Shown: positions 1 through 64,000 of the stretch, piece by piece
Layout of the letters: each line of letters starts with the position of its first letter
How positions within the stretch are numbered: the first letter of the stretch is position 1
Assembly: GCA_030523555.1 (NCBI GenBank)
Contig: JAUNIH010000001.1
Coordinates: forward strand, 1 to 64,000
From: Erysipelotrichaceae bacterium
GTDB lineage: Bacteria; Bacillota_I; Bacilli_A; Erysipelotrichales; Erysipelotrichaceae
Reading direction: 5' to 3'
DNA length: 64,000 bases
Position numbers and translations under genes: made by a program
Notes under the pieces: generated by a model
Database searches by the model: none
What the model saw: the letters and a program-made list of their open reading frames with translations, nothing else
Told to the model about the DNA's origin: nothing

Positions 1-46
1 AGATTCACGCGTAAATACTAGGTTTTTCTACCACACGATTGTAGAG

Positions 47-55
47 TGTTAGAAT
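47..55 (+). promoter_or_regulatory. possible extended -10 promoter before the aldolase operon
   Basis: TGT followed by TAGAAT matches the extended -10 pattern TGnTATAAT at five of six core positions. No convincing -35 is seen 16-18 nt upstream. Transcription would start near 62, just ahead of the Shine-Dalgarno of the first gene. The window begins only 46 nt upstream, so the three-gene operon could equally continue from genes outside the window. Confidence 0.35.
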
Positions 56-77
56 ATAAAAAAGAAAGGTGATAAAA

Positions 78-764
78 ATGTTTGAAAAAGAAAAAGCCGA
101 AGTCATTAAAAACGCCTTGAGACTGGATAAGTACGGTCTAGTAGCCTTAAGTGGTGGAAACATTACCTGGAGAATGGAAAGCGGAGAAATCCTTGTTACA
201 CCAAGCGGTATGATCTATGAGGAAATGGTTCCTGAAGATGTGCTGGTTGTAGATATCAAGGGCAATGTCATTGAAGGTACAAGAAAACCTTCTGTTGATA
301 CAAAGGCACTATGCTACATTCTTGAGAAACGCCCTGATCTTAATGCGGTTATTCATACCCATCAGCCATACGCTACGGGTATCGGTCTTATTCTTGATGA
401 ACTTCCCTGCAACCTTACAACCTTAGCCAACGCGACATGGGGTTCTGTAAAGGTAGCTCCTTATTCTTCTGCTGCATCAATGCAGATGGGTTTAGAAGCA
501 GTTGCCAATCTTGATGATAAACTGGCAGTAATTCTTAAACATCATGGTGTAATCGGTGTAGGAAGAACTTTAAAGGAAGCCATGTATTCGGTTGTCTATC
601 TTGAAGAGGCAGCCAAGACATACTATATTGCCTATTCAATGAATCCTAATGTGCCAGAGTTCTCACCAGAACAGGTAGAACGTGCTGTTACAGTCTTCAG
701 ATACTACGGTCAGGATACTGCCAAGATGCCTGATGAAGTATTTATGAATAAAGAAAACCATTAA
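78..764 (+). CDS. class II (zinc) aldolase, FucA/AraD family
   Basis: A 228-residue cytosolic enzyme of the L-fuculose-phosphate aldolase / L-ribulose-5-phosphate 4-epimerase family, which cleaves or epimerises phosphorylated ketoses with a bound divalent metal. Seen: the substrate loop SGGN near residue 25, TPSG near 41, the metal-ligand motif IHTH near 92 and HHG near 157, all in the expected order; the length is normal for the family. The ATG at 78 is preferred to an upstream in-frame GTG because AAAGGTG sits 6 nt before it. It is followed after 21 nt by the YjbQ-family gene and then an LsrF-like aldolase, apparently one operon. The substrate cannot be told from sequence; 5-deoxyribulose- or methylthioribulose-phosphate cleavage is a possible alternative to fuculose phosphate. 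Confidence 0.85.
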   Translation: MFEKEKAEVIKNALRLDKYGLVALSGGNITWRMESGEILVTPSGMIYEEMVPEDVLVVDIKGNVIEGTRKPSVDTKALCYILEKRPDLNAVIHTHQPYATGIGLILDELPCNLTTLANATWGSVKVAPYSSAASMQMGLEAVANLDDKLAVILKHHGVIGVGRTLKEAMYSVVYLEEAAKTYYIAYSMNPNVPEFSPEQVERAVTVFRYYGQDTAKMPDEVFMNKENH

Positions 765-785
765 TAAGAAAGGAGAACAATTATT

Positions 786-1310
786 ATGGCGGTTTATAAG
801 AAAGTAATTACTGGTTTAATGTCCAAAGGTAAAGTTCCTACTTATATCAACGTTACTGAAGAAGTACGTAAGATCGTTGAAGAAAGTGGAATCCAGAATG
901 GTATTGTTACAGTTATGTCACCTCATACCACATGTTCAGTATTCTTTGAAGAATATGATCATGATGAAATGCCTGACGGTACTACATTCCTGCAGCAGGA
1001 TCTCGATAACGCTTTAGCGAAGATTATTCCTGATCAGACTGCCTGGGGCCAGTATTTCTATCCAGGTGTTAAACATTTTGAAGCTGTTGAATCATGGCCT
1101 GATATTGATAAATATCTTCCAGGAGGGGACAGAACCGCATTATATAACTGCGATGCACATTTAAGATCTACCATTATCGGTGCAAGTCAGACATTTGAAG
1201 TAGATAACGGTAAACTGCTGATGAGTGTTACAGGTTATATCTATTTCGTTGATTTTGACAGATCAAGGCCTAGAGAAAGAAAATGCCGAGTTGTTGTGAT
1301 CGGTGAATAA
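786..1310 (+). CDS. YjbQ/UPF0047 family protein
   Basis: A 174-residue protein of the YjbQ (UPF0047) family, small proteins of uncertain role reported to have weak thiamine-phosphate synthase activity. Family signatures are visible: SPHTTCSVFFEE near residue 45 and the NCDAHLRSTIIGAS block near 121, then a C-terminal VTGYIYFVDFD strand. It is longer than the usual 130-140 residues because of extra sequence between these blocks (about residues 75-115). The ATG follows AAAGGAG by 9 nt. Its place between two aldolase genes argues for a role in the same small-molecule pathway, but no substrate can be assigned from sequence. Confidence 0.8.
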   Translation: MAVYKKVITGLMSKGKVPTYINVTEEVRKIVEESGIQNGIVTVMSPHTTCSVFFEEYDHDEMPDGTTFLQQDLDNALAKIIPDQTAWGQYFYPGVKHFEAVESWPDIDKYLPGGDRTALYNCDAHLRSTIIGASQTFEVDNGKLLMSVTGYIYFVDFDRSRPRERKCRVVVIGE

Positions 1311-1331
1311 TAAAAGAAGGAGAAAGAAAAT

Positions 1332-2213
1332 ATGGCAGACGCTGTAGGCAACAAAGTTGCGCACAATTATTATCTTGATATTCCTCAGAAACAGGATACT
1401 TACTTTGTTAAGGGTATGAATAATACCGACTGGGGTATGAAAGACCGTTTATCAAGAATATTCAATCCTAAGAGCGGTAACACTGTTATGCTGGCATTTG
1501 ACCACGGTTATTTCATGGGTCCTACTGCCGGTCTTGAAAGACTGGATGTAACTATCGCTCCTTTATGTGAAATGGCAGATGTACTGATGGGTACTAGAGG
1601 TGCTATCAGAACATGTATTCCACCGGTTTACAATAAAGCGGTATGTCTTCGTGCAACGCATGACCAGTCAGTACTCTTTGATGATTTATCAATCGGTAAT
1701 GGTTTCTGTACTGATATTGAAGATGCCATCAGAATGAACGCCTCAGCTATCGCTATGCAGTGCTTTATCGGTGGTAAGGGCGAAAGAGATTCAATTGAAA
1801 ATCTCTGCCGTGCTGTAGATATGGGCAACAAATACGGTATTCCTGTATTGGGTGTTACAGCTGTAGGTAAGGAAATGGAAAGAAATGCCAAATACTTCTC
1901 TCTGGCAACACGAATTCTCGCAGAACAGGGCGCAAGCTTTGTAAAGACTTATTACTGTGAAGACTTTGAAAAGGTTGTAGCGGCATGTCCGGTTCCAATC
2001 GTTATTGCCGGTGGTAAGAAGCTTCCTGAAAATGAAGCACTTGAAATGGCATATAACGCAATCAGATGTGGTGCCAATGGTGTAGATATGGGCAGAAACG
2101 TCTTCCAGTCTGAACATCCTGTAGAGATGATGTCAGCCATCAGAAAAGTCGTTCATGAAGGTCTGACCGGCAAGGAAGCTTACGATTACTATCTGAGTGA
2201 AATCAATAAATAG
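1332..2213 (+). CDS. DeoC/FbaB-type class I aldolase, LsrF-like
   Basis: A 293-residue TIM-barrel aldolase resembling LsrF (thiolase for phosphorylated autoinducer-2) and archaeal-type class I fructose-bisphosphate aldolase. Seen: the N-terminal strand MLAFDHGYFMGPTAG near residue 55, the VKTYYCEDF strand near 205 carrying the expected Schiff-base lysine, PIVIAGGKK near 223 and the phosphate-binding GANGVDMGRNVFQ near 248. The RBS AGAAGGAGA precedes the ATG. It is the last gene before a strong terminator. No lsr transporter, lsrK or lsrR lies in the window, so autoinducer-2 breakdown is only one option; another phosphorylated sugar fragment is equally possible. Confidence 0.8.
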   Translation: MADAVGNKVAHNYYLDIPQKQDTYFVKGMNNTDWGMKDRLSRIFNPKSGNTVMLAFDHGYFMGPTAGLERLDVTIAPLCEMADVLMGTRGAIRTCIPPVYNKAVCLRATHDQSVLFDDLSIGNGFCTDIEDAIRMNASAIAMQCFIGGKGERDSIENLCRAVDMGNKYGIPVLGVTAVGKEMERNAKYFSLATRILAEQGASFVKTYYCEDFEKVVAACPVPIVIAGGKKLPENEALEMAYNAIRCGANGVDMGRNVFQSEHPVEMMSAIRKVVHEGLTGKEAYDYYLSEINK

Positions 2214-2223
2214 GATTATTCAA

Positions 2224-2258
2224 ATTAAAGGGTGATTCAATCGAATCACCCTTATTTT
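2224..2258. terminator. bidirectional intrinsic terminator between convergent genes
   Basis: An 11-bp perfect stem (2228-2238 with 2243-2253) and a 4-nt loop are followed by ATTTTT on the plus strand. On the minus strand TTTAAT follows, so the hairpin can end both the aldolase operon and plsY. Confidence 0.85.
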
Positions 2259-2869
2259 TATTTATCTTTCTTTGTCAGGTACATCTTGGATTCTGTTCCA
2301 TCTAAGAGTCTTTGAATATTTGCCTTATGTCTGTATATGACAAATAAGGCAAGGCAGGCAGTCATCAGTCCAACCTTAAGATCTACAAAGATACTAACGA
2401 GTATGGCACAGGCTGATACGCCGCATATCGATCCAAGTGATACATAATTTGTTGTAAGGAACAAGGCAAAGAAGACGGCTACAGGAATAATAAACGTAAA
2501 CACCAGTTCATTATTTACAAATAACGCCAGGCCAAGCATGTATCCGTATGAGCAGGCAACAGCTTTACCGCCTTTGAATCCGGCGAATAACGGGAAGCAG
2601 TGTCCGATACATGTCGCAAGACCTGCATACTGTTCAAAGCCTGGTGAGATAAAATGGACGATAACCATTACGATGAACGCCTTAAGGGCATCCAGTAATA
2701 TAACGGCCACACCTGCAGGTTTTCCTAAGACTCTGGCAGCGTTTGTACCTCCAAGATTACCTGATCCGTAATTACGGATATCTTTTCCATAAAAGACTTT
2801 TCCAATGATCAGGCCCCATGGTATAGAACCGATAATATATCCGATCAACAACAATAATACGACTTTCAT
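2258..2869 (-). CDS. plsY: acyl-phosphate:glycerol-3-phosphate acyltransferase PlsY
   Basis: Membrane enzyme that transfers an acyl group from acyl-phosphate to glycerol-3-phosphate, the first acylation in phospholipid synthesis. Seen: about five hydrophobic segments, the N-terminal GSIPWGLIIGK, the loop YGSGNLGGTNAARVLGK and the later GHCFPLFAGFKGGKAVA motif, all typical. The 203-residue length fits the family. The start at 2869 is preferred over an upstream in-frame codon at 2914 because AAGGGG lies directly upstream and the protein then begins with its first membrane segment. It diverges from parE across about 60 nt, a gene order also known around plsY-parE-parC in Bacillus. Confidence 0.95.
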   Translation of the reverse strand: MKVVLLLLIGYIIGSIPWGLIIGKVFYGKDIRNYGSGNLGGTNAARVLGKPAGVAVILLDALKAFIVMVIVHFISPGFEQYAGLATCIGHCFPLFAGFKGGKAVACSYGYMLGLALFVNNELVFTFIIPVAVFFALFLTTNYVSLGSICGVSACAILVSIFVDLKVGLMTACLALFVIYRHKANIQRLLDGTESKMYLTKKDK

Positions 2870-2894
2870 AAATACCCCTTTAATACTCCTATAT

Positions 2895-2903
2895 TCTATA
2901 ACA
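2895..2903 (-). promoter_or_regulatory. putative extended -10 promoter for plsY
   Basis: On the minus strand TGT precedes TATAGA (extended -10 pattern). Transcription would start near 2888 and give a leader of about 20 nt that contains the plsY Shine-Dalgarno. It lies almost back to back with the parE promoter. Confidence 0.45.
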
Positions 2904-2917
2904 AGTCTCCACAATAA

Positions 2918-2926
2918 TGGTATAAT
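2918..2926 (+). promoter_or_regulatory. extended -10 promoter abutting the parE start codon
   Basis: TGG followed by a perfect TATAAT (2921-2926). ATG codons lie at 2930 and 2936, so the first base of the mRNA should be at or beside the start codon. There is no Shine-Dalgarno, which points to a leaderless parE-parC mRNA. Confidence 0.65.
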
Positions 2927-2935
2927 TTAATGGTT

Positions 2936-4861
2936 ATGGTAAATAAATATGATGACAGCAGTATAGAAATACTTGAAGGTCTTGAGGCAGTAAGAAAAAG
3001 ACCTGGTATGTATATCGGATCAGTTGATGGCAGAGGTCTACATCATCTGGTATGGGAAATAGTCGATAATGCGATTGATGAAGCTTTAAACGGCTTTGGT
3101 GATGAAATAGTAATAGAAATAAATAAAGACGGTTCCTGTACTGTAACCGACTCTGGTAGAGGTATGCCTGTTGGTATGCATAAGAGCGGCAAGAATACAC
3201 TGGAAGTTATTTTTACCGTGCTTCATGCCGGTGGTAAATTCTCTGATCAGGGTGGATACAAGACGGCAGGTGGTTTACATGGTGTTGGTGCGTCGGTAGT
3301 TAACGCTTTATCTTCATGGCTTGTGGTAGAAGTATGTCGAGACAGGAAACGTTATCAGATGCGTTTTGAAAACGGTGGTAAAAAGATAGGCAAACTGATT
3401 GAAATCGGAACTACCAATAAGACCGGTTCAAAGGTTACCTTTATGCCTGATAAATCCATCTTTTCAACGACCAACTTCAATTTCCAGACTATCGTTGACC
3501 GTGCTCAGGAAGAAGCTTTCCTTTTAAAGAATGTACGTTTGACTGTTAAGGATAATCGAACTGACCAGTCTGAATCCTTCCTTTATGAAGAAGGTCTTAA
3601 AGCTTTTATGGAATATCTTCATGAAGATAAGGATGTCTTACATGATACGGTATGTTTCAGTGGCAATAAGGATGGCATAGGGGTAGATATCGCTTTCCAG
3701 TATACGGATGGCTATCAGGAAAATACCTTCTCTTTTGTAAACCTTGTAAGAACGGGCGATGGCGGCAGCCATGAAGTAGGTTATAAGACGGCTTTTACCA
3801 AGGTTATAAATGAATTTGCCAGAGAGAATGGTCTATTAAGAGAAAAGGATAAAAACTTTGAAGGAAGTGATGTAAGAGAAGGTCTTACTTCAATCATTTC
3901 CTGTTCGATACCTGAATCTTTACTTCAGTTTGAAGGGCAGACAAAAGGTAAACTTGGTACACCTGAGGCCAAATCAGCCATCGATGCGATTGTGTCAGAA
4001 CAGTTAAGCTATTATCTTCATGAAAACAAGAACATCGCTTTACAGCTGATTAAAAAGATACAGCGTGCCTGCATAGCCAGAGAAGCTGCCAGAAAGGCCA
4101 AGGATGAAGCCAGATCCGGCAAAAAGAACAGCACAAAATCAAAAGAGATATTAAGCGGTAAACTCGCTAATGCACAAAGTAAGGATTCTTCAAAACTTGA
4201 ACTGTTTTTAGTCGAGGGTGATTCGGCAGGAGGCAGTGCCAAGAAGTGCCGTGATTCAAGATTTCAGGCTATCCTTCCATTAAGAGGCAAGGTTCTTAAT
4301 ACGGAAAGAGCTTCAATCAGTGAAATTGAAAAGAATGAAGAGCTCAATACCATCATCCACTGTGTAGGTGCCGGTGTCGGAGCCAACTTTAATGTCGATA
4401 ATATTCATTACGATAAAATCATCATCATGACCGATGCGGATACCGATGGCGCGCATATTCAGGTCCTTCTTTTAACGTTCTTCTATCGCTTTATGAGAGA
4501 ACTTATTGAGACAGGGCATGTCTATATTGCTATGCCGCCTTTATATGGTGTCATGCAGAACAAACAGCGTGTATATCTTTATTCTGATGAAGAACTCGCC
4601 AGAAAGAAAGAAGAACTGGGTGAAAAACTCGATGTACAGCGTTACAAGGGACTTGGTGAAATGGATGCCGATCAGTTATGGGATACAACCATGGATCCTC
4701 AGAAGAGAACTTTAATACAGGTATCTATTGATGATGCTGCCTTATGTGAAAGAAAGATATCCGTTCTGATGGGCAATAATGCCGAAATCAGAAGAAAATG
4801 GATTGATGATAATATTGATTTTACTTTAGAAGAAGATTACAGAGTTACAAGAAATGGCTAA
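2936..4861 (+). CDS. parE: DNA topoisomerase IV subunit B
   Basis: ATPase subunit of topoisomerase IV (ParC2-ParE2), which unlinks daughter chromosomes. Seen in order: GHKL ATPase motifs (EIVDNAIDEAL near 43, GRGMPVG near 73, GGLHGVGASVVNAL near 109), the transducer domain, then the TOPRIM domain with EGDSAGGSAKK near 426 and the metal site TDADTDGAHI near 500. The 641-residue length is normal. The ATG at 2936 is chosen because the earlier in-frame ATG at 2930 is only 3 nt from the -10 box. Assignment to ParE rather than GyrB rests on the partner downstream and on the plsY neighbour. Confidence 0.93.
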   Translation: MVNKYDDSSIEILEGLEAVRKRPGMYIGSVDGRGLHHLVWEIVDNAIDEALNGFGDEIVIEINKDGSCTVTDSGRGMPVGMHKSGKNTLEVIFTVLHAGGKFSDQGGYKTAGGLHGVGASVVNALSSWLVVEVCRDRKRYQMRFENGGKKIGKLIEIGTTNKTGSKVTFMPDKSIFSTTNFNFQTIVDRAQEEAFLLKNVRLTVKDNRTDQSESFLYEEGLKAFMEYLHEDKDVLHDTVCFSGNKDGIGVDIAFQYTDGYQENTFSFVNLVRTGDGGSHEVGYKTAFTKVINEFARENGLLREKDKNFEGSDVREGLTSIISCSIPESLLQFEGQTKGKLGTPEAKSAIDAIVSEQLSYYLHENKNIALQLIKKIQRACIAREAARKAKDEARSGKKNSTKSKEILSGKLANAQSKDSSKLELFLVEGDSAGGSAKKCRDSRFQAILPLRGKVLNTERASISEIEKNEELNTIIHCVGAGVGANFNVDNIHYDKIIIMTDADTDGAHIQVLLLTFFYRFMRELIETGHVYIAMPPLYGVMQNKQRVYLYSDEELARKKEELGEKLDVQRYKGLGEMDADQLWDTTMDPQKRTLIQVSIDDAALCERKISVLMGNNAEIRRKWIDDNIDFTLEEDYRVTRNG

Positions 4862-7361
4862 GAAAAAACTGGAAGAATTTATAGAAAATACGATTAACGA
4901 AACATTGGACGATATCATGTCTGATCGTTTTGGCAGTTATTCGAAATATATTATTCAGGAAAGAGCCTTACCTGATGCCAGAGACGGTTTAAAACCTGTA
5001 CAGAGAAGAATTCTGTATTCAATGTACATTGATGGTTCTACATATGAAAAGCCTCATAAGAAGTCTGCAAAGACGGTAGGCAGCGTTATGGGTACCTTCC
5101 ATCCGCATGGCGATTCTTCAATCTATGAAGCGATGGTTCGTATGTCTCAGGACTGGAAGATCAATGTACCGCTGATAGATATGCACGGCAACAACGGGTC
5201 TATCGATGATGATCCACCGGCTGCCATGCGTTATACAGAATCAAGGCTTGCCAAGAGCGCTGAATTACTGTTGGATGATATAGATTACAATTCGGTAGCC
5301 ATGACCAACAACTACGATGATACCCATCTGGAGCCTACAGTTTTGCCAGCCAGATTCCCGGTATTATTAGTCAACGGTTCTACTGGTATAGCTTCCGGTT
5401 ATGCGACCAATATTGCGCCTCATAATCTCAATGAAGTAGTAAGTGCCACGATATATCGTTTAAATAATCCTGAATGTACATTGGATGAACTGATGGAACT
5501 GATTAAGGGTCCTGATTTTCCTACAGGTGGTATAGTTCAGGGTAAAAAACAGATTAAAGAAATCTTTGAAACAGGTAGAGGCAAGGTCGTAGTAAGAAGC
5601 CGTTGCGAAATAGTGGAAGAAAAAACAGGTAAACAGATTATCGTCAGCGAGATTCCTTATGAAGTAGTCAAATCATTACTGGTCAAAAAGATATCCGATA
5701 TCTATCTTTCTAAAGAAATAGAAGGTATCGTCGATGTCAGAGATGAATCAGGGAGAAGCGGTTTAAGAATCGTCATCGAATGCAAGAAAGACGCCAATTG
5801 CGAACAGATATTGAATTATCTTTATAAGAATACCGATCTGCAGATTAACTATTCATACAATAATGTTGCGATTGTAAACCATAAGCCTGTACTTATGTCT
5901 TTAACAGACGCCATTGACGCCTTTATCGAACACCGAAGAGAAGTAGTTTTAAACAGATCAGTCTATTTAAGAGATAAAAAGAATGCCCGTTTACATATCA
6001 TCGAAGGATTAATCAAAGCTATATCTATTCTTGATGATGTCATTACGATTATTCGAAGATCAAAGGATAAAAAAGACGCGAAAGAAAAACTGAAAGAAGC
6101 TTTCTTATTCTCCGAAGAACAGGCAGAAGCTATCGTTACTTTAAGACTTTACCGTTTATCCAATACGGATATTGTTTCTTTACAGGATGAAAATAAGACC
6201 CTGGTCAGAGAACTCGCTGAACTAAATGCGATCATATCAAGCAGGAAGGTTCTTGATAATGTACTTACAAACGAATTAAAGAAGATCAATGAAGATATCG
6301 TTATACCTAGAAGATCAACCATTGAAGATGAAGTAAGTGAAGTAATCGTCGATAAGATGGCGATGATTCCAAATGAGCCATGTTACATATGTGTATCCAG
6401 GGACGGATACTTAAAGAGATTCTCAGAGAGGGCATTTAATGCCAACGAGAATCAGCTTCCATTTGTCAAAGAGACTGATGCCTTAATCGGTGTAAAACCT
6501 TGTGATACGCTTGATACACTGCTTGTTATCACATCAAAAGGTAACTGTGCCTATGTGCCTGTTTATAAGATTGATGAATGCAAGTTCAAGGATATCGGTA
6601 AACACGTATCTTCCTATGTAAAAATGGAAGGTAATGAAAAGGTTATCGCTTCTGTCGTTGTGAAGAATTTTGAAACCTATGCGTTCTTAATAACTGCGAC
6701 AAAGAAGGGTATGATCAAAAAGACATCCTTCCCTAAGATGACACTTGAGCGTACATCTAAGGCTGTAAGCTGTATGAAGCTCAAGGATGATGATGAACTT
6801 GTGAGCGCAACTGTAGGATATGAAGGTGATGATCTGATACTTATCACCAAAGAAGGTTACTGCAACAAATATTCCATTGATGTCTTAAGTGATATTGCCA
6901 TGAAGGCTCAGGGAGTATATGGTATCAATGTCAAGGCTGATGAGCTTGTAAAGGCTGAATGTCACCATCATACATCCGATGAACTTCTTGTATCTACGGA
7001 TAAGGGCGGTTTCAAACGTATTCATATTGATTCCTTAGAGATGACATCAAGAAATTCCAAGGGTTACCGTATCTTTAAACAGGTCAAATCCAATCCGCAT
7101 TTGATTAATAAAGTTTCAATGATATCCGGATACAACAGTATCTATGTATCTTCTGATAAGGGACTGAATCTTATTCCTGTTTCGGATATTCCTTTTATGG
7201 ACCTTGAAGCTTCTTTCTCTTATCCTTTGGAAGATAACAGCTATAACTTCTATCTCAAGAAAGATATGTCGGATATTCTGGAAACTGATATTATTGATTT
7301 ACCTGCTGATTATTATGATCAGGAAGTAAAGGAGGATGAACAGACCAGTCTGTTTGATTAA
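4854..7361 (+). CDS. parC: DNA topoisomerase IV subunit A
   Basis: DNA-cleaving subunit of topoisomerase IV. Its start overlaps the parE stop by 8 nt, implying translational coupling. Seen: the winged-helix DNA gate with HPHGDSSIYEAMVR around residue 83 and the active-site tyrosine in AAMRYTE near 125; the preceding block HGNNGSIDDDPPAAMRY is the ParC/GrlA form and differs from the GyrA form HGNFGS-D. A five- or six-bladed C-terminal beta-pinwheel fills residues 500-810. The quinolone-region residues (Ser and Glu in GDSSIYEA) are the usual sensitive type. Length 835 residues. Confidence 0.94.
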   Translation: MAKKKLEEFIENTINETLDDIMSDRFGSYSKYIIQERALPDARDGLKPVQRRILYSMYIDGSTYEKPHKKSAKTVGSVMGTFHPHGDSSIYEAMVRMSQDWKINVPLIDMHGNNGSIDDDPPAAMRYTESRLAKSAELLLDDIDYNSVAMTNNYDDTHLEPTVLPARFPVLLVNGSTGIASGYATNIAPHNLNEVVSATIYRLNNPECTLDELMELIKGPDFPTGGIVQGKKQIKEIFETGRGKVVVRSRCEIVEEKTGKQIIVSEIPYEVVKSLLVKKISDIYLSKEIEGIVDVRDESGRSGLRIVIECKKDANCEQILNYLYKNTDLQINYSYNNVAIVNHKPVLMSLTDAIDAFIEHRREVVLNRSVYLRDKKNARLHIIEGLIKAISILDDVITIIRRSKDKKDAKEKLKEAFLFSEEQAEAIVTLRLYRLSNTDIVSLQDENKTLVRELAELNAIISSRKVLDNVLTNELKKINEDIVIPRRSTIEDEVSEVIVDKMAMIPNEPCYICVSRDGYLKRFSERAFNANENQLPFVKETDALIGVKPCDTLDTLLVITSKGNCAYVPVYKIDECKFKDIGKHVSSYVKMEGNEKVIASVVVKNFETYAFLITATKKGMIKKTSFPKMTLERTSKAVSCMKLKDDDELVSATVGYEGDDLILITKEGYCNKYSIDVLSDIAMKAQGVYGINVKADELVKAECHHHTSDELLVSTDKGGFKRIHIDSLEMTSRNSKGYRIFKQVKSNPHLINKVSMISGYNSIYVSSDKGLNLIPVSDIPFMDLEASFSYPLEDNSYNFYLKKDMSDILETDIIDLPADYYDQEVKEDEQTSLFD

Positions 7362-7363
7362 GT

Positions 7364-7861
7364 ATGGCTTTATTCAGACCTAAAGAAAAACTTCAGATCT
7401 TTACAGATCTCAATACCGATAAACTCAAAGAAAAAGGTTTTGATACTGTTCTTCTTGATATAGACAATACGATAGCCGTTCCCGATACAGGAATCTGTGA
7501 TGAAAGGGCAAAGGCCTTTATTGAAAAACTGAAAAGTGAAGGTTTTAAGGTTGCCATCTTTTCCAATAATACGAAGAAAAGGGTTAAAATGTTTCTTAAC
7601 GGCATGGATGTCGATTATGTATATTTTGCGCTTAAACCGTTACCTTTTCAGTACTGGAGAGCGTGTTTAATGTTAAAGAGTAAACCGGAAAAGACCGTAG
7701 TGCTGGGTGATCAGCTTCTCACTGATATTACCGGTGCCAATCTGAGCGGCTGTTATGGAATATATTGCAAACAGCTGATGGAAAAAGATACACCTATGAC
7801 TTCCGTCAACCGTCAGGTAGAAAAGCTTATATGGAGGTATATCCTTAATGACAAAGTGTAA
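7364..7861 (+). CDS. yqeG: YqeG family HAD-type phosphatase
   Basis: A 165-residue HAD-superfamily hydrolase of the YqeG/TIGR01668 family. Seen: motif I DIDNTIAVPD near residue 32, motif II IFSNN near 65, and the late motif VVLGDQLLTDITGAN near 111. It begins 2 nt after parC and overlaps yqeH by 14 nt; the yqeG-yqeH order is widely conserved in Firmicutes and points to a role linked to ribosome assembly or phospholipid metabolism, though the substrate is unknown. No strong Shine-Dalgarno is seen right before its start, so translation may be coupled to parC. Confidence 0.88.
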   Translation: MALFRPKEKLQIFTDLNTDKLKEKGFDTVLLDIDNTIAVPDTGICDERAKAFIEKLKSEGFKVAIFSNNTKKRVKMFLNGMDVDYVYFALKPLPFQYWRACLMLKSKPEKTVVLGDQLLTDITGANLSGCYGIYCKQLMEKDTPMTSVNRQVEKLIWRYILNDKV

Positions 7862-8891
7862 GGGCTGTGGCGCAGAACTACAGTGTGAAGATAAAAACAG
7901 TATCGGATATGTCGTAAACAACGAACAGGCGTATTGCCAGAGGTGTTTTAGATTATCGCATTATGGTGATACAAAATCGATGTATTCCAATTTTGTGACC
8001 AATGAAAAGATACTGGATATCTATAAGAAATATTCAAATGAACTGTTTGTGGTCATCATTGATATTCTTGATGCCCTGGTTATCGAACAGGATGATCTGC
8101 TGGAACTGTTTAAGGATTATAGTACGATGCTGGTGGTAAACAAGACCGATCTCATGCCTGTAAATATGACAGACGACAAGATCAGTTCCATCTTTTCAAG
8201 AAAACTTTTTGAACTTAACAGAAAGTATCCAAAGACCCGTTGTGCCATTTTAACCAACAAGTTTGAAGGAGCATTCAACGAACAGTTTTTTGAAGTACTT
8301 GATGATCTTGGTGTAAACAGGGTAGTCTTTGCCGGAAGAGCCAATGCCGGTAAATCTTCTTTAATCAATAAACTGATTAAAAGTGATTATCTTACAACAT
8401 CAATGTATCCTGGTACAACCTTATCAGACGTTGAAATTGATTTTGGTAAATATATCTTTATTGATACACCGGGTTTAGTTGATGTGAACAACTATTCAAC
8501 ACATCTAAACAACGATAAATACAAGTTATCGAAGATTGATAAGACGATTAAACCTCAGGTTTTCCAGTTTGTGGACAGACAGTCATATTTCTATCAGGGA
8601 TTACTTAGAGTAGATGTCATTCCAAAAGAAAAATCTTCGATAATTTTCTATATCAACAATAATCAGGAGATACACCGTACAAAGAGTGAGAATGCGGATG
8701 ACTATTATCAGAAACATTATTCTGAGTTTGATCTGAAGGTTAAACCTTTATCGGAAAAAGAATATTCAATAGATGGTGAACAGTTATTTGTGATTAAAGG
8801 ACTTGGTTTATTCAAGATTAACGGTAAATGTGATATTGTGGTACACAGTTTAAGTGATGTATCAGTATATAAGAGTGAGGTGAGTATTTAA
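7848..8891 (+). CDS. yqeH: ribosome biogenesis GTPase YqeH
   Basis: Circularly permuted GTPase needed for 30S subunit assembly. Seen: an N-terminal zinc finger with two CxxC pairs (CKGC near residue 3 and CQRC near 31), then GTPase motifs in permuted order: G4 NKTD near 99, then G1 GRANAGKSS near 163 and G3 DTPG near 205, followed by the C-terminal RNA-binding domain. 347 residues, slightly shorter than Bacillus YqeH. GGAGG lies upstream of the ATG inside yqeG. In Bacillus aroE follows yqeH; here yhbY follows at once. Confidence 0.93.
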   Translation: MTKCKGCGAELQCEDKNSIGYVVNNEQAYCQRCFRLSHYGDTKSMYSNFVTNEKILDIYKKYSNELFVVIIDILDALVIEQDDLLELFKDYSTMLVVNKTDLMPVNMTDDKISSIFSRKLFELNRKYPKTRCAILTNKFEGAFNEQFFEVLDDLGVNRVVFAGRANAGKSSLINKLIKSDYLTTSMYPGTTLSDVEIDFGKYIFIDTPGLVDVNNYSTHLNNDKYKLSKIDKTIKPQVFQFVDRQSYFYQGLLRVDVIPKEKSSIIFYINNNQEIHRTKSENADDYYQKHYSEFDLKVKPLSEKEYSIDGEQLFVIKGLGLFKINGKCDIVVHSLSDVSVYKSEVSI

Positions 8892-9178
8892 TGTTAAACG
8901 GTAAACAGAAAAGATATCTGAGATCTTTAGCCGTAAATGAAAAGGCTCTTTTTCAGATCGGTAAGGATGAACCTACAGAAAATACCTACCGTTCTATTTC
9001 AGAATGTCTAAAGGCAAGAGAACTTGTAAAGATTTCAATACTCAAGACATGCGAACTTACAATGAATGAGCTTGTTGTAGATCTCTGTGCCCATACCGGT
9101 GCAGAACTTGTACAGACCATAGGCAAGACAGTTGTCTTATATAAACCGAGCAGAGAAAGAAAGATCCAGCTTCCATGA
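8891..9178 (+). CDS. yhbY: YhbY-type CRM-domain RNA-binding protein
   Basis: A 95-residue CRS1-YhbY (CRM) domain protein that binds pre-50S ribosomal particles in other bacteria. The fold pattern is clear (LRSLAV near residue 10, AL/CLKARELVKISIL near 37, GAELVQTIGKTVVLYKP near 72). The loop that is normally GKGG reads GKDEP here, so the usual GxxG RNA-contact loop is altered. It overlaps both yqeH (1 nt) and yqeK (4 nt), so the set is one coupled operon. Confidence 0.88.
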   Translation: MLNGKQKRYLRSLAVNEKALFQIGKDEPTENTYRSISECLKARELVKISILKTCELTMNELVVDLCAHTGAELVQTIGKTVVLYKPSRERKIQLP

Positions 9179-9768
9179 TCAGAAAAGATATCACTTTTGA
9201 TAACTTTATGACTCTTGATGCCGATTCCAGAAAAGAACTTCTGAAAGACAGAGAGTTTATGAAACAGCTGGTAAAAAAGAATATGAAGAAGTCACGTTAT
9301 CTTCATTCTTTATCTGTGGCTGATACCTGTGAGATGCTGGCGGAATGTCATGGTGTAGATCCTGATAAGGCCTATATGGCAGGACTTTTACATGATGTCT
9401 GCAAGTTTCCTGATGAAAAGACATCAGGTGTTCTTGAAGAATATCTGAAGAAATATGATCCTGAAAAACTAAACAGTATTCAGGGTGGATATCATGGCTG
9501 GGTTGCCAAATATTATCTGATTGAAAAATGTGACTATAAGGATGAAGAGATTCTCAATGCGATATACAATCACACCATCTGCAATTCTGATGACAAGTTA
9601 AGTCTGATATTATATATCGCTGATAAAAGGGAACCGTTAAGAAAAATAGATGATGATATTCTGGAGATTGCCAAATATGATCTTTACAGGGCATATGAAA
9701 TGCTGAAAGATGATGTTGAACAGTATGTAAGAGGTAAGAATGAAGGATTTGTTAAAAACAGCGTATGA
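9175..9768 (+). CDS. yqeK: YqeK family HD-domain hydrolase (Ap4A hydrolase type)
   Basis: A 197-residue HD-domain phosphohydrolase; the YqeK family cleaves diadenosine tetraphosphate symmetrically. Metal-site motifs are visible: RYLHSLSVADT near residue 42, GLLHDVCK near 68, YHGWVA near 103 and NAIYNHT near 125. It usually sits right behind nadD, and is fused to NadD in some relatives; here the residues before the HD domain (about 35) are too few for a NadD domain, and no nadD lies in this cluster. It overlaps rsfS by 29 nt. Confidence 0.87.
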   Translation: MIRKDITFDNFMTLDADSRKELLKDREFMKQLVKKNMKKSRYLHSLSVADTCEMLAECHGVDPDKAYMAGLLHDVCKFPDEKTSGVLEEYLKKYDPEKLNSIQGGYHGWVAKYYLIEKCDYKDEEILNAIYNHTICNSDDKLSLILYIADKREPLRKIDDDILEIAKYDLYRAYEMLKDDVEQYVRGKNEGFVKNSV

Positions 9769-10072
9769 TGCCATGGATGAAAGACTGGCTGAAGATATAA
9801 CTATTATCGATTTTCGAGGACAGTCACCATTCCTGGATTACTTTATAATCGGTACAGCCAGAAACTACCGTATGGCCAAATCGATTATCGATAATGTTGA
9901 AGATAAAGTCCTGGAAGAAGGATATAATGTAAAGAAATGTTATTCCGATGAAGGATCAAAGTGGCTGCTTGCCGATCTTGGTTCTATTGTCTGTCATGTC
10001 TTTTATGATGGTGAAAGAGAAGTATACAATCTAGAGGGTTTATGGAAAGATCTGCCAACAGTAAAGATGTAA
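9740..10072 (+). CDS. rsfS: ribosome silencing factor RsfS
   Basis: A 110-residue Iojap/RsfS protein that binds L14 (uL14) of the 50S subunit and blocks subunit joining when nutrients are short. Seen: DYFIIGTARNYRMAKSI near residue 34, the conserved EG-SKWLLAD block near 70 and CHVFYDGEREVYNLEGLW near 85. It starts inside yqeK and ends inside the next gene (31-nt overlap), the same order as yqeK-yqeL-yqeM in Bacillus. Confidence 0.94.
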   Translation: MKDLLKTAYDAMDERLAEDITIIDFRGQSPFLDYFIIGTARNYRMAKSIIDNVEDKVLEEGYNVKKCYSDEGSKWLLADLGSIVCHVFYDGEREVYNLEGLWKDLPTVKM

Positions 10073-10743
10073 ACAATTATTCTATTCTTGCCAAGTACTA
10101 TGATGAGCTCATACAGGATGTAGAGGCTTTATCCTTATGGCTCAAATATATCGAAGAAAAAGACTTTAAGACAGTTCTTGAACTCGCTTCAGGATCAGGT
10201 GTTTTAGCTGGAATTCTTAAAAATAAAGGATATGATGTTACAGCTTCGGATATATCTGAAGACATGAAGAATGTTTCCAAGGATAATTTTGATGGTGAAT
10301 ATCTTCTGCTTAATATGATTGATTATCATTTGGGAAGAAAATATGATCTTGTCTTATGCATCTGTGATTCCATCAATTATCTTGAAACTGATGAACTTGA
10401 TTCTTTCTTCAGGTGTGCATATGAACACCTTAATGAAAAGGGAAGACTCATCTTTGATATGCATCATCCCGCCAGAATTGATGAGTTTGAGGATGAATAT
10501 GTTGAAGAAGGATATGTTCTGAATACTCCATATCAGTGGACTATTCTTTCTGATAAGACTGATAAGACTGTAATGGAACATTTTACTTTTTATACAAAAG
10601 AAGCTATGATACAGGAACATCATACTCAGAATGTTTTTGATGTGAATGATATTAAGGATAAAATGAGCAGATACTTCAATGTGAGAGTCATTGAAGATTT
10701 TGTAGAAGATGAAAAGATACTGGTGATAGGAGAAAGAAAATGA
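10042..10743 (+). CDS. YqeM-like SAM-dependent methyltransferase
   Basis: A 233-residue class I methyltransferase. Seen: motif I VLELASGSGVLAGIL near residue 45, the acidic end of the second strand TASDISEDM near 67, and motif IV DLVLCICDSINYL near 98. Position directly after rsfS matches yqeM of Bacillus; the substrate of this family is not known. The first in-frame ATG overlaps rsfS by 31 nt and no later start would keep motif I intact, so it is kept. Confidence 0.85.
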   Translation: MERSANSKDVNNYSILAKYYDELIQDVEALSLWLKYIEEKDFKTVLELASGSGVLAGILKNKGYDVTASDISEDMKNVSKDNFDGEYLLLNMIDYHLGRKYDLVLCICDSINYLETDELDSFFRCAYEHLNEKGRLIFDMHHPARIDEFEDEYVEEGYVLNTPYQWTILSDKTDKTVMEHFTFYTKEAMIQEHHTQNVFDVNDIKDKMSRYFNVRVIEDFVEDEKILVIGERK

Positions 10744-11438
10744 TCGGTATAATCTGTGCCATGATTGAAGAAAGAGATTCAATAGTTTCACTGATGGAAG
10801 ATGTCAGTGTGAATTTTGAAAGACTTCTTAATTATCGTGAAGGCACATTCAATGATGAATACTATGAAGGCAAGATAAACGGAAGAGATGTTGTTGTACA
10901 CCATTGCGGTGTAGGCAAGGCGGCTGCTGCCATGGGTACACAGATGCTGATAGAAAGATATCATCCGGATCTTGTGATAAATCTAGGTTGTGCAGGTTCT
11001 TTAAATGAAAATGTACATGTAGGGGATATCGTTATCGCCGATAAGACAGCTGACTGGGATTTCTTTGTGCCAGGCTGGCCAAGAAATTTTGACAGTATCT
11101 ATATTGCCAACAAGTGTTCGGAAATGGTTATAGAGATTGTTAAGGAACTTAATTATAAGAATATTCATATCGGTCCTATCGTATCGGGTGATCAGTTTAT
11201 CATGGATGATGATCAGATATTTATCATCAAAGGACATTTTGAGCAAGCGCTTGCTGGAGAGATGGAAGGCAACGCGGTAGCTACGGCATGTTATATGTAT
11301 GGTGTACCATGTTCCATTATCCGGTCGATATCTGATGAAACACTGGTTAATGATAATCTTTCTCAATATGAGTTCAATCTGGTTGAAGTCTGCAACAAAG
11401 CTGGAAGATTATGTTATGATATTATCTCGAGGTTATAA
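10740..11438 (+). CDS. mtnN: 5'-methylthioadenosine/S-adenosylhomocysteine nucleosidase
   Basis: A 232-residue MTAN that removes adenine from methylthioadenosine, S-adenosylhomocysteine and 5'-deoxyadenosine. Seen: IGIICAMIEERDSI at the N-terminus with the catalytic-site glutamate, the phosphorylase-fold motif NLGCAGSLNENVHVGDIV near residue 81, the purine/ribose site GEMEGNAVATACY near 177 and the catalytic aspartate in IRSISDE near 199. ATGA overlap with the methyltransferase gene upstream makes a methylation/SAH-recycling pairing plausible. Its products methylthioribose and 5-deoxyribose would need a downstream aldolase, possibly of the type at 78-764 (inference). Confidence 0.94.
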   Translation: MIGIICAMIEERDSIVSLMEDVSVNFERLLNYREGTFNDEYYEGKINGRDVVVHHCGVGKAAAAMGTQMLIERYHPDLVINLGCAGSLNENVHVGDIVIADKTADWDFFVPGWPRNFDSIYIANKCSEMVIEIVKELNYKNIHIGPIVSGDQFIMDDDQIFIIKGHFEQALAGEMEGNAVATACYMYGVPCSIIRSISDETLVNDNLSQYEFNLVEVCNKAGRLCYDIISRL

Positions 11439-11942
11439 ATGAAAAAGTGGTATAAAGAATCCTATTTTGATTCAAAAAACTGGATTCTCGAAAATTTTGA
11501 TAAGCTTGGACTTAACGCTGATGAAACAGTCGTTATTCTTCTGATTGATCTGTACAAGAAAAACAGAAGAAGTCTTTCGTATGATATCTTCTGTGAAAAA
11601 CTGAGCAGAGATGCTGAATCGGTAGATAAGATTCTATCAGGTCTTGTTGATAAACATTATCTGAAGATCGGATCCAATGCCAAAGGTCCTGTTTTTGATA
11701 TTGAAAGTATCTATGAGTTTGATCCGGAAAAGTATGAAATAAGTGAGAATACAGATCTCTATCATCAGGTTGAAGATATCTTTGGAAAGATGCTGTCTCC
11801 TACAGAACTGCAGAAGATGAATGATATGATTAATGAATACGGTCAGCTGAAGTTCATGGAAGCCTTAAGAGTAGCGGAAGCCAACCGTAAGGTAAGAATG
11901 TCATATATAGAAGCCATACTGAGAAATGAAAAAGAACGCTAA
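11439..11942 (+). CDS. dnaD: DnaD-like replication protein
   Basis: A 167-residue DnaD family protein; DnaD helps load the replicative helicase at oriC and during restart. Seen: an N-terminal winged-helix-like region (DETVVILLIDLYKK near 27) and a C-terminal DnaB/DnaD domain with LSPTELQKMNDMINEYG near residue 116 and RKVRMSYIEAILRN near 150. It is shorter than Bacillus DnaD (about 230). It starts immediately after mtnN with no gap and overlaps nth by 17 nt; dnaD-nth is a conserved pair in Firmicutes. Confidence 0.85.
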   Translation: MKKWYKESYFDSKNWILENFDKLGLNADETVVILLIDLYKKNRRSLSYDIFCEKLSRDAESVDKILSGLVDKHYLKIGSNAKGPVFDIESIYEFDPEKYEISENTDLYHQVEDIFGKMLSPTELQKMNDMINEYGQLKFMEALRVAEANRKVRMSYIEAILRNEKER

Positions 11943-12549
11943 ACTTATCGGTGATACTCTTGATTTGATGTATCCTGATGCCCATTGCGAACTGAATCAT
12001 AAAAACAGTTTTGAACTGCTGATAGCTGTTGTCTTATCAGCACAGACTACTGATAAAAGGGTAAATGAAGTTACACCATCTCTTTTTAAAAAATATCCTG
12101 ATGCGAGAGCTTTATCTCGTGCGGATTTAAGTGATGTAGAAACAATTATCAAACCTATAGGATTATACCGTTCCAAGGCAAAGAATATTGTTTCTTTATC
12201 CAGAATATTAAGTGAGAGATATGATGGTATAGTTCCTGATAAACGTAAGGAACTTGAAAGTCTTCCCGGTGTAGGAAGAAAGACCTGTAATGTCATATTA
12301 TCCAACTGTTTTGATGTTCCGGCATTTGCGGTAGATACTCATGTTTCAAGAGTTTCAAAAAGACTTGGTATAGCAGATGAAGAAGATGATGTACTGGAAA
12401 TAGAAGAAAAACTGATGAAGTATTTCCCTAAAAAAGATTGGGGGAAACGTCATCATCAGTTTATATTTTTTGGAAGATATCACTGCAAGGCATCTAAGCC
12501 GATGTGTGAAGAATGTCCTTTAAAAGGTATATGTACCTATTTTGAATGA
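11926..12549 (+). CDS. nth: endonuclease III
   Basis: Base-excision repair DNA glycosylase/AP lyase for oxidised pyrimidines. Seen: helix-hairpin-helix LPGVGRKTCNVIL near residue 108 carrying the catalytic lysine, the catalytic aspartate in AFAVDTHVSRVSKRLG near 129, and a C-terminal iron-sulphur cluster motif C-x6-C-x2-C-x5-C (CKASKPMCEECPLKGIC near 186). 207 residues, normal length. Its 3' end overlaps the convergent DUF1846 gene by 13 bp with no terminator between them. Confidence 0.95.
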   Translation: MKKNAKLIGDTLDLMYPDAHCELNHKNSFELLIAVVLSAQTTDKRVNEVTPSLFKKYPDARALSRADLSDVETIIKPIGLYRSKAKNIVSLSRILSERYDGIVPDKRKELESLPGVGRKTCNVILSNCFDVPAFAVDTHVSRVSKRLGIADEEDDVLEIEEKLMKYFPKKDWGKRHHQFIFFGRYHCKASKPMCEECPLKGICTYFE

Positions 12550-14015
12550 TAGAGTTTCTTGGTACGGTATGCCGGTTCCATGGTTAGGCGTATGCCTAGC
12601 TTTTTATATACGTTGATATCGGTTTCGGAAAGGATTACGGAAGAATGGGCTTCGCATCCTTTAAGAAGACTTAAGGACTTTAATGCCTGGGCACAGTATT
12701 CGTTTGTGGTAGAATCTACTGCCAGGGCTACAAGAACCTCATCAGGATGAAGTCTTGGATTGTTGCCGTTAAGGTATTTTGTCTTAAGTTCCTGTATAGG
12801 TGATAATACTTTGGCTGATAAAAGATGAATATCCGGAATATTTCCGGCAATCTTCATCGCATATAATAATGCAGCTGAACTTGCGCCCATCAGTAAAGAT
12901 GTTTTACCGGTAATAATTTCACCGTTATATTCAATAGCGACTGCCGGTTCCTTGGTCTTTTCAGATAACCTGTTGGCGGCTACCGCTACCTTACGGTCAT
13001 CAAGGGAAATGCCGGCTTTGTTCATAATGATATCGAGCTTCTGAAGTGATTCTTCAGGTAATGAATCTTTTCTGACATCAACCATAGTCTGATAGTAGCG
13101 TCTGATGATTTCATTATTGGCAGCTTCCTTGCAGGCATCATCATCGCTGAGACAGTAACCCGCCATATTTACACCCATATCCGTAGGCGATTTATAGATC
13201 TGTTTACCCATGATATTGGTCAGAAGATTATTCAGTACCGGGAACACTTCAACATCTCGGTTATAGTTGATGGCGATTTTATTGTAGGCTTCAAGATGGA
13301 AAGGATCTATCATGTTTACATCATTGAGATCTACGGTCGCAGCTTCATACGCAAGGTTTACCGGATGATTCAAAGGAAGATTCCAGATAGGGAAAGTCTC
13401 AAACTTGGCATAACCGGCTTTGAGTCCGTGTTTGTCATCGTGATAAATCTGAGACAGACATGTCGCCATTTTACCTGATCCTGGACCAGGTGCTGTTACG
13501 ACAATTATTTCACTGCTGGTTTCAAGATATTCATTCTTGCCGAATCCGTTATCCGAAAGGATATAGTCAACATTATTAGGATAATTGTCAATGGCGTAAT
13601 GATATGCCACTTTGATATTTGATTTTTCCAGATTCTTTCTTAATTTGATGGCTTCAGCCTGTTTTGCAAAATGGGTGATGACCACACCACCGATTTTGAG
13701 TTCTACATTATTGAAAGCATCTATCAGTCTTAAAAGATCCTGAGAATAGGTAATACCCAGGTCTGATCTTATTTTATGTTTTTCAATATCTCCGGCATTG
13801 ATAACAAGTACAATCTCAACCTTGTCCTTGAGCTTCAGCAGCATCTTGATCTTGGAATCAGGTTCAAATCCCGGAAGTACTCTTGAGGCATGGTTGTCAT
13901 CAAAGAGTTTGCCTCCGAATTCCAGATAGAGTCTGTTGAATTTCGCAACTCTTTTTCTGATGTTCTGAGACTGCATTTTGATGTATTTCGCATTATCAAA
14001 GCCAATTCTGTCCAT
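12537..14015 (-). CDS. DUF1846 family protein
   Basis: A 492-residue protein of the DUF1846 family, common in Firmicutes and of unknown function. Seen: the family start DRIGFDNAKYIKMQSQ, a nucleotide-loop-like GPGSGKMATC near residue 178 followed by SQIYHD, and a C-terminal half with LLMGASSAALLYAMK near 384. Start chosen at 14015 rather than 14033 because the -10 box TATACT (minus strand) lies 8 nt before 14015 and the family begins at this methionine. There is no Shine-Dalgarno, so it may be translated from a leaderless mRNA. Single-gene transcript. Confidence 0.85.
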   Translation of the reverse strand: MDRIGFDNAKYIKMQSQNIRKRVAKFNRLYLEFGGKLFDDNHASRVLPGFEPDSKIKMLLKLKDKVEIVLVINAGDIEKHKIRSDLGITYSQDLLRLIDAFNNVELKIGGVVITHFAKQAEAIKLRKNLEKSNIKVAYHYAIDNYPNNVDYILSDNGFGKNEYLETSSEIIVVTAPGPGSGKMATCLSQIYHDDKHGLKAGYAKFETFPIWNLPLNHPVNLAYEAATVDLNDVNMIDPFHLEAYNKIAINYNRDVEVFPVLNNLLTNIMGKQIYKSPTDMGVNMAGYCLSDDDACKEAANNEIIRRYYQTMVDVRKDSLPEESLQKLDIIMNKAGISLDDRKVAVAANRLSEKTKEPAVAIEYNGEIITGKTSLLMGASSAALLYAMKIAGNIPDIHLLSAKVLSPIQELKTKYLNGNNPRLHPDEVLVALAVDSTTNEYCAQALKSLSLLKGCEAHSSVILSETDINVYKKLGIRLTMEPAYRTKKLYHSK

Positions 14016-14023
14016 ACGATAAA

Positions 14024-14032
14024 AGTATATCA
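14024..14032 (-). promoter_or_regulatory. extended -10 promoter abutting the DUF1846 gene start
   Basis: On the minus strand TGA precedes TATACT; 8 nt separate the box from ATG at 14015. No Shine-Dalgarno-like purine run lies between, which points to a leaderless or nearly leaderless mRNA. Confidence 0.6.
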
Positions 14033-14074
14033 AAAAATCAGAATGTCTGACTTTTTATTAAGTTTTTTTGAATA

Positions 14075-14083
14075 TGTTAAGAT
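14075..14083 (+). promoter_or_regulatory. extended -10 promoter abutting the gene at 14090
   Basis: TGT precedes TAAGAT; exactly 6 nt separate it from ATG at 14090 and no Shine-Dalgarno is present, so the predicted first base is the A of the start codon. Confidence 0.55.
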
Positions 14084-14089
14084 TTAATT

Positions 14090-14725
14090 ATGGATTTTTA
14101 CGATAAGTTACTGGAAGATATTGAAAATCTCATTTCAGAAAACAGAAATGAAGAAGCTCTCAAACTGATCGACAACGAACTTTCCATGCCTTATGTTCCT
14201 TCTGCAACAGAAGAAAAACTTAAAGAAATCAGAAAGAAGATTGATACTAAAAAAACACTTGTTGAATCAGTTGATGATGATAAACTTCTATCGCTTTTAA
14301 ATGGTGACAGAGAACATCAGCTTTACGGTGTAGATGTCCTTGATAAAAGAAACTTAAGGGACTATATCGATGTCTGCCAGGATTATCTTGTGTCTCAAGG
14401 TTTTATCAATGCCAAGGTATTACTTATAGACTCTTTAATCAGACAGGAAATAAACTATGAATTTTCCATTGATAAAGAAGGGGAAATACTCGGGTTTAAT
14501 CCTTCTAAGATGGAAAGACTCGAAGAAAGCGAATCTTATCTTGAGGGTAAACATTATCTGGAAGATATCTTTATGAAGGAACCTTCAAAGTCTTTACTTG
14601 CCGGTAAAGTATTATTTCAGACAATGCTGCTGAATTATCCTGTGGTATATTCAAAAGAAGAAACCAGAGATCTGTGTGATGAGATTATTGAATATATCAA
14701 TAAGGCTTTTGAGACTGCTAATTAA
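14090..14725 (+). CDS. uncharacterised helical protein (DUF3196-like)
   Basis: A 211-residue, acidic, apparently cytosolic protein with no signal peptide or membrane segment. It is predicted to be mainly helical: two amphipathic helices at the start (DKLLEDIENLISENRNEEA) are followed by a TPR-like spacing of helices (VLDKRNLRDYIDVCQDYLVSQG near residue 83, and the C-terminal ETRDLCDEIIEYINKAFE). It resembles small DUF3196-type proteins of Mollicutes and Erysipelotrichia, a tentative match from memory. It lies alone before tig, diverging from the DUF1846 gene, with a leaderless-type promoter. No function is assigned. Confidence 0.75.
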   Translation: MDFYDKLLEDIENLISENRNEEALKLIDNELSMPYVPSATEEKLKEIRKKIDTKKTLVESVDDDKLLSLLNGDREHQLYGVDVLDKRNLRDYIDVCQDYLVSQGFINAKVLLIDSLIRQEINYEFSIDKEGEILGFNPSKMERLEESESYLEGKHYLEDIFMKEPSKSLLAGKVLFQTMLLNYPVVYSKEETRDLCDEIIEYINKAFETAN

Positions 14726-14767
14726 GTACTAAAATATATTATTTTAATAGTAAATAGAGGTGTTTGT

Positions 14768-14776
14768 TGTTATAAT
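14768..14776 (+). promoter_or_regulatory. extended -10 promoter for tig
   Basis: TGT followed by a perfect TATAAT. The start of transcription would be near 14783, giving a short leader that contains AAAAGGAG 5 nt or so before ATG at 14802. No clear -35 is seen, as expected for an extended -10 site. Confidence 0.75.
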
Positions 14777-14801
14777 ATAAAAGTTACAAAAGGAGAAAAA
14801 C

Positions 14802-16064
14802 ATGTCTGAGTATAAAAAAATAGAAAACGCAAAGTGCGAATTAACAGCTACTTTAGAAGGGGAAGCATGGACTGCCGCTAAAGATGCTGCATTCAATAAA
14901 ATTGCCAAGAAGATTGAAATCAAAGGTTTCCGTAAGGGTCAGGCTCCTAAGAGTATGCTGAACAAATACGTTAACCGTCAGGAAGTACTGCTGGATGCTG
15001 CTGAAGCTCTGGCTCAGGGTGCATTAGAGGCCGCTATTGAAGAACACAAGGTTGAACTTATTGACAGACCTACATTAAAGTTAGATGAAATCAATGAAGA
15101 AAAGTGTGTTATGACCTTTGAATGTCCTGTAATGCCTGATGTTACAGTAGGTGATTATAAAGGCCTTGAATACAAGCTTGATGAAGTTAAAGTAGAAGAT
15201 TCTGAAGTAGACAGTGATATCGCATCACTTCTTGAAAGAAAAGCTGATCTTGAATTAAAGGAAGACGGCGAAGTTGAAGATGGTGATACATGTGTAATTG
15301 ACTTTGAAGGTTTCAAGGATGGTGTTCCATTTGATGGCGGTAAGGGTGAAAACTATGATCTCGTTATCGGTTCTCATTCATTCATTCCTGGCTTTGAAGA
15401 AGCTTTAATCGGCATGAAGTCAGAAGAGACTAAAGATATCGATGTTACATTCCCTGATGATTACCACGCTGAAGAATTAAAGGGACAGCCAGTCAAGTTT
15501 ATTGTTACTGTTCATGAAATCAAGAAGAAGGTATTACCTTTACTGGATGATGAATTCGTTAAGGGTCTAGGCATGGAGAATGTTACGACTGTTGAAGAAT
15601 TAAAGAACGATACCAAGAAGAGACTTGAAGACAGAAAGACAAGAGATGCTGAAAGTGCAGCTGAAGAAGCATTACTGGAATCACTTGTAAATGTCGTTGA
15701 AGTTGAAATTCCTGATGTGATGATTGATAACGAAACCAACAATATGATTTCTAACTATGATCAGCGCTTACAGCAGCAGGGTCTCTCATTATCTCAGTTC
15801 CTTCAGATTACCAACCAGACTGTTGATCAGATGAAGGAAACAATGAAAGATGATGCCATCAAGAGAATCAAGATCAATCTTGGTTTAAATGAAATTGCCA
15901 AACTGGAAAATGTTGAAGTAAATGATGAAGATGTTGATAAGGAATTCACTTCAATGTCTGAAATGTATGGCATGGATATCGAAGAATTAAAGAAATATAT
16001 CCCAGTGGATAATGTCAAATCTGATCTTAAGGTTCAGAAGACATTAGAACTTTTAAAGAAATAA
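14802..16064 (+). CDS. tig: trigger factor
   Basis: Ribosome-bound chaperone and peptidyl-prolyl isomerase. Seen: the ribosome-docking motif GFRKGQAPKSMLNKY near residue 45 in the N-terminal domain, the FKBP-type isomerase domain (DTCVIDFEGFKDGVPFDGGKGENYDLVIGS in pieces, residues 165-250) and the helical C-terminal chaperone domain. 420 residues, normal length. It has its own strong promoter and Shine-Dalgarno. lon and ysxC follow, as in Bacillus, but clpX, which lies between tig and lon there, is absent. Confidence 0.96.
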   Translation: MSEYKKIENAKCELTATLEGEAWTAAKDAAFNKIAKKIEIKGFRKGQAPKSMLNKYVNRQEVLLDAAEALAQGALEAAIEEHKVELIDRPTLKLDEINEEKCVMTFECPVMPDVTVGDYKGLEYKLDEVKVEDSEVDSDIASLLERKADLELKEDGEVEDGDTCVIDFEGFKDGVPFDGGKGENYDLVIGSHSFIPGFEEALIGMKSEETKDIDVTFPDDYHAEELKGQPVKFIVTVHEIKKKVLPLLDDEFVKGLGMENVTTVEELKNDTKKRLEDRKTRDAESAAEEALLESLVNVVEVEIPDVMIDNETNNMISNYDQRLQQQGLSLSQFLQITNQTVDQMKETMKDDAIKRIKINLGLNEIAKLENVEVNDEDVDKEFTSMSEMYGMDIEELKKYIPVDNVKSDLKVQKTLELLKK

Positions 16065-16085
16065 AAAGACGCTGAGCGTCTTTTC
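16065..16085 (+). terminator. attenuating terminator between tig and lon
   Basis: An 8-bp stem (16065-16072 with 16076-16083), a 3-nt loop and a short T-run (TTTTCT). The weak T-run and the lack of a clear promoter before lon suggest partial read-through, lowering lon relative to tig. Confidence 0.65.
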
Positions 16086-16105
16086 TCAAATAAAGGAGGT
16101 TTCAT

Positions 16106-18403
16106 ATGAGTAATTATTCTTATCCTTTATTGTGTACAAGAGGAGCGATTATTTTCCCTTTACAGGATCTTTCTGTTGAAGTAGGAAGATCAACATCAAT
16201 CAGTTCGGTTAATTACGCCAAGACCAACAATACCGGTATCGTTATCGTTTCCCAGAAAGATCTTACGGTTGATTATCCTAAACCTGAAGATATCTATGAA
16301 TATGGAACAGTATGTCATATCAAAGAGATCAGGGAAAGAGATGATCATCTGAAGGTTGTCTTTTCCGGTATGTGCCGCTGTCTGATTAAAAAGCACTACA
16401 CAATCAATGAAATCAATTTTGTGGAAGTTGAAGAACTTCTCGATACTGTTGACTCTAATTCTTCAATAGAAGAATCATTAAAGATTGCCTTATCGGAATT
16501 CAATATGATTGCCAAGAAATTTGCACGTCCTGGATTTATTCCAAAACAGTCAAACTACAATCCGACTATGGCGAGCGTTCTTGTTGATACCTTTGCCCAG
16601 TTATATGTTCAGGGTATTGAAAACAAACAGGAATTTTTAGAAGAACCTAACATCAATAACCGTTTATCGATGATGTTGGATTACATCGATAAGGAACGCA
16701 GTATGCAGAAGATTGAGGATGAACTCAATGAAAAAGTCAAAGAGTCTATCGAAGATGGACAGAGAGACTATTATCTGAGAGAAAAATTAAAGGCCATCAG
16801 AAGTGAACTGAATGGTGATGATGGCGGATCTGATATTGATGATTTAAAGGAAAAGCTTGAAAACAATCCTTATCCTGAAAATATCAAACAGAAGGCCAGA
16901 GAAGAATTCAAACACTATGAAATGTTACCGCCATCTACTGGTGAAACAGGTGTTATCAGAGCCTATCTTGAATGGCTGTTAAATGTTCCGTGGTGGCAGA
17001 AATCGGAAGATAATGAAGATCTTGAAGCTGCTTCAAGAATTCTTGATGAAGACCATTACGGCTTAGAGAAAGTAAAAGAAAGAATTCTCGAATATCTGGC
17101 AGTCAAACAGATGACCAATTCTTTAAAATCTCCTATTATCTGTCTGGTTGGTCCTCCTGGAGTCGGTAAGACATCTTTAGCCAAATCAGTCGCAAGAGCT
17201 CTTAACCGTAACTTTGTAAAGATATCTTTAGGTGGCGTAAGAGATGAAGCTGAAATCAGAGGACACAGAAGAACATACTTAGGTTCAATGCCTGGCAGAA
17301 TCATTCAGGGAATGAAGAAAGCTCAGGTAATAAATCCTGTCTTCCTGATTGATGAAATTGATAAGATGGCAGCTGACTATAAGGGCGATCCTTCTTCAGC
17401 GATGTTAGAAGTATTAGACCCTGAACAGAACTCCATGTTCTCAGATCATTATCTTGAAGAACCATATGATTTATCTGATGTATTATTTATCGCAACCGCA
17501 AACTACCGCGATAATATTCCACCTGCCTTATTAGACAGACTGGAAATCATTGAACTGTCAAGCTATACCGAAATTGAAAAGCTCAATATCGCAAAGAGAC
17601 ATCTTATTCCTAAACAGATGGAAGCCAACGGTTTAAAGGATAAACAGTTCTCTATTACTGATGAAAATATCCTTTATCTCATCAGACACTATACAAGAGA
17701 AGCAGGTGTTAGACAGCTTGAAAGAACTATCGGTTCATTATGCCGTAAATCAGTACTTTCAATCATCAAAGAAAAGAAAAAGTCAGTTCGTGTAAGTAAA
17801 AAACTTATCAATGAATGGCTGGGTCATGAAATCTTTGAATATGGTACAAAGGAAAAGAAAAATGAGATTGGTGTAGTTACAGGACTGGCTTATACATCAT
17901 TCGGCGGTGATATTCTTCCTGTAGAAGTTAACTACTTTGAAGGTAAGGGTAATCTTGTGGTTACCGGTAAACTTGGTGAAGTCATGGTTGAATCTACCAA
18001 GATTGCCTTAGACTACATAAAAGCCAACGCATCAAAATTCAATATTCCAACTGAATTCTTTGATAAACATGATATTCATATTCATGTACCGGAAGGCGCT
18101 GTTCCAAAAGATGGCCCTTCAGCCGGTGTAACTATCACTACGGCTTTAGTATCCGCTATTACCAAGCGTCCGGTTAAAAAGGATCTGGCAATGACTGGTG
18201 AAGTTACCCTAAGAGGTAATGTATTACCAATCGGTGGCTTAAAAGAAAAATCTCTGGCAGCTCACAGAAGCGGAATCAAGACTATCTGTATTCCTAAAGA
18301 AAACGTCAAGGATCTTGATGATATCCCTGAACAGGTAAAGAAGGAAGTGGTATATATTCCTTGTACCAAGGTTGATCAGGTTATCAATGAGGCTTTACTG
18401 TGA
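16106..18403 (+). CDS. lon: ATP-dependent Lon protease
   Basis: Cytosolic AAA+ serine protease that degrades misfolded and regulatory proteins. Seen: N-terminal LON substrate domain (residues 1-195), Walker A GPPGVGKTS near 349, Walker B VFLIDEIDKM near 413, and the protease domain with the catalytic serine in PKDGPSAGVTITTAL near 670 and the catalytic lysine in GLKEKSLAAHRSG about 43 residues later. 765 residues, normal. AAAGGAGG precedes the ATG. The stop overlaps the ysxC start. Confidence 0.96.
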   Translation: MSNYSYPLLCTRGAIIFPLQDLSVEVGRSTSISSVNYAKTNNTGIVIVSQKDLTVDYPKPEDIYEYGTVCHIKEIRERDDHLKVVFSGMCRCLIKKHYTINEINFVEVEELLDTVDSNSSIEESLKIALSEFNMIAKKFARPGFIPKQSNYNPTMASVLVDTFAQLYVQGIENKQEFLEEPNINNRLSMMLDYIDKERSMQKIEDELNEKVKESIEDGQRDYYLREKLKAIRSELNGDDGGSDIDDLKEKLENNPYPENIKQKAREEFKHYEMLPPSTGETGVIRAYLEWLLNVPWWQKSEDNEDLEAASRILDEDHYGLEKVKERILEYLAVKQMTNSLKSPIICLVGPPGVGKTSLAKSVARALNRNFVKISLGGVRDEAEIRGHRRTYLGSMPGRIIQGMKKAQVINPVFLIDEIDKMAADYKGDPSSAMLEVLDPEQNSMFSDHYLEEPYDLSDVLFIATANYRDNIPPALLDRLEIIELSSYTEIEKLNIAKRHLIPKQMEANGLKDKQFSITDENILYLIRHYTREAGVRQLERTIGSLCRKSVLSIIKEKKKSVRVSKKLINEWLGHEIFEYGTKEKKNEIGVVTGLAYTSFGGDILPVEVNYFEGKGNLVVTGKLGEVMVESTKIALDYIKANASKFNIPTEFFDKHDIHIHVPEGAVPKDGPSAGVTITTALVSAITKRPVKKDLAMTGEVTLRGNVLPIGGLKEKSLAAHRSGIKTICIPKENVKDLDDIPEQVKKEVVYIPCTKVDQVINEALL

Positions 18404-18957
18404 TAAGTTTTATCAGAAGTGCCAAAGCAGTCAAGGATTTTCCCGATACCAAAGATGAAGTAGTATTCGTTGGAAGATCCAATGTCGGAAAGTCTTCTCT
18501 GATCAATGCCTTATACAAGAATAAACTGGCATATGTCGGAAAGACTCCCGGTAAAACCAGACTGATAAACTTCTTCAATATCAACGATATCTATACATCG
18601 GTTGATGTGCCAGGTTATGGATATGCGAAAAGAAGTTATGAAGAAGCGCTTGATTTTGACGCTATGATGTCAGCTTATTTTGACAGAAAAAACAAGATCA
18701 GACTGGTAGTGATGATAGTTGATTCTAGAATCGGATTAACCAAAGATGATCTTGATATGAAAAGCTATCTTGAAGATAAGGGTTTAAGATATCTGATAGT
18801 AGCCAATAAGATTGATAAACTGTCCAACAATCAGTTGAACAATAACAAAAATAAATTATTTAAAGATATAAAACCTATTCTTTATGTATCAGCAGAAAAG
18901 AAGAAGGGTATGGAAGATATCCATGAGTATATCGCTGATGTCTTGAACATCAATTGA
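18400..18957 (+). CDS. ysxC: ribosome biogenesis GTPase YsxC/EngB
   Basis: Essential small GTPase for 50S assembly. Seen: G1 GRSNVGKSSLINAL near residue 25, G2 TPGKTR near 50, G3 DVPGYGYA near 70, G4 NKIDK near 136 and G5 VSAEKK near 165. 185 residues, as usual. The start is a GTG that overlaps the lon stop as GTGA; there is no upstream ATG in frame. The lon-ysxC pairing is conserved in Firmicutes. Confidence 0.94.
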   Translation: MISFIRSAKAVKDFPDTKDEVVFVGRSNVGKSSLINALYKNKLAYVGKTPGKTRLINFFNINDIYTSVDVPGYGYAKRSYEEALDFDAMMSAYFDRKNKIRLVVMIVDSRIGLTKDDLDMKSYLEDKGLRYLIVANKIDKLSNNQLNNNKNKLFKDIKPILYVSAEKKKGMEDIHEYIADVLNIN

Positions 18958-18982
18958 TAATCTTCTTTATATCCTATATAAT
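18954..18982 (+). promoter_or_regulatory. promoter for the valS T-box transcript
   Basis: TTGATA (18954-18959), a 17-nt spacer and a perfect TATAAT (18977-18982). The -35 overlaps the ysxC stop codon. Transcription should start near 18989, at the base of the T-box leader. This is the best canonical promoter in the window. Confidence 0.85.
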
Positions 18983-18989
18983 TTAATCG

Positions 18990-19176
18990 ACGTTGAAAAG
19001 AAGAAAGTAGTTCCATTGGGAATCTAGAGATATAACGGGTGGTGGAAGTTATACTGGATGGAATGAAAATGTTGTCTTGGAGTTTACTTATGTACGTATA
19101 CCCGCGTTAAGGGATTAAGTTACAAGTTAAGGTGGTACCTCGCTATAGCGACCTTAGGGCCACCTTTTTATTTTTT
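18990..19176 (+). promoter_or_regulatory. T-box riboswitch controlling valS
   Basis: tRNA-sensing leader. Seen: Stem I landmarks (AGAGA near 19026 and GGTGGAAG near 19041), two consecutive valine codons GTT-GTC at 19071-19076 at the expected specifier place, the T-box AAGGTGGTACCTCG at 19129-19142, and an intrinsic terminator whose 3' arm CCACCT (19160-19165) pairs with the T-box region and is followed by TTTTTATTTTTT. Uncharged tRNA-Val should favour the antiterminator and allow valS expression. No reading frame occupies this 230-nt gap. Confidence 0.93.
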
Positions 19177-19189
19177 AAGGAGGTTAATT

Positions 19190-21772
19190 ATGTTAGCTCA
19201 GAAATATGAACCGAATAAAGTAGAAGAAGGAAAATATCAGGGATGGCTTGATCATCATTATTTTGAATGTGGTGATATGTCAAAGAAACCTTACTGCATC
19301 GTTATTCCGCCACCTAATGTAACAGGCAAGCTGCATCTTGGTCATGCGATGGATAATACGATTCAGGATCTGTTAAGCAGGTATCATCGTTTAAAGGGAG
19401 AAGATGTCTTATGGGTTCCTGGTATGGATCATGCCGGAATTGCCACCCAGGCAAAGGTTGATGCCAGATTAAAGGAACAGGGTGTTTCTAGATATGATCT
19501 GGGAAGAGAAAAGTTCTTGGAGAAGGCCTGGGAATGGAAACATGAATATTCTGATTTTATCCGTTCACAATGGGCAAAACTCGGTATCTCTGTAGATTAC
19601 CGCAAGGAAAGATTTACGCTTGATGAAGGTTTAAGCAGAGCTGTAGCCCAGGTTTTCGTTACATATTATAAAGAAGGTCTTATCTATCAGGGAGCCCGTG
19701 TTATCAACTGGGACCCTCAGGCAAAGACCGCTTTAAGCAACATCGAAGTAATACATAAGGATGTTGAAGGATATATGTACTATCTTAAGTACAATCTGGT
19801 AGATAGTGATGAAACTATTGAAGTAGCGACTACACGTCCGGAAACAATGTTTGGTGATGTATGTATCGTTGTAAATCCAAATGATGAAGAACATAATTAT
19901 CTGATCGGTAAAAAAGCGATCAATCCAGCCAATGGAATGGAACTTCCTATCATCGGTGATGAATATATTGAAATCGGTTTTGGTACCGGTATTATGAAAT
20001 GTACACCGGCTCATGATCCAAACGATTATCAGATAGCGATCAGGCATCATCTAGAAATGCCTGTATGTATGAATGAAGACGCTACGATGAATGAGATCTG
20101 CGGTGAATTCAATGGTTTAGACAGATATGAATGCCGTGAAAAGCTTCTTGAAAAGTTCAAGAAAGAAGGCGCATTTATCAGAGCCGATAAGATTATGCAC
20201 TCTGTAGGCCACTCCGAAAGAACTGGTGTCATGATTGAACCTTATCTTTCCAAACAGTGGTTTGTAAAGATGAAACCTCTGGCTGATGAAGTATTAAAGG
20301 CTCAGGAAAAAGAAGAATCAAAGATAAACTTCTATCCTAAGCGTTTTGAAAAGACCTTTAACGGCTGGCTTGAAAACATTGAAGACTGGTGTATCTCAAG
20401 ACAGTTATGGTGGGGTCATCGTATTCCTGTCTGGTATCACAATGAAACAGGGGAAATATATTGCGAAGTTGATCCACCTAAAGATATTGAAAACTATCAT
20501 CAGGATGAAGATGTCCTTGATACCTGGTTCTCAAGCGCCTTATGGCCGTTTACTACTTTAGGCTGGCCTGATAAGACAGAAGATCTCGACAGATACTTTC
20601 CAACCTCATGTATGGTTACAGGTTATGACATCATCTTCTTCTGGGTAGCGAGAATGGCTTTCTCCGCAAGACATTTCATGAATGATGTACCATTCAAAGA
20701 CTGTCTGATTCATGGACTCATCAGAGATGAAAAGGGACGCAAGATGTCCAAGTCTTTAGGCAACGGTATAGATCCGATTGATCTGATCAACCAGTACGGC
20801 TGTGATACCTTAAGACTCTTCTTATCAACCAACTCTACTCCAGGTCTTGATATGAATTATTCAACCGAAAAGATGGAAGCTGACTGGAACTTTATCAATA
20901 AGTTATGGAATGCCTCAAGATATGTTCTGATGAATGTTGATGAAGACTATACTTATAAAAAACCGGAAATATCTTCTGATATAGATAACTGGATTGCCGG
21001 TAAACTCAATCAGGTTATTACTTCAGCTACAGCCAATCTTGATAAGTATGAATTCGGTATCGCCGGTAATGAAATCATGAACTTTGTCTGGAATGATTTC
21101 TGTTCAATGTATATCGAATTTACCAAGACATCACTCAATTCAGATGATATCAATGTAAAACACGAAACATTAAACACATTAATATATGTTCTGGAAGCTA
21201 TACTCAAGTTATTGCATCCATTTATTCCTTTTGTGACTGAAGAGATATATCAGGAAATACATCAGAGTAAGGAAGTATCTATCTGTATTGAATCTTGGCC
21301 TCTAGTAATCGAAGGTATTGATTCATCCAAGACTGATTCAGTTGATTCTATTATTGAAATCATTAAGCAGACAAGAGAAATAAGAACCGAAAACAACATC
21401 AAGCCTTCTAAAGAACTCAATATTCTGATTGATGGAATGAATATGACTGATTCTTTATCTTCTATTCTTTATAAGATGACCAAGCTGATTATCATTAAAG
21501 ATACAGCTGAAGAAACAATTGTAAGACCTACATCCTTCGGTAAGGTTTCCTATATCATGAATGAGATCGTCGACAAGAAAGCCGAACTCGAAAAGATTGA
21601 AAAGGAACTTGTAAGACTTGAAGGGGAGATCAAGAGATCCAGAGGGATGCTGTCAAATGAGAAGTTTGTAGCCAAGGCTCCTAAAGAAAAGGTCGAAGAA
21701 GAAAAGACTAAACTTCTCAATTATCAGAATTCTTATGATATGCTGATGGAGAAGAAAAAGGATTTCGAATAA
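19190..21772 (+). CDS. valS: valyl-tRNA synthetase
   Basis: Class I synthetase charging tRNA-Val, with an editing domain. Seen: HIGH motif as HLGHA in PPPNVTGKLHLGHA near residue 44, the CP1 editing domain (TTRPETMFGDVCIVV near 219), KMSKSLGNGIDP near 520, the anticodon-binding helical domain and a C-terminal coiled-coil arm (last 65 residues, rich in K/E). 860 residues. AAGGAGG precedes the ATG; regulation is by the T-box directly upstream. The downstream hydrolase gene overlaps the stop codon (TAATG). Confidence 0.97.
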   Translation: MLAQKYEPNKVEEGKYQGWLDHHYFECGDMSKKPYCIVIPPPNVTGKLHLGHAMDNTIQDLLSRYHRLKGEDVLWVPGMDHAGIATQAKVDARLKEQGVSRYDLGREKFLEKAWEWKHEYSDFIRSQWAKLGISVDYRKERFTLDEGLSRAVAQVFVTYYKEGLIYQGARVINWDPQAKTALSNIEVIHKDVEGYMYYLKYNLVDSDETIEVATTRPETMFGDVCIVVNPNDEEHNYLIGKKAINPANGMELPIIGDEYIEIGFGTGIMKCTPAHDPNDYQIAIRHHLEMPVCMNEDATMNEICGEFNGLDRYECREKLLEKFKKEGAFIRADKIMHSVGHSERTGVMIEPYLSKQWFVKMKPLADEVLKAQEKEESKINFYPKRFEKTFNGWLENIEDWCISRQLWWGHRIPVWYHNETGEIYCEVDPPKDIENYHQDEDVLDTWFSSALWPFTTLGWPDKTEDLDRYFPTSCMVTGYDIIFFWVARMAFSARHFMNDVPFKDCLIHGLIRDEKGRKMSKSLGNGIDPIDLINQYGCDTLRLFLSTNSTPGLDMNYSTEKMEADWNFINKLWNASRYVLMNVDEDYTYKKPEISSDIDNWIAGKLNQVITSATANLDKYEFGIAGNEIMNFVWNDFCSMYIEFTKTSLNSDDINVKHETLNTLIYVLEAILKLLHPFIPFVTEEIYQEIHQSKEVSICIESWPLVIEGIDSSKTDSVDSIIEIIKQTREIRTENNIKPSKELNILIDGMNMTDSLSSILYKMTKLIIIKDTAEETIVRPTSFGKVSYIMNEIVDKKAELEKIEKELVRLEGEIKRSRGMLSNEKFVAKAPKEKVEEEKTKLLNYQNSYDMLMEKKKDFE

Positions 21773-22668
21773 TGAAAAACAGTACGAAAATAGCTGCTTT
21801 AGTTGTTGGTAGTGCAGCTGCCACATATGTTTCCTATAAAGCCATCAGTGAAAGTCTTTTCAATAAGGTTTTTAAGGCTCAGAGATCTGTCGGAAAGATA
21901 GATGATGAATACAGGGAATGGTTTACTAATTCTAAAGTAACCAAGGTATCTATCAAATCATTTGATGGATTAAAACTCTATGCTTATAAGATTGTCAATC
22001 ATGAAGATGCGCCGTTTATGCTGATGGTTCATGGTATTTCCAACAATAAGGAAAACATGTTCTCTAGAGCTGTTGAATTTGATAAGCTGGGATACAATCT
22101 GCTGCTGATTGATTTAAGAGCGTGCGGCGAATCAGAAGGTGAATATATTACCTATGGACAGAAAGAATCAATTGATATTCTTTTATGGTGCAGATATCTC
22201 AAGATCAAACATCCTAACGCTCCTGTAGTATTATATGGTACATCATTAGGTGCAGCATCTGTAATGATGGCTTCATCATTAGGCTTAGATAAAAACGTTA
22301 AATGTATTGTCGAAGACTGCGGTTATTCTTCATTATATGAAGAACTTGATTATGTCATCAGACATGACTATAAGCTTAACAACACCAAAATCATTCTCAA
22401 TATCTTTAATGGAATGATGAAAGAGAAGTTTGGTATTACATTTGATGATGTATCTCCTAAGATGTCTCTTGAAAACAATGAAATACCTATTGTCTTTGTT
22501 CATGGAGAAGCGGATGAACTTGTACCGTTTACAATGGCAACCATTCTCTATAATCACAATAAGGGTATTAAAAAGTATTATCCTGTAGCTGATGCCGGAC
22601 ATGCCAAATCATTTAAAAATGAGAATTATTTTGTGAATATCGATAATTTCATAAGGAACTATATTTAA
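21772..22668 (+). CDS. membrane-anchored alpha/beta hydrolase
   Basis: A 298-residue serine hydrolase of the alpha/beta fold with an N-terminal membrane anchor (residues 7-28, IAALVVGSAAATYVSYKAI part). Seen: oxyanion strand LMVHGISNNKENM near residue 84, nucleophile elbow YGTSLGAAS near 155, acid in VHGEADELVPF near 243 and the histidine in DAGHAKS near 278, so the triad is complete. It resembles YqkD-like hydrolases; the substrate is unknown. Start overlaps the valS stop, so it is presumably on the valS T-box transcript. A terminator overlaps its stop codon. Confidence 0.85.
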   Translation: MKNSTKIAALVVGSAAATYVSYKAISESLFNKVFKAQRSVGKIDDEYREWFTNSKVTKVSIKSFDGLKLYAYKIVNHEDAPFMLMVHGISNNKENMFSRAVEFDKLGYNLLLIDLRACGESEGEYITYGQKESIDILLWCRYLKIKHPNAPVVLYGTSLGAASVMMASSLGLDKNVKCIVEDCGYSSLYEELDYVIRHDYKLNNTKIILNIFNGMMKEKFGITFDDVSPKMSLENNEIPIVFVHGEADELVPFTMATILYNHNKGIKKYYPVADAGHAKSFKNENYFVNIDNFIRNYI

Positions 22669-22690
22669 AATAGTTCCTTTTTAATTTTTA
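22653..22690 (+). terminator. intrinsic terminator of the valS transcript
   Basis: A perfect 10-bp stem (22653-22662 with 22670-22679), a 7-nt loop and a T-rich tail. The 5' arm lies inside the hydrolase coding sequence and the stop codon sits in the loop. Confidence 0.85.
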
Positions 22691-22695
22691 AGTAT

Positions 22696-22701
22696 TATAA
22701 T
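22696..22701 (+). promoter_or_regulatory. -10 box of the thrS T-box promoter
   Basis: A perfect TATAAT lies between the preceding terminator and the thrS T-box leader. No good -35 match is seen 17 nt upstream because that space is the terminator. Transcription would start near 22708. Confidence 0.55.
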
Positions 22702-22709
22702 TGATTTGT

Positions 22710-22897
22710 AACGTAGATAAGACAAGATCTTATGAATAACCTGTTATAGAGAGACCATGGTGCTGGAAATGGTTACAGACTCATATGATTACTACTTATC
22801 AGTTTCTCCGTAATGGGATGACGTAGCTCGCGTTAAGAGTATAAGTAAAAAGTTAAGGTGGTACCTCGCATTAGCGACCTTTGGCCACCTTTTTTAT
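22710..22897 (+). promoter_or_regulatory. T-box riboswitch controlling thrS
   Basis: tRNA-sensing leader. Seen: Stem I landmark AGAGA near 22748 and GCTGGAAA near 22762, two consecutive threonine codons ACT-ACT at 22791-22796 at the presumed specifier, the T-box AAGGTGGTACCTCG at 22855-22868, and a terminator ending CCACCTTTTTTATTT. Uncharged tRNA-Thr should permit read-through into thrS. Confidence 0.92.
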
Positions 22898-22911
22898 TTG
22901 AAAGGGGATTT

Positions 22912-24663
22912 ATGATTAATATCAAGGAAAACGCTGAACTGAATATTCTGAACCATTCCTGTGCACACCTTTTGGCTCAGGCTGTATCTCATTTATATCC
23001 GCATGCCAAATTCTGGGTAGGTCCGGTTATTGATGATGGTTTCTATTATGATATGGATCTTGGTGAAGATTCTTTAACGGAAGAAGATCTTTCGAAGATT
23101 GAAAAGGAAATGAAGAAATGCGCTAAAGACAATAAGCGTATAGTAAGAAAAGAAATATCTAAAGTTGAAGCTTTAGAGATGTTTAAGGATGATGAATACA
23201 AGATTGATCTTATAAACAATATGGAAGATTCTGCGGTTATTTCATGTTATGCACAGGGTGACTTTACCGATTTATGTAGAGGACCACATGTTGAAACAAC
23301 CAAAGAAATGAAGTATTTCAAACTGGTTAAACATTCCGGTGCCTACTGGAAGGGTGATGCCAAGAACAAGATGCTGCAGAGAGTATACGGTGTTTGTTTC
23401 TATAATGAAGAAGATCTCAATCAGTATATGAAGGAGATTGAAGAAGCCAAGGAAAGAGATCATCGTAAGATCGGTAAGGAACAGGAAATCTTCATGTCTT
23501 CGCAGCTTGTCGGTGCCGGCATGCCTTTATGGCTTCCTAATGGTGCCATCATCAGAAAACAGCTGGAAAACTATATCTATCAGAAAGAACAGGCTTTAGG
23601 CTATCAGCATGTCTACACACCATGTGTCGGTACAAAACAGTTATATGTAACATCTGGTCATTGGGATCACTATAAGGAAAACATATTCCCGGTAATGAAG
23701 GTTGATGAAGAAGAATTTGTCTTAAGACCAATGAACTGTCCTCATCATATGCTGGTATATAAGAACAAGATGCATTCCTATCGTGACCTGCCTGTAAGAA
23801 TCGGTGAATTTGCGACGGACTTCCGCTATGAGGCATCTGGTGCCATGAAGGGTCTTGAAAGAGTACGCTGCATGTGTCAGAATGATGCACATCTGTTTGT
23901 AAGACCTGATCAGATCGGCGAAGAATTCAAGAAGGTTGTAAACCTTATTCTTGAAACATATAAGGATTTCGGATTCAAAAACTACAGTTTCCGTCTTTCA
24001 TTAAGAGATAAGGAAGATAAGGAAAAATACTTTGATGATGATGAAATGTGGGATAACGCTGAAGCCAAACTTCGTGATGTATTAAATGAAATAGGTGTAG
24101 ACTACTATGAAGCCAAGGGTGAAGCGGCATTCTATGGTCCTAAACTCGATGTAGAAGTTAAACCTGCCATCGGTCCAGAAGTTACACTGTCTACATGCCA
24201 GCTGGACTTCTTATTACCTAGAAGATTTGAACTCAATTATATTGATTCTAACGGTGAAAAGGCTGTACCGGTTGTTATACACCGTGCAATATTTGGTACA
24301 TTTGACAGATTTACTGCCTTCCTGATGGAAGAAACAAAGGGTATCTGGCCATTATGGTTATCACCAGTACAGGTCAATATCATTCCGGTAAACAGTGAAA
24401 TCCATGCGGATTACGCTCATGATATCAAAGACAGACTTGTTTCTCTGGGTTATCGTGTAAATGTGGATGACCGTAATGAAAAACTGGGTTACCGTATGAG
24501 AGAATCCCAGATGAAGAAGATACCTGTTACTTTAGTATTAGGTGATAATGAAATGAATTCTGATTCAGTCAATGTCAGAAGATATGGCAAAGAGGGTCAG
24601 ACACCTATGAAGTATGATGAACTTGTAGAAGTTCTGAAGAAACAGATAGAAGAAAAATATTAA
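22912..24663 (+). CDS. thrS: threonyl-tRNA synthetase lacking the TGS domain
   Basis: Class II synthetase for tRNA-Thr, 583 residues. Seen: it begins almost directly with the N2 editing domain (LNHSCAHLLAQAVSHLYP near residue 12, with the HxxxH-type zinc/editing motif and later CYAQGDFTDLCRGPHV near 105), then the catalytic core (MNCPHHMLVYK near 274, RCMCQNDAHLF near 321) and the anticodon-binding domain. Usual bacterial ThrRS is about 640 residues with an N-terminal TGS domain; that domain is missing here. The ATG at 22912 follows AAAGGGGA by 3-4 nt; an upstream in-frame codon at 22858 lies inside the T-box and is rejected. Confidence 0.95.
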   Translation: MINIKENAELNILNHSCAHLLAQAVSHLYPHAKFWVGPVIDDGFYYDMDLGEDSLTEEDLSKIEKEMKKCAKDNKRIVRKEISKVEALEMFKDDEYKIDLINNMEDSAVISCYAQGDFTDLCRGPHVETTKEMKYFKLVKHSGAYWKGDAKNKMLQRVYGVCFYNEEDLNQYMKEIEEAKERDHRKIGKEQEIFMSSQLVGAGMPLWLPNGAIIRKQLENYIYQKEQALGYQHVYTPCVGTKQLYVTSGHWDHYKENIFPVMKVDEEEFVLRPMNCPHHMLVYKNKMHSYRDLPVRIGEFATDFRYEASGAMKGLERVRCMCQNDAHLFVRPDQIGEEFKKVVNLILETYKDFGFKNYSFRLSLRDKEDKEKYFDDDEMWDNAEAKLRDVLNEIGVDYYEAKGEAAFYGPKLDVEVKPAIGPEVTLSTCQLDFLLPRRFELNYIDSNGEKAVPVVIHRAIFGTFDRFTAFLMEETKGIWPLWLSPVQVNIIPVNSEIHADYAHDIKDRLVSLGYRVNVDDRNEKLGYRMRESQMKKIPVTLVLGDNEMNSDSVNVRRYGKEGQTPMKYDELVEVLKKQIEEKY

Positions 24664-24673
24664 TATTATTTCG

Positions 24674-24702
24674 AAAAGCCTTTATATAAAAGGCTTTTTT
24701 AA
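24674..24702 (+). terminator. intrinsic terminator after thrS
   Basis: A perfect 10-bp stem (24674-24683 with 24688-24697), a 4-nt loop and TTTTTT. Confidence 0.9.
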
Positions 24703-24754
24703 TTATGTCAATTTCAGGTAAATTATTATTTGAAATTTGTAAGCGTTTTACATG

Positions 24755-24782
24755 TTTACAGGAACTTTTTATGTGTTAATAT
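24755..24782 (+). promoter_or_regulatory. promoter for the riboswitch-nucleoside transporter operon
   Basis: TTTACA (24755-24760), a 16-nt spacer, and TAATAT (24777-24782) preceded by TGT (extended -10). Transcription would start near 24789, six bases before the riboswitch P1 stem. An overlapping TATACT at 24780 is a less well-spaced alternative. Confidence 0.7.
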
Positions 24783-24794
24783 ACTCATATAAAC

Positions 24795-24861
24795 GTCGTA
24801 TAATCCTTCTGATAGGGAGAGGGAGTCTCTACATTATCACCGTAAATGATAATACTATGAC
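24795..24861 (+). promoter_or_regulatory. purine riboswitch aptamer, guanine type
   Basis: Three-way junction of the purine class. P1 pairs 24795-24800 with 24856-24861; J1/2 reads TAATCC; P2 is a six-pair stem with loop GATAGGG; J2/3 reads AGTCTCTAC; P3 is a perfect six-pair stem closed by a loop containing CCGTAAA. The base before P1's 3' strand that selects the ligand is C (24855, in ACTATG), which marks the guanine/hypoxanthine type rather than adenine. The position usually U in the J2/3 triplet (flipped-out base) is C here. It sits before a nucleoside importer, a sensible target for purine control. Confidence 0.88.
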
Positions 24862-24995
24862 AGGTCAGTTTCTTTGTTGCCTGTCAATCGCGAGGTTTAA
24901 CAGAGAAATTATTTATTAATAATTTCTTATCCGAATATGTACGCATTTATACGTACTGTTTTTATTTTTTTGGTTAATCCAGGAAACTGATTAAC
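24859..24995 (+). promoter_or_regulatory. multi-hairpin expression platform of the purine riboswitch
   Basis: The 150 nt between aptamer and gene hold no reading frame but four hairpins. (1) GACAGG at 24859-24864 pairs with CCTGTC at 24880-24885 and shares GAC with the 3' strand of P1, so aptamer and hairpin exclude each other. (2) A perfect 10-bp stem with 4-nt loop at 24904-24927, without a T-run. (3) A 5-bp stem GTACG/CGTAC at 24939-24956 followed by a T-rich tract (24957-24971), the likely terminator. (4) A 7-bp stem GTTAATC/GATTAAC at 24973-24995 just before the Shine-Dalgarno. Confidence 0.6.
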
Positions 24996-25013
24996 ATATA
25001 AAAAGGAGAGAAA

Positions 25014-26255
25014 ATGAAAAAACTACTTACTTTATTATTTGCGTTAATGCTGATTGTTTCTCTTGGAGGATGTTCTTCATCATCAGGTGATGGTGAATCT
25101 GCTTCAACAGATGATACTCCAGCTGAAACAGTCTACAAGATCGGTATGGTCAGCATCGGTAACGAAGAAGCTGCCTATGACCGTAACTTCTATATGGCTG
25201 CTGATGCCGCTACTGAAGTTCTTGCCTCTAAAGGTATTACTGTTGAATGGAAATATACATATGATCACCCAGAAGGTGACCCTGTAGCTGAAGATAACAC
25301 AGACTTCGCTGAAGAAGGTTATCTTGTTGTCTTCAACAACTCTTACGGTATGGAACCTGCCATGCTGACAGTTGCTCCTGATTATCCAGATACTTTCTTC
25401 TCTGGTATGACAAACGAAAATTCTCAGAGAGACAATCTTGACAATACAGGTAATGCTTTCCCATCGATCTATGAAGGAAGATATCTGGCTGGTGTTGCGG
25501 CTGGCATGAAACTCAATGAACTGATTGAAAACGGTACAATCACTGAAGATGAAGCATTACTTGGATATGTTGGTGCTTATCCATATGCTGAAGTTAAATC
25601 AGGTTATACTGCATTCTATCTTGGTGCAAAATCTGTATGTCCATCAGCTACCATGATCGTTAAGTTCATCAACTCATGGGGCAATCCAACTGATGAAGCT
25701 GCCTGCGCCAAAGACCTGATTGATAACGGTGCCTGGGTAATCTCTCAGCATTCCGACTCTACTACTCCTGCTACAACCGCTGAAGCTAACGGCAGATTCC
25801 ATGTAGGTTACAACGTTGATATGTCTACTGCTGAACTGGCTCCTAACGCTTCTATCATTTCTACAAGAATTGACTGGACAAACTACTTTGTAACAGTAAT
25901 TGAAACTCTGGTTAACGGTGGTGATAAAGCTACAATTCAGGACTATAAAGGTCATGGCTTAAAAGATGGTGATGTTGTTATGACACCATTAAATGAGAAT
26001 GTTGCTGCTCCTGGTACTGCTGAAGCTATCGCTGCTGCAAAGGCCGGTATTGAAGATGGTTCTGTAAAGGTATTTGATACTTCTACATTTACTGTAGGTG
26101 GTGCTGAAGTTACTTCTGCAATGGCTACAGATACTGATGGTGACTGGGTACCTGATACAAACGAAGCTATCTTTGACGGATGCTTCAATGAATCTTATTT
26201 CAACAGCGCACCATACTTTGCTTTAGACATTGATGGCATTACTTTATTAAACTAA
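25014..26255 (+). CDS. BMP family nucleoside-binding lipoprotein
   Basis: A 413-residue substrate-binding lipoprotein of the BmpA/PnrA (Med) family that delivers purine nucleosides to an ABC importer. Seen: signal peptide KKLLTLLFALMLIVSLGGC with lipobox LGGC (cysteine at residue 21), a Ser/Asp/Thr linker, then the periplasmic-binding fold with KIGMVSIGNEEAAYD near 44 and YEGRYLAGVAAGMKLNE near 156. AAAAGGAG precedes the ATG. It heads the operon ATPase-permease-permease and is controlled by the purine riboswitch; a hairpin after it should keep its level above the other components. Confidence 0.92.
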   Translation: MKKLLTLLFALMLIVSLGGCSSSSGDGESASTDDTPAETVYKIGMVSIGNEEAAYDRNFYMAADAATEVLASKGITVEWKYTYDHPEGDPVAEDNTDFAEEGYLVVFNNSYGMEPAMLTVAPDYPDTFFSGMTNENSQRDNLDNTGNAFPSIYEGRYLAGVAAGMKLNELIENGTITEDEALLGYVGAYPYAEVKSGYTAFYLGAKSVCPSATMIVKFINSWGNPTDEAACAKDLIDNGAWVISQHSDSTTPATTAEANGRFHVGYNVDMSTAELAPNASIISTRIDWTNYFVTVIETLVNGGDKATIQDYKGHGLKDGDVVMTPLNENVAAPGTAEAIAAAKAGIEDGSVKVFDTSTFTVGGAEVTSAMATDTDGDWVPDTNEAIFDGCFNESYFNSAPYFALDIDGITLLN

Positions 26256-26266
26256 TTGAATATTAA

Positions 26267-26297
26267 ACGAGGCCGCGCCTTAGCGGCCCCGTTTTCC
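26267..26297 (+). terminator. intra-operon terminator/processing hairpin
   Basis: A 10-bp GC-rich stem with one mismatch (26267-26276 with 26283-26292), a 6-nt loop and TTTTCCTT. Placed between the binding-protein gene and the ATPase gene, it probably gives partial termination and protects the upstream mRNA, so the lipoprotein is made in excess. Confidence 0.75.
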
Positions 26298-26314
26298 TTG
26301 TATATGGAGGTATT

Positions 26315-27847
26315 ATGGAAAATACTGTACATGCGATAGAATTCAGAAATATCAGTAAACATTTCGGAAGTGTTATTGCGAACAATCACGTTAACTTATA
26401 CGTAGACCATGGTGTAGTCATGGCTATTTTAGGTGAAAACGGTTCTGGTAAGACTTCTCTGATGAATATGGTTGCCGGTATCTATTATCCAGATGAAGGA
26501 GAAATCTTTGTTGAGGGAGAAAAGGTAACGATCAAAACACCTAAGGATGCGTTTAATTATGGTGTAGGTATGATTCATCAACACTTTAAGCTGATAGAAG
26601 TCTTTACAGCTGCTCAGAACATTGTTCTGGGACTCGAAGATGAAAAGATGGATATGAAACTTATCGCTTCCAAAGTAAAAGATATAGCCTCCAAATACGG
26701 TTTTGATATTGATCCAAACAAAAAGATCTATGATATGTCCGTATCGGAAAAACAGACAGTTGAAATAATCAAGGTATTATACCGTGGTGTCGATATTCTT
26801 ATTCTTGATGAACCTACAGCTGTTCTAACACCTCAGGAAACAGAAAAACTCTTCAATGTCTTGCGTTCAATGAGAGAACAGGGTAAGACTGTTATCATCA
26901 TTACCCATAAACTGAATGAAGTTATGGAAATAAGTGATGTTGTAGCAGTTATGAGAAAGGGTGAACACATCAAGACTGTCCGTACCAAAGAGACTAATCC
27001 TGATGCCTTAACAGAGATGATGGTCGGCCATCAGGTAACTTTAGATATCGAAAGAAAAACACCAGTCGATATCAAACCGCGTATTACCGTAGCCGATTTA
27101 TCAGTCAGAGATAATGAAGGTAACTTCAAATTAAAAGATGTCGGTTTTATTGCCTATGGCGGTGAAATACTGGGCATTGCCGGTATTGCAGGTTCTGGAC
27201 AGAAGGAACTTCTGGAATCAATTGCCGGTTTAAGAAGGGTAGCTACAGGCTCTATTATCTATTCTCCTGAAGGAAGATCCACATCCAATCTTGTGGGTAA
27301 AACACCTTTAGAAATAAGAGAAGCAGGTGTTGCCATGGCGTTTGTACCAGAAGATAGATTAGGTATGGGACTTGTCGGTGGAATGGGTATGACCGATAAT
27401 ATGATGTTACGTACATGGAGATCAAATAAAGGTATGTTTGTAGACCGTAAGGAACCTAAGGAACTTGCGGAAGTAATACTTAATGATCTTGAAGTAAAAA
27501 CGCCATCTGTAGAATATCCAGTAAGAAAACTTTCAGGTGGTAATGTACAGAAGGTTCTTGTAGGCAGAGAAATCGCCTCTAATCCAAGTGTACTGATGAG
27601 TGCCTATGCTGTAAGAGGTTTAGATATAAACACATCCTATACAATCTATAATCTTTTATCCGATCAGAAGGATAAGGGTGTAGCTGTTATCTTTGTCGGT
27701 GAAGACCTTGACGTATTACTTCAGCTGTGTGATCGTATCATGGTATTAAATGAAGGCAGAGTTGCCGGTATTGTTGATGCCAGAGTCGCATCCAAAGAAG
27801 AAATCGGTTTACTTATGACTAAAAACATGGAAGAGGGGGTTCATTAA
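26315..27847 (+). CDS. nucleoside ABC transporter, tandem ATP-binding protein
   Basis: A 510-residue protein with two ABC domains, like NupA/YufO and RbsA. First half: Walker A GENGSGKTS near residue 40, a degenerate signature MSVSEKQTVE near 143, Walker B ILILDEPTA near 163. Second half: degenerate loop GIAGSGQKEL near 288 in place of Walker A, a good signature LSGGNVQKV near 407 and a Walker B that reads VLMSAYAVRGLD, without the usual catalytic glutamate. One good site formed across the dimer is typical of this family. ATG follows TGGAGG by 7 nt; the stop overlaps the permease start. Confidence 0.92.
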   Translation: MENTVHAIEFRNISKHFGSVIANNHVNLYVDHGVVMAILGENGSGKTSLMNMVAGIYYPDEGEIFVEGEKVTIKTPKDAFNYGVGMIHQHFKLIEVFTAAQNIVLGLEDEKMDMKLIASKVKDIASKYGFDIDPNKKIYDMSVSEKQTVEIIKVLYRGVDILILDEPTAVLTPQETEKLFNVLRSMREQGKTVIIITHKLNEVMEISDVVAVMRKGEHIKTVRTKETNPDALTEMMVGHQVTLDIERKTPVDIKPRITVADLSVRDNEGNFKLKDVGFIAYGGEILGIAGIAGSGQKELLESIAGLRRVATGSIIYSPEGRSTSNLVGKTPLEIREAGVAMAFVPEDRLGMGLVGGMGMTDNMMLRTWRSNKGMFVDRKEPKELAEVILNDLEVKTPSVEYPVRKLSGGNVQKVLVGREIASNPSVLMSAYAVRGLDINTSYTIYNLLSDQKDKGVAVIFVGEDLDVLLQLCDRIMVLNEGRVAGIVDARVASKEEIGLLMTKNMEEGVH

Positions 27848-28935
27848 TGACTGCAATAAATCATAGAGAAAAAACGCCATTAATCAGAATTTCCAAGCGT
27901 GAAAATATGTCAATTGCGGGAATGCTGGCAGTAAGAATAGGTGCCTTTGTACTGGCTATTGTACTGGGTGGTCTTATCTTTGCGTGTCTTGGTACAAATC
28001 CTATAGAAGCGTATATGCAGATGATAAACGGATCTTTAGGTAAGGCATCAGGTATCAGACAGGTTGTAAAGATCGCTGTACCTTTGCTTACTGTAGCTCT
28101 GGCGCTGGCTCCTTGTTTCAAAATGAAATACTGGAATATCGGTGCTGAAGGTCAGATTACCATCGGTGCTATATGCTGTTCATACTTTGCCTTATACTGG
28201 TATGACAAACTTCCTTCATTTGTATTATTAATAGTTATGGCTATTGCCGCTATCCTGGGTGGTGGTATCTGGGCTTTAATTCCTGCCTTATTCAAGTCAA
28301 GATACAATACCAACGAAACACTGTTCACCTTAATGATGAACTATATCGCCATCGGTATCGCCGCATGGTTATGTGGTGGTCCTTGGGAAGGAAAGCCTGG
28401 TTCACAGATTATTCCGATGTTTAATGAAAAAGCCGTTTTACCTAAAATAGGCGGCGTACATATCGGCTGGATATTCGCTCTGATATTTGTAGTAGTAATG
28501 TTTATCTATATGAACTACACCAAACAGGGTTATGAGATTGCTGTACTTGGTGAATCTGAAAATACAGCCAGATATGCCGGAATGAATGTCAGCAGAATCG
28601 TTTTAAGAACTGTCTTTATATCGGGTGCTCTAAGTGGTTTTGCGGGTTATATGGTAGCTTCTGGAACAGATATGACATTATTCTCCAATGTAGCCAATAA
28701 CGTTGGTTTTACCGCTATTACGGTATGCTGGCTGTCTCAGCTTAATCCTTTTGTGATGGTTATTATCTCTGCCTTAATTGCCATACTTTCAAGAGGTTCA
28801 TCTGTGTTACAGACTCAGTTATCCATACCTAGTACAATCTCAAGTATCATTACAGGCATTATTCTTTTATGTCTGTTAGGATGTGAATTCTTCATCAACT
28901 ACGAAGTAAGTTTCCGTAAGAAAGGAGAAAACTGA
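27847..28935 (+). CDS. nucleoside ABC transporter permease (YufP-like)
   Basis: A 362-residue inner-membrane permease of the branched-chain amino acid/ribose/nucleoside permease superfamily with about nine membrane segments. Typical features seen: GAEGQITIGAICCSYFALYW near residue 100 and GESENTARYAGMNVSRIVL near 238, the cytoplasmic coupling loop. Its start overlaps the ATPase stop (TAATG) and its stop overlaps the next permease start (TGATG), so the components are translated together. Substrate, purine nucleosides, is inferred from the BMP-family partner and the purine riboswitch. Confidence 0.92.
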   Translation: MTAINHREKTPLIRISKRENMSIAGMLAVRIGAFVLAIVLGGLIFACLGTNPIEAYMQMINGSLGKASGIRQVVKIAVPLLTVALALAPCFKMKYWNIGAEGQITIGAICCSYFALYWYDKLPSFVLLIVMAIAAILGGGIWALIPALFKSRYNTNETLFTLMMNYIAIGIAAWLCGGPWEGKPGSQIIPMFNEKAVLPKIGGVHIGWIFALIFVVVMFIYMNYTKQGYEIAVLGESENTARYAGMNVSRIVLRTVFISGALSGFAGYMVASGTDMTLFSNVANNVGFTAITVCWLSQLNPFVMVIISALIAILSRGSSVLQTQLSIPSTISSIITGIILLCLLGCEFFINYEVSFRKKGEN

Positions 28936-29921
28936 TGAATATCAATATAATCGGTTTTATTAAAGCCGCCATTTTAAATGGTGCACCTATCATGTTTGGT
29001 ACATCAGGAGAAATCCTGACGGAAAAATCCGGAAACATGAATCTCGGTGTTGAAGGCCTCATGTATATGGGTGGAGCTTTCGGACTGATCGCTGCCTTCT
29101 TATATGGCAATACGATGGGATCTTCTGCAAACGGATTTGTCTGCATACTTATTGCCTTAGTATCATCATTTGTTGCGGGCGTTCTTGGTGCATTGATATT
29201 CTCATTTCTTACAATTACCTTAAGAGCCAATCAGAATGTTACAGGCCTTGCCTTAACAATATTCGGTACAGCTGTAGGTCAGTTTGCGTGTGAATATTTA
29301 AGAGTTCAGCAGGGTTCATACATCTCTGTATCTACAGAACTTAAAAATGCCTTTATCAATCCGGTAATGCCTGAATTCTTACAGAATATACCATTTATCG
29401 GTGAACTGTTATTCCAGTACAATATCTTTGTATATCTTGGTTTTGTGATTGTTATAGCGATGCATTTATTCATGAACTATTCCAAGAAAGGTTTATACCT
29501 TAGATCTGTAGGAGAATCTCCTGCAGTAGCTGATGCGGCTGGTATTGATGTCGAAAAATACAAATATCTCGCAACTTTGATCGGCGGTGGCATAAGCGCC
29601 ATCGGTGGTATGGTTTCGATTATGACCTTATCAGGATGTGTATGGAGTAAGGAAGGTCTTGCCGGTACAGGCTGGATCTCTGTGGCTCTTGTTATATTCT
29701 GTTTATGGAAACCTTTAAACTCTGTATGGGGTTCAATCCTTTTTGGTGGTTTACTTATTGCCTATATCAGACTTCCTTTACCATTCTTACCTGCACAGAT
29801 CTATAAGATTGTTCCATATATCGTTACAATCATCGTTCTGATTCTTGTATCAATAAGACAGAAACGAGAGAATCAGCCTCCGGCATCTCTTGGTATTCCA
29901 TATTTCAGAGAAGACAGATAA
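28935..29921 (+). CDS. nucleoside ABC transporter permease (YufQ-like)
   Basis: A 328-residue permease, second membrane half of the importer, with about eight membrane segments. Typical features: GAPIMFGTSGEILTEKSG near residue 15, NLGVEGLMYMGGAFG near 36 and the coupling loop VGESPAVADAAGIDVEKYKYL near 196. It is the last gene of the riboswitch-led operon and is followed by a terminator, through which any transcription of the recombinase gene at 29972 would have to pass unless it has its own promoter. Confidence 0.92.
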   Translation: MNINIIGFIKAAILNGAPIMFGTSGEILTEKSGNMNLGVEGLMYMGGAFGLIAAFLYGNTMGSSANGFVCILIALVSSFVAGVLGALIFSFLTITLRANQNVTGLALTIFGTAVGQFACEYLRVQQGSYISVSTELKNAFINPVMPEFLQNIPFIGELLFQYNIFVYLGFVIVIAMHLFMNYSKKGLYLRSVGESPAVADAAGIDVEKYKYLATLIGGGISAIGGMVSIMTLSGCVWSKEGLAGTGWISVALVIFCLWKPLNSVWGSILFGGLLIAYIRLPLPFLPAQIYKIVPYIVTIIVLILVSIRQKRENQPPASLGIPYFREDR

Positions 29922-29931
29922 TATAAAACAG

Positions 29932-29971
29932 AACCTCCTTTATTCCATAATTGAATAGTGGAGGTTTTTTT
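29932..29971 (+). terminator. terminator whose 3' arm carries the recombinase Shine-Dalgarno
   Basis: AACCTCC (29932-29938) pairs with GGAGGTT (29960-29966) and TATTC (29941-29945) pairs with GAATA (29953-29957); seven T follow (29965-29971). The GGAGG in the 3' arm is also the only Shine-Dalgarno for the ATG at 29972, with the T-run as spacer. In the folded state the site is hidden. Confidence 0.8.
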
Positions 29972-30808
29972 ATGCATATCATTATCATTACCCATTGCTC
30001 AATAGATTTATACCGAAAATATCTTTTATCGAAAGAAAAGAGTTTAAATACCATAAATAAATATGTAAAAGATATCATTTATTTTAAAAATTATATTAAT
30101 AATACTTTTATAAACAGAAAACATTTACTGGCATACAAAGAATATTTAAGTAACAGATATCTTCCTTCAACTGTAAACTGTAAGATATCTGCCTTAAACA
30201 GTTATCTACATTTCATGAAAGGGGACAGGCTTAAACTGTCATATATTAAGGTTCAGCATAATTCTTTTATCAGTGAAGACAGATTACTGAATAAAGAAGA
30301 ATACAGAAGACTTCTTATTGCTGCAAAAGAAAGAAACAATATGCGTCTGTACTATCTGATGATGACCATATGTTCTACAGGAATAAGGGTATCCGAATTA
30401 AGATATATAACTAAAGAATCCTTATATGAAGGTAAAGTTCTGATTACTAATAAAGGAAAGTCAAGGACAATACTTATTCCTGATGATTTATGCATAAGAC
30501 TTAAAAAATATGCAGAAAATATATCTGAAGGTCCTATATTCATAACATCTTCAGGAAAACCTTTAAACAGAAGTAATATACACCATGATATGAAGAAACT
30601 GTGCAAAGATGCAAAGGTAGATGAACATAAGGTATTCCCTCATAATCTGAGACATCTTTTTGCCCTAAGCTATTACTCAATAGAAAACAACATTTCTCAT
30701 CTCGCGGATATCCTGGGACATTCTTCTATAGAAACTACAAGAATATACCTGACAACAAGTATTAAAGAACATGAAAATATCCTTTCAAAGATGAAACTGA
30801 TTATATAA
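29972..30808 (+). CDS. tyrosine recombinase (candidate invertase of the adjacent switch)
   Basis: A 278-residue site-specific recombinase of the XerC/XerD/integrase family. Seen: an N-terminal SAM-like core-binding domain (SLNTINKYVKDIIYF near residue 25) and a catalytic domain with all key residues: arginine in STGIRVSELR near 131, lysine in NKGKSR near 158, HNLRH near 219, histidine in LGHSSIETT near 242 and the tyrosine in RIYL directly after. Its stop lies 5 nt before an inverted repeat that bounds the segment 30814-31038. Start: the ATG at 29972 has GGAGG 7 nt upstream; an in-frame TTG at 29951 is unlikely. XerC/D are possible relatives, but size and context favour a dedicated invertase. 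Confidence 0.85.
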   Translation: MHIIIITHCSIDLYRKYLLSKEKSLNTINKYVKDIIYFKNYINNTFINRKHLLAYKEYLSNRYLPSTVNCKISALNSYLHFMKGDRLKLSYIKVQHNSFISEDRLLNKEEYRRLLIAAKERNNMRLYYLMMTICSTGIRVSELRYITKESLYEGKVLITNKGKSRTILIPDDLCIRLKKYAENISEGPIFITSSGKPLNRSNIHHDMKKLCKDAKVDEHKVFPHNLRHLFALSYYSIENNISHLADILGHSSIETTRIYLTTSIKEHENILSKMKLII

Positions 30809-30833
30809 AAAAACACAGAATAGTTATTCTGTG
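30807..30833 (-). terminator. minus-strand terminator formed by the left inverted repeat
   Basis: Read on the minus strand, the palindrome CACAGAATA-N2-TATTCTGTG is followed by seven T (complement of A 30807-30813). It should stop leftward transcription coming from the invertible segment before it enters the recombinase gene antisense. Read on the plus strand no T-run follows. Confidence 0.6.
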
Positions 30834-30836
30834 GTA
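30814..30836 (+). repeat. left inverted repeat (IRL) of the putative switch
   Basis: A 23-nt sequence whose first 20 bases form a near-perfect palindrome (CACAGAATA-GT-TATTCTGTG) followed by GTA. The reverse complement of 31016-31038 matches it at 22 of 23 positions. Inner symmetry of two half-sites around a short centre is what a tyrosine recombinase crossover site looks like. Confidence 0.85.
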
Positions 30837-30862
30837 TCGTAAACGAAGTTATTTTACAACAA

Positions 30863-30890
30863 ATTCTAAATATATAAAATACTACGTCAA
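30863..30890 (-). promoter_or_regulatory. minus-strand promoter inside the invertible segment (P1)
   Basis: On the minus strand TTGACG (plus 30885-30890), a 16-nt spacer and TAGAAT (plus 30863-30868). Five of six bases match in each box. Predicted start near 30856, about 20 nt from the left repeat. Confidence 0.5.
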
Positions 30891-30894
30891 AAAT

Positions 30895-30923
30895 TTTATA
30901 ACACCATTAATTTATAAATGTAA
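30895..30923 (-). promoter_or_regulatory. minus-strand promoter inside the invertible segment (P2)
   Basis: On the minus strand TTACAT (plus 30918-30923), a 17-nt spacer and TATAAA (plus 30895-30900) preceded by TGT (extended -10). Its -35 lies within the tandem repeat at 30915-30934. Confidence 0.45.
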
Positions 30924-30934
30924 CTAAATGTAAC
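30915..30934 (+). repeat. tandem direct repeat of TAAATGTAAC
   Basis: Two perfect adjacent copies of a 10-bp unit, about one helical turn, in the invertible segment and overlapping the -35 of P2. This is the kind of spacing used by an operator or a recombination accessory site; the nearby XRE protein or the recombinase are candidate ligands (inference). Confidence 0.7.
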
Positions 30935-31015
30935 CAAAAATTAAATATTTTTTTATTAAACCCTTCTAACAAAGGCTTTTTTACACTGAAAAAGGCTGTT
31001 TCAGAAGTAAATTCG

Positions 31016-31038
31016 TACTACAGAATAACTATTCTGTG
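31016..31038 (-). repeat. right inverted repeat (IRR) of the putative switch
   Basis: Reverse complement of the left repeat with a single G/A difference at position 20 of 23. On the plus strand the palindrome is followed by GTGAAGAA, with no T-run, so rightward transcripts would pass through it into the XRE gene 28 nt downstream. Confidence 0.85.
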
Positions 31039-31065
31039 GTGAAGAATTTCAAAAAGGTATTTGCA

Positions 31066-31305
31066 ATGACACAGTTTGAAAGAAGTATTGCCAGTATTAT
31101 AAGGGCGGAAAGAAAAAATGCCAGTATGACACAAAAAGATTTTGCTTTTAAACTGAATGTTAATTATCTTACCTATCGTGAGTATGAGAGAGGTAATATT
31201 TCGATGCCGTTACGGATTTTCTTCAAAGCCTGTCTGCTTCTTGAACTGGATCCTACCGAAACAGGAAAGAAAGCTTCAGACATTGCAAAAAACAATAATA
31301 TTTAA
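31066..31305 (+). CDS. small XRE-family regulator
   Basis: A 79-residue DNA-binding protein made of a single helix-turn-helix domain: RAERKNASMTQKDFAFKLNV (recognition region, residues 14-33) then YREYERGNISMPLRIFFKAC. No effector domain. ATG at 31066 has AAAGGT 8 nt upstream; an upstream in-frame GTG at 31036 lies inside the right inverted repeat and is unlikely. It is the first gene after the invertible segment and 19 nt before the large surface-protein gene, so it is probably the leading gene of that operon and may regulate it or the recombinase. Confidence 0.8.
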   Translation: MTQFERSIASIIRAERKNASMTQKDFAFKLNVNYLTYREYERGNISMPLRIFFKACLLLELDPTETGKKASDIAKNNNI

Positions 31306-31324
31306 TGAAAGGAGATGTATATTT

Positions 31325-34300
31325 ATGAGAAAGGAAACAAAAAGAGTATTACAGATAGTACTTACTCTTTTACTGGTATTTCAGCTGATGCCAGTAAGAT
31401 CCTTAAATGTTTACGCTGATGATACCAGTACAGTAACTGATACGACAGACGTGACAAGTCAGTCAACTGATGGCACTGGCACAAATGACACATCAGATGA
31501 TTCTACAGGTACCGGTGATGGTACAGGTTCAGACAGCACACCGGTTGATTCTATAGTAACTGATAGCGGGAATACGGATACATCATCAGATACTTCTGGA
31601 AGTGATAATGGAACAGGTTCATCAACTAATACAGCAGAAATAACAGGAACTTCAGATACTTCAAATGTTTCTGGTACTGCTTCAGTTAATGGCAATTCAG
31701 ATACTGGAAGTTCCGATATTGTTTCTGCGGATTCAGAACAGGTTACACTGATGTCTGCACCGCTTTTACTTGCGGCCCCTTTTGTTCCTGCAGCAGATAC
31801 AGTTGCCTATACTACTGATGCTCAGGGTATCGTTACTGAATTTACTTCTGTAAAAGACGCTTTTGATTCAATAGGCGCTGATGAAACTGCCACAGTTACG
31901 CTAGCTAAGGATGTTACAACTTCTGAACAGCTTTTTGTTAAAGATGGAAGTATAATTACTTTTGATTTAAAATCTTTTACTTTCTCATCAACATTCTGTA
32001 GTTCAAAAGAAGCGTTTATTAGGGTTACAGATGAATCAACGCTGATTTTGGAAGCTGAACAAAACGGAAGTATAAAAGCAAATAACTCGCAATCAACATC
32101 AGGCACTGCAGTAGCAGTTTATGTTAATAACTCAAGTTTTATTATGAATAGTGGGAATATTTATGCCTATAAGTGGAACGCTATTTGTGCTTCTGGAGAA
32201 AAAGCCAACGTTATCATTAACGACGGTTATGTTCAGTCTACAGGTCAACAGGCAAATATAACTGTAAGCGTAGATTTAAAAGCGCATCTGGAGATGAACG
32301 GCGGAACGATATCTTCGTCCAATAATCAGGGATGTCTTGGAACTTCTCATGAGGGAACTGTTGAAATAAATGGAGGAACGATTACAAATAAAGGAAATAC
32401 TGCAGTCCGCATGGAAGGGGGGACCATTACTTTTAACGATGGTGTAATAAGTCAGACAGGCAAAGGCCATACTGTGCTTATGGCAAAAATTGATGAATAT
32501 GGTTATACAGATGCTGGTCCATCTGACAAGGACGAAATAAATACTTTTATTATGAATGGAGGTACTATAATTTCCGACAATAATCATACACATGCAATAG
32601 TTTGTATTTGTTCTGATCGTGGTTATTTTAAATTTAATGATGGAATCATAAAAGGGAATACCGATATAGATGGGTCCAAGAGAGGAACTCATGTCCAGGT
32701 TGTTGGTGGAATTATGGATATGTATGGTGGAACCATAAGAGATATTGACTGGGGTGGAGTTGTTATTGGCTCTGGTGGAACATTCAATATGTATGATGGT
32801 CTTATTACAGATTGTGACCGTTTAAGTTCATCTAATGGCGGTGGAGGTGTTACAGTTTATGATGCCAAATCAACCGCGAATATCTATGGTGGTACAATTA
32901 CTAACTGCACATCCGGAAGAGGTGGAGGAATATATAATAAAGGCACATTAAATATCTATAATCTGACCTTGACCGATTGCTCAGTACCGGAAAATTACGC
33001 ATCATCCGGCAGCACTAACGGAATATATGGTGGTGCTATCTATAACGTTTCTGGTGCAACCGCCAATATCTATTCCGCATACATCAGTGGCAATACCGCT
33101 AAAAATGGTGGTGCCATCTATAACGAAGGAACAATCAACCTTAAAAACGGTCTTAATTATAATGATGAAAACGGTGATGCATACGGTGAACTCAGAATTG
33201 TCAAAAACAGTGCAAGCGGAGGAACCGGTGGCGGTATCTATAACACCGGTACTGTTACTGTTGAAGACGGTATAGTTCTATGCAACAATACCGGCAAATC
33301 CAACGCCAACGATATCTACAACAAGAATGGTGCCACTCTTAACTTGGGTGAAGTGTGTTCGGATGAATACCTTGATCCTGTTTTCACAGGTCTCTGTAAT
33401 CATCTGATTACTCACTGGCTGACCGATCTTTCAGATGACAGATGGGGCTGCCATAATATTACGGATGTGGTTGATCCGAAAACATATACAGATGAAATGT
33501 ATATTATAGCCGCACACGCAATAAATCTTACTGTTTCTAAAAAATGGGTTGATACACCCGAAAATATGGCTCGTACAGAATCAATCAGCTTTGATTTGAT
33601 GACTAATGGTAACAAGGTTGATTCTTATACATTATCCGAAGAGAACAATTGGTCTACAACAATTAGTGTAAATCCAAGATATATTTATTCTGTTGTTGAA
33701 GCAGATGTAGCAGGATATACTGCTACATACAGTACTGAAACAGATGCTGATGGAAATATTTCTATCCTGATTACAAATACACGTAAAGTAAAGAACTTTG
33801 ATATTGATGTTGATAAGCGTTCTACGAATTTAGATGATGATTTAATTTCAAATGTTACTTTGACTGTACCGGGCGAAGATATTCCTCTTGCGACTGATGT
33901 AGTCTTTGTTTTGGATAAATCTAATAGTACAAACGCAACAATTCAGCAGGGCATACAAAACCTGTTGGACGATTTGACAGATGTTTTAGATAAAACAAAC
34001 GCCAAAATTAATGTAGGCGTTGTCGTATTTACGGGTGAAGCTCATTCGTTCGGATTGTACGATTTAGCTACACAACGTGGAGAAATTGATACTGCAGTTA
34101 AAGCAAAATTCTCACATGGCACAAATATTCATTCCGGTTTGTTAGCCGCACAAAAAATGTTGGCTGAAGATACAGATACACCAGATGGACGTAAGTACAT
34201 GGTTTTGGTTTCTGATGGTATTTCTTACTTATTCAATGAAAACCCAACTTCGGTTGCGATGAATATTCCTGGTGGCGATTCTGGCTGGTACAATCAGGCT

Positions 34301-35635
34301 TGTTATGATTGGGTGGTCAGCTGGGCACTTAAATATGGTACGCCAAGTTATGTTCCAGAAAATTGGGATACATATTTAGCTGGTATTGGTTCAATACTTG
34401 ATAAACAAGGCGATACATATGATTATGTTTGGGAAGTGGATGCACGTCCTGAAGGTACTCCGATGGATGATAGAGATTCAGCTAAGGCTTCATATGCATG
34501 TTCTGCTGATAAAGCTTTATACATGGTAAATGAAACATATAAAGAAATGTCTTCAGTTTATAATTGTTATGCATATAACTTAGGAACTGGTTCAGATTAT
34601 AAGTTTGGCCCATCATTCATGAACTACCTGGCAAACGGTCAGACAGTTACATTTGACGGTATCAAGAATGACATTATCAAAGTTGTAGGTGCCGGATCTT
34701 ATGTAGTAGATTATATCGGTTATGATGATGGATCTAAATATACAGATGGTGATGGAAACGGATATGACTTTGATTTCATTACTGATTCATCAACATTATC
34801 ATTAAAAGTTGGAAATGATGAATATCCAGTAACTTCTGCAAGTGATACAACATACTACTTCGATATTAATCAGGATGGTACAGCTGAATATAAAGTTGAA
34901 TATGTAAAAGGCAATGGTACAACTGAAGAAAGATTTATATGGACATTCAATGTCGATGTAAATATGGATGCACCAGTTTCCTTAACATATCAGGTTAAAT
35001 TAACTAATCCTAGTACTAAATCAGCTCGAATTGTGAGAGACGCGAGTGAATTCACAAATAAAGAGTTTGGTACTTATGATGAAGATGGAAGTAAATTTAA
35101 TGGAGTACAAAATGGTACATTATTATTTACTAACCAAAAGGCTACCTTATATCCTGTACCAACAGTAGATGATGGCAGTTATATTGAACCTATTAATTTC
35201 CCAATGCCAGCTGTATCTTATAAACTCGCTCCATTATATCTGGTCAAAACCCTGTCAAGATATAATGAAACATTAAATGGATCGACATTCGTATTCAGTG
35301 TTTCTGTTACATATAAGGACACTGAATTGTTTAATCAGATTGTAGGTATGACATTTGATTCCAATTCTGCTTCAAAAACCGTCATTATAGCCGATTTACC
35401 TGTAGGTGCTGAAGTAACAGTGACTGAAATGTATTCAGGTTCTACTTATAAACTGACCAGTGAAAATCCTCTTAAGACAACAATAATTAAGGATGATCCT
35501 GCGACAGATGTCGTTGAAGTAGCCAAAGTATCATTTACCAACGACTATGATACAAAACTCATCGGTGGTTCAGGTGCTATCAATGAGCACTGTAAAGACA
35601 CTGTCTCATATGGCTGCGTTGCTGTACAACAATAA
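31325..35635 (+). CDS. large secreted beta-helix / Cna-B / VWA surface protein
   Basis: A 1436-residue exported protein. Seen in order: signal peptide with cleavage after VYA (residue 31); a Ser/Thr/Asp/Gly-rich stretch (33-139); a right-handed beta-helix-type repeat region (about 160-670) with many GGTI, GGAIYN and GGGIYN turns; a Cna-B domain (about 731-822, starting LTVSKKWVD and ending ITNTRK); a von Willebrand A domain (about 855-1050) with MIDAS motif DKSNS near 862 and FTGEAHSFG later; and a C-terminal Cna-B-like domain (about 1301-1432). There is no LPxTG or membrane anchor; it ends shortly after NDYDTKLIGGSG. AAAGGAGA precedes the ATG. Likely an adhesin or fibre component; partners follow in the operon. 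Confidence 0.85.
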   Translation: MRKETKRVLQIVLTLLLVFQLMPVRSLNVYADDTSTVTDTTDVTSQSTDGTGTNDTSDDSTGTGDGTGSDSTPVDSIVTDSGNTDTSSDTSGSDNGTGSSTNTAEITGTSDTSNVSGTASVNGNSDTGSSDIVSADSEQVTLMSAPLLLAAPFVPAADTVAYTTDAQGIVTEFTSVKDAFDSIGADETATVTLAKDVTTSEQLFVKDGSIITFDLKSFTFSSTFCSSKEAFIRVTDESTLILEAEQNGSIKANNSQSTSGTAVAVYVNNSSFIMNSGNIYAYKWNAICASGEKANVIINDGYVQSTGQQANITVSVDLKAHLEMNGGTISSSNNQGCLGTSHEGTVEINGGTITNKGNTAVRMEGGTITFNDGVISQTGKGHTVLMAKIDEYGYTDAGPSDKDEINTFIMNGGTIISDNNHTHAIVCICSDRGYFKFNDGIIKGNTDIDGSKRGTHVQVVGGIMDMYGGTIRDIDWGGVVIGSGGTFNMYDGLITDCDRLSSSNGGGGVTVYDAKSTANIYGGTITNCTSGRGGGIYNKGTLNIYNLTLTDCSVPENYASSGSTNGIYGGAIYNVSGATANIYSAYISGNTAKNGGAIYNEGTINLKNGLNYNDENGDAYGELRIVKNSASGGTGGGIYNTGTVTVEDGIVLCNNTGKSNANDIYNKNGATLNLGEVCSDEYLDPVFTGLCNHLITHWLTDLSDDRWGCHNITDVVDPKTYTDEMYIIAAHAINLTVSKKWVDTPENMARTESISFDLMTNGNKVDSYTLSEENNWSTTISVNPRYIYSVVEADVAGYTATYSTETDADGNISILITNTRKVKNFDIDVDKRSTNLDDDLISNVTLTVPGEDIPLATDVVFVLDKSNSTNATIQQGIQNLLDDLTDVLDKTNAKINVGVVVFTGEAHSFGLYDLATQRGEIDTAVKAKFSHGTNIHSGLLAAQKMLAEDTDTPDGRKYMVLVSDGISYLFNENPTSVAMNIPGGDSGWYNQACYDWVVSWALKYGTPSYVPENWDTYLAGIGSILDKQGDTYDYVWEVDARPEGTPMDDRDSAKASYACSADKALYMVNETYKEMSSVYNCYAYNLGTGSDYKFGPSFMNYLANGQTVTFDGIKNDIIKVVGAGSYVVDYIGYDDGSKYTDGDGNGYDFDFITDSSTLSLKVGNDEYPVTSASDTTYYFDINQDGTAEYKVEYVKGNGTTEERFIWTFNVDVNMDAPVSLTYQVKLTNPSTKSARIVRDASEFTNKEFGTYDEDGSKFNGVQNGTLLFTNQKATLYPVPTVDDGSYIEPINFPMPAVSYKLAPLYLVKTLSRYNETLNGSTFVFSVSVTYKDTELFNQIVGMTFDSNSASKTVIIADLPVGAEVTVTEMYSGSTYKLTSENPLKTTIIKDDPATDVVEVAKVSFTNDYDTKLIGGSGAINEHCKDTVSYGCVAVQQ

Positions 35636-35651
35636 GAAAAGGAGAGATTAG

Positions 35652-36155
35652 ATGATGAAAAATATCAAATTATTATTAGTTTTATCAGCTGTATTATTAA
35701 TCGCTTCTTTCTCGGTTAACAGTACTCTTGCTTACTTCTCCTCTCACAGTGATGCTGAGGGAGGAAAAACTGTAGTATTGTCCCACTCAACAGAGATTGT
35801 TGAAAAAATTGATAATCTCAATAAGTTTATTACTGTAAAAAATACTGGTAAATCTACTATCTTTGTCAGAGTTGCAGTATTCTACAGTACTTCAGAAAAT
35901 GTAACTATTACTTTAGAAGATGGATGGACTGATGGAAAAGATGGCTATTACTACTATGCATATCCGCTTGATCCTGGTCAAACAACTTCGACAGGTATAA
36001 ATGCTGCAGTTTCCTTTAAGGATAAAGACAAGGACCATGATTTCCAGGTTGTAGCCGTATGCGAAAATACGCAATATGTCTACTATGGTGGGAATGAGCC
36101 TGTAAATGCTCCAACCTACAAAGGATGGCATCTGATGGAAAAGGAGGGACAGTAG
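35652..36155 (+). CDS. TasA/camelysin-like exported protein
   Basis: A 167-residue exported protein. Its signal peptide ends STLAYFSS (cleavage after the alanine at 27), the typical sequence cut by SipW-type signal peptidases in TasA, TapA and camelysin. The mature part is a short beta-rich domain (FITVKNTGKSTIFVRVAVFYS near 56) like the TasA fold. A SipW-like peptidase is encoded at 38626. AAAAGGAGAG precedes the ATG. Possible fibre subunit or minor subunit; function inferred from signal peptide and context. Confidence 0.75.
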   Translation: MMKNIKLLLVLSAVLLIASFSVNSTLAYFSSHSDAEGGKTVVLSHSTEIVEKIDNLNKFITVKNTGKSTIFVRVAVFYSTSENVTITLEDGWTDGKDGYYYYAYPLDPGQTTSTGINAAVSFKDKDKDHDFQVVAVCENTQYVYYGGNEPVNAPTYKGWHLMEKEGQ

Positions 36156-36156
36156 T

Positions 36157-36945
36157 ATGTTTAAATCATTAAAATCCAAATTACTGCTTCTTTTGGGTGT
36201 ATGTCTTATTGCTGGAGGCCTGTATCTTCAGGCACCGGTAAACAGAACTGCAGCGGTTCTGCAGTATGTACAGAGCGATGATGAGGCTTATAAGACATAT
36301 ACCGATACCGCTTCTTTAAGAATTGCACTTCTCGAGAATGGCAATATTGTATCTGCCGGTACCATGGAAAGTAACAGGACTTCCACTGATCCTTATGCTG
36401 CTTATGGTGTATCAGGTACTCTTTCATTCAATAAGATGGATAAGCTTGTCATTGGTAAACCATACGCTGAAAATGTTGCGGCTAGAAATATCGGTAACTA
36501 TGCCGAATATGTAAGAGTAATTATCACTAAGAGCTGGACAACAGAAAGTGGCAAGGATACATCTTTAGATCCTGCGCTTATTGAACTTACACTCGATAAA
36601 AAATACTGGGTAATTGATACTGATGAAAATACTTCTGAAAGAACAGTAATGTACTATAAGGAAATTCTTGAAAGTAATAAGCAGACAGAACCATTTATTA
36701 AAGGTATCAGAATCAGTGATGAAATTGTTCCGGTTATTACAGAAAAAGAGACTACCAATGATAATGGTGTAACAGTTGTGACAACTACTTTCTCATATGA
36801 AGGTTATATCTTCAATGTCAAAGCGGAAGTACAGGCTGTACAGACACATAATGCTGCTGATGCGATTACTTCTGTATGGGGTATCACTTCAACCAAATAT
36901 GAAGATCTGACAGGTCTAAATCTGGCAGATGGAGATAACTATTAG
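36157..36945 (+). CDS. TasA-like exported protein, second copy
   Basis: A 262-residue exported protein with an N-terminal hydrophobic segment (LLLLLGVCLIAGGLYLQAP, residues 10-27) and a beta-rich mature part with KPYAENVAARNIGNYAEYVRVIITKSW near 98, similar to the TasA-type NTG/EYVRV strand pattern of the previous gene. No C-terminal anchor. It begins 1 nt after the upstream gene and has AAGGAGGG ahead of it. Likely another fibre or matrix subunit exported through the same pathway; this is inferred. Confidence 0.7.
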   Translation: MFKSLKSKLLLLLGVCLIAGGLYLQAPVNRTAAVLQYVQSDDEAYKTYTDTASLRIALLENGNIVSAGTMESNRTSTDPYAAYGVSGTLSFNKMDKLVIGKPYAENVAARNIGNYAEYVRVIITKSWTTESGKDTSLDPALIELTLDKKYWVIDTDENTSERTVMYYKEILESNKQTEPFIKGIRISDEIVPVITEKETTNDNGVTVVTTTFSYEGYIFNVKAEVQAVQTHNAADAITSVWGITSTKYEDLTGLNLADGDNY

Positions 36946-36957
36946 GAGGGATAGGAA

Positions 36958-37659
36958 ATGAAGAAATTAATATATGTTTAAATAGCTTTAATGTTACTTG
37001 TTCCTGTTAATGTATTTGCCAGCTCAAGTAATGGTACTGAAGGTACTGTTACCTTTACAGGTACAGCACTTGTAGAAGACTATAATACTGCGGGTTATGC
37101 CAGTGAAGTTAATTCTTTACAGCCTGGCGATTCCTTCAGTGTTACGGTAAACAACACCAATAACTATGACGGCAATACTGCGTGGTACTTCTCAAACAGC
37201 GTCTTAAAGACTCTGGAAGAATTGTCTGTCGCAAAGAATGGTGCCTATACCTATACACTTGCCTATAACGGTACAACAATCTATGATTCTTCTACTGTCG
37301 GTGGCGAAACTGTTTCTTCAAGCGGTACAGGTTTATATCAGGCTACTGATGCCCTGGATGAATGGTTCTATATCGATACATTAAAGAAGGGTCAGAGCGG
37401 ACAGATGATTCTGACAGTTAATTTCGATGGTGAAACTCAGGCAAACAACTATATGCTGACAGATGCCGCCTTACAGATGAAATACGCTGTAGGTATTATT
37501 CCTGAAGGCGTAGATACTGTGGAATACTACTACACCAACCAGCGTATTATCTATACAGGTGACAACAAAACAAGAAATATCTATTCCTATGTAGCGATTG
37601 GATGTGGTGCAATCGCCATAGTTCTGGCTTTTGCTGTATCAAAGATGAAAGAGGACTAA
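36958..37659 (+). pseudogene. membrane-anchored surface protein with a stop codon in its signal peptide
   Basis: Reading from the ATG at 36958, which has a strong AGGAGGG, gives MKKLIYV, then TAA at 36979, then IALMLLVPVNVFASSSNG in the same frame, plainly one signal peptide with a nonsense codon. Restart at the ATG at 36991 would lack both a Shine-Dalgarno and the positively charged N-terminus. The rest is intact: a TasA-like beta domain (LQPGDSFSVTVNNTNNY part) and a C-terminal IIYTGD-like motif, membrane segment and short charged tail KMKED, resembling a sorting signal with the LP of LPxTG replaced. A single base change (TTA to TAA) would explain it; a sequencing error or a genuine null allele cannot be told apart here. 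Confidence 0.7.
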
Positions 37660-37663
37660 GATT

Positions 37664-38521
37664 ATGAAGAAAATACTTACTGTTTTAATTACTCTTTTAC
37701 TTCTTAGTGTTTCAATGTTTACAGTATTCGCTGATGGTTATACCTATACACTGACAATTTCCGCAGATGGTCAGGTTGTCTATAAGCTCGATAACCTCAA
37801 ATATGGAAGTGTAGTTTCGCTTCCTCAGGGTTTTGTACAGAATCTTGTTACACCAAGTGATTCAAGATACTATACCAAAGGTGTAAAGAAAGCCGGGTAT
37901 GATAACGCTGAAGCTCAGGCATCATATACTGTTACTGAAGATCTTGACCTTGTAGTATTCTATGGTCTAAAAAGTTCTCAGGTATCATATACTGTAAGAT
38001 TTGTTGATGGAAGCGGAAATCAGCTTCTGGCTGATCAGACTTTCTATGGCAATGTAGGTGAAAAGGCCGTTGCGAGCTATCAGTACATAGACGGGTATGT
38101 ACCTCAGGCATATAATCTGGCTATGACTTTAAAGGATAAGGACAATGTCTTTACGTTTGTGTATTCACCAGATCCTACTGGTACCTACAGACTTATTGAT
38201 CTTGGTACACAGTATATTATCGGACCTACGGTTGTGGTAAACGGTGGAACTACACCTGCTCCTGCAACACCAGCCGATAATACTCCTGCAGATAATACAC
38301 CAGCAGAAACAGTAGTTGACAATACTACTCCACAGACAAATACCCCTGAAGAAATTATCGATATCGATAACAGCACCACGCCAACTGCCAACCCTGGCAA
38401 TTCCATCAGTATTCCATTAATGGTTGGTGGAGCATGTGCAGTAGCCGGCTTGGGAGGTCTTGTCTTCTTCCTTCTTAAGAGAAAGAAAGATGAAGACGAA
38501 GAAGAAACTGCTGAAGAATAA
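37664..38521 (+). CDS. anchored surface protein with MucBP-like domain
   Basis: A 285-residue cell-surface protein. Seen: signal peptide ending VFA-DG near residue 24; a MucBP-like domain (VSYTVRFVDGSGNQLL near 106 to FTFVYSPDP near 165); a Pro/Thr/Ala-rich wall-spanning stretch (about 195-240) built of repeats of the PADNTPAD/PAET kind; and a C-terminal signal of membrane segment (LMVGGACAVAGLGGLVFFLL) plus KRKKDEDEEE. No LPxTG is present; the sequence before the membrane segment is TANPGNSIS, which resembles the NPxTN type recognised by class B sortases, and such a sortase is encoded at 39107. Probable sortase substrate (inference). Confidence 0.75.
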   Translation: MKKILTVLITLLLLSVSMFTVFADGYTYTLTISADGQVVYKLDNLKYGSVVSLPQGFVQNLVTPSDSRYYTKGVKKAGYDNAEAQASYTVTEDLDLVVFYGLKSSQVSYTVRFVDGSGNQLLADQTFYGNVGEKAVASYQYIDGYVPQAYNLAMTLKDKDNVFTFVYSPDPTGTYRLIDLGTQYIIGPTVVVNGGTTPAPATPADNTPADNTPAETVVDNTTPQTNTPEEIIDIDNSTTPTANPGNSISIPLMVGGACAVAGLGGLVFFLLKRKKDEDEEETAEE

Positions 38522-38575
38522 TCTCAGCATAATTAATTAACAGTTTCCTCAAACTGAATGGGAACTTAGAAAATC

Positions 38576-38612
38576 AGGTGCCCTTAAAACGGCACCTTTA
38601 ATTTATTATTTA
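38576..38612 (+). terminator. terminator after the surface-protein genes
   Basis: AGGTGCC (38576-38582) pairs with GGCACCT (38591-38597), followed by TTTAATTTATTATTT. It separates the surface structural genes from the peptidase-sortase pair, which would then be expressed at a lower level or from their own promoter. Confidence 0.75.
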
Positions 38613-38625
38613 CTTATATCAAAAA

Positions 38626-39105
38626 ATGAAAAAGAAGAATATATCAGTAATCAGAATAATCGGTATAGTCCTTGTTACAGGGGCTGTTTTGATATCTCTA
38701 ATTACCGGTTTACCTTCTTTAATGGGATATAAGAGTTATGCTGTAACAAGTGGCAGTATGGAACCTGCTATTAATGTAGGGGATGTTATATATGCTAAAA
38801 GTGTTGATCCTGAAGAACTTGTTAAGGGAGATATCATTACCTACTATTCCAATGGCATAACTGTAACTCATCGTATATCAGATATTGATACAGATAACAG
38901 ACAGTTTATAACTAAAGGTGATAATAACGGATTAGAAGATATAATGCCTGTAGATTATGATGAGGTAATAGGGAAGGTAGTTTATTATACAAATACCTTT
39001 GGACCGTTTATCACATTTCTTTCTACTTTTACAGGAAAGATGATTCTCTTTGGAATGCTGCTGGGTGGTTTTATCCTGTGGGAAATAGGGGATCATATCA
39101 GATAG
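38626..39105 (+). CDS. sipW: SipW-type signal peptidase I
   Basis: A 159-residue membrane peptidase of the ER/archaeal type (S26B), with one N-terminal and one C-terminal membrane segment. Seen: the catalytic serine in TSGSMEPAINVGDVI near residue 42 and a histidine in TVTHRISD near 84 in place of the bacterial lysine, then KGDNNGLED near 102. SipW processes TasA-like proteins, matching the STLAYFSS signal peptide at 35652. The ATG has no Shine-Dalgarno (TTATATCAAAAA precedes it), so initiation may be weak or leaderless. It ends 1 nt before the sortase gene. Confidence 0.88.
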   Translation: MKKKNISVIRIIGIVLVTGAVLISLITGLPSLMGYKSYAVTSGSMEPAINVGDVIYAKSVDPEELVKGDIITYYSNGITVTHRISDIDTDNRQFITKGDNNGLEDIMPVDYDEVIGKVVYYTNTFGPFITFLSTFTGKMILFGMLLGGFILWEIGDHIR

Positions 39106-39106
39106 T

Positions 39107-39853
39107 ATGAAAATGTTAAAGAAAATAATATATGTTCTTATAGCTGTTCTTTTAAGTATATCTGTATATGCCTTATACAATCTCTATAAAGATAAAACAC
39201 AGGAAAAAGAAGAGATAAGACAGAATGAAGAATTAAGTAATACTGTGCATGTCTATCATAATAATGAAATAACAGGTGAAATATCTTTACCTGACTTAAA
39301 TAAGCTTAAAGAGATTAATAATGATCTTACAGGATGGTTATATATAGAGAATGCGGGTGTAGATTATCCGGTGATGTATACACCAAATGATGTAGAGAAG
39401 TATCTTCATCTATCTTTTGATGAGTCTTATTCTTTTGGAGGTTTACCATTTATAGGAGAAAACTGTGATGAAGATTCATATGTCTTTATTATCTATGGAC
39501 ATAATATGTTAAATGGAACAATGTTTGGTTCTATAGATCAGTATTCAAATAAATCATTCTATGAAGATAATCAGATTATTGAATATACAACACTTTCTGA
39601 AACAAGAAAATATCAGATAGTCTATGTCTTTAATACAGTAATAGATGAAACTTCACCGATAGCTCCATATTTCATGTTTGTAGGAAATCTTACTGAAGAA
39701 TCATTTGATTATCTTATAGACTTCTGCGATTCAAATAAACTCTATAATACAGGACAGAGTATAGAATACGGTGATCAGGTGATGATGCTGTCAACATGTT
39801 ATACAAATAATGAGTTTGGAAGATTTGTGATTGTAGCTAAAAGAGTATCTTAA
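39107..39853 (+). CDS. class B sortase
   Basis: A 248-residue membrane-anchored transpeptidase. Seen: N-terminal membrane segment (IIYVLIAVLLSISVYALYNLY part), the class B entry INNDLTGWLYIENAGVDYPVM near 67, catalytic histidine in YGHNMLNGTMFG near 131, cysteine in MLSTCYTNN near 229 and arginine in FGRFVIV near 240. Class B enzymes attach proteins to the wall or, in some lineages, build pili. Candidate substrates are the anchored proteins at 36958 and 37664. Whether it uses NPxTN-like or other signals cannot be decided from sequence. Confidence 0.88.
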   Translation: MKMLKKIIYVLIAVLLSISVYALYNLYKDKTQEKEEIRQNEELSNTVHVYHNNEITGEISLPDLNKLKEINNDLTGWLYIENAGVDYPVMYTPNDVEKYLHLSFDESYSFGGLPFIGENCDEDSYVFIIYGHNMLNGTMFGSIDQYSNKSFYEDNQIIEYTTLSETRKYQIVYVFNTVIDETSPIAPYFMFVGNLTEESFDYLIDFCDSNKLYNTGQSIEYGDQVMMLSTCYTNNEFGRFVIVAKRVS

Positions 39854-39856
39854 TTT

Positions 39857-39886
39857 AAAAAAGGGCATTACCAACATGTAATGCCC
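39857..39886 (-). terminator. terminator of the rnhC-proS operon (also weak on plus strand)
   Basis: GGGCATTAC (39863-39871) pairs with GTAATGCCC (39878-39886), a 9-bp perfect stem. On the minus strand TTTTTT follows, so it ends proS. On the plus strand TGTTCT follows, giving a poor T-run for the sortase transcript. Confidence 0.85.
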
Positions 39887-39901
39887 TGTTCTATAAATGT
39901 G

Positions 39902-41581
39902 TTATTTTGTCAGACGTTTATACAATTCTTCAATCGTAATATTTTCAGCTTTTTCATCCTTACGGTGTTTGAATTCTACTTCGCCGTTTGCGGCACCTCT
40001 GCCGACAGTTACGCGGTATGGGATACCGAGCAGTTCAGAGTCATTGAATTTGACACCCGGTCTTTCATTTCGATCATCCAGCATACATTCAACACCCATA
40101 GCGTTTAATTCATCATAGATTTTATTGGCTACTTCGCACTGGGTTTCATCTTTGGTAGACATGATCAGAATGATAACTTTATATGGTGCGATATTTTCTG
40201 GCCAGATAATACCTTTATCATCATGATTCTGTTCAACGATAGCGGCCATGGTTCTTCCTATACCGATACCATAAGATCCCATCCAGACATCCTGAAGCTG
40301 ATTGTTTTCATCAGCGTACTGCAGATTCATGGCTTTGGAATACTTGGTACCAAGTTTAAACGTATTACCTACTTCTATACCTTTGGTAAACTTAAGCGAT
40401 TTGCCGCACTTTGGACAAAGGTCACCATCCATAACGTTAACGATATCACCAACGACATCATATCTGATATCTGAAGGATTTACATTGATATAATGATATC
40501 CTTCCTTGTTTGCGCCACAGCAGAAGTTACTCATTTCAAGAACTTCTGAATCGATAACAACCTTGCAGTTTAGATCGATTGGGCCACAGTATCCAGGAAC
40601 CGCATTAGATGATGCGATAAGTTCATCATCCGCAAAATTGATTTCCTGAGCTTTTAATAACTTTAATACTTTTGTTTCATTCAGAGTTCTTAAACCGTTC
40701 ACAAAGAATATTACCAGTTCTCCATCAACATTCATAATGAGAGCCTTAACAGTCTTTTCAAGTGGAATGTTGAGATATTTGGCAACATCTTCAATTGTTT
40801 TCTGATGAGGAGTTTCAACAAGTTCCTTGACTCTTAATTCAAGAGTCTGAGGTTTAGCTGCTCTTACGACTTCTGATACTTCAAGGTTTGAAGAATAATC
40901 ACAGTCATCGCAGTATACAACAACATCTTCGCCGGTTGGGGCAATAGCCTGGAATTCTTCGGATAAAAGACCACCCATAATACCGGTATCAGCCTTAACG
41001 ATACGATAATCTATACCCATTTCATCAAATGATTTCTTGTACGCATCAAACATCTTCTGATATGAAACATCAAGACCTTTTTCATCTGCATCAAATGAGT
41101 AGGCATCTTTCATGACAAATTCCTTAACTCTTATAAGACCGAATCTGGCACGAGGTTCATCTCTGAATTTGGTCTGGAACTGATAGAGATTGAAAGGCAT
41201 ATCCTTATATGATTTGATCATGGATTTAGCGGCGTACGCAAAGAGTTCCTCATGTGTAGGACCTAAAACCATATCCTTATTGGTTCTATCCTTGAGTTTG
41301 AATATTGAAGGACCAAAACCTTTCATTCTTCCAGAATCTTCATAGTATTCTGCCGCAATAAGGGAAGGCATCTTTACTTCAAGAGCTCCAGATTCATTCA
41401 TATTCTTACGGATGATCTCTTCAACCTTGTTCTGGACTCTTAATCCCAGCGGCAGCATCATATATACGCCAGCTGAAGTCTTTTTGATATATCCGGCTTT
41501 TACCAGAAGATTTCCGGAAGCTGAATCTTCATCTCTTACGTCTTCTCGTAAAGTGAAGAAATACTGGTTTTTAAGTTTCAT
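39902..41581 (-). CDS. proS: prolyl-tRNA synthetase
   Basis: Class II synthetase for tRNA-Pro, 559 residues, bacterial type with an editing (INS) insertion. Seen: motif 1 region KKTSAGVYMMLPLGLRVQNKVE near residue 33 (in parts), motif 2 FRDEPRARFGLIRVKEF near 138, the INS domain (EDVAKYLNIPLEKTVKALI near 255) and motif 3 GIGIGRTMAAIVEQ near 445. AAGGAGAT precedes the ATG. It lies 15 nt downstream of rnhC on the same strand and has no T-box, unlike valS, thrS and alaS in this window. Confidence 0.96.
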   Translation of the reverse strand: MKLKNQYFFTLREDVRDEDSASGNLLVKAGYIKKTSAGVYMMLPLGLRVQNKVEEIIRKNMNESGALEVKMPSLIAAEYYEDSGRMKGFGPSIFKLKDRTNKDMVLGPTHEELFAYAAKSMIKSYKDMPFNLYQFQTKFRDEPRARFGLIRVKEFVMKDAYSFDADEKGLDVSYQKMFDAYKKSFDEMGIDYRIVKADTGIMGGLLSEEFQAIAPTGEDVVVYCDDCDYSSNLEVSEVVRAAKPQTLELRVKELVETPHQKTIEDVAKYLNIPLEKTVKALIMNVDGELVIFFVNGLRTLNETKVLKLLKAQEINFADDELIASSNAVPGYCGPIDLNCKVVIDSEVLEMSNFCCGANKEGYHYINVNPSDIRYDVVGDIVNVMDGDLCPKCGKSLKFTKGIEVGNTFKLGTKYSKAMNLQYADENNQLQDVWMGSYGIGIGRTMAAIVEQNHDDKGIIWPENIAPYKVIILIMSTKDETQCEVANKIYDELNAMGVECMLDDRNERPGVKFNDSELLGIPYRVTVGRGAANGEVEFKHRKDEKAENITIEELYKRLTK

Positions 41582-41596
41582 ATTTATTTAATCTCC

Positions 41597-42451
41597 TTAT
41601 CTTTTTAAGTATTTGTTAAAATTCGCAAAGTGGAGTTTTCCGACTTTATTCAGATTATCTATGCCATACTTCTGAATATATTCATTTATGGCCTTATCGA
41701 TATTTTCGGTATCTGAAGAACCTTTAGGAAATTTCATCTTATAGAGTTCTTCAAGTTTATCCATACAGTTTAAAAACGCGAAGCGTGAAATAATTGATCC
41801 TACGGCTACTGCCGGGTATTTTGATTCAGCCTTGGTTTCAAAGAGAAGATTGTGATAGACGTTCTTTTCGTTTATCAGATACTTATAGTAAAGATCTTCT
41901 TCACAGAACTGATCAATATAGGAAACTCTGGGCATATCATAACCCTTGTTTATAAGGTTGATATAGGCCTGATTATGCATCTTGGCTTTAATCGCGTTGA
42001 GGTTGTTTGATTCATGGACTCTGTTGTATTTCTCATTATCAAGAATGAGCAGGGAATGTTTGAATCTTTCAATCAGCTGAGGTCCGATTTTTCTTATATA
42101 ATCATCAGTCAGTTTCTTGGAATCAGTGATATTCATTTCTTCAATGAAAGGGTAGTCATCTTCTTCCACAATAGTGGCACACACTACTACCGGCCCAAAG
42201 ACATCTCCTGTACCTACTTCATCTGATCCACCATGTCTGTTTCTTTTTGTCTCAATATATGATGAGGCATAAAAGAAGGCATCATTTCCCTGAAAGACAA
42301 CCTTATCCGATTTATATATCGTTATTGTCAGATCATCTTTCTGAATAAAGGTATCAACATATTCATTGGCATTGGGCTTTATGAATTCTTTAAATGTCGA
42401 TTTGATTTTATTTATGTTTTCTTTACTCAGTTTAAAAGAGAAATTACCCAT
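41597..42451 (-). CDS. rnhC: ribonuclease HIII
   Basis: Endonuclease that removes RNA from RNA-DNA hybrids. Seen: N-terminal TBP-like domain (FSFKLSKENINKIKSTFKE) and the RNase H fold with the GSDEVGTGDVFGPVVV motif near residue 78 holding the first catalytic acids, ITDSKKLTD near 108 and SYIDQFCE near 184. About 284 residues, usual length. The ATG at 42451 is chosen over 42457 because the promoter -10 box is 7 nt before 42451 and only 1 nt before 42457. Likely leaderless; proS follows in the same transcript. Confidence 0.93.
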   Translation of the reverse strand: MGNFSFKLSKENINKIKSTFKEFIKPNANEYVDTFIQKDDLTITIYKSDKVVFQGNDAFFYASSYIETKRNRHGGSDEVGTGDVFGPVVVCATIVEEDDYPFIEEMNITDSKKLTDDYIRKIGPQLIERFKHSLLILDNEKYNRVHESNNLNAIKAKMHNQAYINLINKGYDMPRVSYIDQFCEEDLYYKYLINEKNVYHNLLFETKAESKYPAVAVGSIISRFAFLNCMDKLEELYKMKFPKGSSDTENIDKAINEYIQKYGIDNLNKVGKLHFANFNKYLKR

Positions 42452-42458
42452 ATCCATA

Positions 42459-42467
42459 ATTATAACA
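42459..42467 (-). promoter_or_regulatory. extended -10 promoter abutting rnhC
   Basis: On the minus strand TGT precedes a perfect TATAAT; 7 nt separate it from ATG at 42451. No Shine-Dalgarno is present. Confidence 0.65.
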
Positions 42468-42472
42468 AACCT

Positions 42473-42500
42473 TTTACTATCGGTTTATATATATTAAAAT
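42473..42500 (+). promoter_or_regulatory. promoter abutting cvpA
   Basis: TTTACT (42473-42478), 16-nt spacer, TAAAAT (42495-42500); ATG at 42507 follows after 6 nt with no Shine-Dalgarno. It diverges from the rnhC promoter a few bases away. Confidence 0.45.
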
Positions 42501-42506
42501 ATATGT

Positions 42507-43139
42507 ATGATTATTCCTGAAAACACTGTTATATTTATTAATATCTTTGTAGTTCTCTTTTATATCATTATGATTTATCTCGGTTATAAAAGGGGACTTG
42601 TCTATGGACTTATATCGTTGCTGTATAATCTTGCGGCTATAGTTTTGTCTTGGCTTGTATCGCCGGTACTGGCTGTTGAATTTCCGATAGTAAATTTAAG
42701 CAATACCACAGATCCTTTAAGTCCGTTATATACCCTGGTGAATGTTGATCCGTTTATCAATACGGTTATCTACTTCATCATTATTTTTGTCCTGTCCCAG
42801 GTACTGTTTACCTTTGTAATGCTCTTAAGCAAAGGAGTCAATAAAATTCCTGTACTTGGATCATTCAATCGGGTATTAGGTCTGTTAATGGGATTTATAA
42901 ACTCTACACTTATTCTTATTCTTTTATCATTACTGTTTGTATTGCCTGTATTTTCTAACGGTAATGAAATCAAGGATAAGACTTTATTTAAATATATCGA
43001 AAGCGGAACGACAGCTGTGCTTAATTACGGTGCTGATCATCTTGATCCGAATATGTTTGCGGACAGTACCGGATTTGACGCTGAAGCTGTCCGTAATGAA
43101 CTGAAACTCTGGATTGAATCACAGAAAAATGGACAATAA
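42507..43139 (+). CDS. CvpA family membrane protein
   Basis: A 210-residue integral membrane protein of the CvpA family with four predicted membrane segments (residues 8-27, 30-50, 88-107, 122-145) and an extracytoplasmic or cytoplasmic C-terminal tail. The family pattern YLGYKRGLVYGLISLL near 21 and the KIPVLGSFNRVLGLLMGF loop near 113 are visible. Its molecular role is unclear; it is often found upstream of mutS2 in Firmicutes, as here, and the two reading frames overlap by 11 nt. Confidence 0.82.
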   Translation: MIIPENTVIFINIFVVLFYIIMIYLGYKRGLVYGLISLLYNLAAIVLSWLVSPVLAVEFPIVNLSNTTDPLSPLYTLVNVDPFINTVIYFIIIFVLSQVLFTFVMLLSKGVNKIPVLGSFNRVLGLLMGFINSTLILILLSLLFVLPVFSNGNEIKDKTLFKYIESGTTAVLNYGADHLDPNMFADSTGFDAEAVRNELKLWIESQKNGQ

Positions 43140-45405
43140 CTACAGGTGTCTTGATCTTCATACTGTTTTAAAAAAGATATCTTCTTTAGCTTCAATAGAA
43201 GAGGGGAAACAGTATATTGAAAACGAAGAGATTGATTATAATCCCTTACTTATAAAGAAAAAGAATAATGAAGTCAAAGAAGCTCTTAAATTATTAAGAG
43301 AAGGTTTTATTGTTCATTTTGACGGTATTTATAATGTCAGCGACTTATTTATCAAGGCTGATAAGAATATCTGTCTGAGTGGTCTTGAATTAAAGAAAAC
43401 AGAAGTATTTCATAATCACTGTACAAGAATTAAGGCTCAGTTTAATAAAATGAACAGTGATTCATTATTGAGAAACTATTCAGATTCCATAAATATTTCC
43501 GAGAGTATCTTTGAAAATGTCGAAAGATGTATCGATAATTCCGGTGAAGTAAAGGAAGATGCCAGTGATAAACTGAAACTCCTGTATCAGCAGCTTTCCG
43601 ACTGTGAAAGAGATCTCTACAACAGGGCCCATGTCTTTATGGACAGACATTCGGCATCTTTACAGGAACCATCTATTTTCACCAGAAATGACAGAATCTG
43701 TTTTCTTATCAAAAACTCCGATAAGAATAAATATAACGGCTATACCTATGGTACAAGTGCCAGCGGTCTGGCATCATATGTTGAACCTTCATCATTAATA
43801 GAAGCCAATAACCGTAAACTTTCTTTATTAGGTGATATCTCAGATGAGATAGAAAGAATCCTTCATCAGCTGAGTTATATGGTAGCTTCGGTTAAAGAAG
43901 ACTATGAACGGAACTTTGAATCTCTGGTATGTCTTAACGTCATATTTGCCAAGGCATCCTATGGTTATTTAAACAGCGGTACTATCGCGCAGTTTGTCGA
44001 AGGATGTAACTTTGATTTTACTGATCTCTGCCATCCGCTTATTGATCCAAACACGGTTGTTTCAAATAACTATCGTCTTATTGAACCGTATAAAGGTATC
44101 GTTATCTCCGGTTCCAATACCGGTGGTAAGACCGTATCCTTAAAGGCTATTGGTCTATCAGTACTTATGTCTTATCTTGGCATACCGGTAATTTGCTCAG
44201 AGGCGAAAATACCTTTCTATTCTCATATATACGTGGATATGGATGACAATCAGAGTATTGCCGATTCTTTATCTACTTTCTCTGCCCATATCTCCAATAT
44301 CGATTGTATCCTGCAGCAGGCTGATAAAAGATCAATGATACTTATCGATGAGCTTATAAGCGGAACTGATCCTAAGGAAGCTCAGGCTATATCATTGGCG
44401 ATATTAGAGAAGATTAAAGAGATTGGCAGTACCTTTATCATTACCACTCATTTTGATGACATCAAGAAGTATGCGTATGAAGATGAAGAGATAATGCTGT
44501 CGAGTGTCGGTTTTGATATGGAAAGCCTTAAACCTACCTATAAATATCATGAAGATTCAGTAGGCGCATCCAACGCAATAGAAATAGCTTCCCGTTATTT
44601 CTCTGATCAGAATATCATCGATAATGCCAGAAAATATCTGAGTATCAATCAGTCAAAACAGGACGAAATGATTGAAAGACTGGCCAAAGAGATAGAAGAA
44701 ACAGAAGCTCAGAAGAAGAAAGCTCAGGATATTGAAGATGAGTTCAATAAGCTTAGGAATGAATATGATGCAAAGATAATATCATTTGAAAAAGAGAAAC
44801 AGAGTCTTAAGGATAAGTATGAAAAAGAGCTTGTCGAATATATTGAGGATATAGAGGCTAAGGCTTTAGAAAAACTTGAAAGTATAAATGAATCTTCAAA
44901 AAAGGAAGTAATTGAAGAGATCAATAATCTTGCGGATATACCGGTTAAAGAAGAACCGGTTAAGGAACACGTCTTTACTGTTGGTGACAACGTAAGAATC
45001 AAAGACAATGAAAGAGTAGGGGTTATCAATGCGATAAGCAAGGATGTCGCTACCATATCTATTAATGGTTTAACAATTAAGGCAAAAATAAAAGATCTCT
45101 CATTAATGCCTAAAACCGAAAAGAAGAAGGCTAAAGTTACAGCTCAGAAATATCAGAGGGTATCTTCGGAGCTAAATCTTGTAGGTGAAAGAGTAGAAGA
45201 TGGTGTAGTGCTTGCGGAAGAATACCTTGATAAGGCAAATGCGGCGCATATGAAGAGCGTCAAGATAATTCATGGAATAGGAACAGGTGCCTTAAGAAGT
45301 GCCATCAGATCAAGGTTAAAACACCTCTCATACGTCAAATCATTTAAAGATGGTGATTATTATGATGGCGGCAGTGCGGTAACGATTGTCGAGTTTAAAG
45401 TATGA
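43129..45405 (+). CDS. mutS2: MutS2 ribosome-rescue/anti-recombination ATPase
   Basis: A 758-residue MutS2 with ABC-type ATPase and C-terminal Smr domain; MutS2 acts on stalled, collided ribosomes and in recombination control. Seen: Walker A ISGSNTGGKTVSLK near residue 328, Walker B MILIDELISGTDPKEAQA near 404, a long coiled coil (about 510-600) and the Smr domain at the end. The Smr motif usually LDLRG reads LNLVG here, replacing the acidic residue, while HGIGTGALR is intact. The ATG at 43129 is preferred to an in-frame TTG at 43114. Its stop overlaps uvrC. Confidence 0.92.
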   Translation: MDNNYRCLDLHTVLKKISSLASIEEGKQYIENEEIDYNPLLIKKKNNEVKEALKLLREGFIVHFDGIYNVSDLFIKADKNICLSGLELKKTEVFHNHCTRIKAQFNKMNSDSLLRNYSDSINISESIFENVERCIDNSGEVKEDASDKLKLLYQQLSDCERDLYNRAHVFMDRHSASLQEPSIFTRNDRICFLIKNSDKNKYNGYTYGTSASGLASYVEPSSLIEANNRKLSLLGDISDEIERILHQLSYMVASVKEDYERNFESLVCLNVIFAKASYGYLNSGTIAQFVEGCNFDFTDLCHPLIDPNTVVSNNYRLIEPYKGIVISGSNTGGKTVSLKAIGLSVLMSYLGIPVICSEAKIPFYSHIYVDMDDNQSIADSLSTFSAHISNIDCILQQADKRSMILIDELISGTDPKEAQAISLAILEKIKEIGSTFIITTHFDDIKKYAYEDEEIMLSSVGFDMESLKPTYKYHEDSVGASNAIEIASRYFSDQNIIDNARKYLSINQSKQDEMIERLAKEIEETEAQKKKAQDIEDEFNKLRNEYDAKIISFEKEKQSLKDKYEKELVEYIEDIEAKALEKLESINESSKKEVIEEINNLADIPVKEEPVKEHVFTVGDNVRIKDNERVGVINAISKDVATISINGLTIKAKIKDLSLMPKTEKKKAKVTAQKYQRVSSELNLVGERVEDGVVLAEEYLDKANAAHMKSVKIIHGIGTGALRSAIRSRLKHLSYVKSFKDGDYYDGGSAVTIVEFKV

Positions 45406-47153
45406 GTCTTAGTGAAAAGTTATCGACACTTCCCAAGAAACCGGGAGTGTATCTGCATAAGGATAAAGACGGTAATGTCATATATGTTGGTAAAGCTATC
45501 AACCTTTTTAATCGTGTCAATTCCTATTTCAGAGGAGCACATGACTATAAGACAACCAAACTGGTTTCCAATATAAGAGATTTTGACTATATCGTCACCA
45601 AATCCGAAAAAGAAGCCCTTATTCTTGAATACAATCTCATTAAACAGTATGATCCCAAGTTCAATATTGTCTTCAAGGATGATAAATCATATCCCTATAT
45701 TCTGATACATGAATCTGATGAACCTTATGTATCAGTGGTTAGAAAGAACAAGAAATCAAAGTTCAAAGGAAAACTCTTCGGACCTTTTCCTGATGTTGGG
45801 GCAGCCAGAAACATGGTAGAACTTATAAACAAGATCTATCCTACCCGTAAATGTAAGAACCTTCAGAAAGAACTGTGCCTCTATTTCCATCTTAAACAGT
45901 GCCCAGGATATTGTGTATATCCATCTGACAGCGAAGAGAATAAGAGAATAAAAGAGAATATCTTTGATTTTCTTAATGGTGAATGTAAGGAAGTTATTAA
46001 AGACCTTAGGACAAAGATGAATGAATGCGTTGAAAGTCTGAATTATGAAAAAGCTGCTGAATACAGAGACTTAATAAATGATATTGAAACCAGTACCCTT
46101 AAACAGGATGTACAGAAAAACAGCGGAGAAACCTTTGATGTCTTCAACTATTATGTGGAAGACGGATATATTTCGATTACCGGTTTGTTTGTGAAGAAAG
46201 GCATTCTTTTATCATCGGATAAATATACGGATTATCTTGTAGGGGATGCGGAAAACTTTGTGTCTTCATATATCTATCAGTTCTATGAGATCAATGAAAA
46301 ACCCAAGACCTTATATCTTCCTGATGAACTTCTTCCTTATTTTGGTGATGCCTTAAACTGTACATGTGTTACAAGAGGCTATAAATATCAGCTTTTAAAA
46401 CAGGCTCAAAACAACTCCATTGAAAGTCTAAAACAGAACAAGAAAATCATTACCAGAAAAAATACCTATTATGAAGATCTTGATGAAGAGTTTATGCGTT
46501 TATTCAATAAACATATAAACCGCATTGAGCTCTTTGATAACTCCCATACCGGAGGTACAAATACGGTAGGTGGAATGGTTGTCTATAAGGATTTTAAACC
46601 ATCCAAGAAGGATTATCGCATGTATAAGCTTGAAGAAGGGGCTGATGATCTTTCAAGTATGAGAGAAATGCTGTACAGAAGATATTTCAGAGTTTTAAAG
46701 GATAATCTTGAAAGACCTGATTTACTGATTGTGGATGGTGGTAAGCTGCAGATAGATATTGCCAAAGAGATTCTGGAATCTTTAGCTATGGATATAACAA
46801 TTGTCGGTTTAGGCAAGGATGATCATCATAACACCTCCTATATCATGAATACGGATTATGAAATAATCGATATCCGTAAAGACAGCAATCTCTTCTTTTT
46901 CCTGGCCAATATGCAGGATGAAGTACACCGCTTTGCGATTACCTATCATAAGAAACTGAGATCAAAATCAGTATATAAATCCGTACTGGATGATGTTGAA
47001 GGTTTAGGTCCCAAATCAAGGAATAAACTGTTAAAAGAATATAAGAGTATATCAAGAATAAAACAGTGCAGTCTTGAAGAACTTGAGAAGGTCTTAAATA
47101 AGAACACAGCTTTAAAGTTGTATAATAAATTACAGGAAGAAAAAGATGCTTAA
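45402..47153 (+). CDS. uvrC: UvrABC system protein C
   Basis: Excinuclease subunit that makes both incisions in nucleotide excision repair. Seen: GIY-YIG nuclease (PGVYLHKDKDGNVIYVGKA near residue 13), the UVR helix-turn motif (NYEKAAEYRDLIND near 211), the RNase H-like nuclease (IELFDNSHTGGTNTVGGMVV near 375 and DLLIVDGGKLQ near 440) and a terminal helix-hairpin-helix (DVEGLGPKSRNKLLKEY near 529). 583 residues, normal. ATGA overlap with mutS2. Confidence 0.95.
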   Translation: MSLSEKLSTLPKKPGVYLHKDKDGNVIYVGKAINLFNRVNSYFRGAHDYKTTKLVSNIRDFDYIVTKSEKEALILEYNLIKQYDPKFNIVFKDDKSYPYILIHESDEPYVSVVRKNKKSKFKGKLFGPFPDVGAARNMVELINKIYPTRKCKNLQKELCLYFHLKQCPGYCVYPSDSEENKRIKENIFDFLNGECKEVIKDLRTKMNECVESLNYEKAAEYRDLINDIETSTLKQDVQKNSGETFDVFNYYVEDGYISITGLFVKKGILLSSDKYTDYLVGDAENFVSSYIYQFYEINEKPKTLYLPDELLPYFGDALNCTCVTRGYKYQLLKQAQNNSIESLKQNKKIITRKNTYYEDLDEEFMRLFNKHINRIELFDNSHTGGTNTVGGMVVYKDFKPSKKDYRMYKLEEGADDLSSMREMLYRRYFRVLKDNLERPDLLIVDGGKLQIDIAKEILESLAMDITIVGLGKDDHHNTSYIMNTDYEIIDIRKDSNLFFFLANMQDEVHRFAITYHKKLRSKSVYKSVLDDVEGLGPKSRNKLLKEYKSISRIKQCSLEELEKVLNKNTALKLYNKLQEEKDA

Positions 47154-47307
47154 AGGTTTATCGGATTACGCTTCACTTTTTACACTCGTATTTGCGGTAA
47201 TATACGCTTTAAGAATATGCGTATGGGCTTTTGTGAATCCTGAAGTAAGTGAAAAAATATATTTCTTTGAACTTTTCAAAGATTATCTTAATAATGAGGA
47301 TGAATAG
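47146..47307 (+). CDS. 53-residue membrane protein
   Basis: A short reading frame that fills the gap between uvrC and rmuC. It begins MLKGLSDYASLF, has one hydrophobic segment (residues 11-30, ASLFTLVFAVIYALRICVWA) and an acidic tail ending NNEDE. It overlaps uvrC by 8 nt (with AGGAAGAA upstream of its ATG) and its TAG overlaps the GTG of rmuC, so the arrangement looks like coupled genes. I recognise no family. It is supported by spacing and by the absence of any other use of this stretch. Confidence 0.6.
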   Translation: MLKGLSDYASLFTLVFAVIYALRICVWAFVNPEVSEKIYFFELFKDYLNNEDE

Positions 47308-48359
47308 TGTCTACTGAACAGTATCTGCTGATAGTTATTGTCGCCATCCTTTTAACGGCACTAATTCTGACGGTGCTTTTACTGCACAGAAATACGAAGA
47401 ATGCGGAATACAATCTTGAGTTAAGAAATTCTCTGACTCAGGATTTTTTAAGTTTTCAGTCAATGATGATCAAAGAGTTTGATTCATTGAGTGACAGAAC
47501 CCAGGAAAAACTCATGCAGCTTGAAGAAAGGGTATCTTCCAATATCATTCAGTCTCACCGTTCAAATAATGAGGTATTTGAAAATATCCAGGAAAGAATG
47601 ATCAGAATAGATGAAGCCCAGAAAAATCTCAATGAGCTGTCTGCGGATATCGTTTCTCTGCAGAGTATTCTTACAGATAAACGAAGCAGAGGTGTATTTG
47701 GCGAAGTAGAACTCTATACGATTCTTGAATCGGCATACGGAGTAAGCGATGAATTCTATGAGAAACAGTACCACCTTCCTAACGGGACTATCGCTGATGC
47801 GGTTATCAAGGGAAGTGAAAATGCCGGTCTGATATGTATAGATTCCAAGTTTCCGTTGGAAAATTACCGAAGATCTGTTGATACTGATCTGGATTCTACC
47901 GATAGAGCACTTTTTAAGAAAGCTTTCAGAAATGATGTAAAGAAACATATAGATGATATAGCTTCAAAATATATAATTCCTGGAGTAACTGCGGACTGTG
48001 CCTATATGTTTATTCCTGCTGAAGCGATCTACGCCGAAATATATTCTTCATATACCGATCTCAGTGATTATTCATACAGGAAAAAGGTATATATCGTATC
48101 TCCTACAACCTTAATGGCCTATCTTACTGCCATCAAATCCATTTATCTTGGTTTAAAGAAAGATGAAAAAGCCTATGAGATTATGAAGATGCTGTCGGAG
48201 CTTTCTGTTGAGTTTGACCGTTTCAATGAAAGAAATGAAAAACTGTATAAAGACTTCAATACACTGTTAAATGACTATAACAGTGTAAATGTTTCTTCAA
48301 ATAAAATAATCAAAAAATTCAGACGTATTAATTCAGGAGAATTTGATAATGAAAATTGA
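47307..48359 (+). CDS. rmuC: RmuC family DNA recombination protein
   Basis: A 350-residue protein: N-terminal membrane segment (YLLIVIVAILLTALILTVLLL part), coiled coil (about 30-110) and the RmuC nuclease-like domain (RGVFGEVELYTILE near 131, ICIDSKFPLENYRR near 177, GVTADCAYMFIPAEAIYAE near 225). RmuC limits inversions and rearrangements at repeats in E. coli, though its mechanism is uncertain. It starts with GTG, overlapping the preceding stop. Slightly short for the family. Confidence 0.88.
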   Translation: MSTEQYLLIVIVAILLTALILTVLLLHRNTKNAEYNLELRNSLTQDFLSFQSMMIKEFDSLSDRTQEKLMQLEERVSSNIIQSHRSNNEVFENIQERMIRIDEAQKNLNELSADIVSLQSILTDKRSRGVFGEVELYTILESAYGVSDEFYEKQYHLPNGTIADAVIKGSENAGLICIDSKFPLENYRRSVDTDLDSTDRALFKKAFRNDVKKHIDDIASKYIIPGVTADCAYMFIPAEAIYAEIYSSYTDLSDYSYRKKVYIVSPTTLMAYLTAIKSIYLGLKKDEKAYEIMKMLSELSVEFDRFNERNEKLYKDFNTLLNDYNSVNVSSNKIIKKFRRINSGEFDNEN

Positions 48360-49209
48360 TTACCGTAAGGCTTTTATTATGGGTTTCTGGGTAATATTAT
48401 CCGCTTTATTTCAATCCATAGCTTTAGTTAACTTCTCAGTTCCGGGACACCTATATCCGGCAGGAGTTTCCGGTATTTCCAGACTTTTATCAGACCTGAT
48501 GCTGGATTATCTTTCTTTGAATATTCCGTATCAGCTTCTGTATTTTGTCTTTAATGTAATACTGGCACTTATCGTCTATAAATATATCGGTAAATACTTT
48601 ACTGTTTTTTCTGTACTGCAGACTACTCTAGTATCTGTAATATCCGGTATCATGCCGAAAATGATAGTGCTCGATGATATCCTCTTACTGGCGGTATTCG
48701 GTGGCGTTATCAACGGTTTTGGATGCGGACTGGCACTTTCTCATGATGCCTCATCAGGAGGTATGGATTTTGTCTCCATCTATCTTTCCAACAGATACAA
48801 CAGATCCATGTGGAATGTGATCTTTGGTGTCAACTGTATGATTGTTCTTACGGCGGGTCTGGTTTATGGATGGCAGCTGGCGATGTATTCCATGATCTTC
48901 CAGTTCTGCAATACTCAGATAATAAGCCGTATGCATAAACGTTTCACTCATGAAGCGCTTAATATCATCACCAAAAAACCTGATGAAGTAAGTGAAGAAA
49001 TATTCAGGAATACTAGACATGGTATCACTCAGATAAAAGCAGTCGGAGCCTTTAAACATGAAGATGCGACAATGTTATATATGGTGATAAATTCATATCA
49101 GTGTAACGATGTGGTTTCTGCCGCAAAAAAGGCAGATCCAAACGCCTTTATCTGTGTATCAAGTGTCAATGAAGTAATAGGCAATTACTACCAGAAGCCT
49201 TTAGAATAA
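48349..49209 (+). CDS. YitT family membrane protein
   Basis: A 286-residue YitT/DUF161 family protein: five or so membrane segments (residues 6-200) and a C-terminal cytoplasmic DUF2179 domain (ALNIITKKPDEVSEEIF near 204 to VNEVIGNYYQKPLE). Family motif SGGMDFVSIYLSNRYNRSMW near 141. Function is unknown in the family, with a transporter role suspected. The ATG at 48349 follows AGGAGA by 8 nt; an in-frame TTG at 48343 is unlikely. It overlaps rmuC by 11 nt. Confidence 0.85.
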   Translation: MKIDYRKAFIMGFWVILSALFQSIALVNFSVPGHLYPAGVSGISRLLSDLMLDYLSLNIPYQLLYFVFNVILALIVYKYIGKYFTVFSVLQTTLVSVISGIMPKMIVLDDILLLAVFGGVINGFGCGLALSHDASSGGMDFVSIYLSNRYNRSMWNVIFGVNCMIVLTAGLVYGWQLAMYSMIFQFCNTQIISRMHKRFTHEALNIITKKPDEVSEEIFRNTRHGITQIKAVGAFKHEDATMLYMVINSYQCNDVVSAAKKADPNAFICVSSVNEVIGNYYQKPLE

Positions 49210-49227
49210 TATTTATTTTCTCTGTAG

Positions 49228-49233
49228 TATAAT
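49228..49233 (+). promoter_or_regulatory. -10 box abutting the spx-like gene
   Basis: A perfect TATAAT lies exactly 6 nt before ATG at 49240, with no Shine-Dalgarno, so the mRNA is predicted to begin at the start codon. Confidence 0.6.
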
Positions 49234-49239
49234 GTATTC

Positions 49240-49659
49240 ATGATAGTTATTTATACATCTCCCGGATGCAGTTCCTGCAGAAAGGTTAAGACATATCTTA
49301 AAGAAAATAATCTTGAATATATCGAAAAGAATATTTTTAATACGCTTTTAAATGAAAACGAAGTAAGATATCTTATTTCCCGTACGGAAAACGGTACGGA
49401 TGATCTGATATCCAAAAGATCAAAGATAATTCAGGATAACAAAGTCGATATTGATTCCATGTCTATCAGTGAACTTTCACGTTTTATCGTGGAGAATCCT
49501 TCAGTCCTAAAAAGACCGATTATCATCGATGATACAACCCTGCAGGTTGGATATGATCGTGATGAGATCGAAATATTCAACAAGATCAGAAAGATTTCCA
49601 AGTGTGATCGACGCTGTCCTAATTTTGTTGTGTGCGGAAGCACGGGGTCATCAAAATAA
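49240..49659 (+). CDS. spx: Spx/ArsC family thiol-redox regulator
   Basis: A 139-residue thioredoxin-fold protein of the ArsC/Spx family. Seen: CxxC redox pair at residues 10-13 (SPGCSSC), and the RPIIIDD motif near 92, both typical of Spx, which binds the alpha subunit of RNA polymerase and turns on thiol-stress genes. A C-terminal CDRRC-PNFVVC cysteine cluster (residues 122-131) is unusual and might bind metal. It heads an operon with mnmA, whose ATG overlaps its stop (TAATG). Related MgsR/YusI-type proteins are alternatives. Confidence 0.8.
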   Translation: MIVIYTSPGCSSCRKVKTYLKENNLEYIEKNIFNTLLNENEVRYLISRTENGTDDLISKRSKIIQDNKVDIDSMSISELSRFIVENPSVLKRPIIIDDTTLQVGYDRDEIEIFNKIRKISKCDRRCPNFVVCGSTGSSK

Positions 49660-50804
49660 TGAAAGTACTGATGGGTTTATCAGGCGGCGTTGACAGTGCT
49701 GTCGGAGCCTATCTGCTCAAACAGGCAGGTTATGATGTAACCTGCTGTTTTATGCGTAACTGGGACTCGATGCTGAATAATGACACCCTGGGTAACGATA
49801 CATTGAATAATGATATCTGCCCCCAGGAATCTGACTACAATGATGCGAAGTCTGTAGCTGAATCTCTTGGCTTACCGTTACTTCGAAGTGATTATATCAA
49901 TGAATACTGGGATTATGTATTCAGGAATTTCATAGATGAATATGAAAAGGGCAGAACGCCTAATCCTGATATTTTATGCAACAAATATATCAAGTTTGAT
50001 TACTTTGAAAGATTTGCGAAAGAAAAAGGTTTTGACCGTATAGCTACAGGTCATTACTTCAAAGCGGTAAACAGTGATGATGGTATTCATTACTATAAGG
50101 CTGATGACAGGAGTAAGGATCAGTCATATTTCCTGGCTCAGGTCGATAAGAAAGCTTTAGACTTCTGTCTGTTTCCTTTGGATACCATTATGAAAACAGA
50201 GGTAAGAGATATTGCAGAAAAACTTAATCTTTCCATTGCGAAAAAGAAAGATTCTACCGGTATCTGTTTTATCGGGGAAAGAGATTTCCGTCAGTTTCTT
50301 AAAAACTATATTCCAATGAAAGAAGGTAAGATCATTGATATCGATACGCTTGAAGAAATAGGAACCCATGAAGGGGTATATTACTATACCATCGGTCAGA
50401 GAAAAGGTTTTGGTGTAGGTGGTAACAGAGGCCCTTATTATTGTGTATCAAAGGATGTAAAGAAGAATATTCTGTATCTTACATCAGTAAAGAATGATTT
50501 CTATCTTGATTCTGACAGTGCTCTGATAAGTGATATAAACTGGATTGAAGATATTCCTGAAGATTATGATATTGAATGCAAATTCCATTACCGTCAGGCT
50601 GATAATGAGGTACATATTCATAAACTTAATGATCATGAAGCATTACTGACATACCCTCAGAAGATAAAGGCAGTTACGCCTGGCCAGCAGGCTGTCTTCT
50701 ATAAGGACGATATGATGCTCGGTGGTGGGGTAATCGAAAAGACATTTATTGATAATCAGGATGTATCTGAACTTTTAAACAATCGTATAAACAATGGAAG
50801 ATAA
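49659..50804 (+). CDS. mnmA: tRNA-specific 2-thiouridylase MnmA
   Basis: Enzyme that thiolates U34 of tRNA-Lys, -Glu and -Gln. Seen: PP-loop GLSGGVDSAV near residue 6, the first catalytic cysteine in NPDILCNKYIKF near 107, and the second in DSTGICFIGERDF near 205. 381 residues. A locally repetitive NNDTLGNDTLNND stretch near 43 precedes ICPQESDYNDA, a known insertion type in this branch. ATG at 49659 overlaps the spx stop; the longer in-frame option is rejected. Sulphur donor gene iscS/nifZ is not in the window. Confidence 0.95.
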   Translation: MKVLMGLSGGVDSAVGAYLLKQAGYDVTCCFMRNWDSMLNNDTLGNDTLNNDICPQESDYNDAKSVAESLGLPLLRSDYINEYWDYVFRNFIDEYEKGRTPNPDILCNKYIKFDYFERFAKEKGFDRIATGHYFKAVNSDDGIHYYKADDRSKDQSYFLAQVDKKALDFCLFPLDTIMKTEVRDIAEKLNLSIAKKKDSTGICFIGERDFRQFLKNYIPMKEGKIIDIDTLEEIGTHEGVYYYTIGQRKGFGVGGNRGPYYCVSKDVKKNILYLTSVKNDFYLDSDSALISDINWIEDIPEDYDIECKFHYRQADNEVHIHKLNDHEALLTYPQKIKAVTPGQQAVFYKDDMMLGGGVIEKTFIDNQDVSELLNNRINNGR

Positions 50805-52908
50805 TTTAGAGATAATAGAAGGGTTTTTTACCCATACAGTCTATAAGTCTGACAACTATATGGTAGCCAGATTCAAATGTGAGGAAGGATCTATTACGGT
50901 AACCGGTCCTTTCTTTGAATATGAAGAAGTACAGAATTATCTTCTTACAGGCAAATATATTGATCATCCTAGATACGGCCTACAGTTTCAGATATCGACC
51001 ATTGAAAAGAATCTTCCTAAACAGAAAGATGGAATCATATCTTTTTTAAGTTCAAAATCTTTTCCTGGTATCGGTAAAAGAACCGCCATGACCATCTATG
51101 AATATTTCGGTGATGAATGTCTCAATATCCTTAAAAATGATCCGGATATGATTTTTGAACTGCCTCTTAGCGAAAAACAGCTGATATCCTTAAATGAAGG
51201 TTTCAAGAAACTTGATGATCCGCAAAATGAGATTCTCTTTCATCTGATATCAAACGGTTTTTCTTCACTGGATGCGCAGAAGATCTTCAACCGTTTCAAA
51301 CTGGCTACTATGGAAGTGAGCGAAGACAATCCTTTCCGTTTCTATAATGAAGTAAATTCCATGTCTTTTGACAAGGTCAGGAATTACGCATCCCACTTTG
51401 AATTTATAGATGCCGACAACAAGTACAGAGAAGCTTTTATCATCTATCTCATTACGGAAATAAATTTCAATACCGGAGATACCTATATTACATATGACAA
51501 TCTTCTTAAAGCTTTAGAGAAGTATGGAAATATGAATAATGTGGATGAGATTATTGAAAGATGTCTTGATCATCATTACCTGATCAGGGAAGAAGAAAGA
51601 CTTTATCTTTATGATGATTATTATGATGAAATATTCATATCTGATTATCTTAAGAATAAAGATAATGAACTTAAAGCCGACAGGGAACTCATTGAAGAGG
51701 GTATTCTTAACTGTCAGAATCTTTTCTCTATTGAATATGATGATATGCAGAAAAAAGCTATCTCATCCTTCTTCGAAAACAGGATATCTTTAATAGTCGG
51801 AGGTCCGGGTACCGGTAAGACGACTATTGTCAAAACGATGGTGGAGATGTACAGAAGCCTTTTTCCTTACAATAACCTGATTGTTGCGGCACCTACAGGA
51901 AGAGCTGCCAAAAGAATAAATGAAGTCTGTGATGTGGAAGCCAAGACCATTCATTCATTATTAAGATGGAACAAGGAAACAGATACCTTTGTCTTTAACA
52001 GTGAAAATCCGATAATCTATGATTCTCTGATTATTGATGAGTTTTCGATGGTTGATTCCAATCTCTTTGCGTGTCTGTTGAAGGCGTGTTCAAGAGTTAA
52101 AAAGATATGTATTATCGGTGATGACAATCAGCTTCCTTCGATAAGACCGGGATTTGTCTTGCATGATCTTATAGAATCAGAAAAATTCTCTTTAACAAGA
52201 CTCACCAGCAACTACCGTCAGAAGGATGGTAATGAAATAATTGAACTGTGCAATGATGTCATAAGTTCTGATGTCGATTTTGACAAATACAAGAAAGATG
52301 TCGTCTATTATGATCTTCATAAAAACAACGTCGATCTTATCAGTCTTATCCAGATGGATATTGATGAAGGGTATAGCCTTGATGAGATACAGGTCTTATC
52401 ACCAATGTATAAGGGTGAATGGGGTATAGATAATCTCAACATACTGATGCAGAAGACATTCAATCCTGAAAGCCCAGATAAAAAAGAAAAACAGGCAGGT
52501 AAATATCTTTTCAGAGAAGAGGATAAGATACTTCAGCTTAAAAACAGACCGACAGACGATGTGTATAATGGAGATATAGGAATACTTAAGGATATAGACC
52601 TAAGAGAAAAATCATTAATGGTTCAGTATCAGGATACCTTTGTCTTCTATAATTATGATGAATTAAGTGATATAGCTCTGGCGTATTCCATGTCTGTACA
52701 TAAATCCCAGGGTTCTGAATATCCGATCATCTACTTTGTAGCTACCAGAAACAATCTTCATATGCTCAATCAGAATCTTATATACACTGCTGTATCTAGA
52801 GCCAAGAATAAGCTTGTCATATTATCGCAGGATAATATTCTTAATCAGGGTGTATTAAAGAAAATGAACAGAAGAAAGACAACTCTAAAAGAAAGGATAT
52901 GCGCATGA
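50794..52908 (+). CDS. recD2: RecD2-type DNA helicase
   Basis: A 704-residue superfamily 1B helicase of the RecD2 family, acting in DNA repair without RecBC. Seen: N-terminal OB-like region (VARFKCEEGSITVTGPFFEYEE near 25), helix-hairpin-helix SFPGIGKRTAM near 89, Walker A GGPGTGKTTIVK near 335, APTGRAAKR near 365, DEFSMVDSNL near 415, and the C-terminal UvrD-like motif MSVHKSQGSEYP near 634 then YTAVSRAKNKLVIL near 668. It overlaps mnmA by 11 nt, as in other Firmicutes. Confidence 0.93.
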   Translation: MEDNLEIIEGFFTHTVYKSDNYMVARFKCEEGSITVTGPFFEYEEVQNYLLTGKYIDHPRYGLQFQISTIEKNLPKQKDGIISFLSSKSFPGIGKRTAMTIYEYFGDECLNILKNDPDMIFELPLSEKQLISLNEGFKKLDDPQNEILFHLISNGFSSLDAQKIFNRFKLATMEVSEDNPFRFYNEVNSMSFDKVRNYASHFEFIDADNKYREAFIIYLITEINFNTGDTYITYDNLLKALEKYGNMNNVDEIIERCLDHHYLIREEERLYLYDDYYDEIFISDYLKNKDNELKADRELIEEGILNCQNLFSIEYDDMQKKAISSFFENRISLIVGGPGTGKTTIVKTMVEMYRSLFPYNNLIVAAPTGRAAKRINEVCDVEAKTIHSLLRWNKETDTFVFNSENPIIYDSLIIDEFSMVDSNLFACLLKACSRVKKICIIGDDNQLPSIRPGFVLHDLIESEKFSLTRLTSNYRQKDGNEIIELCNDVISSDVDFDKYKKDVVYYDLHKNNVDLISLIQMDIDEGYSLDEIQVLSPMYKGEWGIDNLNILMQKTFNPESPDKKEKQAGKYLFREEDKILQLKNRPTDDVYNGDIGILKDIDLREKSLMVQYQDTFVFYNYDELSDIALAYSMSVHKSQGSEYPIIYFVATRNNLHMLNQNLIYTAVSRAKNKLVILSQDNILNQGVLKKMNRRKTTLKERICA

Positions 52909-53945
52909 ATTACGGACTTTCAGTTTATCTTAACTATAAGGATGAAGATATTTATAGAGTTATGGAAAAAGCCCATAAACTGGGTTTTGAATATATCTTT
53001 ACTTCACTTCATATACCTGAAGAATCCTATGCGGATTATAAGACAAGATTTGAAAAAATAATTTCATACTGTAAAGAAAATTCCCTTAATCTGATTGCGG
53101 ATGTATCTCCAAAAACACTTAAACTTCTTAAGATTGATTCTTTTGACATCTTAAAAGATATGGGCTTTGAATATCTGAGATTGGATTTTGGTTTTGACAG
53201 CGAAGAACTTATTGAACTATCCAGGGATTTCAATCTGGTGCTGAACGCTTCTACTTTTACGGATGAACTCTATGAAGAACTTCTGCATAAGGGTTTTGAT
53301 TTTGGAAAGGTGATATGCTGCTATAATTACTATCCTAAAAAATATACCGGTATAGCCAGAGAAAATGTTATGGAAAGAAATGATTATTTCCATGTCAGAA
53401 ATATCAGAACCATGGCTTTTGTGCAGGGTGACAGGCATAAGAGGGGACCATTCTTTGAAGGTTTACCAACCTGCGAATCACAGCGTAATGATGATACTTT
53501 CTACAATGCTTTATATATGCAGAGAATACAGGGTACAGATATTTTGGTTGTAGGTGATTTTGATATAAGTGATAAGACCTTTAATCGTTTTGAAAACTAT
53601 TCTAAAGGATATATTGAAGTTGAATGTAAGATCTTAAACGGATATGAAGAGTATCTTGGTTATGTTCATCATGACCGCATTGATCATTCAAAGTATTTTA
53701 TCAGATCATATGAATCAGCCTATACTCATAAAACCGATAAACCGGTTAATCCTCATAAGACTCTGGAAAGACATACCGGGGATATCTGTGTATCCAACAG
53801 AAAATATATGCGATATAACGGTGAACTGGAGATTATGCTGAAGGATCTGCCTAAGGATGAAAAAGTCAATGTAATAGGGCATACGGACTCTAATCTGTTA
53901 AGATTTGTGGATGATAAAATTGGTGTTCTATTAAAGAAAATATGA
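52905..53945 (+). CDS. MupG-like / DUF871 family protein
   Basis: A 346-residue protein of the DUF871 family: an N-terminal TIM barrel (MNYGLSVYLNYKDED, then FEYIFTSLHIPEE near 27 and FEYLRLDFGF near 87) and a C-terminal cyclophilin-like domain. MupG of Staphylococcus, a member, hydrolyses MurNAc-6-phosphate-GlcNAc during peptidoglycan recycling. The conserved CYNYYPKKYTG (near 129) and FEGLPTCESQR (near 185) blocks are visible. ATG at 52905 overlaps the recD2 stop and has AAAGGA 7 nt upstream. No MurNAc PTS or etherase gene is nearby, so the substrate is uncertain. Confidence 0.85.
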   Translation: MNYGLSVYLNYKDEDIYRVMEKAHKLGFEYIFTSLHIPEESYADYKTRFEKIISYCKENSLNLIADVSPKTLKLLKIDSFDILKDMGFEYLRLDFGFDSEELIELSRDFNLVLNASTFTDELYEELLHKGFDFGKVICCYNYYPKKYTGIARENVMERNDYFHVRNIRTMAFVQGDRHKRGPFFEGLPTCESQRNDDTFYNALYMQRIQGTDILVVGDFDISDKTFNRFENYSKGYIEVECKILNGYEEYLGYVHHDRIDHSKYFIRSYESAYTHKTDKPVNPHKTLERHTGDICVSNRKYMRYNGELEIMLKDLPKDEKVNVIGHTDSNLLRFVDDKIGVLLKKI

Positions 53946-53951
53946 TAAGAT
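53943..53951 (+). promoter_or_regulatory. extended -10 promoter for the alaS T-box transcript
   Basis: TGA followed by TAAGAT; the TGA is also the stop codon of the preceding gene. Transcription would start near 53958 at the base of the T-box leader. Confidence 0.55.
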
Positions 53952-53956
53952 AGTTA

Positions 53957-54150
53957 ACGGAAGATGAGTAGTATACTGATTCATTGAAGAGAGTGTCTGG
54001 TGCTGTAAAGACATATGACAGGTATACGAAGCTGCTTTCTTTATTCTGAGTAATGTCAGACGTATAACTGCGTTAAAGTATACAAGTGCACACTATGTGA
54101 ACTAAGGTGGTACCACGTTATTAACGTCCTTAGAGGACGTTTTTTATTTT
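53957..54150 (+). promoter_or_regulatory. T-box riboswitch controlling alaS
   Basis: tRNA-sensing leader. Seen: GATGAGTAGTA near 53963, AGAGAG near 53988 and GGTGCTGTAAA near 53999 of Stem I, two consecutive alanine codons GCT-GCT at 54031-54036 at the presumed specifier, the T-box AAGGTGGTACCACG at 54104-54117, and a terminator of an 8-bp stem (54123-54130 with 54134-54141) plus TTTTTATTTTTT. Uncharged tRNA-Ala should favour read-through. Confidence 0.93.
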
Positions 54151-54162
54151 TTGGAGGTAATT

Positions 54163-56781
54163 ATGGCAAACAAAAATCTGACTGGTAATGAAATAAGAAA
54201 AATGTTCCTGGATTATTTCAGGGATCACGCACATATGATTGAACCGGGGGCATCTCTGGTTCCGATCAATGACCCTACACTTTTATGGATAAATTCCGGT
54301 GTTGCGGCTTTGAAGAAGTATCTTGATGGAAGAGAGAAACCTCAGTGCAACCGTATCGCCAATGCCCAGAAATGTATCAGAACAAACGATATTGAAAATG
54401 TCGGCAAGACATCAAGACATCACACATTCTTTGAAATGCTGGGTAACTGGTCAATAGGTGATTACTTTAAGGAAGAATCACTTAAGATGTCGTGGGAATT
54501 TCTGACTTCCGAAAAATATATCGGTTTTGATCCTGAAAGAATCTATGTCACAGTCTATCCTGATGATACAGAATCATATGATATCTGGACCAAAGAGATC
54601 GGTTTAAATCCTTCTCATATCTTAAAATCATATGATAACTTCTGGCAGATCGGTGAAGGACCATGCGGACCTGACTCTGAAATATATTATGACAGAGGTC
54701 CTAAATATGACCCTGAAGGAATAGGTGAAAGACTATTCTTTGAAGAAATGGAAAATGACCGTTATGTTGAATTATGGAACAACGTCTTTTCACAATACGA
54801 TGCCAAGGAAGGTGTAGACCGTAAGGATTTCAAGGAACTTCCTCAGAAGAATATCGATACCGGTATGGGTCTTGAAAGACTCGTTGCGATGGTTCAGGAT
54901 GGTGAAACCAACTTTGATACCGACCTTTTCTTACCTTATATCAGAGAAGTTGAAAAGTATACAAACGTTAAATACGAAGACAACAAGATGGCTTTCAGAG
55001 TTATCGCTGACCATATCAGAACCTGTGTCTTCGCCTTATCTGATGGAGCGACCTTCTCCAATGAAGGAAGAGGCTATGTCTTAAGAAGAGTCTTAAGAAG
55101 AGCTATGAGATATGCCAGAAATATTGGTATTGAAAAACCATTCCTTTACGATATGGTCGATGTCGTATGTGAAAACATGAAAGATTTCTATCCATATCTG
55201 ATGGAAAAGAAAGATTTCGTAAAGAAACTGATCAGAAGAGAAGAAGAATCATTTATCCAGACTCTGGCAAATGGTGAAAAACTGCTGGCTGCTGAACTTG
55301 ATAAGGTAGATAACGGTGTCTTATCCGGTGAAGTTATCTTCAAACTTTATGATACATATGGTTTCCCTAAGGAAATGACCATTGAATCAGCCGAAGATAA
55401 GGGCATCAAGTGTGATATGGAAGGCTTTGAAAAGTGTATGGCCCGTCAGAAAGAAATGGCGAGAAACGCAAGAGAAGACGATCAGTCAATGTCATCTCAG
55501 TCTCTTGACCTTTTAAATCTTGATACACCTTTCACCTTTACCGGTTATGAAAAACTGACTGATGAAGCAAAGGTTGTGGCGTTATTTGAAAACGGTAATA
55601 AAGTAGATGAAATCAGCGGAAACGGTGAAGTAGTATTTGATCATTCATGTTTCTATGCAACATCAGGCGGTCAGGTAGCTGATACCGGTCTTATCTTTAA
55701 TGACAGCGTCAAGGCTGAAGTCAAAGATGTAAGTAAAGCACCTAACGGACAGTTCTTACATAAGATAAATGTTACGGAAGGAACAATTAAAGTGGGTGAT
55801 ACTTTCAAGCTGGAAGTTAACGCTGAAGACAGATTGAAGATCAAAGCCAATCACTCTTCATTACATCTGTTACAGTCGGCTTTAAGAAAAGTTGTCGGTA
55901 ACCATGTAGCTCAGGCTGGTTCCTATGTCTGCAAGGATTACGCAAGATTTGACTTCTCACATTTTGAAAAGATCTCTGATGAAGATCTCGGCAAAATTGA
56001 AAAACTCGTTAATACCTGGATCTGCAGTGAATATCCTGTTACTACTCAGGTTTTAGATCTGGAAGAAGCGAAGAAACTTGATGCGATTGCCTTATTCGAT
56101 GAAAAATACGGTGATAAGGTAAGAGTTGTATCAATGGGTGATGTATCAACTGAATTCTGTGGTGGTACACATGCATCAAATACCTCAGATCTGGGAAGCT
56201 TCAGAATTGTATCTGAAGAATCTGTAGGATCAGGTATTCGAAGAATTGAATGCTGCACCAAGATTAAGGCATATGAGGAATTCAAGACACTTGAAGCTAA
56301 GCTCAATGCCTTAAAGGATGAACTCAAATTAAAGAATATCGATATGATTTATGACCGTCTTGTATCTTTAAAGAATGAAAATGCTTCATTAAACAGTGAA
56401 CTTAAGACGATCAAGGAAAAACTGATCAATGAAGAAGCCAATTCTTTAATCAGCAAGGCTAAGGATAACGGAAAATACAAATATCTTCTGTTAAGCCTTG
56501 ATAAGTATGACGGTAACCTTAAGGATTACGCTACAAGTATCCGTAATAAACTCAACGGTGGTTTTGTCTTTGTCGTAAATAAGAATGAAGACAGACTGTC
56601 CATGGTAGCCGGTGCCGGTAAAGATGCGATTGATAGTGGTATCAAATGTGGTGAAATTATTTCTAAAGCCTGTGCCTTAGCCAATGGTAAAGGTGGCGGT
56701 AAGCCAGATCTGGCACAGGGTGGAGGCAGTAACGCTGATCCTGAGATGATTATTGCGGAAGTAGAAAATCTTGTAAAATAA
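54163..56781 (+). CDS. alaS: alanyl-tRNA synthetase
   Basis: Class II synthetase with cis editing, 872 residues. Seen: motif 1 and 2 (GASLVPINDPTLLWINSGV near 32, CIRTNDIENVGKTSRHHTFFEMLGNWSIGDYF near 67 in parts), the tRNA-recognition domain, the editing site KANHSSLHLLQSALRKV near 562 and CGGTHASNTSDLGSFRIV near 662, and the C-terminal dimerisation domain with GGGKPDLAQGGG near 848. The ATG at 54163 follows TGGAGG; a longer in-frame option is rejected. alaS-ireB is a conserved neighbour pair. Confidence 0.97.
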   Translation: MANKNLTGNEIRKMFLDYFRDHAHMIEPGASLVPINDPTLLWINSGVAALKKYLDGREKPQCNRIANAQKCIRTNDIENVGKTSRHHTFFEMLGNWSIGDYFKEESLKMSWEFLTSEKYIGFDPERIYVTVYPDDTESYDIWTKEIGLNPSHILKSYDNFWQIGEGPCGPDSEIYYDRGPKYDPEGIGERLFFEEMENDRYVELWNNVFSQYDAKEGVDRKDFKELPQKNIDTGMGLERLVAMVQDGETNFDTDLFLPYIREVEKYTNVKYEDNKMAFRVIADHIRTCVFALSDGATFSNEGRGYVLRRVLRRAMRYARNIGIEKPFLYDMVDVVCENMKDFYPYLMEKKDFVKKLIRREEESFIQTLANGEKLLAAELDKVDNGVLSGEVIFKLYDTYGFPKEMTIESAEDKGIKCDMEGFEKCMARQKEMARNAREDDQSMSSQSLDLLNLDTPFTFTGYEKLTDEAKVVALFENGNKVDEISGNGEVVFDHSCFYATSGGQVADTGLIFNDSVKAEVKDVSKAPNGQFLHKINVTEGTIKVGDTFKLEVNAEDRLKIKANHSSLHLLQSALRKVVGNHVAQAGSYVCKDYARFDFSHFEKISDEDLGKIEKLVNTWICSEYPVTTQVLDLEEAKKLDAIALFDEKYGDKVRVVSMGDVSTEFCGGTHASNTSDLGSFRIVSEESVGSGIRRIECCTKIKAYEEFKTLEAKLNALKDELKLKNIDMIYDRLVSLKNENASLNSELKTIKEKLINEEANSLISKAKDNGKYKYLLLSLDKYDGNLKDYATSIRNKLNGGFVFVVNKNEDRLSMVAGAGKDAIDSGIKCGEIISKACALANGKGGGKPDLAQGGGSNADPEMIIAEVENLVK

Positions 56782-56797
56782 ATAATAAAATATATTG

Positions 56798-56803
56798 TAT
56801 AAT
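56798..56803 (+). promoter_or_regulatory. -10 box upstream of ireB
   Basis: A perfect TATAAT followed by a 20-nt leader with AAAGGAGGTG. The -35 is unclear (TTGTAA at 56771 is 21 nt away). It would give ireB and following genes a promoter separate from the alaS T-box. Confidence 0.5.
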
Positions 56804-56823
56804 TGTTTAAAGGAGGTGTGATT

Positions 56824-57084
56824 ATGGCTTCAAATAATATATCAAAGACCATGTTGTTTACATCTGAAGAAATCCGTCGTGAAAATCTGAAACAGTTACT
56901 TAAAGAAGTATCTGCTGCTCTGGAAGAGAGGGGATACAATTCTGTAAACCAGATTTCCGGATATCTCATCAGCAACGATCCAGCCTATATCTCATCTCAC
57001 AATAATGCCCGTAACAATATCCAGCAGGTTGAACGTTACGAAATTATTGAAGAACTTGTAAGATATTATCTGGAAAGCGAATAA
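56824..57084 (+). CDS. ireB: IreB family regulatory phosphoprotein (UPF0297)
   Basis: An 86-residue protein of the UPF0297/IreB family, a substrate of the PASTA kinase IreK that affects cephalosporin resistance in Enterococcus. The family pattern is complete: KTMLFTSEEIRRENLKQLL, ALEERGYNSVNQISGYLISNDPAYISSHNNARN (in parts). The ATG at 56824 has AAAGGAGGTG at proper distance; an in-frame upstream codon is rejected. In most Firmicutes ruvX (yqgF) follows; here DUF1292 follows directly. Confidence 0.93.
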   Translation: MASNNISKTMLFTSEEIRRENLKQLLKEVSAALEERGYNSVNQISGYLISNDPAYISSHNNARNNIQQVERYEIIEELVRYYLESE

Positions 57085-57121
57085 TGATTCATATAACTGA
57101 ATAAAATCAGATATAAACCAT

Positions 57122-57149
57122 ACTCTCCTTAGGGAGAGTTTATTTAATT
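57122..57149 (+). terminator. hairpin between ireB and DUF1292 gene
   Basis: A 7-bp stem ACTCTCC/GGAGAGT (57122-57128 with 57133-57139), 4-nt loop, then TTATTTAATT. The T-run is interrupted, so partial termination is likely. Confidence 0.6.
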
Positions 57150-57164
57150 CAAAAGGAGTGAAAC

Positions 57165-57410
57165 ATGAAAGAAAACAGTATTTTTATTACTGATGATAAT
57201 GGTAAAGAAGTGGAAATGACTATTTATTTCACTTTTGAAGCCAATGATAAGAATTATGTTGTTGTATATCAGGAAGACAATGAAGACGAACTGTATCCTT
57301 TTATATATGATGAAGAAGGTAATCTTTACGAAGTTGAGACTGAAGAAGAACTTTCGATGATTGAAGAGATTGTAAGTGCGTATGAAGAAAAAGAAGAAGA
57401 AGAACAGTAA
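57165..57410 (+). CDS. DUF1292 family protein (YrzB-like)
   Basis: An 81-residue, very acidic protein of the DUF1292/YrzB family, usually encoded after ireB and ruvX. The typical pattern ITDDNGKEVEMTIYFTFEANDKNYVVVY is followed by DELYPFIYDEEGNLYEVETEEELSMIEE (in parts). The function is unknown. AAAAGGAG precedes the ATG. Its C-terminal EEKEEEEQ tail overlaps the lysine-rich start of mltG in another frame (29 nt). Confidence 0.85.
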   Translation: MKENSIFITDDNGKEVEMTIYFTFEANDKNYVVVYQEDNEDELYPFIYDEEGNLYEVETEEELSMIEEIVSAYEEKEEEEQ

Positions 57411-58539
57411 AAAGACTCTGATAATTGCGATTGTAGCGATACTTTTTACAATTATCGCACTGATTGGTGGTTCAGTATGGTATACCCTGTCATCATTAAA
57501 TCCTACAAAGGCTTTTCTTAATGGGGAAGTATGTGATGGCGATGCGCCATGTGAAATTACTCCGTTTATCGTAGATGAAGGAGCGTATGGCAAATCCACA
57601 CTGGTAAAACTTGAAGAACAGGGCATTCTTAAAAATGCCAATATCACTTATTACTGGAACAGAATCTTTGGTGGTTTTTCTTTCTATGCCGGATATTTTG
57701 AGATTCCTCACACTGTAGATGGTGAACCTATTACCATGGAACAGATTCTGGCATATATCTCCAATCCGGATAATGCCGTACAGGATACGGTTATGATCAG
57801 ATTTGATGAAGGTGATTTTATCAGATCATATGCTGATCTGATTGGAAGATATACAACTGTCAAATCAGAAGATATACTTGCCTACTGGAACAATGAGGAA
57901 GTAGTAAGAGGCTATATGAGTGAATATCCTTTCCTTACAGAAGAAATATTCAATCCTGATACCAAGTATCTTCTTGAAGGATATCTTTTCCCTGATGCCT
58001 ATGAATTCTTCCAGTATACCAATGAAGACGAAATCACCAGAAAGTTCTTAGACAGAACTCTTGATATCTACAATAAATACATCGACCAGTTTAATTCAAG
58101 TAAATTATCTGTTCATGAAATATTTACTTTAGCATCAATGGTGCAGTGGGAATCTGGAGACGCTGAAGAAAATGCGCTGATTGCGGGTGTGTTTATGAAC
58201 CGTTTGGAAAATCCGGATTATGAAGATATTCAGATACTGGGATCTACTGTTACCGCGTGCTACGCCTTTGATCTTACAAAGGATGAATGTGCTGCCCATG
58301 GTGATGAAACCCAGTATACATGGCAGGATAATCCATACAATACCTATACCAACAGCGGACTGCCTCCAGGACCTGTCTGCTGTCCTAATGAAATCTCTAT
58401 CTACGGTGTCTTAAACGCCGATCAGTCTGCCGGTTACTACTACTTTATCGGTGATATCTGTTATGGTACTGGCACAGTATTCGCAAGAACAGCTGCTGAA
58501 CACGAATCAAATATCGCAAAATATATCAGCTGTCAGTAA
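57382..58539 (+). CDS. mltG: endolytic murein transglycosylase MltG
   Basis: A 385-residue membrane-bound lytic transglycosylase (YceG family) that cuts nascent glycan strands. Seen: a KKKKKKNSKK start then membrane segment (LIIAIVAILFTIIALIGGSVW part), a LysM-like domain and the catalytic region LASMVQWESGDAEENALIAGVFMNRLEN near 252, where the usual V-E-K-E reads V-Q-W-E, and YNTYTNSGLPPGPV near 324. ATG at 57382 preferred to GTG at 57376. Sits in the usual alaS-ireB-mltG-udk-greA order. Confidence 0.9.
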   Translation: MKKKKKKNSKKTLIIAIVAILFTIIALIGGSVWYTLSSLNPTKAFLNGEVCDGDAPCEITPFIVDEGAYGKSTLVKLEEQGILKNANITYYWNRIFGGFSFYAGYFEIPHTVDGEPITMEQILAYISNPDNAVQDTVMIRFDEGDFIRSYADLIGRYTTVKSEDILAYWNNEEVVRGYMSEYPFLTEEIFNPDTKYLLEGYLFPDAYEFFQYTNEDEITRKFLDRTLDIYNKYIDQFNSSKLSVHEIFTLASMVQWESGDAEENALIAGVFMNRLENPDYEDIQILGSTVTACYAFDLTKDECAAHGDETQYTWQDNPYNTYTNSGLPPGPVCCPNEISIYGVLNADQSAGYYYFIGDICYGTGTVFARTAAEHESNIAKYISCQ

Positions 58540-58550
58540 GGAGAATATTT

Positions 58551-59189
58551 ATGGAAATCAATAAACCTCTGATTATCGGTATTGCCGGAGGAAGCTGCTC
58601 TGGCAAGACAAGTATTGCCAATATACTCTGTGCCTATTTTGAAACATCAAATTCCATCAACATCATTCGAGAAGATGACTACTACAAGGATCAGTCTTCC
58701 AAGTCTATGGAAGAAAGAACAAAGACCAACTATGATCATCCTCATGCCTTTGATTTTGATCTGATGGCCGAACATTTAAGGATGCTGGTGAATAATCAGA
58801 GTATTGAAAAACCGACATATGACTATACTGTACATAACAGATCTGATGTTACAGAGATTGTAAATCCGACAGATGTCATTATCATTGAAGGTTTATTTGC
58901 CTTATATACTCCTGAAATAAGAGATATGGAAGACATCAAGATCTTTGTGGATACACCTGCTGATGTACGTTTTATCAGAAGACTCAAAAGAGACGTCAAA
59001 GAAAGAAACAGATCAGTTGATTCCATCACTACTCAATATCTTGAGACTGTTAAACCAATGCACGATCAGTTTATTGAACCAAGTAAACAGTACGCTCATA
59101 TCATCATTCCTGAAGGCAAAAAGAATACTGTAGCGATTGATCTTCTGATTACCAAAATCAATAGTATTCTTGCAGAAAAGATGCTATAA
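58551..59189 (+). CDS. udk: uridine kinase
   Basis: Pyrimidine salvage kinase phosphorylating uridine and cytidine. Seen: Walker A GIAGGSCSGKTSIA near residue 10, REDDYYKDQSSK near 39, YDHPHAFDFDL near 60 and VIIIEGLFALY near 107. 212 residues, normal. AAGGAGAA precedes the ATG. The gene's 3' end carries the greA promoter. Confidence 0.93.
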   Translation: MEINKPLIIGIAGGSCSGKTSIANILCAYFETSNSINIIREDDYYKDQSSKSMEERTKTNYDHPHAFDFDLMAEHLRMLVNNQSIEKPTYDYTVHNRSDVTEIVNPTDVIIIEGLFALYTPEIRDMEDIKIFVDTPADVRFIRRLKRDVKERNRSVDSITTQYLETVKPMHDQFIEPSKQYAHIIIPEGKKNTVAIDLLITKINSILAEKML

Positions 59190-59190
59190 T
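59182..59190 (+). promoter_or_regulatory. extended -10 promoter for greA
   Basis: TGC precedes a perfect TATAAT that overlaps the udk stop codon. Transcription would start near 59197 with a short leader holding TTGGAGG before ATG at 59210. Confidence 0.6.
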
Positions 59191-59209
59191 TTCAAAGTTG
59201 GAGGTTATT

Positions 59210-59674
59210 ATGGAAGACAAATTTTATGTGACCGAAGAAGGTCTTGCGGACCTTAAAAAAGAACTTGAAACTTTAATACATGTAACAAGAGAAGAAGTTA
59301 TCGAAGAACTCAAAGCTGCCCGTGCACAGGGTGACTTATCCGAAAACGCCGATTATGATGCAGCCAGAGATCATCAGGCAAAAGTTGAAGCGAGAATCAA
59401 GGAACTGGAATACCAGATTAAGAATTCCGAAATCATCTCTGATCGAAAATCTACAAAGATCGTCAGAATCGGTTCAACTGTTGAACTCGAAGAACTTGAT
59501 ACAAAGACAACATTAACCTATAAGATTGTCGGTTCAGTAGAAGCTGATCCGCTTAACGGTTTACTGTCTAACGTAACTCCTATGGCTGTCGCTATTCTTG
59601 ATCAGCGTGTAGGTGATATTGTTACAGTTCAGGTTGAAAAACCATACGATGTTAAAATTTTAAAGATTTCTTAA
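59210..59674 (+). CDS. greA: transcription elongation factor GreA
   Basis: A 154-residue factor that stimulates RNA polymerase to cleave backtracked transcripts. Seen: N-terminal coiled-coil with the tip acidic pair in ARAQGDLSENADYDAARDHQA near residue 36 and the C-terminal FKBP-like domain (VGSVEADPLNGLLSNVTPMAVAIL in parts near 106). The ATG at 59210 follows TTGGAGG; a longer TTG start at 59198 is unlikely. mltG-udk-greA order is conserved. Confidence 0.95.
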   Translation: MEDKFYVTEEGLADLKKELETLIHVTREEVIEELKAARAQGDLSENADYDAARDHQAKVEARIKELEYQIKNSEIISDRKSTKIVRIGSTVELEELDTKTTLTYKIVGSVEADPLNGLLSNVTPMAVAILDQRVGDIVTVQVEKPYDVKILKIS

Positions 59675-59698
59675 GGAATTTCAGAAAATTTTACGAAT

Positions 59699-59728
59699 AA
59701 TGAGCAGAAGGGATTCTACTCATTTTTT
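59699..59728 (+). terminator. terminator after greA, abutting the next start codon
   Basis: AATGAG-C-AGAA pairs with TTCT-A-CTCATT (one mismatch) and six T follow, ending directly at the ATG at 59729. Confidence 0.8.
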
Positions 59729-60394
59729 ATGTCTAAATATGTACTCTTGATAATTCTTATTATTCTTAATATTATCGGATTCAATTATCTCTTTTATCTG
59801 AATGATAATCTTCAGAGTTTTGAAGTTGTAATTCATGATATTCCTGTACTGATAAATAAAAAGGAAATCAGTCTTTACAGTACAGATGATTTTGTCTTTG
59901 AAGAATATTTTGAGGTAATAGGGAATGACAGATATTCATATGATTATTCATTTGATGAAGATAATATTAATCTTTATATCTATTCTGATGATTTCAGACA
60001 GTCATATGCCTATCCATATCTGATTCTTGAAGTTCCCATTGTTACAGAAGTAATATATGAAACAGTCTATATTGAAACTTCTTCTTCGCAGATCATAAAT
60101 GAAAGCCCGCCTATCAGCAGTTTTTCAGAACCTTCAGTATCTCTGCCCGAAGTTCATATACCAGAAAACAATAAACCTGCAGAGAGTTCTTTCACTGTTA
60201 CAAACAGCAGTCTTTCATATCCTCTTAATACGGATATGGGTACTATCTTATCGGGCATTTCATCTTCATTTGTATCAGACTGCTATGTCAGCGTCGATTA
60301 TGCCGAGCTTAATCCTTCAGTACCTGGAACCAATAATGTCTATCTGTATTCCCAGGATGGAAATAGCGGGGTTATAGGAGTGAATATCCAATGA
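59729..60394 (+). CDS. uncharacterised membrane-anchored protein at the head of the com operon
   Basis: A 221-residue protein with one N-terminal membrane segment (VLLIILIILNIIGFNYLFYL, residues 5-24) and an extracellular part: an acidic Tyr/Asp-rich domain (about 30-110), a Ser/Pro-rich linker (about 115-165) and a small C-terminal domain. I recognise no family. It precedes comEA with a 4-nt overlap (ATGA), so a role in the competence pseudopilus or DNA uptake is possible but unproven. It has no Shine-Dalgarno: the greA terminator T-run touches its ATG. Confidence 0.65.
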   Translation: MSKYVLLIILIILNIIGFNYLFYLNDNLQSFEVVIHDIPVLINKKEISLYSTDDFVFEEYFEVIGNDRYSYDYSFDEDNINLYIYSDDFRQSYAYPYLILEVPIVTEVIYETVYIETSSSQIINESPPISSFSEPSVSLPEVHIPENNKPAESSFTVTNSSLSYPLNTDMGTILSGISSSFVSDCYVSVDYAELNPSVPGTNNVYLYSQDGNSGVIGVNIQ

Positions 60395-60870
60395 AAAGTA
60401 TAATCAATATATTCATTTTGTGTCTTATATTTTTAGGAATAATATATTCTTCTGTATCGGTTTCCTATGATGATTTCAGCTCAGAAGATTTTATAACTGT
60501 CGAAATAAAAGGGGAGGTTAAAGAAGATACAACCTTAACAGTTGAAAGAGGTACATCCTTGGAAGAAATCGTAAATGATATAGAACTTACAGATGAGAGT
60601 GATTTAAGCACACTTTCTTTAATGAAGGTGCTTAAGGATCAGGAAATAATCGTCATACCTGTTAAGGATGATAACAGTGATCTGATATCCATTAATGGCG
60701 CTGATTCTGATACATTATGCAGACTTCCCGGTATAGGACCGGAACTGGCTGAAAGAATTATCACATACAGAGAACAGAACGGATCTTTCTCTGCCTTGGA
60801 GGATCTCAAGAAAGTAAAAGGGATAGGTGATGTCAAATTTGAAAAAATTAAAGATCTCATCTGTCTATAA
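60391..60870 (+). CDS. comEA: ComEA family DNA-binding protein
   Basis: A 159-residue competence protein: N-terminal membrane segment (IFILCLIFLGIIYSSVSV part), SLBB-like domain (FITVEIKGEVKEDTTLTVERG in parts near 38-62) and a C-terminal double helix-hairpin-helix (DTLCRLPGIGPELAERIITYREQNGSFSALEDL in parts, near 105, then KVKGIGDVKFEKIK). ComEA binds incoming DNA at the membrane. It overlaps comEC by 41 nt and the upstream gene by 4 nt. Confidence 0.92.
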   Translation: MKSIINIFILCLIFLGIIYSSVSVSYDDFSSEDFITVEIKGEVKEDTTLTVERGTSLEEIVNDIELTDESDLSTLSLMKVLKDQEIIVIPVKDDNSDLISINGADSDTLCRLPGIGPELAERIITYREQNGSFSALEDLKKVKGIGDVKFEKIKDLICL

Positions 60871-62650
60871 GATTCTTTTGCTGGTGATATTATGTTTCTA
60901 TTTTCAAAACCCCATTATATTACTTGGAGCCTTTCTTTTTATTGCCTTAAATGACCGAAGAAACATCATTATATTTGTCTTATTATTTGGCCTGCTGATT
61001 CTTATTAATCAGTTCAAAAGTGATTTTATTTCTTATGGAATAGTTGACTATAAAAGCGGAAGATACTATATCGTTGACAAGCTTCTGTATAAGGTTAAAA
61101 CGGAATCCAGTACAGAACTGCAAAGCGGGGATATTGTTCATTTTAAAGATAAAGGAACAGACAATGATGTCAGTACGCAACTGTCGAGAAATATTATTTA
61201 TATCTGTAATAATCCTGAAAAGATATCTTCTTTTGAATTAAGAGAATATTTCTACAGCTGTATCGATAATCTTGATGATTCATTAAGACCATATCTCAAG
61301 AAGTTTATCTACAACATAACTGACTATGAGAATACGCAGTACGTTATAGGATACGGACTGATGGCTTATTATTTCTTTGGATATCTCTACCGTAAAAACA
61401 GATATATCGGGTTTGTTTCTGTAATGGTGTTTTCTTTATTATTCTCTTTTCAGGTCAAATTCTTTCTGATAATAATTCTATTCATTCTGGATTTTATGGA
61501 AGCTGATTATATCGATAAATATTTTATGAGAATATATCTTCTGGTGCTTATAAATAAGAATTTTATCAGTAACTATTCCATTCTTATTCCCTGTATTATA
61601 GGACTGTTTAATCTGTTCAGGTCGAAACTCAGTTTCCGCAATTTCTTTTTTATTCTGAATATCAGTCTTTTTCATGAGATAAATCTCATTTCATCTTTAA
61701 TGTATCCCTTGTTTATAAAATTTCAGATTGTTCTTTTTGGTTTTACAATGGCATTTCTAGTATGTCCTTTTATAAAACCTCTGTATTCAATTCTTCTGAA
61801 TATCTATTCTTTATACTGTTCTTTGAACATATCCATAAGGGGAAGACTCGGTATCCTGAGCCTTATATTTATGTATTTTGCATACAGAAAATATGAATTC
61901 AGGGATATATATGTTTCATTACTGATTATTCTTTTATGTGTCTGTCCATTGAATGATATCTTCTTTCATGTGACTTATATTGATGTAGGGCAGGGTAATG
62001 CAACTCTGATACGCAATATTCTGCATGGTAAAACCGTGCTTATTGATACCGGTTCTTCGTATAACTATCTCAAACTGAAGTCATATCTGTTTTCGGAATC
62101 TGTATATAAAATCGATTATCTTGTGATTACGCATATGGACAGTGATCATAGCGGCAACATCGAAAATCTTCAGAAAGATTTTAAAATAGACAATATCATT
62201 TATGATAAGCAGGATATCATCTGTGACAGGATTCATCTTAAAAATTATGATATCGGTATCTATGATAACGATAATGATAATTCACTTGTGTATTCAATGA
62301 ATGTGGATAGTTATGACTTTCTGTTTACGGGAGATATATCTTCGGATGTGGAGATGGGTTTTATTAATAAATTCGGACCATTTAAGTGTGATTTCTATCA
62401 GGCATCACACCATGGTTCATATACCGGCAACAGTGATTATATGATCAGGAATATACTGCCCAGATATGCGATTATAAGTACTTCGGGAATGTATAATCAT
62501 CCTGCCGCTGAAACCATTCAGACATTTGATAACTATAAGGTAAAATACTTCATTACCAGAGATACCGGAAATGTAAGAATAGATATCAGTCGATATTATG
62601 ATTTGATAACTTTAAGTAAAAAGGGTTTTGTTATAATTAAGGGGAAATGA
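60830..62650 (+). CDS. comEC: ComEC/Rec2 family DNA-uptake channel protein
   Basis: A 606-residue polytopic membrane protein predicted to form the DNA channel in competence. Seen: N-terminal membrane region with an OB-like stretch (residues 60-115), a central competence domain with several membrane segments, and a C-terminal metallo-beta-lactamase domain with ITHMDSDHSGN near 434 and SHHGSYTG near 525. Shorter than Bacillus ComEC (about 775), mainly in the membrane part. ATG at 60830 chosen, with GTG directly before it in frame; AAAAGGGA lies upstream. Overlaps comEA. Confidence 0.88.
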   Translation: MSNLKKLKISSVYKILLLVILCFYFQNPIILLGAFLFIALNDRRNIIIFVLLFGLLILINQFKSDFISYGIVDYKSGRYYIVDKLLYKVKTESSTELQSGDIVHFKDKGTDNDVSTQLSRNIIYICNNPEKISSFELREYFYSCIDNLDDSLRPYLKKFIYNITDYENTQYVIGYGLMAYYFFGYLYRKNRYIGFVSVMVFSLLFSFQVKFFLIIILFILDFMEADYIDKYFMRIYLLVLINKNFISNYSILIPCIIGLFNLFRSKLSFRNFFFILNISLFHEINLISSLMYPLFIKFQIVLFGFTMAFLVCPFIKPLYSILLNIYSLYCSLNISIRGRLGILSLIFMYFAYRKYEFRDIYVSLLIILLCVCPLNDIFFHVTYIDVGQGNATLIRNILHGKTVLIDTGSSYNYLKLKSYLFSESVYKIDYLVITHMDSDHSGNIENLQKDFKIDNIIYDKQDIICDRIHLKNYDIGIYDNDNDNSLVYSMNVDSYDFLFTGDISSDVEMGFINKFGPFKCDFYQASHHGSYTGNSDYMIRNILPRYAIISTSGMYNHPAAETIQTFDNYKVKYFITRDTGNVRIDISRYYDLITLSKKGFVIIKGK

Positions 62651-63606
62651 TTTATGTAATAAGCGGTAAGGAAGAACTTTTTATCAGAGATAAAATTGAT
62701 GAGATATGTACTGATGATGCGGATATTGCCAAAATGAACGGCTCTGAAAAGAGTTTTTCGCTTATGGAGATGCTGGAATACTGTAATGCTTCATCTTTGT
62801 TTGCGAGTAAGAATATTGTTCTGGTGAAAGATCCTGTTTTTTTATGCCGTAAATATGATGAAAAAGAGACTGAAAAACTGATGGATTATATCAGTAATCC
62901 CATATACGAAACAGATCTGGTATTCTATACATTTGAAAACAGGTTCAATGAAAAACTTGGTGTGTATAAACAGGTATGCAAAAACGCTCAGGTTATAAAA
63001 TGTGATGGTGTTGATGCCCGAAACTATGAAGCGTATGCGATGAAAACCATTAATGAGAGAAAACTTTCTATAGACAGAGATTCGATGAGATATCTTGTAT
63101 CGGTATGTGGGAATAATGCTTCATTGCTGAATAAGAATCTGGATATTCTTTCTTTATATCCTGAAAGTATCAGCCGTAAGGTCATTGATTCTTTATGTAC
63201 TATCCAGGAAAGTGAAAGTGCCTATGATTTTATCAATGCCTATATAGACAGAAACTACAGCAGGGCCATAGAACTTTTAAGACAGTATCTGAAGGATGAG
63301 GATTCTGTACTGGCGGTAATAGGTACTTTAGCTGCACAGCTCAGATTTATGTATCAGTTTATCTATTATGATAAAAAAGGCTATAAAACTTATGATATAG
63401 CTTCTGTTTTAAAGTGCACTCCATACCGTGCCAATAAGACAAAAGAAATGATACATAAAATCAGTGCTGATGAAATCATGAGACTTCTTAATGATCTTTC
63501 AGCTGTAGAACTTCAGTGCAAATATGACAGTTCTGTTTTGAACAGTTCATTACTGGAGATGTTCATACTGAAGAATATGAAAGGGAAATCCTATGCAGGC
63601 CATTAA
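62647..63606 (+). CDS. holA: DNA polymerase III delta subunit
   Basis: Clamp-loader delta subunit, 319 residues. Seen: N-terminal IYVISGKEELFIRDKIDEI, region ASSLFASKNIVLVKDP near 50, VSVCGNNASLLNKNLDILSLYP near 157 and SAYDFINAYIDRNYSRAIELL near 196, typical of HolA. comEC-holA is the usual Firmicute order; rpsT, commonly next, is absent. It overlaps comEC by 4 nt (ATGA) and the next gene by 14 nt. Confidence 0.9.
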   Translation: MIYVISGKEELFIRDKIDEICTDDADIAKMNGSEKSFSLMEMLEYCNASSLFASKNIVLVKDPVFLCRKYDEKETEKLMDYISNPIYETDLVFYTFENRFNEKLGVYKQVCKNAQVIKCDGVDARNYEAYAMKTINERKLSIDRDSMRYLVSVCGNNASLLNKNLDILSLYPESISRKVIDSLCTIQESESAYDFINAYIDRNYSRAIELLRQYLKDEDSVLAVIGTLAAQLRFMYQFIYYDKKGYKTYDIASVLKCTPYRANKTKEMIHKISADEIMRLLNDLSAVELQCKYDSSVLNSSLLEMFILKNMKGKSYAGH

Positions 63607-64000
63607 GCAGCTATACAAGATAGGTTATGGGCCTTCCAGTTCACATACGATAGCGCCATACCGTTTAATGAAACTTTATAAGGAATATTATCCTGAAACA
63701 GATCATTATGAAATTACGCTTGGTGGATCTATTGCCTTGACAGGAAAGGGACATGCGACTGATAAAATCATTGAAAGAGCACTGGAGAGCAAAGATATTG
63801 ATTTCAGATATGTTACCGATATCAAAGACAACCTGATAAATGTAAAAGGGTATAACGGCAATAAGGAATATCCTGTATGGCATGGTAAATCCTTGGGTGG
63901 AGGAGCCATATCGGTAGAAGAGATACATGTTATAGATGAAGATGAAGTCTATAAAGAAAACGATTTTGTAAGTATAAAGAAATATCTTTCAGTAAACAAG
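63593..64000 (+). CDS. L-serine dehydratase (iron-sulphur type), N-terminal part
   Basis: The first 136 residues of a gene that runs off the window. The start reads QAIKQLYKIGYGPSSSHTIAPYRLM; GPSSSHT is the signature of the beta domain of iron-sulphur L-serine ammonia-lyase, followed by the matching LGGSIALTGKGHATDKI near residue 46 and VWHGKSLGGGAISVEE near 97. Such enzymes turn serine into pyruvate and ammonia. Whether the alpha domain is fused or encoded separately lies outside the window. The ATG overlaps holA by 14 nt. Confidence 0.85.
   Translation, partial: MQAIKQLYKIGYGPSSSHTIAPYRLMKLYKEYYPETDHYEITLGGSIALTGKGHATDKIIERALESKDIDFRYVTDIKDNLINVKGYNGNKEYPVWHGKSLGGGAISVEEIHVIDEDEVYKENDFVSIKKYLSVNK

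What the first reader, a model, noticed from the sequence alone, without database searches (positions are those of the whole stretch)
31325..39853. TasA/SipW-type fibre cluster combined with a class B sortase and non-LPxTG sorting signals
The cluster joins matrix-type genes (two TasA-like proteins, SipW-type peptidase) with a class B sortase and two anchored proteins that lack LPxTG: one has IIYTGD and the other NPGNS before the membrane segment. NPGNS resembles the NPxTN class B signal. This suggests a wall-linked fibre in which TasA-like subunits are tied to sortase-anchored bases. The combination is not one I recognise.
Basis: partly seen in the sequence, partly recalled or inferred. Interest (0 to 1): 0.65.

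Follow-up and report, generated by a model that had tools for sequence, protein, structure and literature searches.

The report
Switchable SipW fibre operon with sortase
A gut bacterium carries a gene set that probably builds a protein fibre tied to its cell wall, apparently behind a promoter that can flip; the gene set is a widespread but uncurated relative of known biofilm-matrix and pilus systems, and one of the two proposed attachment signals is not real.

Summary
This is one instance of a conserved module (tasA1-tasA2-p4-muc-sip) found in over 40 loci from Bacillota and Actinomycetota. Many loci have a class C sortase upstream; a class B sortase follows directly in the window, six congeners and one further locus.

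IIYTGD is a divergent copy of a conserved x-T-G-D sorting signal (TG in 43 of 47 homologues, TGD in 35). NPGNS is not a signal: nothing like it occurs in 49 homologues, nor in a 74%-identical partial copy in the same genome. In this assembly the IIYTGD gene has a TAA at codon 8.

The nearest recombinase relative has the same layout with its own repeats.

The TasA/SipW-plus-class-B-sortase combination has precedent: C. perfringens srtB beside sipW-bsaA, and the class B sortase plus SipA of S. pyogenes pili. I read it as a phase-variable, partly wall-anchored fibre operon: a new variant of a known kind.

The parts
29951..30808 (+). Xer-type tyrosine recombinase, proposed invertase
   Evidence: Pfam Phage_integrase E 5.5e-26; best relative 44% identical in a congener, with the same repeat layout beside it
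30814..30832 (+). left inverted repeat CACAGAATAGTTATTCTGT
   Evidence: only pair with arms of 16 nt or more within 600 bp in the 64-kb window; 0 of 200 shuffles reach it
30833..31019 (.). proposed invertible segment with promoter-like sites
   Evidence: promoter-like sites lie in both directions, so ON or OFF state is not decided
31020..31038 (+). right inverted repeat ACAGAATAACTATTCTGTG
31036..31305 (+). small HTH_3 (XRE-type) protein; an ATG at 31066 is a likelier start than GTG 31036
   Evidence: Pfam HTH_3 27.1 bits, over cut-off; start judged by reading the sequence
31325..35635 (+). large secreted protein with glycine-rich repeats, Cna_B and VWA domains; no C-terminal membrane anchor
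   Evidence: VWA E 5.1e-10, Cna_B E 6e-10
35652..36155 (+). tasA1, BsaA-like protein with SipW-type signal peptide (..TLAYFSSHSDAEG)
   Evidence: TIGR04090 22.6 bits; 17 of 37 family members hit the same model
36157..36945 (+). tasA2, BsaA-like protein, beta-rich
   Evidence: TIGR04090 25.9 bits; 28 of 46 members hit it; model pLDDT 82
36958..37659 (+). p4, anchored jelly-roll-like protein; TAA at 36979-36981 (codon 8) interrupts the signal peptide
   Evidence: profile match 36958-37656 with one TAA inside
37546..37563 (+). sorting signal IIYTGD of p4
   Evidence: aligned with I/LPxTGD in congeners; Thr invariant in 47; TG 43 of 47, TGD 35 of 47
37664..38521 (+). muc, MucBP-like protein with C-terminal membrane segment; no conserved sorting pentapeptide
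   Evidence: MucBP_2 E 1.8e-4, MucBP E 0.004, both under their cut-offs
38390..38404 (+). NPGNS, rejected as a sorting signal
   Evidence: 0 of 49 homologues have a similar motif; GLFGS in the 74%-identical partial copy at G000:C61
38626..39105 (+). SipW-like (archaeal/ER-type) signal peptidase
   Evidence: TIGR02228 100.6 bits over cut-off 51.85
39107..39853 (+). class B sortase
   Evidence: TIGR03064 113 bits; solved SrtB structures E 2.6e-18

Best explanation
A phase-variable surface-fibre operon. A tyrosine recombinase flips a segment of about 0.2 kb that carries the promoter, switching the operon ON or OFF (inferred). The SipW-like peptidase processes tasA1 and tasA2, which assemble into a matrix-type fibre (inferred from family resemblance and conserved gene order). 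The class B sortase cleaves p4 at x-T-G-D and attaches it to the wall or to the fibre base, so p4 is the anchor subunit (inferred from motif conservation and pairing). The VWA/CnaB protein is the adhesive part (inferred from its domains). The MucBP protein stays in the membrane or is held by another signal; NPGNS plays no part. In the assembled genome p4 carries an early stop, so in this strain or in part of the population anchoring may be lost.
For: Conserved order tasA1-tasA2-p4-muc-sip in over 40 loci. TGD in p4 conserved and tied to an adjacent class B sortase within the genus. The sortase nearest to the window's in its own genus, G017:C36, lies directly after an ORF ending IPDTGD plus a membrane segment. 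Sortase catalytic residues present. Repeats and recombinase, with a second example in a congener: 44% identical recombinase, own 17-nt repeats, arm starts 207 bp apart against 206 in the window, beside a VWA operon.
Against: p4 has a TAA at codon 8. In C. perfringens deletion of the neighbouring srtB did not affect BsaA polymers or pellicles (PMC7395162). The tasA2 model matches no fibre protein well: the TasA fibre is rank 27 with probability 0.23. Inversion itself was not seen; only one orientation is in hand. Promoter-like sites occur in both directions and little above shuffles. No repeat pair of 17 nt or more was found just upstream of other copies of the cluster, so the switch is not a general part of the module.
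Confidence: 0.55

Rival explanations
1. A matrix operon in which the sortase has little to do with the fibre: tasA1/tasA2 assemble on their own, as BsaA does, and SrtB only anchors p4 as a separate surface protein.
For: C. perfringens srtB deletion has no effect on BsaA (PMC7395162); most copies of the module have no class B sortase; tasA1 and tasA2 show no C-terminal membrane segment or sorting signal.
Against: p4 is the fixed neighbour of tasA2 across phyla, which argues that it belongs to the fibre.
Confidence: 0.3
2. A decaying locus: a once functional anchored-fibre cluster now losing its anchor (stop in p4, divergent signal IIYTGD in place of I/LPxTGD, large protein with an unusual C-terminus).
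For: TAA in p4; the window's tasA2 and sortase sit on long branches; the large protein ends without the W-rich tail of many relatives.
Against: All other reading frames are intact; motif, membrane segment and catalytic residues are kept; most p4 homologues outside the genus also lack the proline (VKTGD).
Confidence: 0.15

Closest known systems
sipW-bsaABCRSD with neighbouring srtB, Clostridium perfringens (PMC7395162)
   Same: SipW peptidase, BsaA-family matrix protein, further secreted proteins and a sortase gene named srtB in one locus; bimodal expression
   Different: There srtB lies 5' of sipW and is dispensable for the matrix, and a two-component system controls the operon. Here srtB is 3' of sip, the operon holds a TGD-bearing p4, and a recombinase with inverted repeats sits upstream
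Streptococcus pyogenes pilus locus with class B sortase Spy0129 and SipA (PMC3019223, PMC4049620)
   Same: class B sortase, signal-peptidase-like gene and a non-LPxTG signal (EVPTG) in a fibre locus
   Different: the major pilin there bears the signal itself; here tasA1/tasA2 carry none
tapA-sipW-tasA, Bacillus subtilis
   Same: SipW-type peptidase and exported beta-rich matrix proteins
   Different: no sortase gene belongs to that operon (general knowledge); sequence and fold matches to TasA are weak here
Invertible switches of Clostridioides difficile (PMC9286219)
   Same: short inverted repeats (19 bp at pdcB) around a segment of about 0.2 kb that controls a surface or regulatory operon; site-specific recombinase
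   Different: inversion is shown there and only inferred here

Membership tests
BsaA family (TIGR04090) | score over the curated cut-off of 60 bits | tested here: not met
   tasA1 22.6 and tasA2 25.9 bits; 17 of 37 and 28 of 46 family members hit the model at E 0.01 or better, best 1.2e-9: related, not members
TasA | fold match to solved TasA | tested here: inconclusive
   tasA2: 8aur rank 27, prob 0.23; p4: 8aur rank 16, prob 0.85, TM 0.32 and bundling pili 7ueg prob 0.94, all above E 0.001; tasA1 not modelled
SipW-type signal peptidase | archaeal/ER-type signal peptidase I model over cut-off | tested here: met
   TIGR02228 100.6 over 51.85
SipW-type signal peptidase | Bacillus SipW equivalog over cut-off 190 | tested here: not met
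   80.7 bits: SipW-like, not the Bacillus equivalog
class B sortase | equivalog TIGR03064 over cut-off 153.75 | tested here: not met
   113 bits, E 1.3e-32: divergent relative
class B sortase | best-matching solved structures are SrtB; catalytic His, Cys, Arg present | tested here: met
NPxTN class B sorting signal (for NPGNS) | motif conserved before the membrane segment | tested here: not met
   0 of 49 homologues; absent from the partial copy in the same genome
sortase substrate with x-T-G-D (p4) | motif, membrane segment and basic tail at the C-terminus, conserved | tested here: met
sortase substrate with x-T-G-D (p4) | cleavage by the neighbouring sortase | not testable with these tools
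   needs a biochemical assay
invertible promoter | inverted repeats beside a recombinase | tested here: met
   second example in G002
invertible promoter | both orientations observed | not testable with these tools

The most novel reading that the evidence does not exclude
SipW-secreted, TasA/BsaA-like fibres that are covalently fixed to the wall by a sortase through a dedicated anchor subunit (p4), a hybrid of matrix fibre and sortase pilus spread across Bacillota and Actinomycetota, here under a recombinase-driven ON/OFF switch.
Probability: 0.3. Interest if true: 0.7.

Novelty: new variant of a known kind. Interest (0 to 1): 0.48.

Why it matters
The five-gene module recurs across gut Bacillota and Eggerthellaceae, yet its anchored protein p4 hits no curated model convincingly. 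If p4 is a sortase-fixed base for SipW-type fibres, two kinds of structure treated as separate (matrix fibres and sortase pili) share a system, and the x-T-G-D anchor gives a direct handle to test it. The switch would give mixed ON/OFF populations.

Tried and rejected
NPGNS as an NPxTN-type signal: rejected. 'Congeners without any sortase have lost TGD': first suggested, then rejected, because one search shows a divergent sortase-like protein in all four of those genomes; the genome-level association (p 0.016) rests on the Pfam search and should not be used. One origin of the cluster sortase: the six congener sortases form a clade (100/99) and the window's sortase falls elsewhere (86/89, near G017:C36 and G051), so separate recruitment is suggested but not shown. 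Fold searches of p4 and tasA2 gave no match at E 0.001. Repeats beside two more distant recombinase relatives: none of 13 nt or more (L132, L133). A literature search for SipW-dependent proteins with sortase in Firmicutes found nothing.

Full report
Setting. The window is contig 15 of a 1.79-Mb draft genome, 95% complete. Named relatives of the cluster are mostly Erysipelotrichaceae and other Bacillota genomes from ruminant guts, so the source is probably one of these; the species was not identified.

The observation. The seven genes lie as described. Domain searches give VWA and Cna_B in the large protein and a MucBP-like domain in the 285-aa protein; weak BsaA-family hits in both TasA-like proteins, an archaeal/ER-type signal peptidase over its cut-off and a class B sortase under its equivalog cut-off. 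Solved structures most like the sortase are mostly SrtB enzymes, including two listed as Sortase B at E 2.6e-18 and 6.4e-17.

A conserved module. Searches of 60 relatives and of named genomes show tasA1-tasA2-p4-muc-sip in the same order in over 40 loci (in some loci sip is not seen because the contig ends or lies further off): Erysipelotrichaceae, Lachnospiraceae including Butyrivibrio fibrisolvens 16/4, Oscillospiraceae, and Eggerthellaceae such as Adlercreutzia. In a phylum-wide sample of 392 genomes the p4 profile gives a full-length match in seven, so the module is scattered rather than universal.

Sortases. In many loci a class C sortase lies about 4 kb upstream of p4, in several after pilin-like proteins ending LPxTGG. 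A class B sortase directly after sip is found in the window, in six congeners (G010, G013, G017, G022, G027, G031) and in L106; in L069 one follows a distant sip. The six congener enzymes form one clade and the window's falls outside it with moderate support, so the position may have been filled more than once.

Sorting signals. p4 homologues align through the signal: congeners with an adjacent class B sortase have IPYTGD, LPYTGD, IPDTGD or IPNTGD where the window has IIYTGD. The Thr is invariant in 47 sequences; TG is kept in 43 and TGD in 35. Outside the genus VKTGD, SQTGD and NPQTGD are common, so a missing proline is normal. Within the genus TGD goes with the adjacent class B sortase (6 of 6 against 0 of 8), though the loci are related. 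The closest sortase within the genus follows an ORF ending IPDTGD. NPGNS has no counterpart in 49 muc homologues, and a 74%-identical partial muc copy elsewhere in the same genome has GLFGS there.

A broken anchor gene. p4 has a good ribosome-binding site and ATG at 36958, then TAA at 36979-36981. The profile match starts at the upstream ATG and crosses this stop. It may be a real mutation, a population variant or an assembly error.

A probable switch. Inverted repeats of 19 nt at 30814-30832 and 31020-31038 are the only such pair in the window and are not reached in 200 shuffles. The recombinase gene ends 5 bp before the left repeat. In congener G002 the closest recombinase (44%) has 17-nt repeats of a different sequence at the same spacing, beside a VWA-protein operon (0 of 200 shuffles). 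Layout and size resemble C. difficile switches (PMC9286219). Direction of the promoter is not settled.

Structure. Models of p4 (pLDDT 78) and tasA2 (pLDDT 82) are beta-rich. p4 has weak matches to archaeal bundling pili and the TasA fibre and its profile touches TasA sequences at E 0.035; tasA2 is closer to cohesin-like folds. None is significant.

Conclusion. Precedents exist in C. perfringens (PMC7395162) and S. pyogenes (PMC3019223). It is a new variant of a known kind.

Noticed in passing
30814-31038 with 29951-30808: Inverted repeats around a likely promoter next to a tyrosine recombinase: probable phase-variation switch of the whole cluster.
   Followed up: yes
36979-36981: In-frame TAA at codon 8 of the p4 gene.
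   Followed up: partly
L130 7994-8217 (G002:C2): Second recombinase with its own repeat pair beside a VWA-protein operon in a congener.
   Followed up: partly
L147 10008-10451 (G000:C61): Partial copy of the 3' half of muc (74% identical), orphan, just upstream of WXG100- and EssC-like type VII secretion genes.
   Followed up: partly
L047 7949-8833 (G000:C1): Divergent sortase-like protein of 294 aa, with relatives in 11 of 11 congeners tested, often missed by the Pfam sortase model.
   Followed up: partly
L076 and L077: Near-identical clusters in records titled Blautia and Muribaculaceae; one label is probably a binning error.
   Followed up: no

Follow-up and report, generated by a model that had tools for sequence, protein, structure and literature searches.

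Does a stop codon within a signal peptide mean that a lineage has lost a surface protein, or that one base of a draft assembly is wrong? Gene D raises this question. It belongs to a cluster of genes for secreted and surface proteins in the window (the whole 64-kb stretch of DNA that we analysed), and its coding sequence is broken by an ochre codon shortly after the start (Table 1).

Table 1. Features of the gene D locus, from the upstream recombinase gene to the sortase gene (window coordinates)
Feature	Position	Strand	Basis and remarks
Tyrosine recombinase	29951..30808	+	XerA/C/D-like matches, all below cut-offs
Inverted repeat, left arm (putative invertible segment)	30814..30836	+	Repeat search
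Inverted repeat, right arm (putative invertible segment)	31016..31038	-	Repeat search
Small helix-turn-helix protein, 79 aa, between repeat and gene A	31066..31305	+	Sequence; weak HTH matches
Gene A, large adhesin with VWA and Cna_B domains	31325..35635	+	Family match
Gene B, small secreted protein	35652..36155	+	Weak BsaA-family (TIGR04090) similarity, below cut-off
Gene C, secreted protein	36157..36945	+	Weak BsaA-family (TIGR04090) similarity, below cut-off
Gene D, Shine-Dalgarno AGGAGG	36944..36949	+	Sequence; 8 nt upstream of ATG 36958; overlaps gene C stop codon
Gene D, codons 1-7 (MKKLIYV)	36958..36978	+	Charged start, then the beginning of the signal-peptide hydrophobic core; aligns with homologues
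Gene D, in-frame ochre stop TAA, codon 8	36979..36981	+	Sequence
Gene D, remainder, frame intact	36982..37659	+	Signal-peptide end, beta-rich domain, TGD motif, C-terminal membrane helix, basic tail
Gene D, ATG, possible restart	36991..36993	+	Sequence; sole nearby in-frame ATG past the stop; no Shine-Dalgarno
Gene E, surface protein	37664..38521	+	Weak MucBP similarity, membrane-anchor tail
SipW-type (archaeal/ER-type) signal peptidase I	38626..39105	+	TIGR02228 above cut-off; NF046067 (SipW) below cut-off
Sortase, class B-like	39107..39853	+	PF04203 above cut-off; TIGR03064 E 1.3e-32, below cut-off

An ochre codon in the signal peptide of gene D

An earlier note on this DNA had described a strong Shine-Dalgarno sequence, an MKKLIYV start, a TAA codon and an intact continuation, and the sequence agrees with that description in all details checked. 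Past the TAA the frame reads IALMLLVPVNVFASSSNG... and stays open up to the TAA at 37657-37659. In alignment A1, what follows the stop lines up with the last part of the signal peptides of the homologues, so that both halves match and the element broken by the stop is indeed a signal peptide. As the note had also proposed, one substitution suffices to explain the stop.

We scanned 1,282,569 bases (the window plus the loci collected, minus three duplicates of the locus itself) for broken starts, defined as a Shine-Dalgarno sequence and a start codon whose frame is closed by a stop after 3-25 codons and then stays open for 100 codons or more past that stop. Fifty places satisfy this basic pattern. 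When an ATG start, at least two K/R in residues 2-5 and the lack of a second ribosome site are added, one of the 50 is left, and it is gene D. The break is more than chance. It also carries a warning for annotation: the list of open reading frames holds gene D only as a 222-residue frame from the ATG at 36991. An automatic start at that codon leaves no usable signal peptide, and the gene D product would therefore be mis-sorted.

Homologues of gene D (E <= 0.001) were found in 22 of the 101 genomes searched and in 12 of the 36 genomes of the genus, the genome studied here being counted in both, and the closest within the genus are about 31-41% identical. When GTDB contigs were scanned with an alignment of five members, 249 related places came up; the best 80 of these were used and are mostly labelled Lachnospiraceae, with Erysipelotrichaceae, Oscillospiraceae and others also represented. 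No relatives were found in the viral contigs searched. In the 24-member alignment A1, which omits three longer homologues (L015, L016 and L028) out of the 26, a signal peptide is followed by a conserved domain and, at the C-terminus, by a membrane helix. The whole genome returned a single match, and the idea that it holds another functional copy of D was therefore rejected.

With the best 80 of the 249 places included, there were 107 homologous loci, and 106 of them were scored (L020 fell below the comparison threshold of the script). The signal peptide contains a stop in 0 of the 106, and the N-terminal signal sequence is kept in every one. In 104, the automatic comparison recognised a ribosome site followed by an N-terminus that is charged and hydrophobic; inspection by hand of the two flagged loci, L048 and L073, found a normal in-frame signal peptide in both, that of L048 lying behind no evident ribosome site. 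Because there are near-duplicates in the set (L003 and L077 are apparently the same gene, and the N-termini are identical between L041 and L043 and between L035 and L038), the 106 loci do not amount to 106 independent events.

The gene D product and its cluster

The product has a Sec signal peptide and a beta-rich domain, followed by a TGD sorting-like motif (37555-37563), a C-terminal membrane helix (about 37570-37653) and a basic tail. Its end reads IIYTGDN..., then the helix, then basic KMKED, which is a sortase-type C-terminal layout. Among 106 D homologues (a set that includes the best 80 of 249), 105 have the membrane segment and 90 have TG[DE] within the last 60 residues, while a classical [LIV]PxTG is found in just 12. 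Against Pfam and NCBIfam, gene D has no match above cut-off, the best being NF053819 (E 0.01). The predicted fold, built from 24 sequences, is of moderate quality (mean pLDDT 72.4, pTM 0.62), and a Foldseek search with the model found nothing convincing in the PDB (TM by query no higher than 0.31; 1 of 947 matches at E <= 0.001); we therefore assign no fold name to D. Since D has neither a curated family above cut-off nor a convincing PDB relative, it is from this layout and from the neighbouring genes that we infer D to be a sortase substrate.

The "surface protein" of the earlier note can be placed more precisely: it is D in a gene cluster, A-B-C-D-E-SipW(-SrtB), that is conserved. Gene C occurs in 20 of 100 relatives, and because D is present in 18 of those 20, D is a regular part of the cluster. 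Two relatives have C but lack D, namely G091 and G032, the latter with C right at the end of its contig; three others (G067, G071 and G084) have D without C. We also compared 108 loci with the genes of the window and counted the 66 that span at least 11 kb (L120 overlaps L077). Gene E is present in 66, C in 65, B in 64, A in 63, SipW in 59 and SrtB in 21; the presence of D in 66 of 66 proves nothing, since the loci were picked by the presence of D. Gene order and strand are mostly unchanged across these loci. Many Lachnospiraceae and Erysipelotrichaceae carry the cluster, as do other gut Bacillota (loci L030-L109), and a limited literature search with few terms returned no published description of its structure or function. 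The conserved cluster is a more lasting by-product of this work than a single null allele.

Elsewhere in the same genome, on contig C61, there is a partial paralogue of gene E (L118:12008-12457) that comprises only residues 142-284, the last half of the protein, and shares 76% DNA identity with gene E over 437 bases. No other genes of the operon were found beside it, and it is probably what is left of a second copy of the operon, or of a copy that has moved.

There are at least two published parallels for a natural disruption in a cluster of this kind. In the srtF pilus cluster of Streptococcus suis, sfp2, which codes for an ancillary pilin, has an ochre stop after codon 49 that is common to other sequenced strains; Sfp2 was undetected by Western blot, and the major subunit still forms pili (PMC2797073). 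Both sfp2 and gene D have a natural early ochre codon in a gene for a surface-appendage subunit, and both clusters contain their own signal peptidase and sortase genes and are otherwise intact. The stops differ in position and spread (after codon 49 in several isolates for sfp2, at codon 8 in one genome for D), the loss of Sfp2 was shown by Western blot whereas D is known here from sequence, and the sortase is of class C in the srtF cluster but class B-like beside D. The likeness is one of lesion and cluster make-up (PMC2797073).

The second parallel is the sipW-bsaABCRSD operon of Clostridium perfringens, which makes the BsaA fibre and in which bsaB and bsaC mutants give fragile pellicles; in strain SM101, insertion sequences lie within the operon (PMC7395162). 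As in the D cluster, a SipW-type peptidase stands beside small secreted proteins with a sortase gene nearby. The matches of genes B and C to the BsaA family (TIGR04090) are weak, at 22.6 and 25.9 bits against a curated cut-off of 60. The C. perfringens operon also has a different gene order and content, with two-component genes, whereas the D cluster has the VWA/Cna_B adhesin, D and E, and the natural disruption is by insertion sequences in SM101 and by a stop here (PMC7395162). The stop in gene D thus joins an already known kind, that of naturally disrupted surface-appendage genes, with sfp2 as a close published parallel. Taken alone, gene D would be one more natural null allele of such a gene.

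A probable null allele, with consensus error and restart as rivals

Gene D has an early in-frame stop in an otherwise open frame, at a place where 0 of the 106 scored homologues are interrupted. We consider it probable that this is a recent nonsense null allele of a sortase-type surface subunit, the base being known from the assembly consensus of one genome. Because the homologues within the genus are so divergent, its recency is judged from the single lesion and not from a rate test. A single recent substitution would have produced the ochre codon within the hydrophobic core of the signal peptide, and ribosomes loading at the Shine-Dalgarno sequence would halt once seven residues had been made. 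The occasional restart at 36991 would yield a product that lacks the charged start and most of the hydrophobic core, and this product should remain inside the cell. With an early halt and a restart product that is not exported, mature D would be missing from the surface, and assembly of the remaining subunits may go ahead in its absence.

The stop may also affect gene E, which starts 4 nt past the gene D stop codon with its own AGAGGA in front. A downstream gene may lose translation by uncoupling when the gene upstream is untranslated, and a long untranslated stretch can lower transcription downstream. Gene E, and perhaps the genes beyond it, may thus receive less translation or transcription (polarity). 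We infer all four elements of this account: a real base, a recent mutation, the absence of the D product and the polar effect. Decay of the operon as a whole was rejected, since its other genes are open and intact.

A null allele and a read error were the two options named in the earlier note, and they were the right pair to weigh. The main rival is a consensus or assembly error, with gene D uninterrupted in the living strain; in our judgement it is unlikely. It fits the uninterrupted state of all 106 scored homologues, the lack of decay elsewhere in gene D and the draft status of the genome (95 contigs). The stop site is, however, not in a long homopolymer, and since gene D was the only broken gene recognised across the 64 kb, there is no evident sign of a high error rate. 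In the window, 57 open frames cover 96.5% of the sequence and no second pair of broken halves was recognised. Such a clean window speaks against a poor consensus; a single wrong base is compatible with it.

If the stop is real, D could still be made in full if the stop were bypassed, and three candidate routes were considered. (i) An alternative genetic code was rejected, because TAA terminates gene D itself and 25 of 37 other genes of the window (those with correctly read ends, one of 38 having been dropped because its end coordinate was off by one base). (ii) An ochre suppressor tRNA is unsupported: none of the 35 tRNA genes found has a stop anticodon, and because the genome is 95.5% complete an unseen suppressor gene could exist. 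(iii) A single -1 or +1 slip was rejected, since from any of the seven codons the shifted frames run for at most 16 codons.

A shortened D might instead be made by termination and restart, with a seven-residue leader followed by initiation at ATG 36991 and a product that is exported or works inside the cell. This ATG lies in the same frame, 9 nt past the stop, and the sequence from it, MLLVPVNVFA, retains a hydrophobic stretch (mean of 2.2 over 9 residues) and a cleavage-like FAS. It is, however, preceded by no ribosome site, its leader has no positive charge at the start and offers only about 10 residues ahead of the cleavage-like site, and restart-type architecture is found in 0 of the 106 scored homologues. 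Initiation at 36991 would be expected to give little protein and no efficient export, and we regard a working restart as very unlikely.

The recombinase and inverted repeats upstream

Between the tyrosine recombinase gene and the operon lie two inverted arms of 23 nt each, 96% complementary and 179 nt apart, whose palindromic core has no further occurrence in the genome even when one mismatch is allowed. Inverted repeats with an adjacent recombinase gene, as in a phase-variable operon, are thus present, and the pair likely belongs to a putative invertible segment that would drive the operon. Promoter-like sites in the upstream region are few and near expectation (6 against 3.2 expected). The earlier suggestion that the operon is "often OFF" draws partial support from the recombinase gene and the unique repeat pair, and relaxed selection on the operon is at most a fair guess. 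Among the papers searched, none links an invertible promoter with Erysipelotrichaceae.

With a putative invertible segment upstream and gene D otherwise intact, the stop might be read as part of a programmed or reversible switch, either as a second OFF layer over promoter inversion or as a site of conditional readthrough. The stop is kept, however, in none of the 106 scored homologues, its site has no repeat tract and no slippery bypass (both shifted frames close), and a suppressor was not found among the 35 tRNA genes. A switch of this kind is extremely improbable.

The probable null allele could also have been favoured, the lineage having dropped one sortase-type subunit so that cells in the ON state of a promoter switch show a D-less structure, as S. 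suis shows pili without Sfp2. We hold this stronger form, with a stop both real and favoured, to be quite doubtful.

The same contig has a second tyrosine recombinase gene about 20 kb further on (L119:11010-11786, minus strand); it is 28% identical to the recombinase beside the operon.
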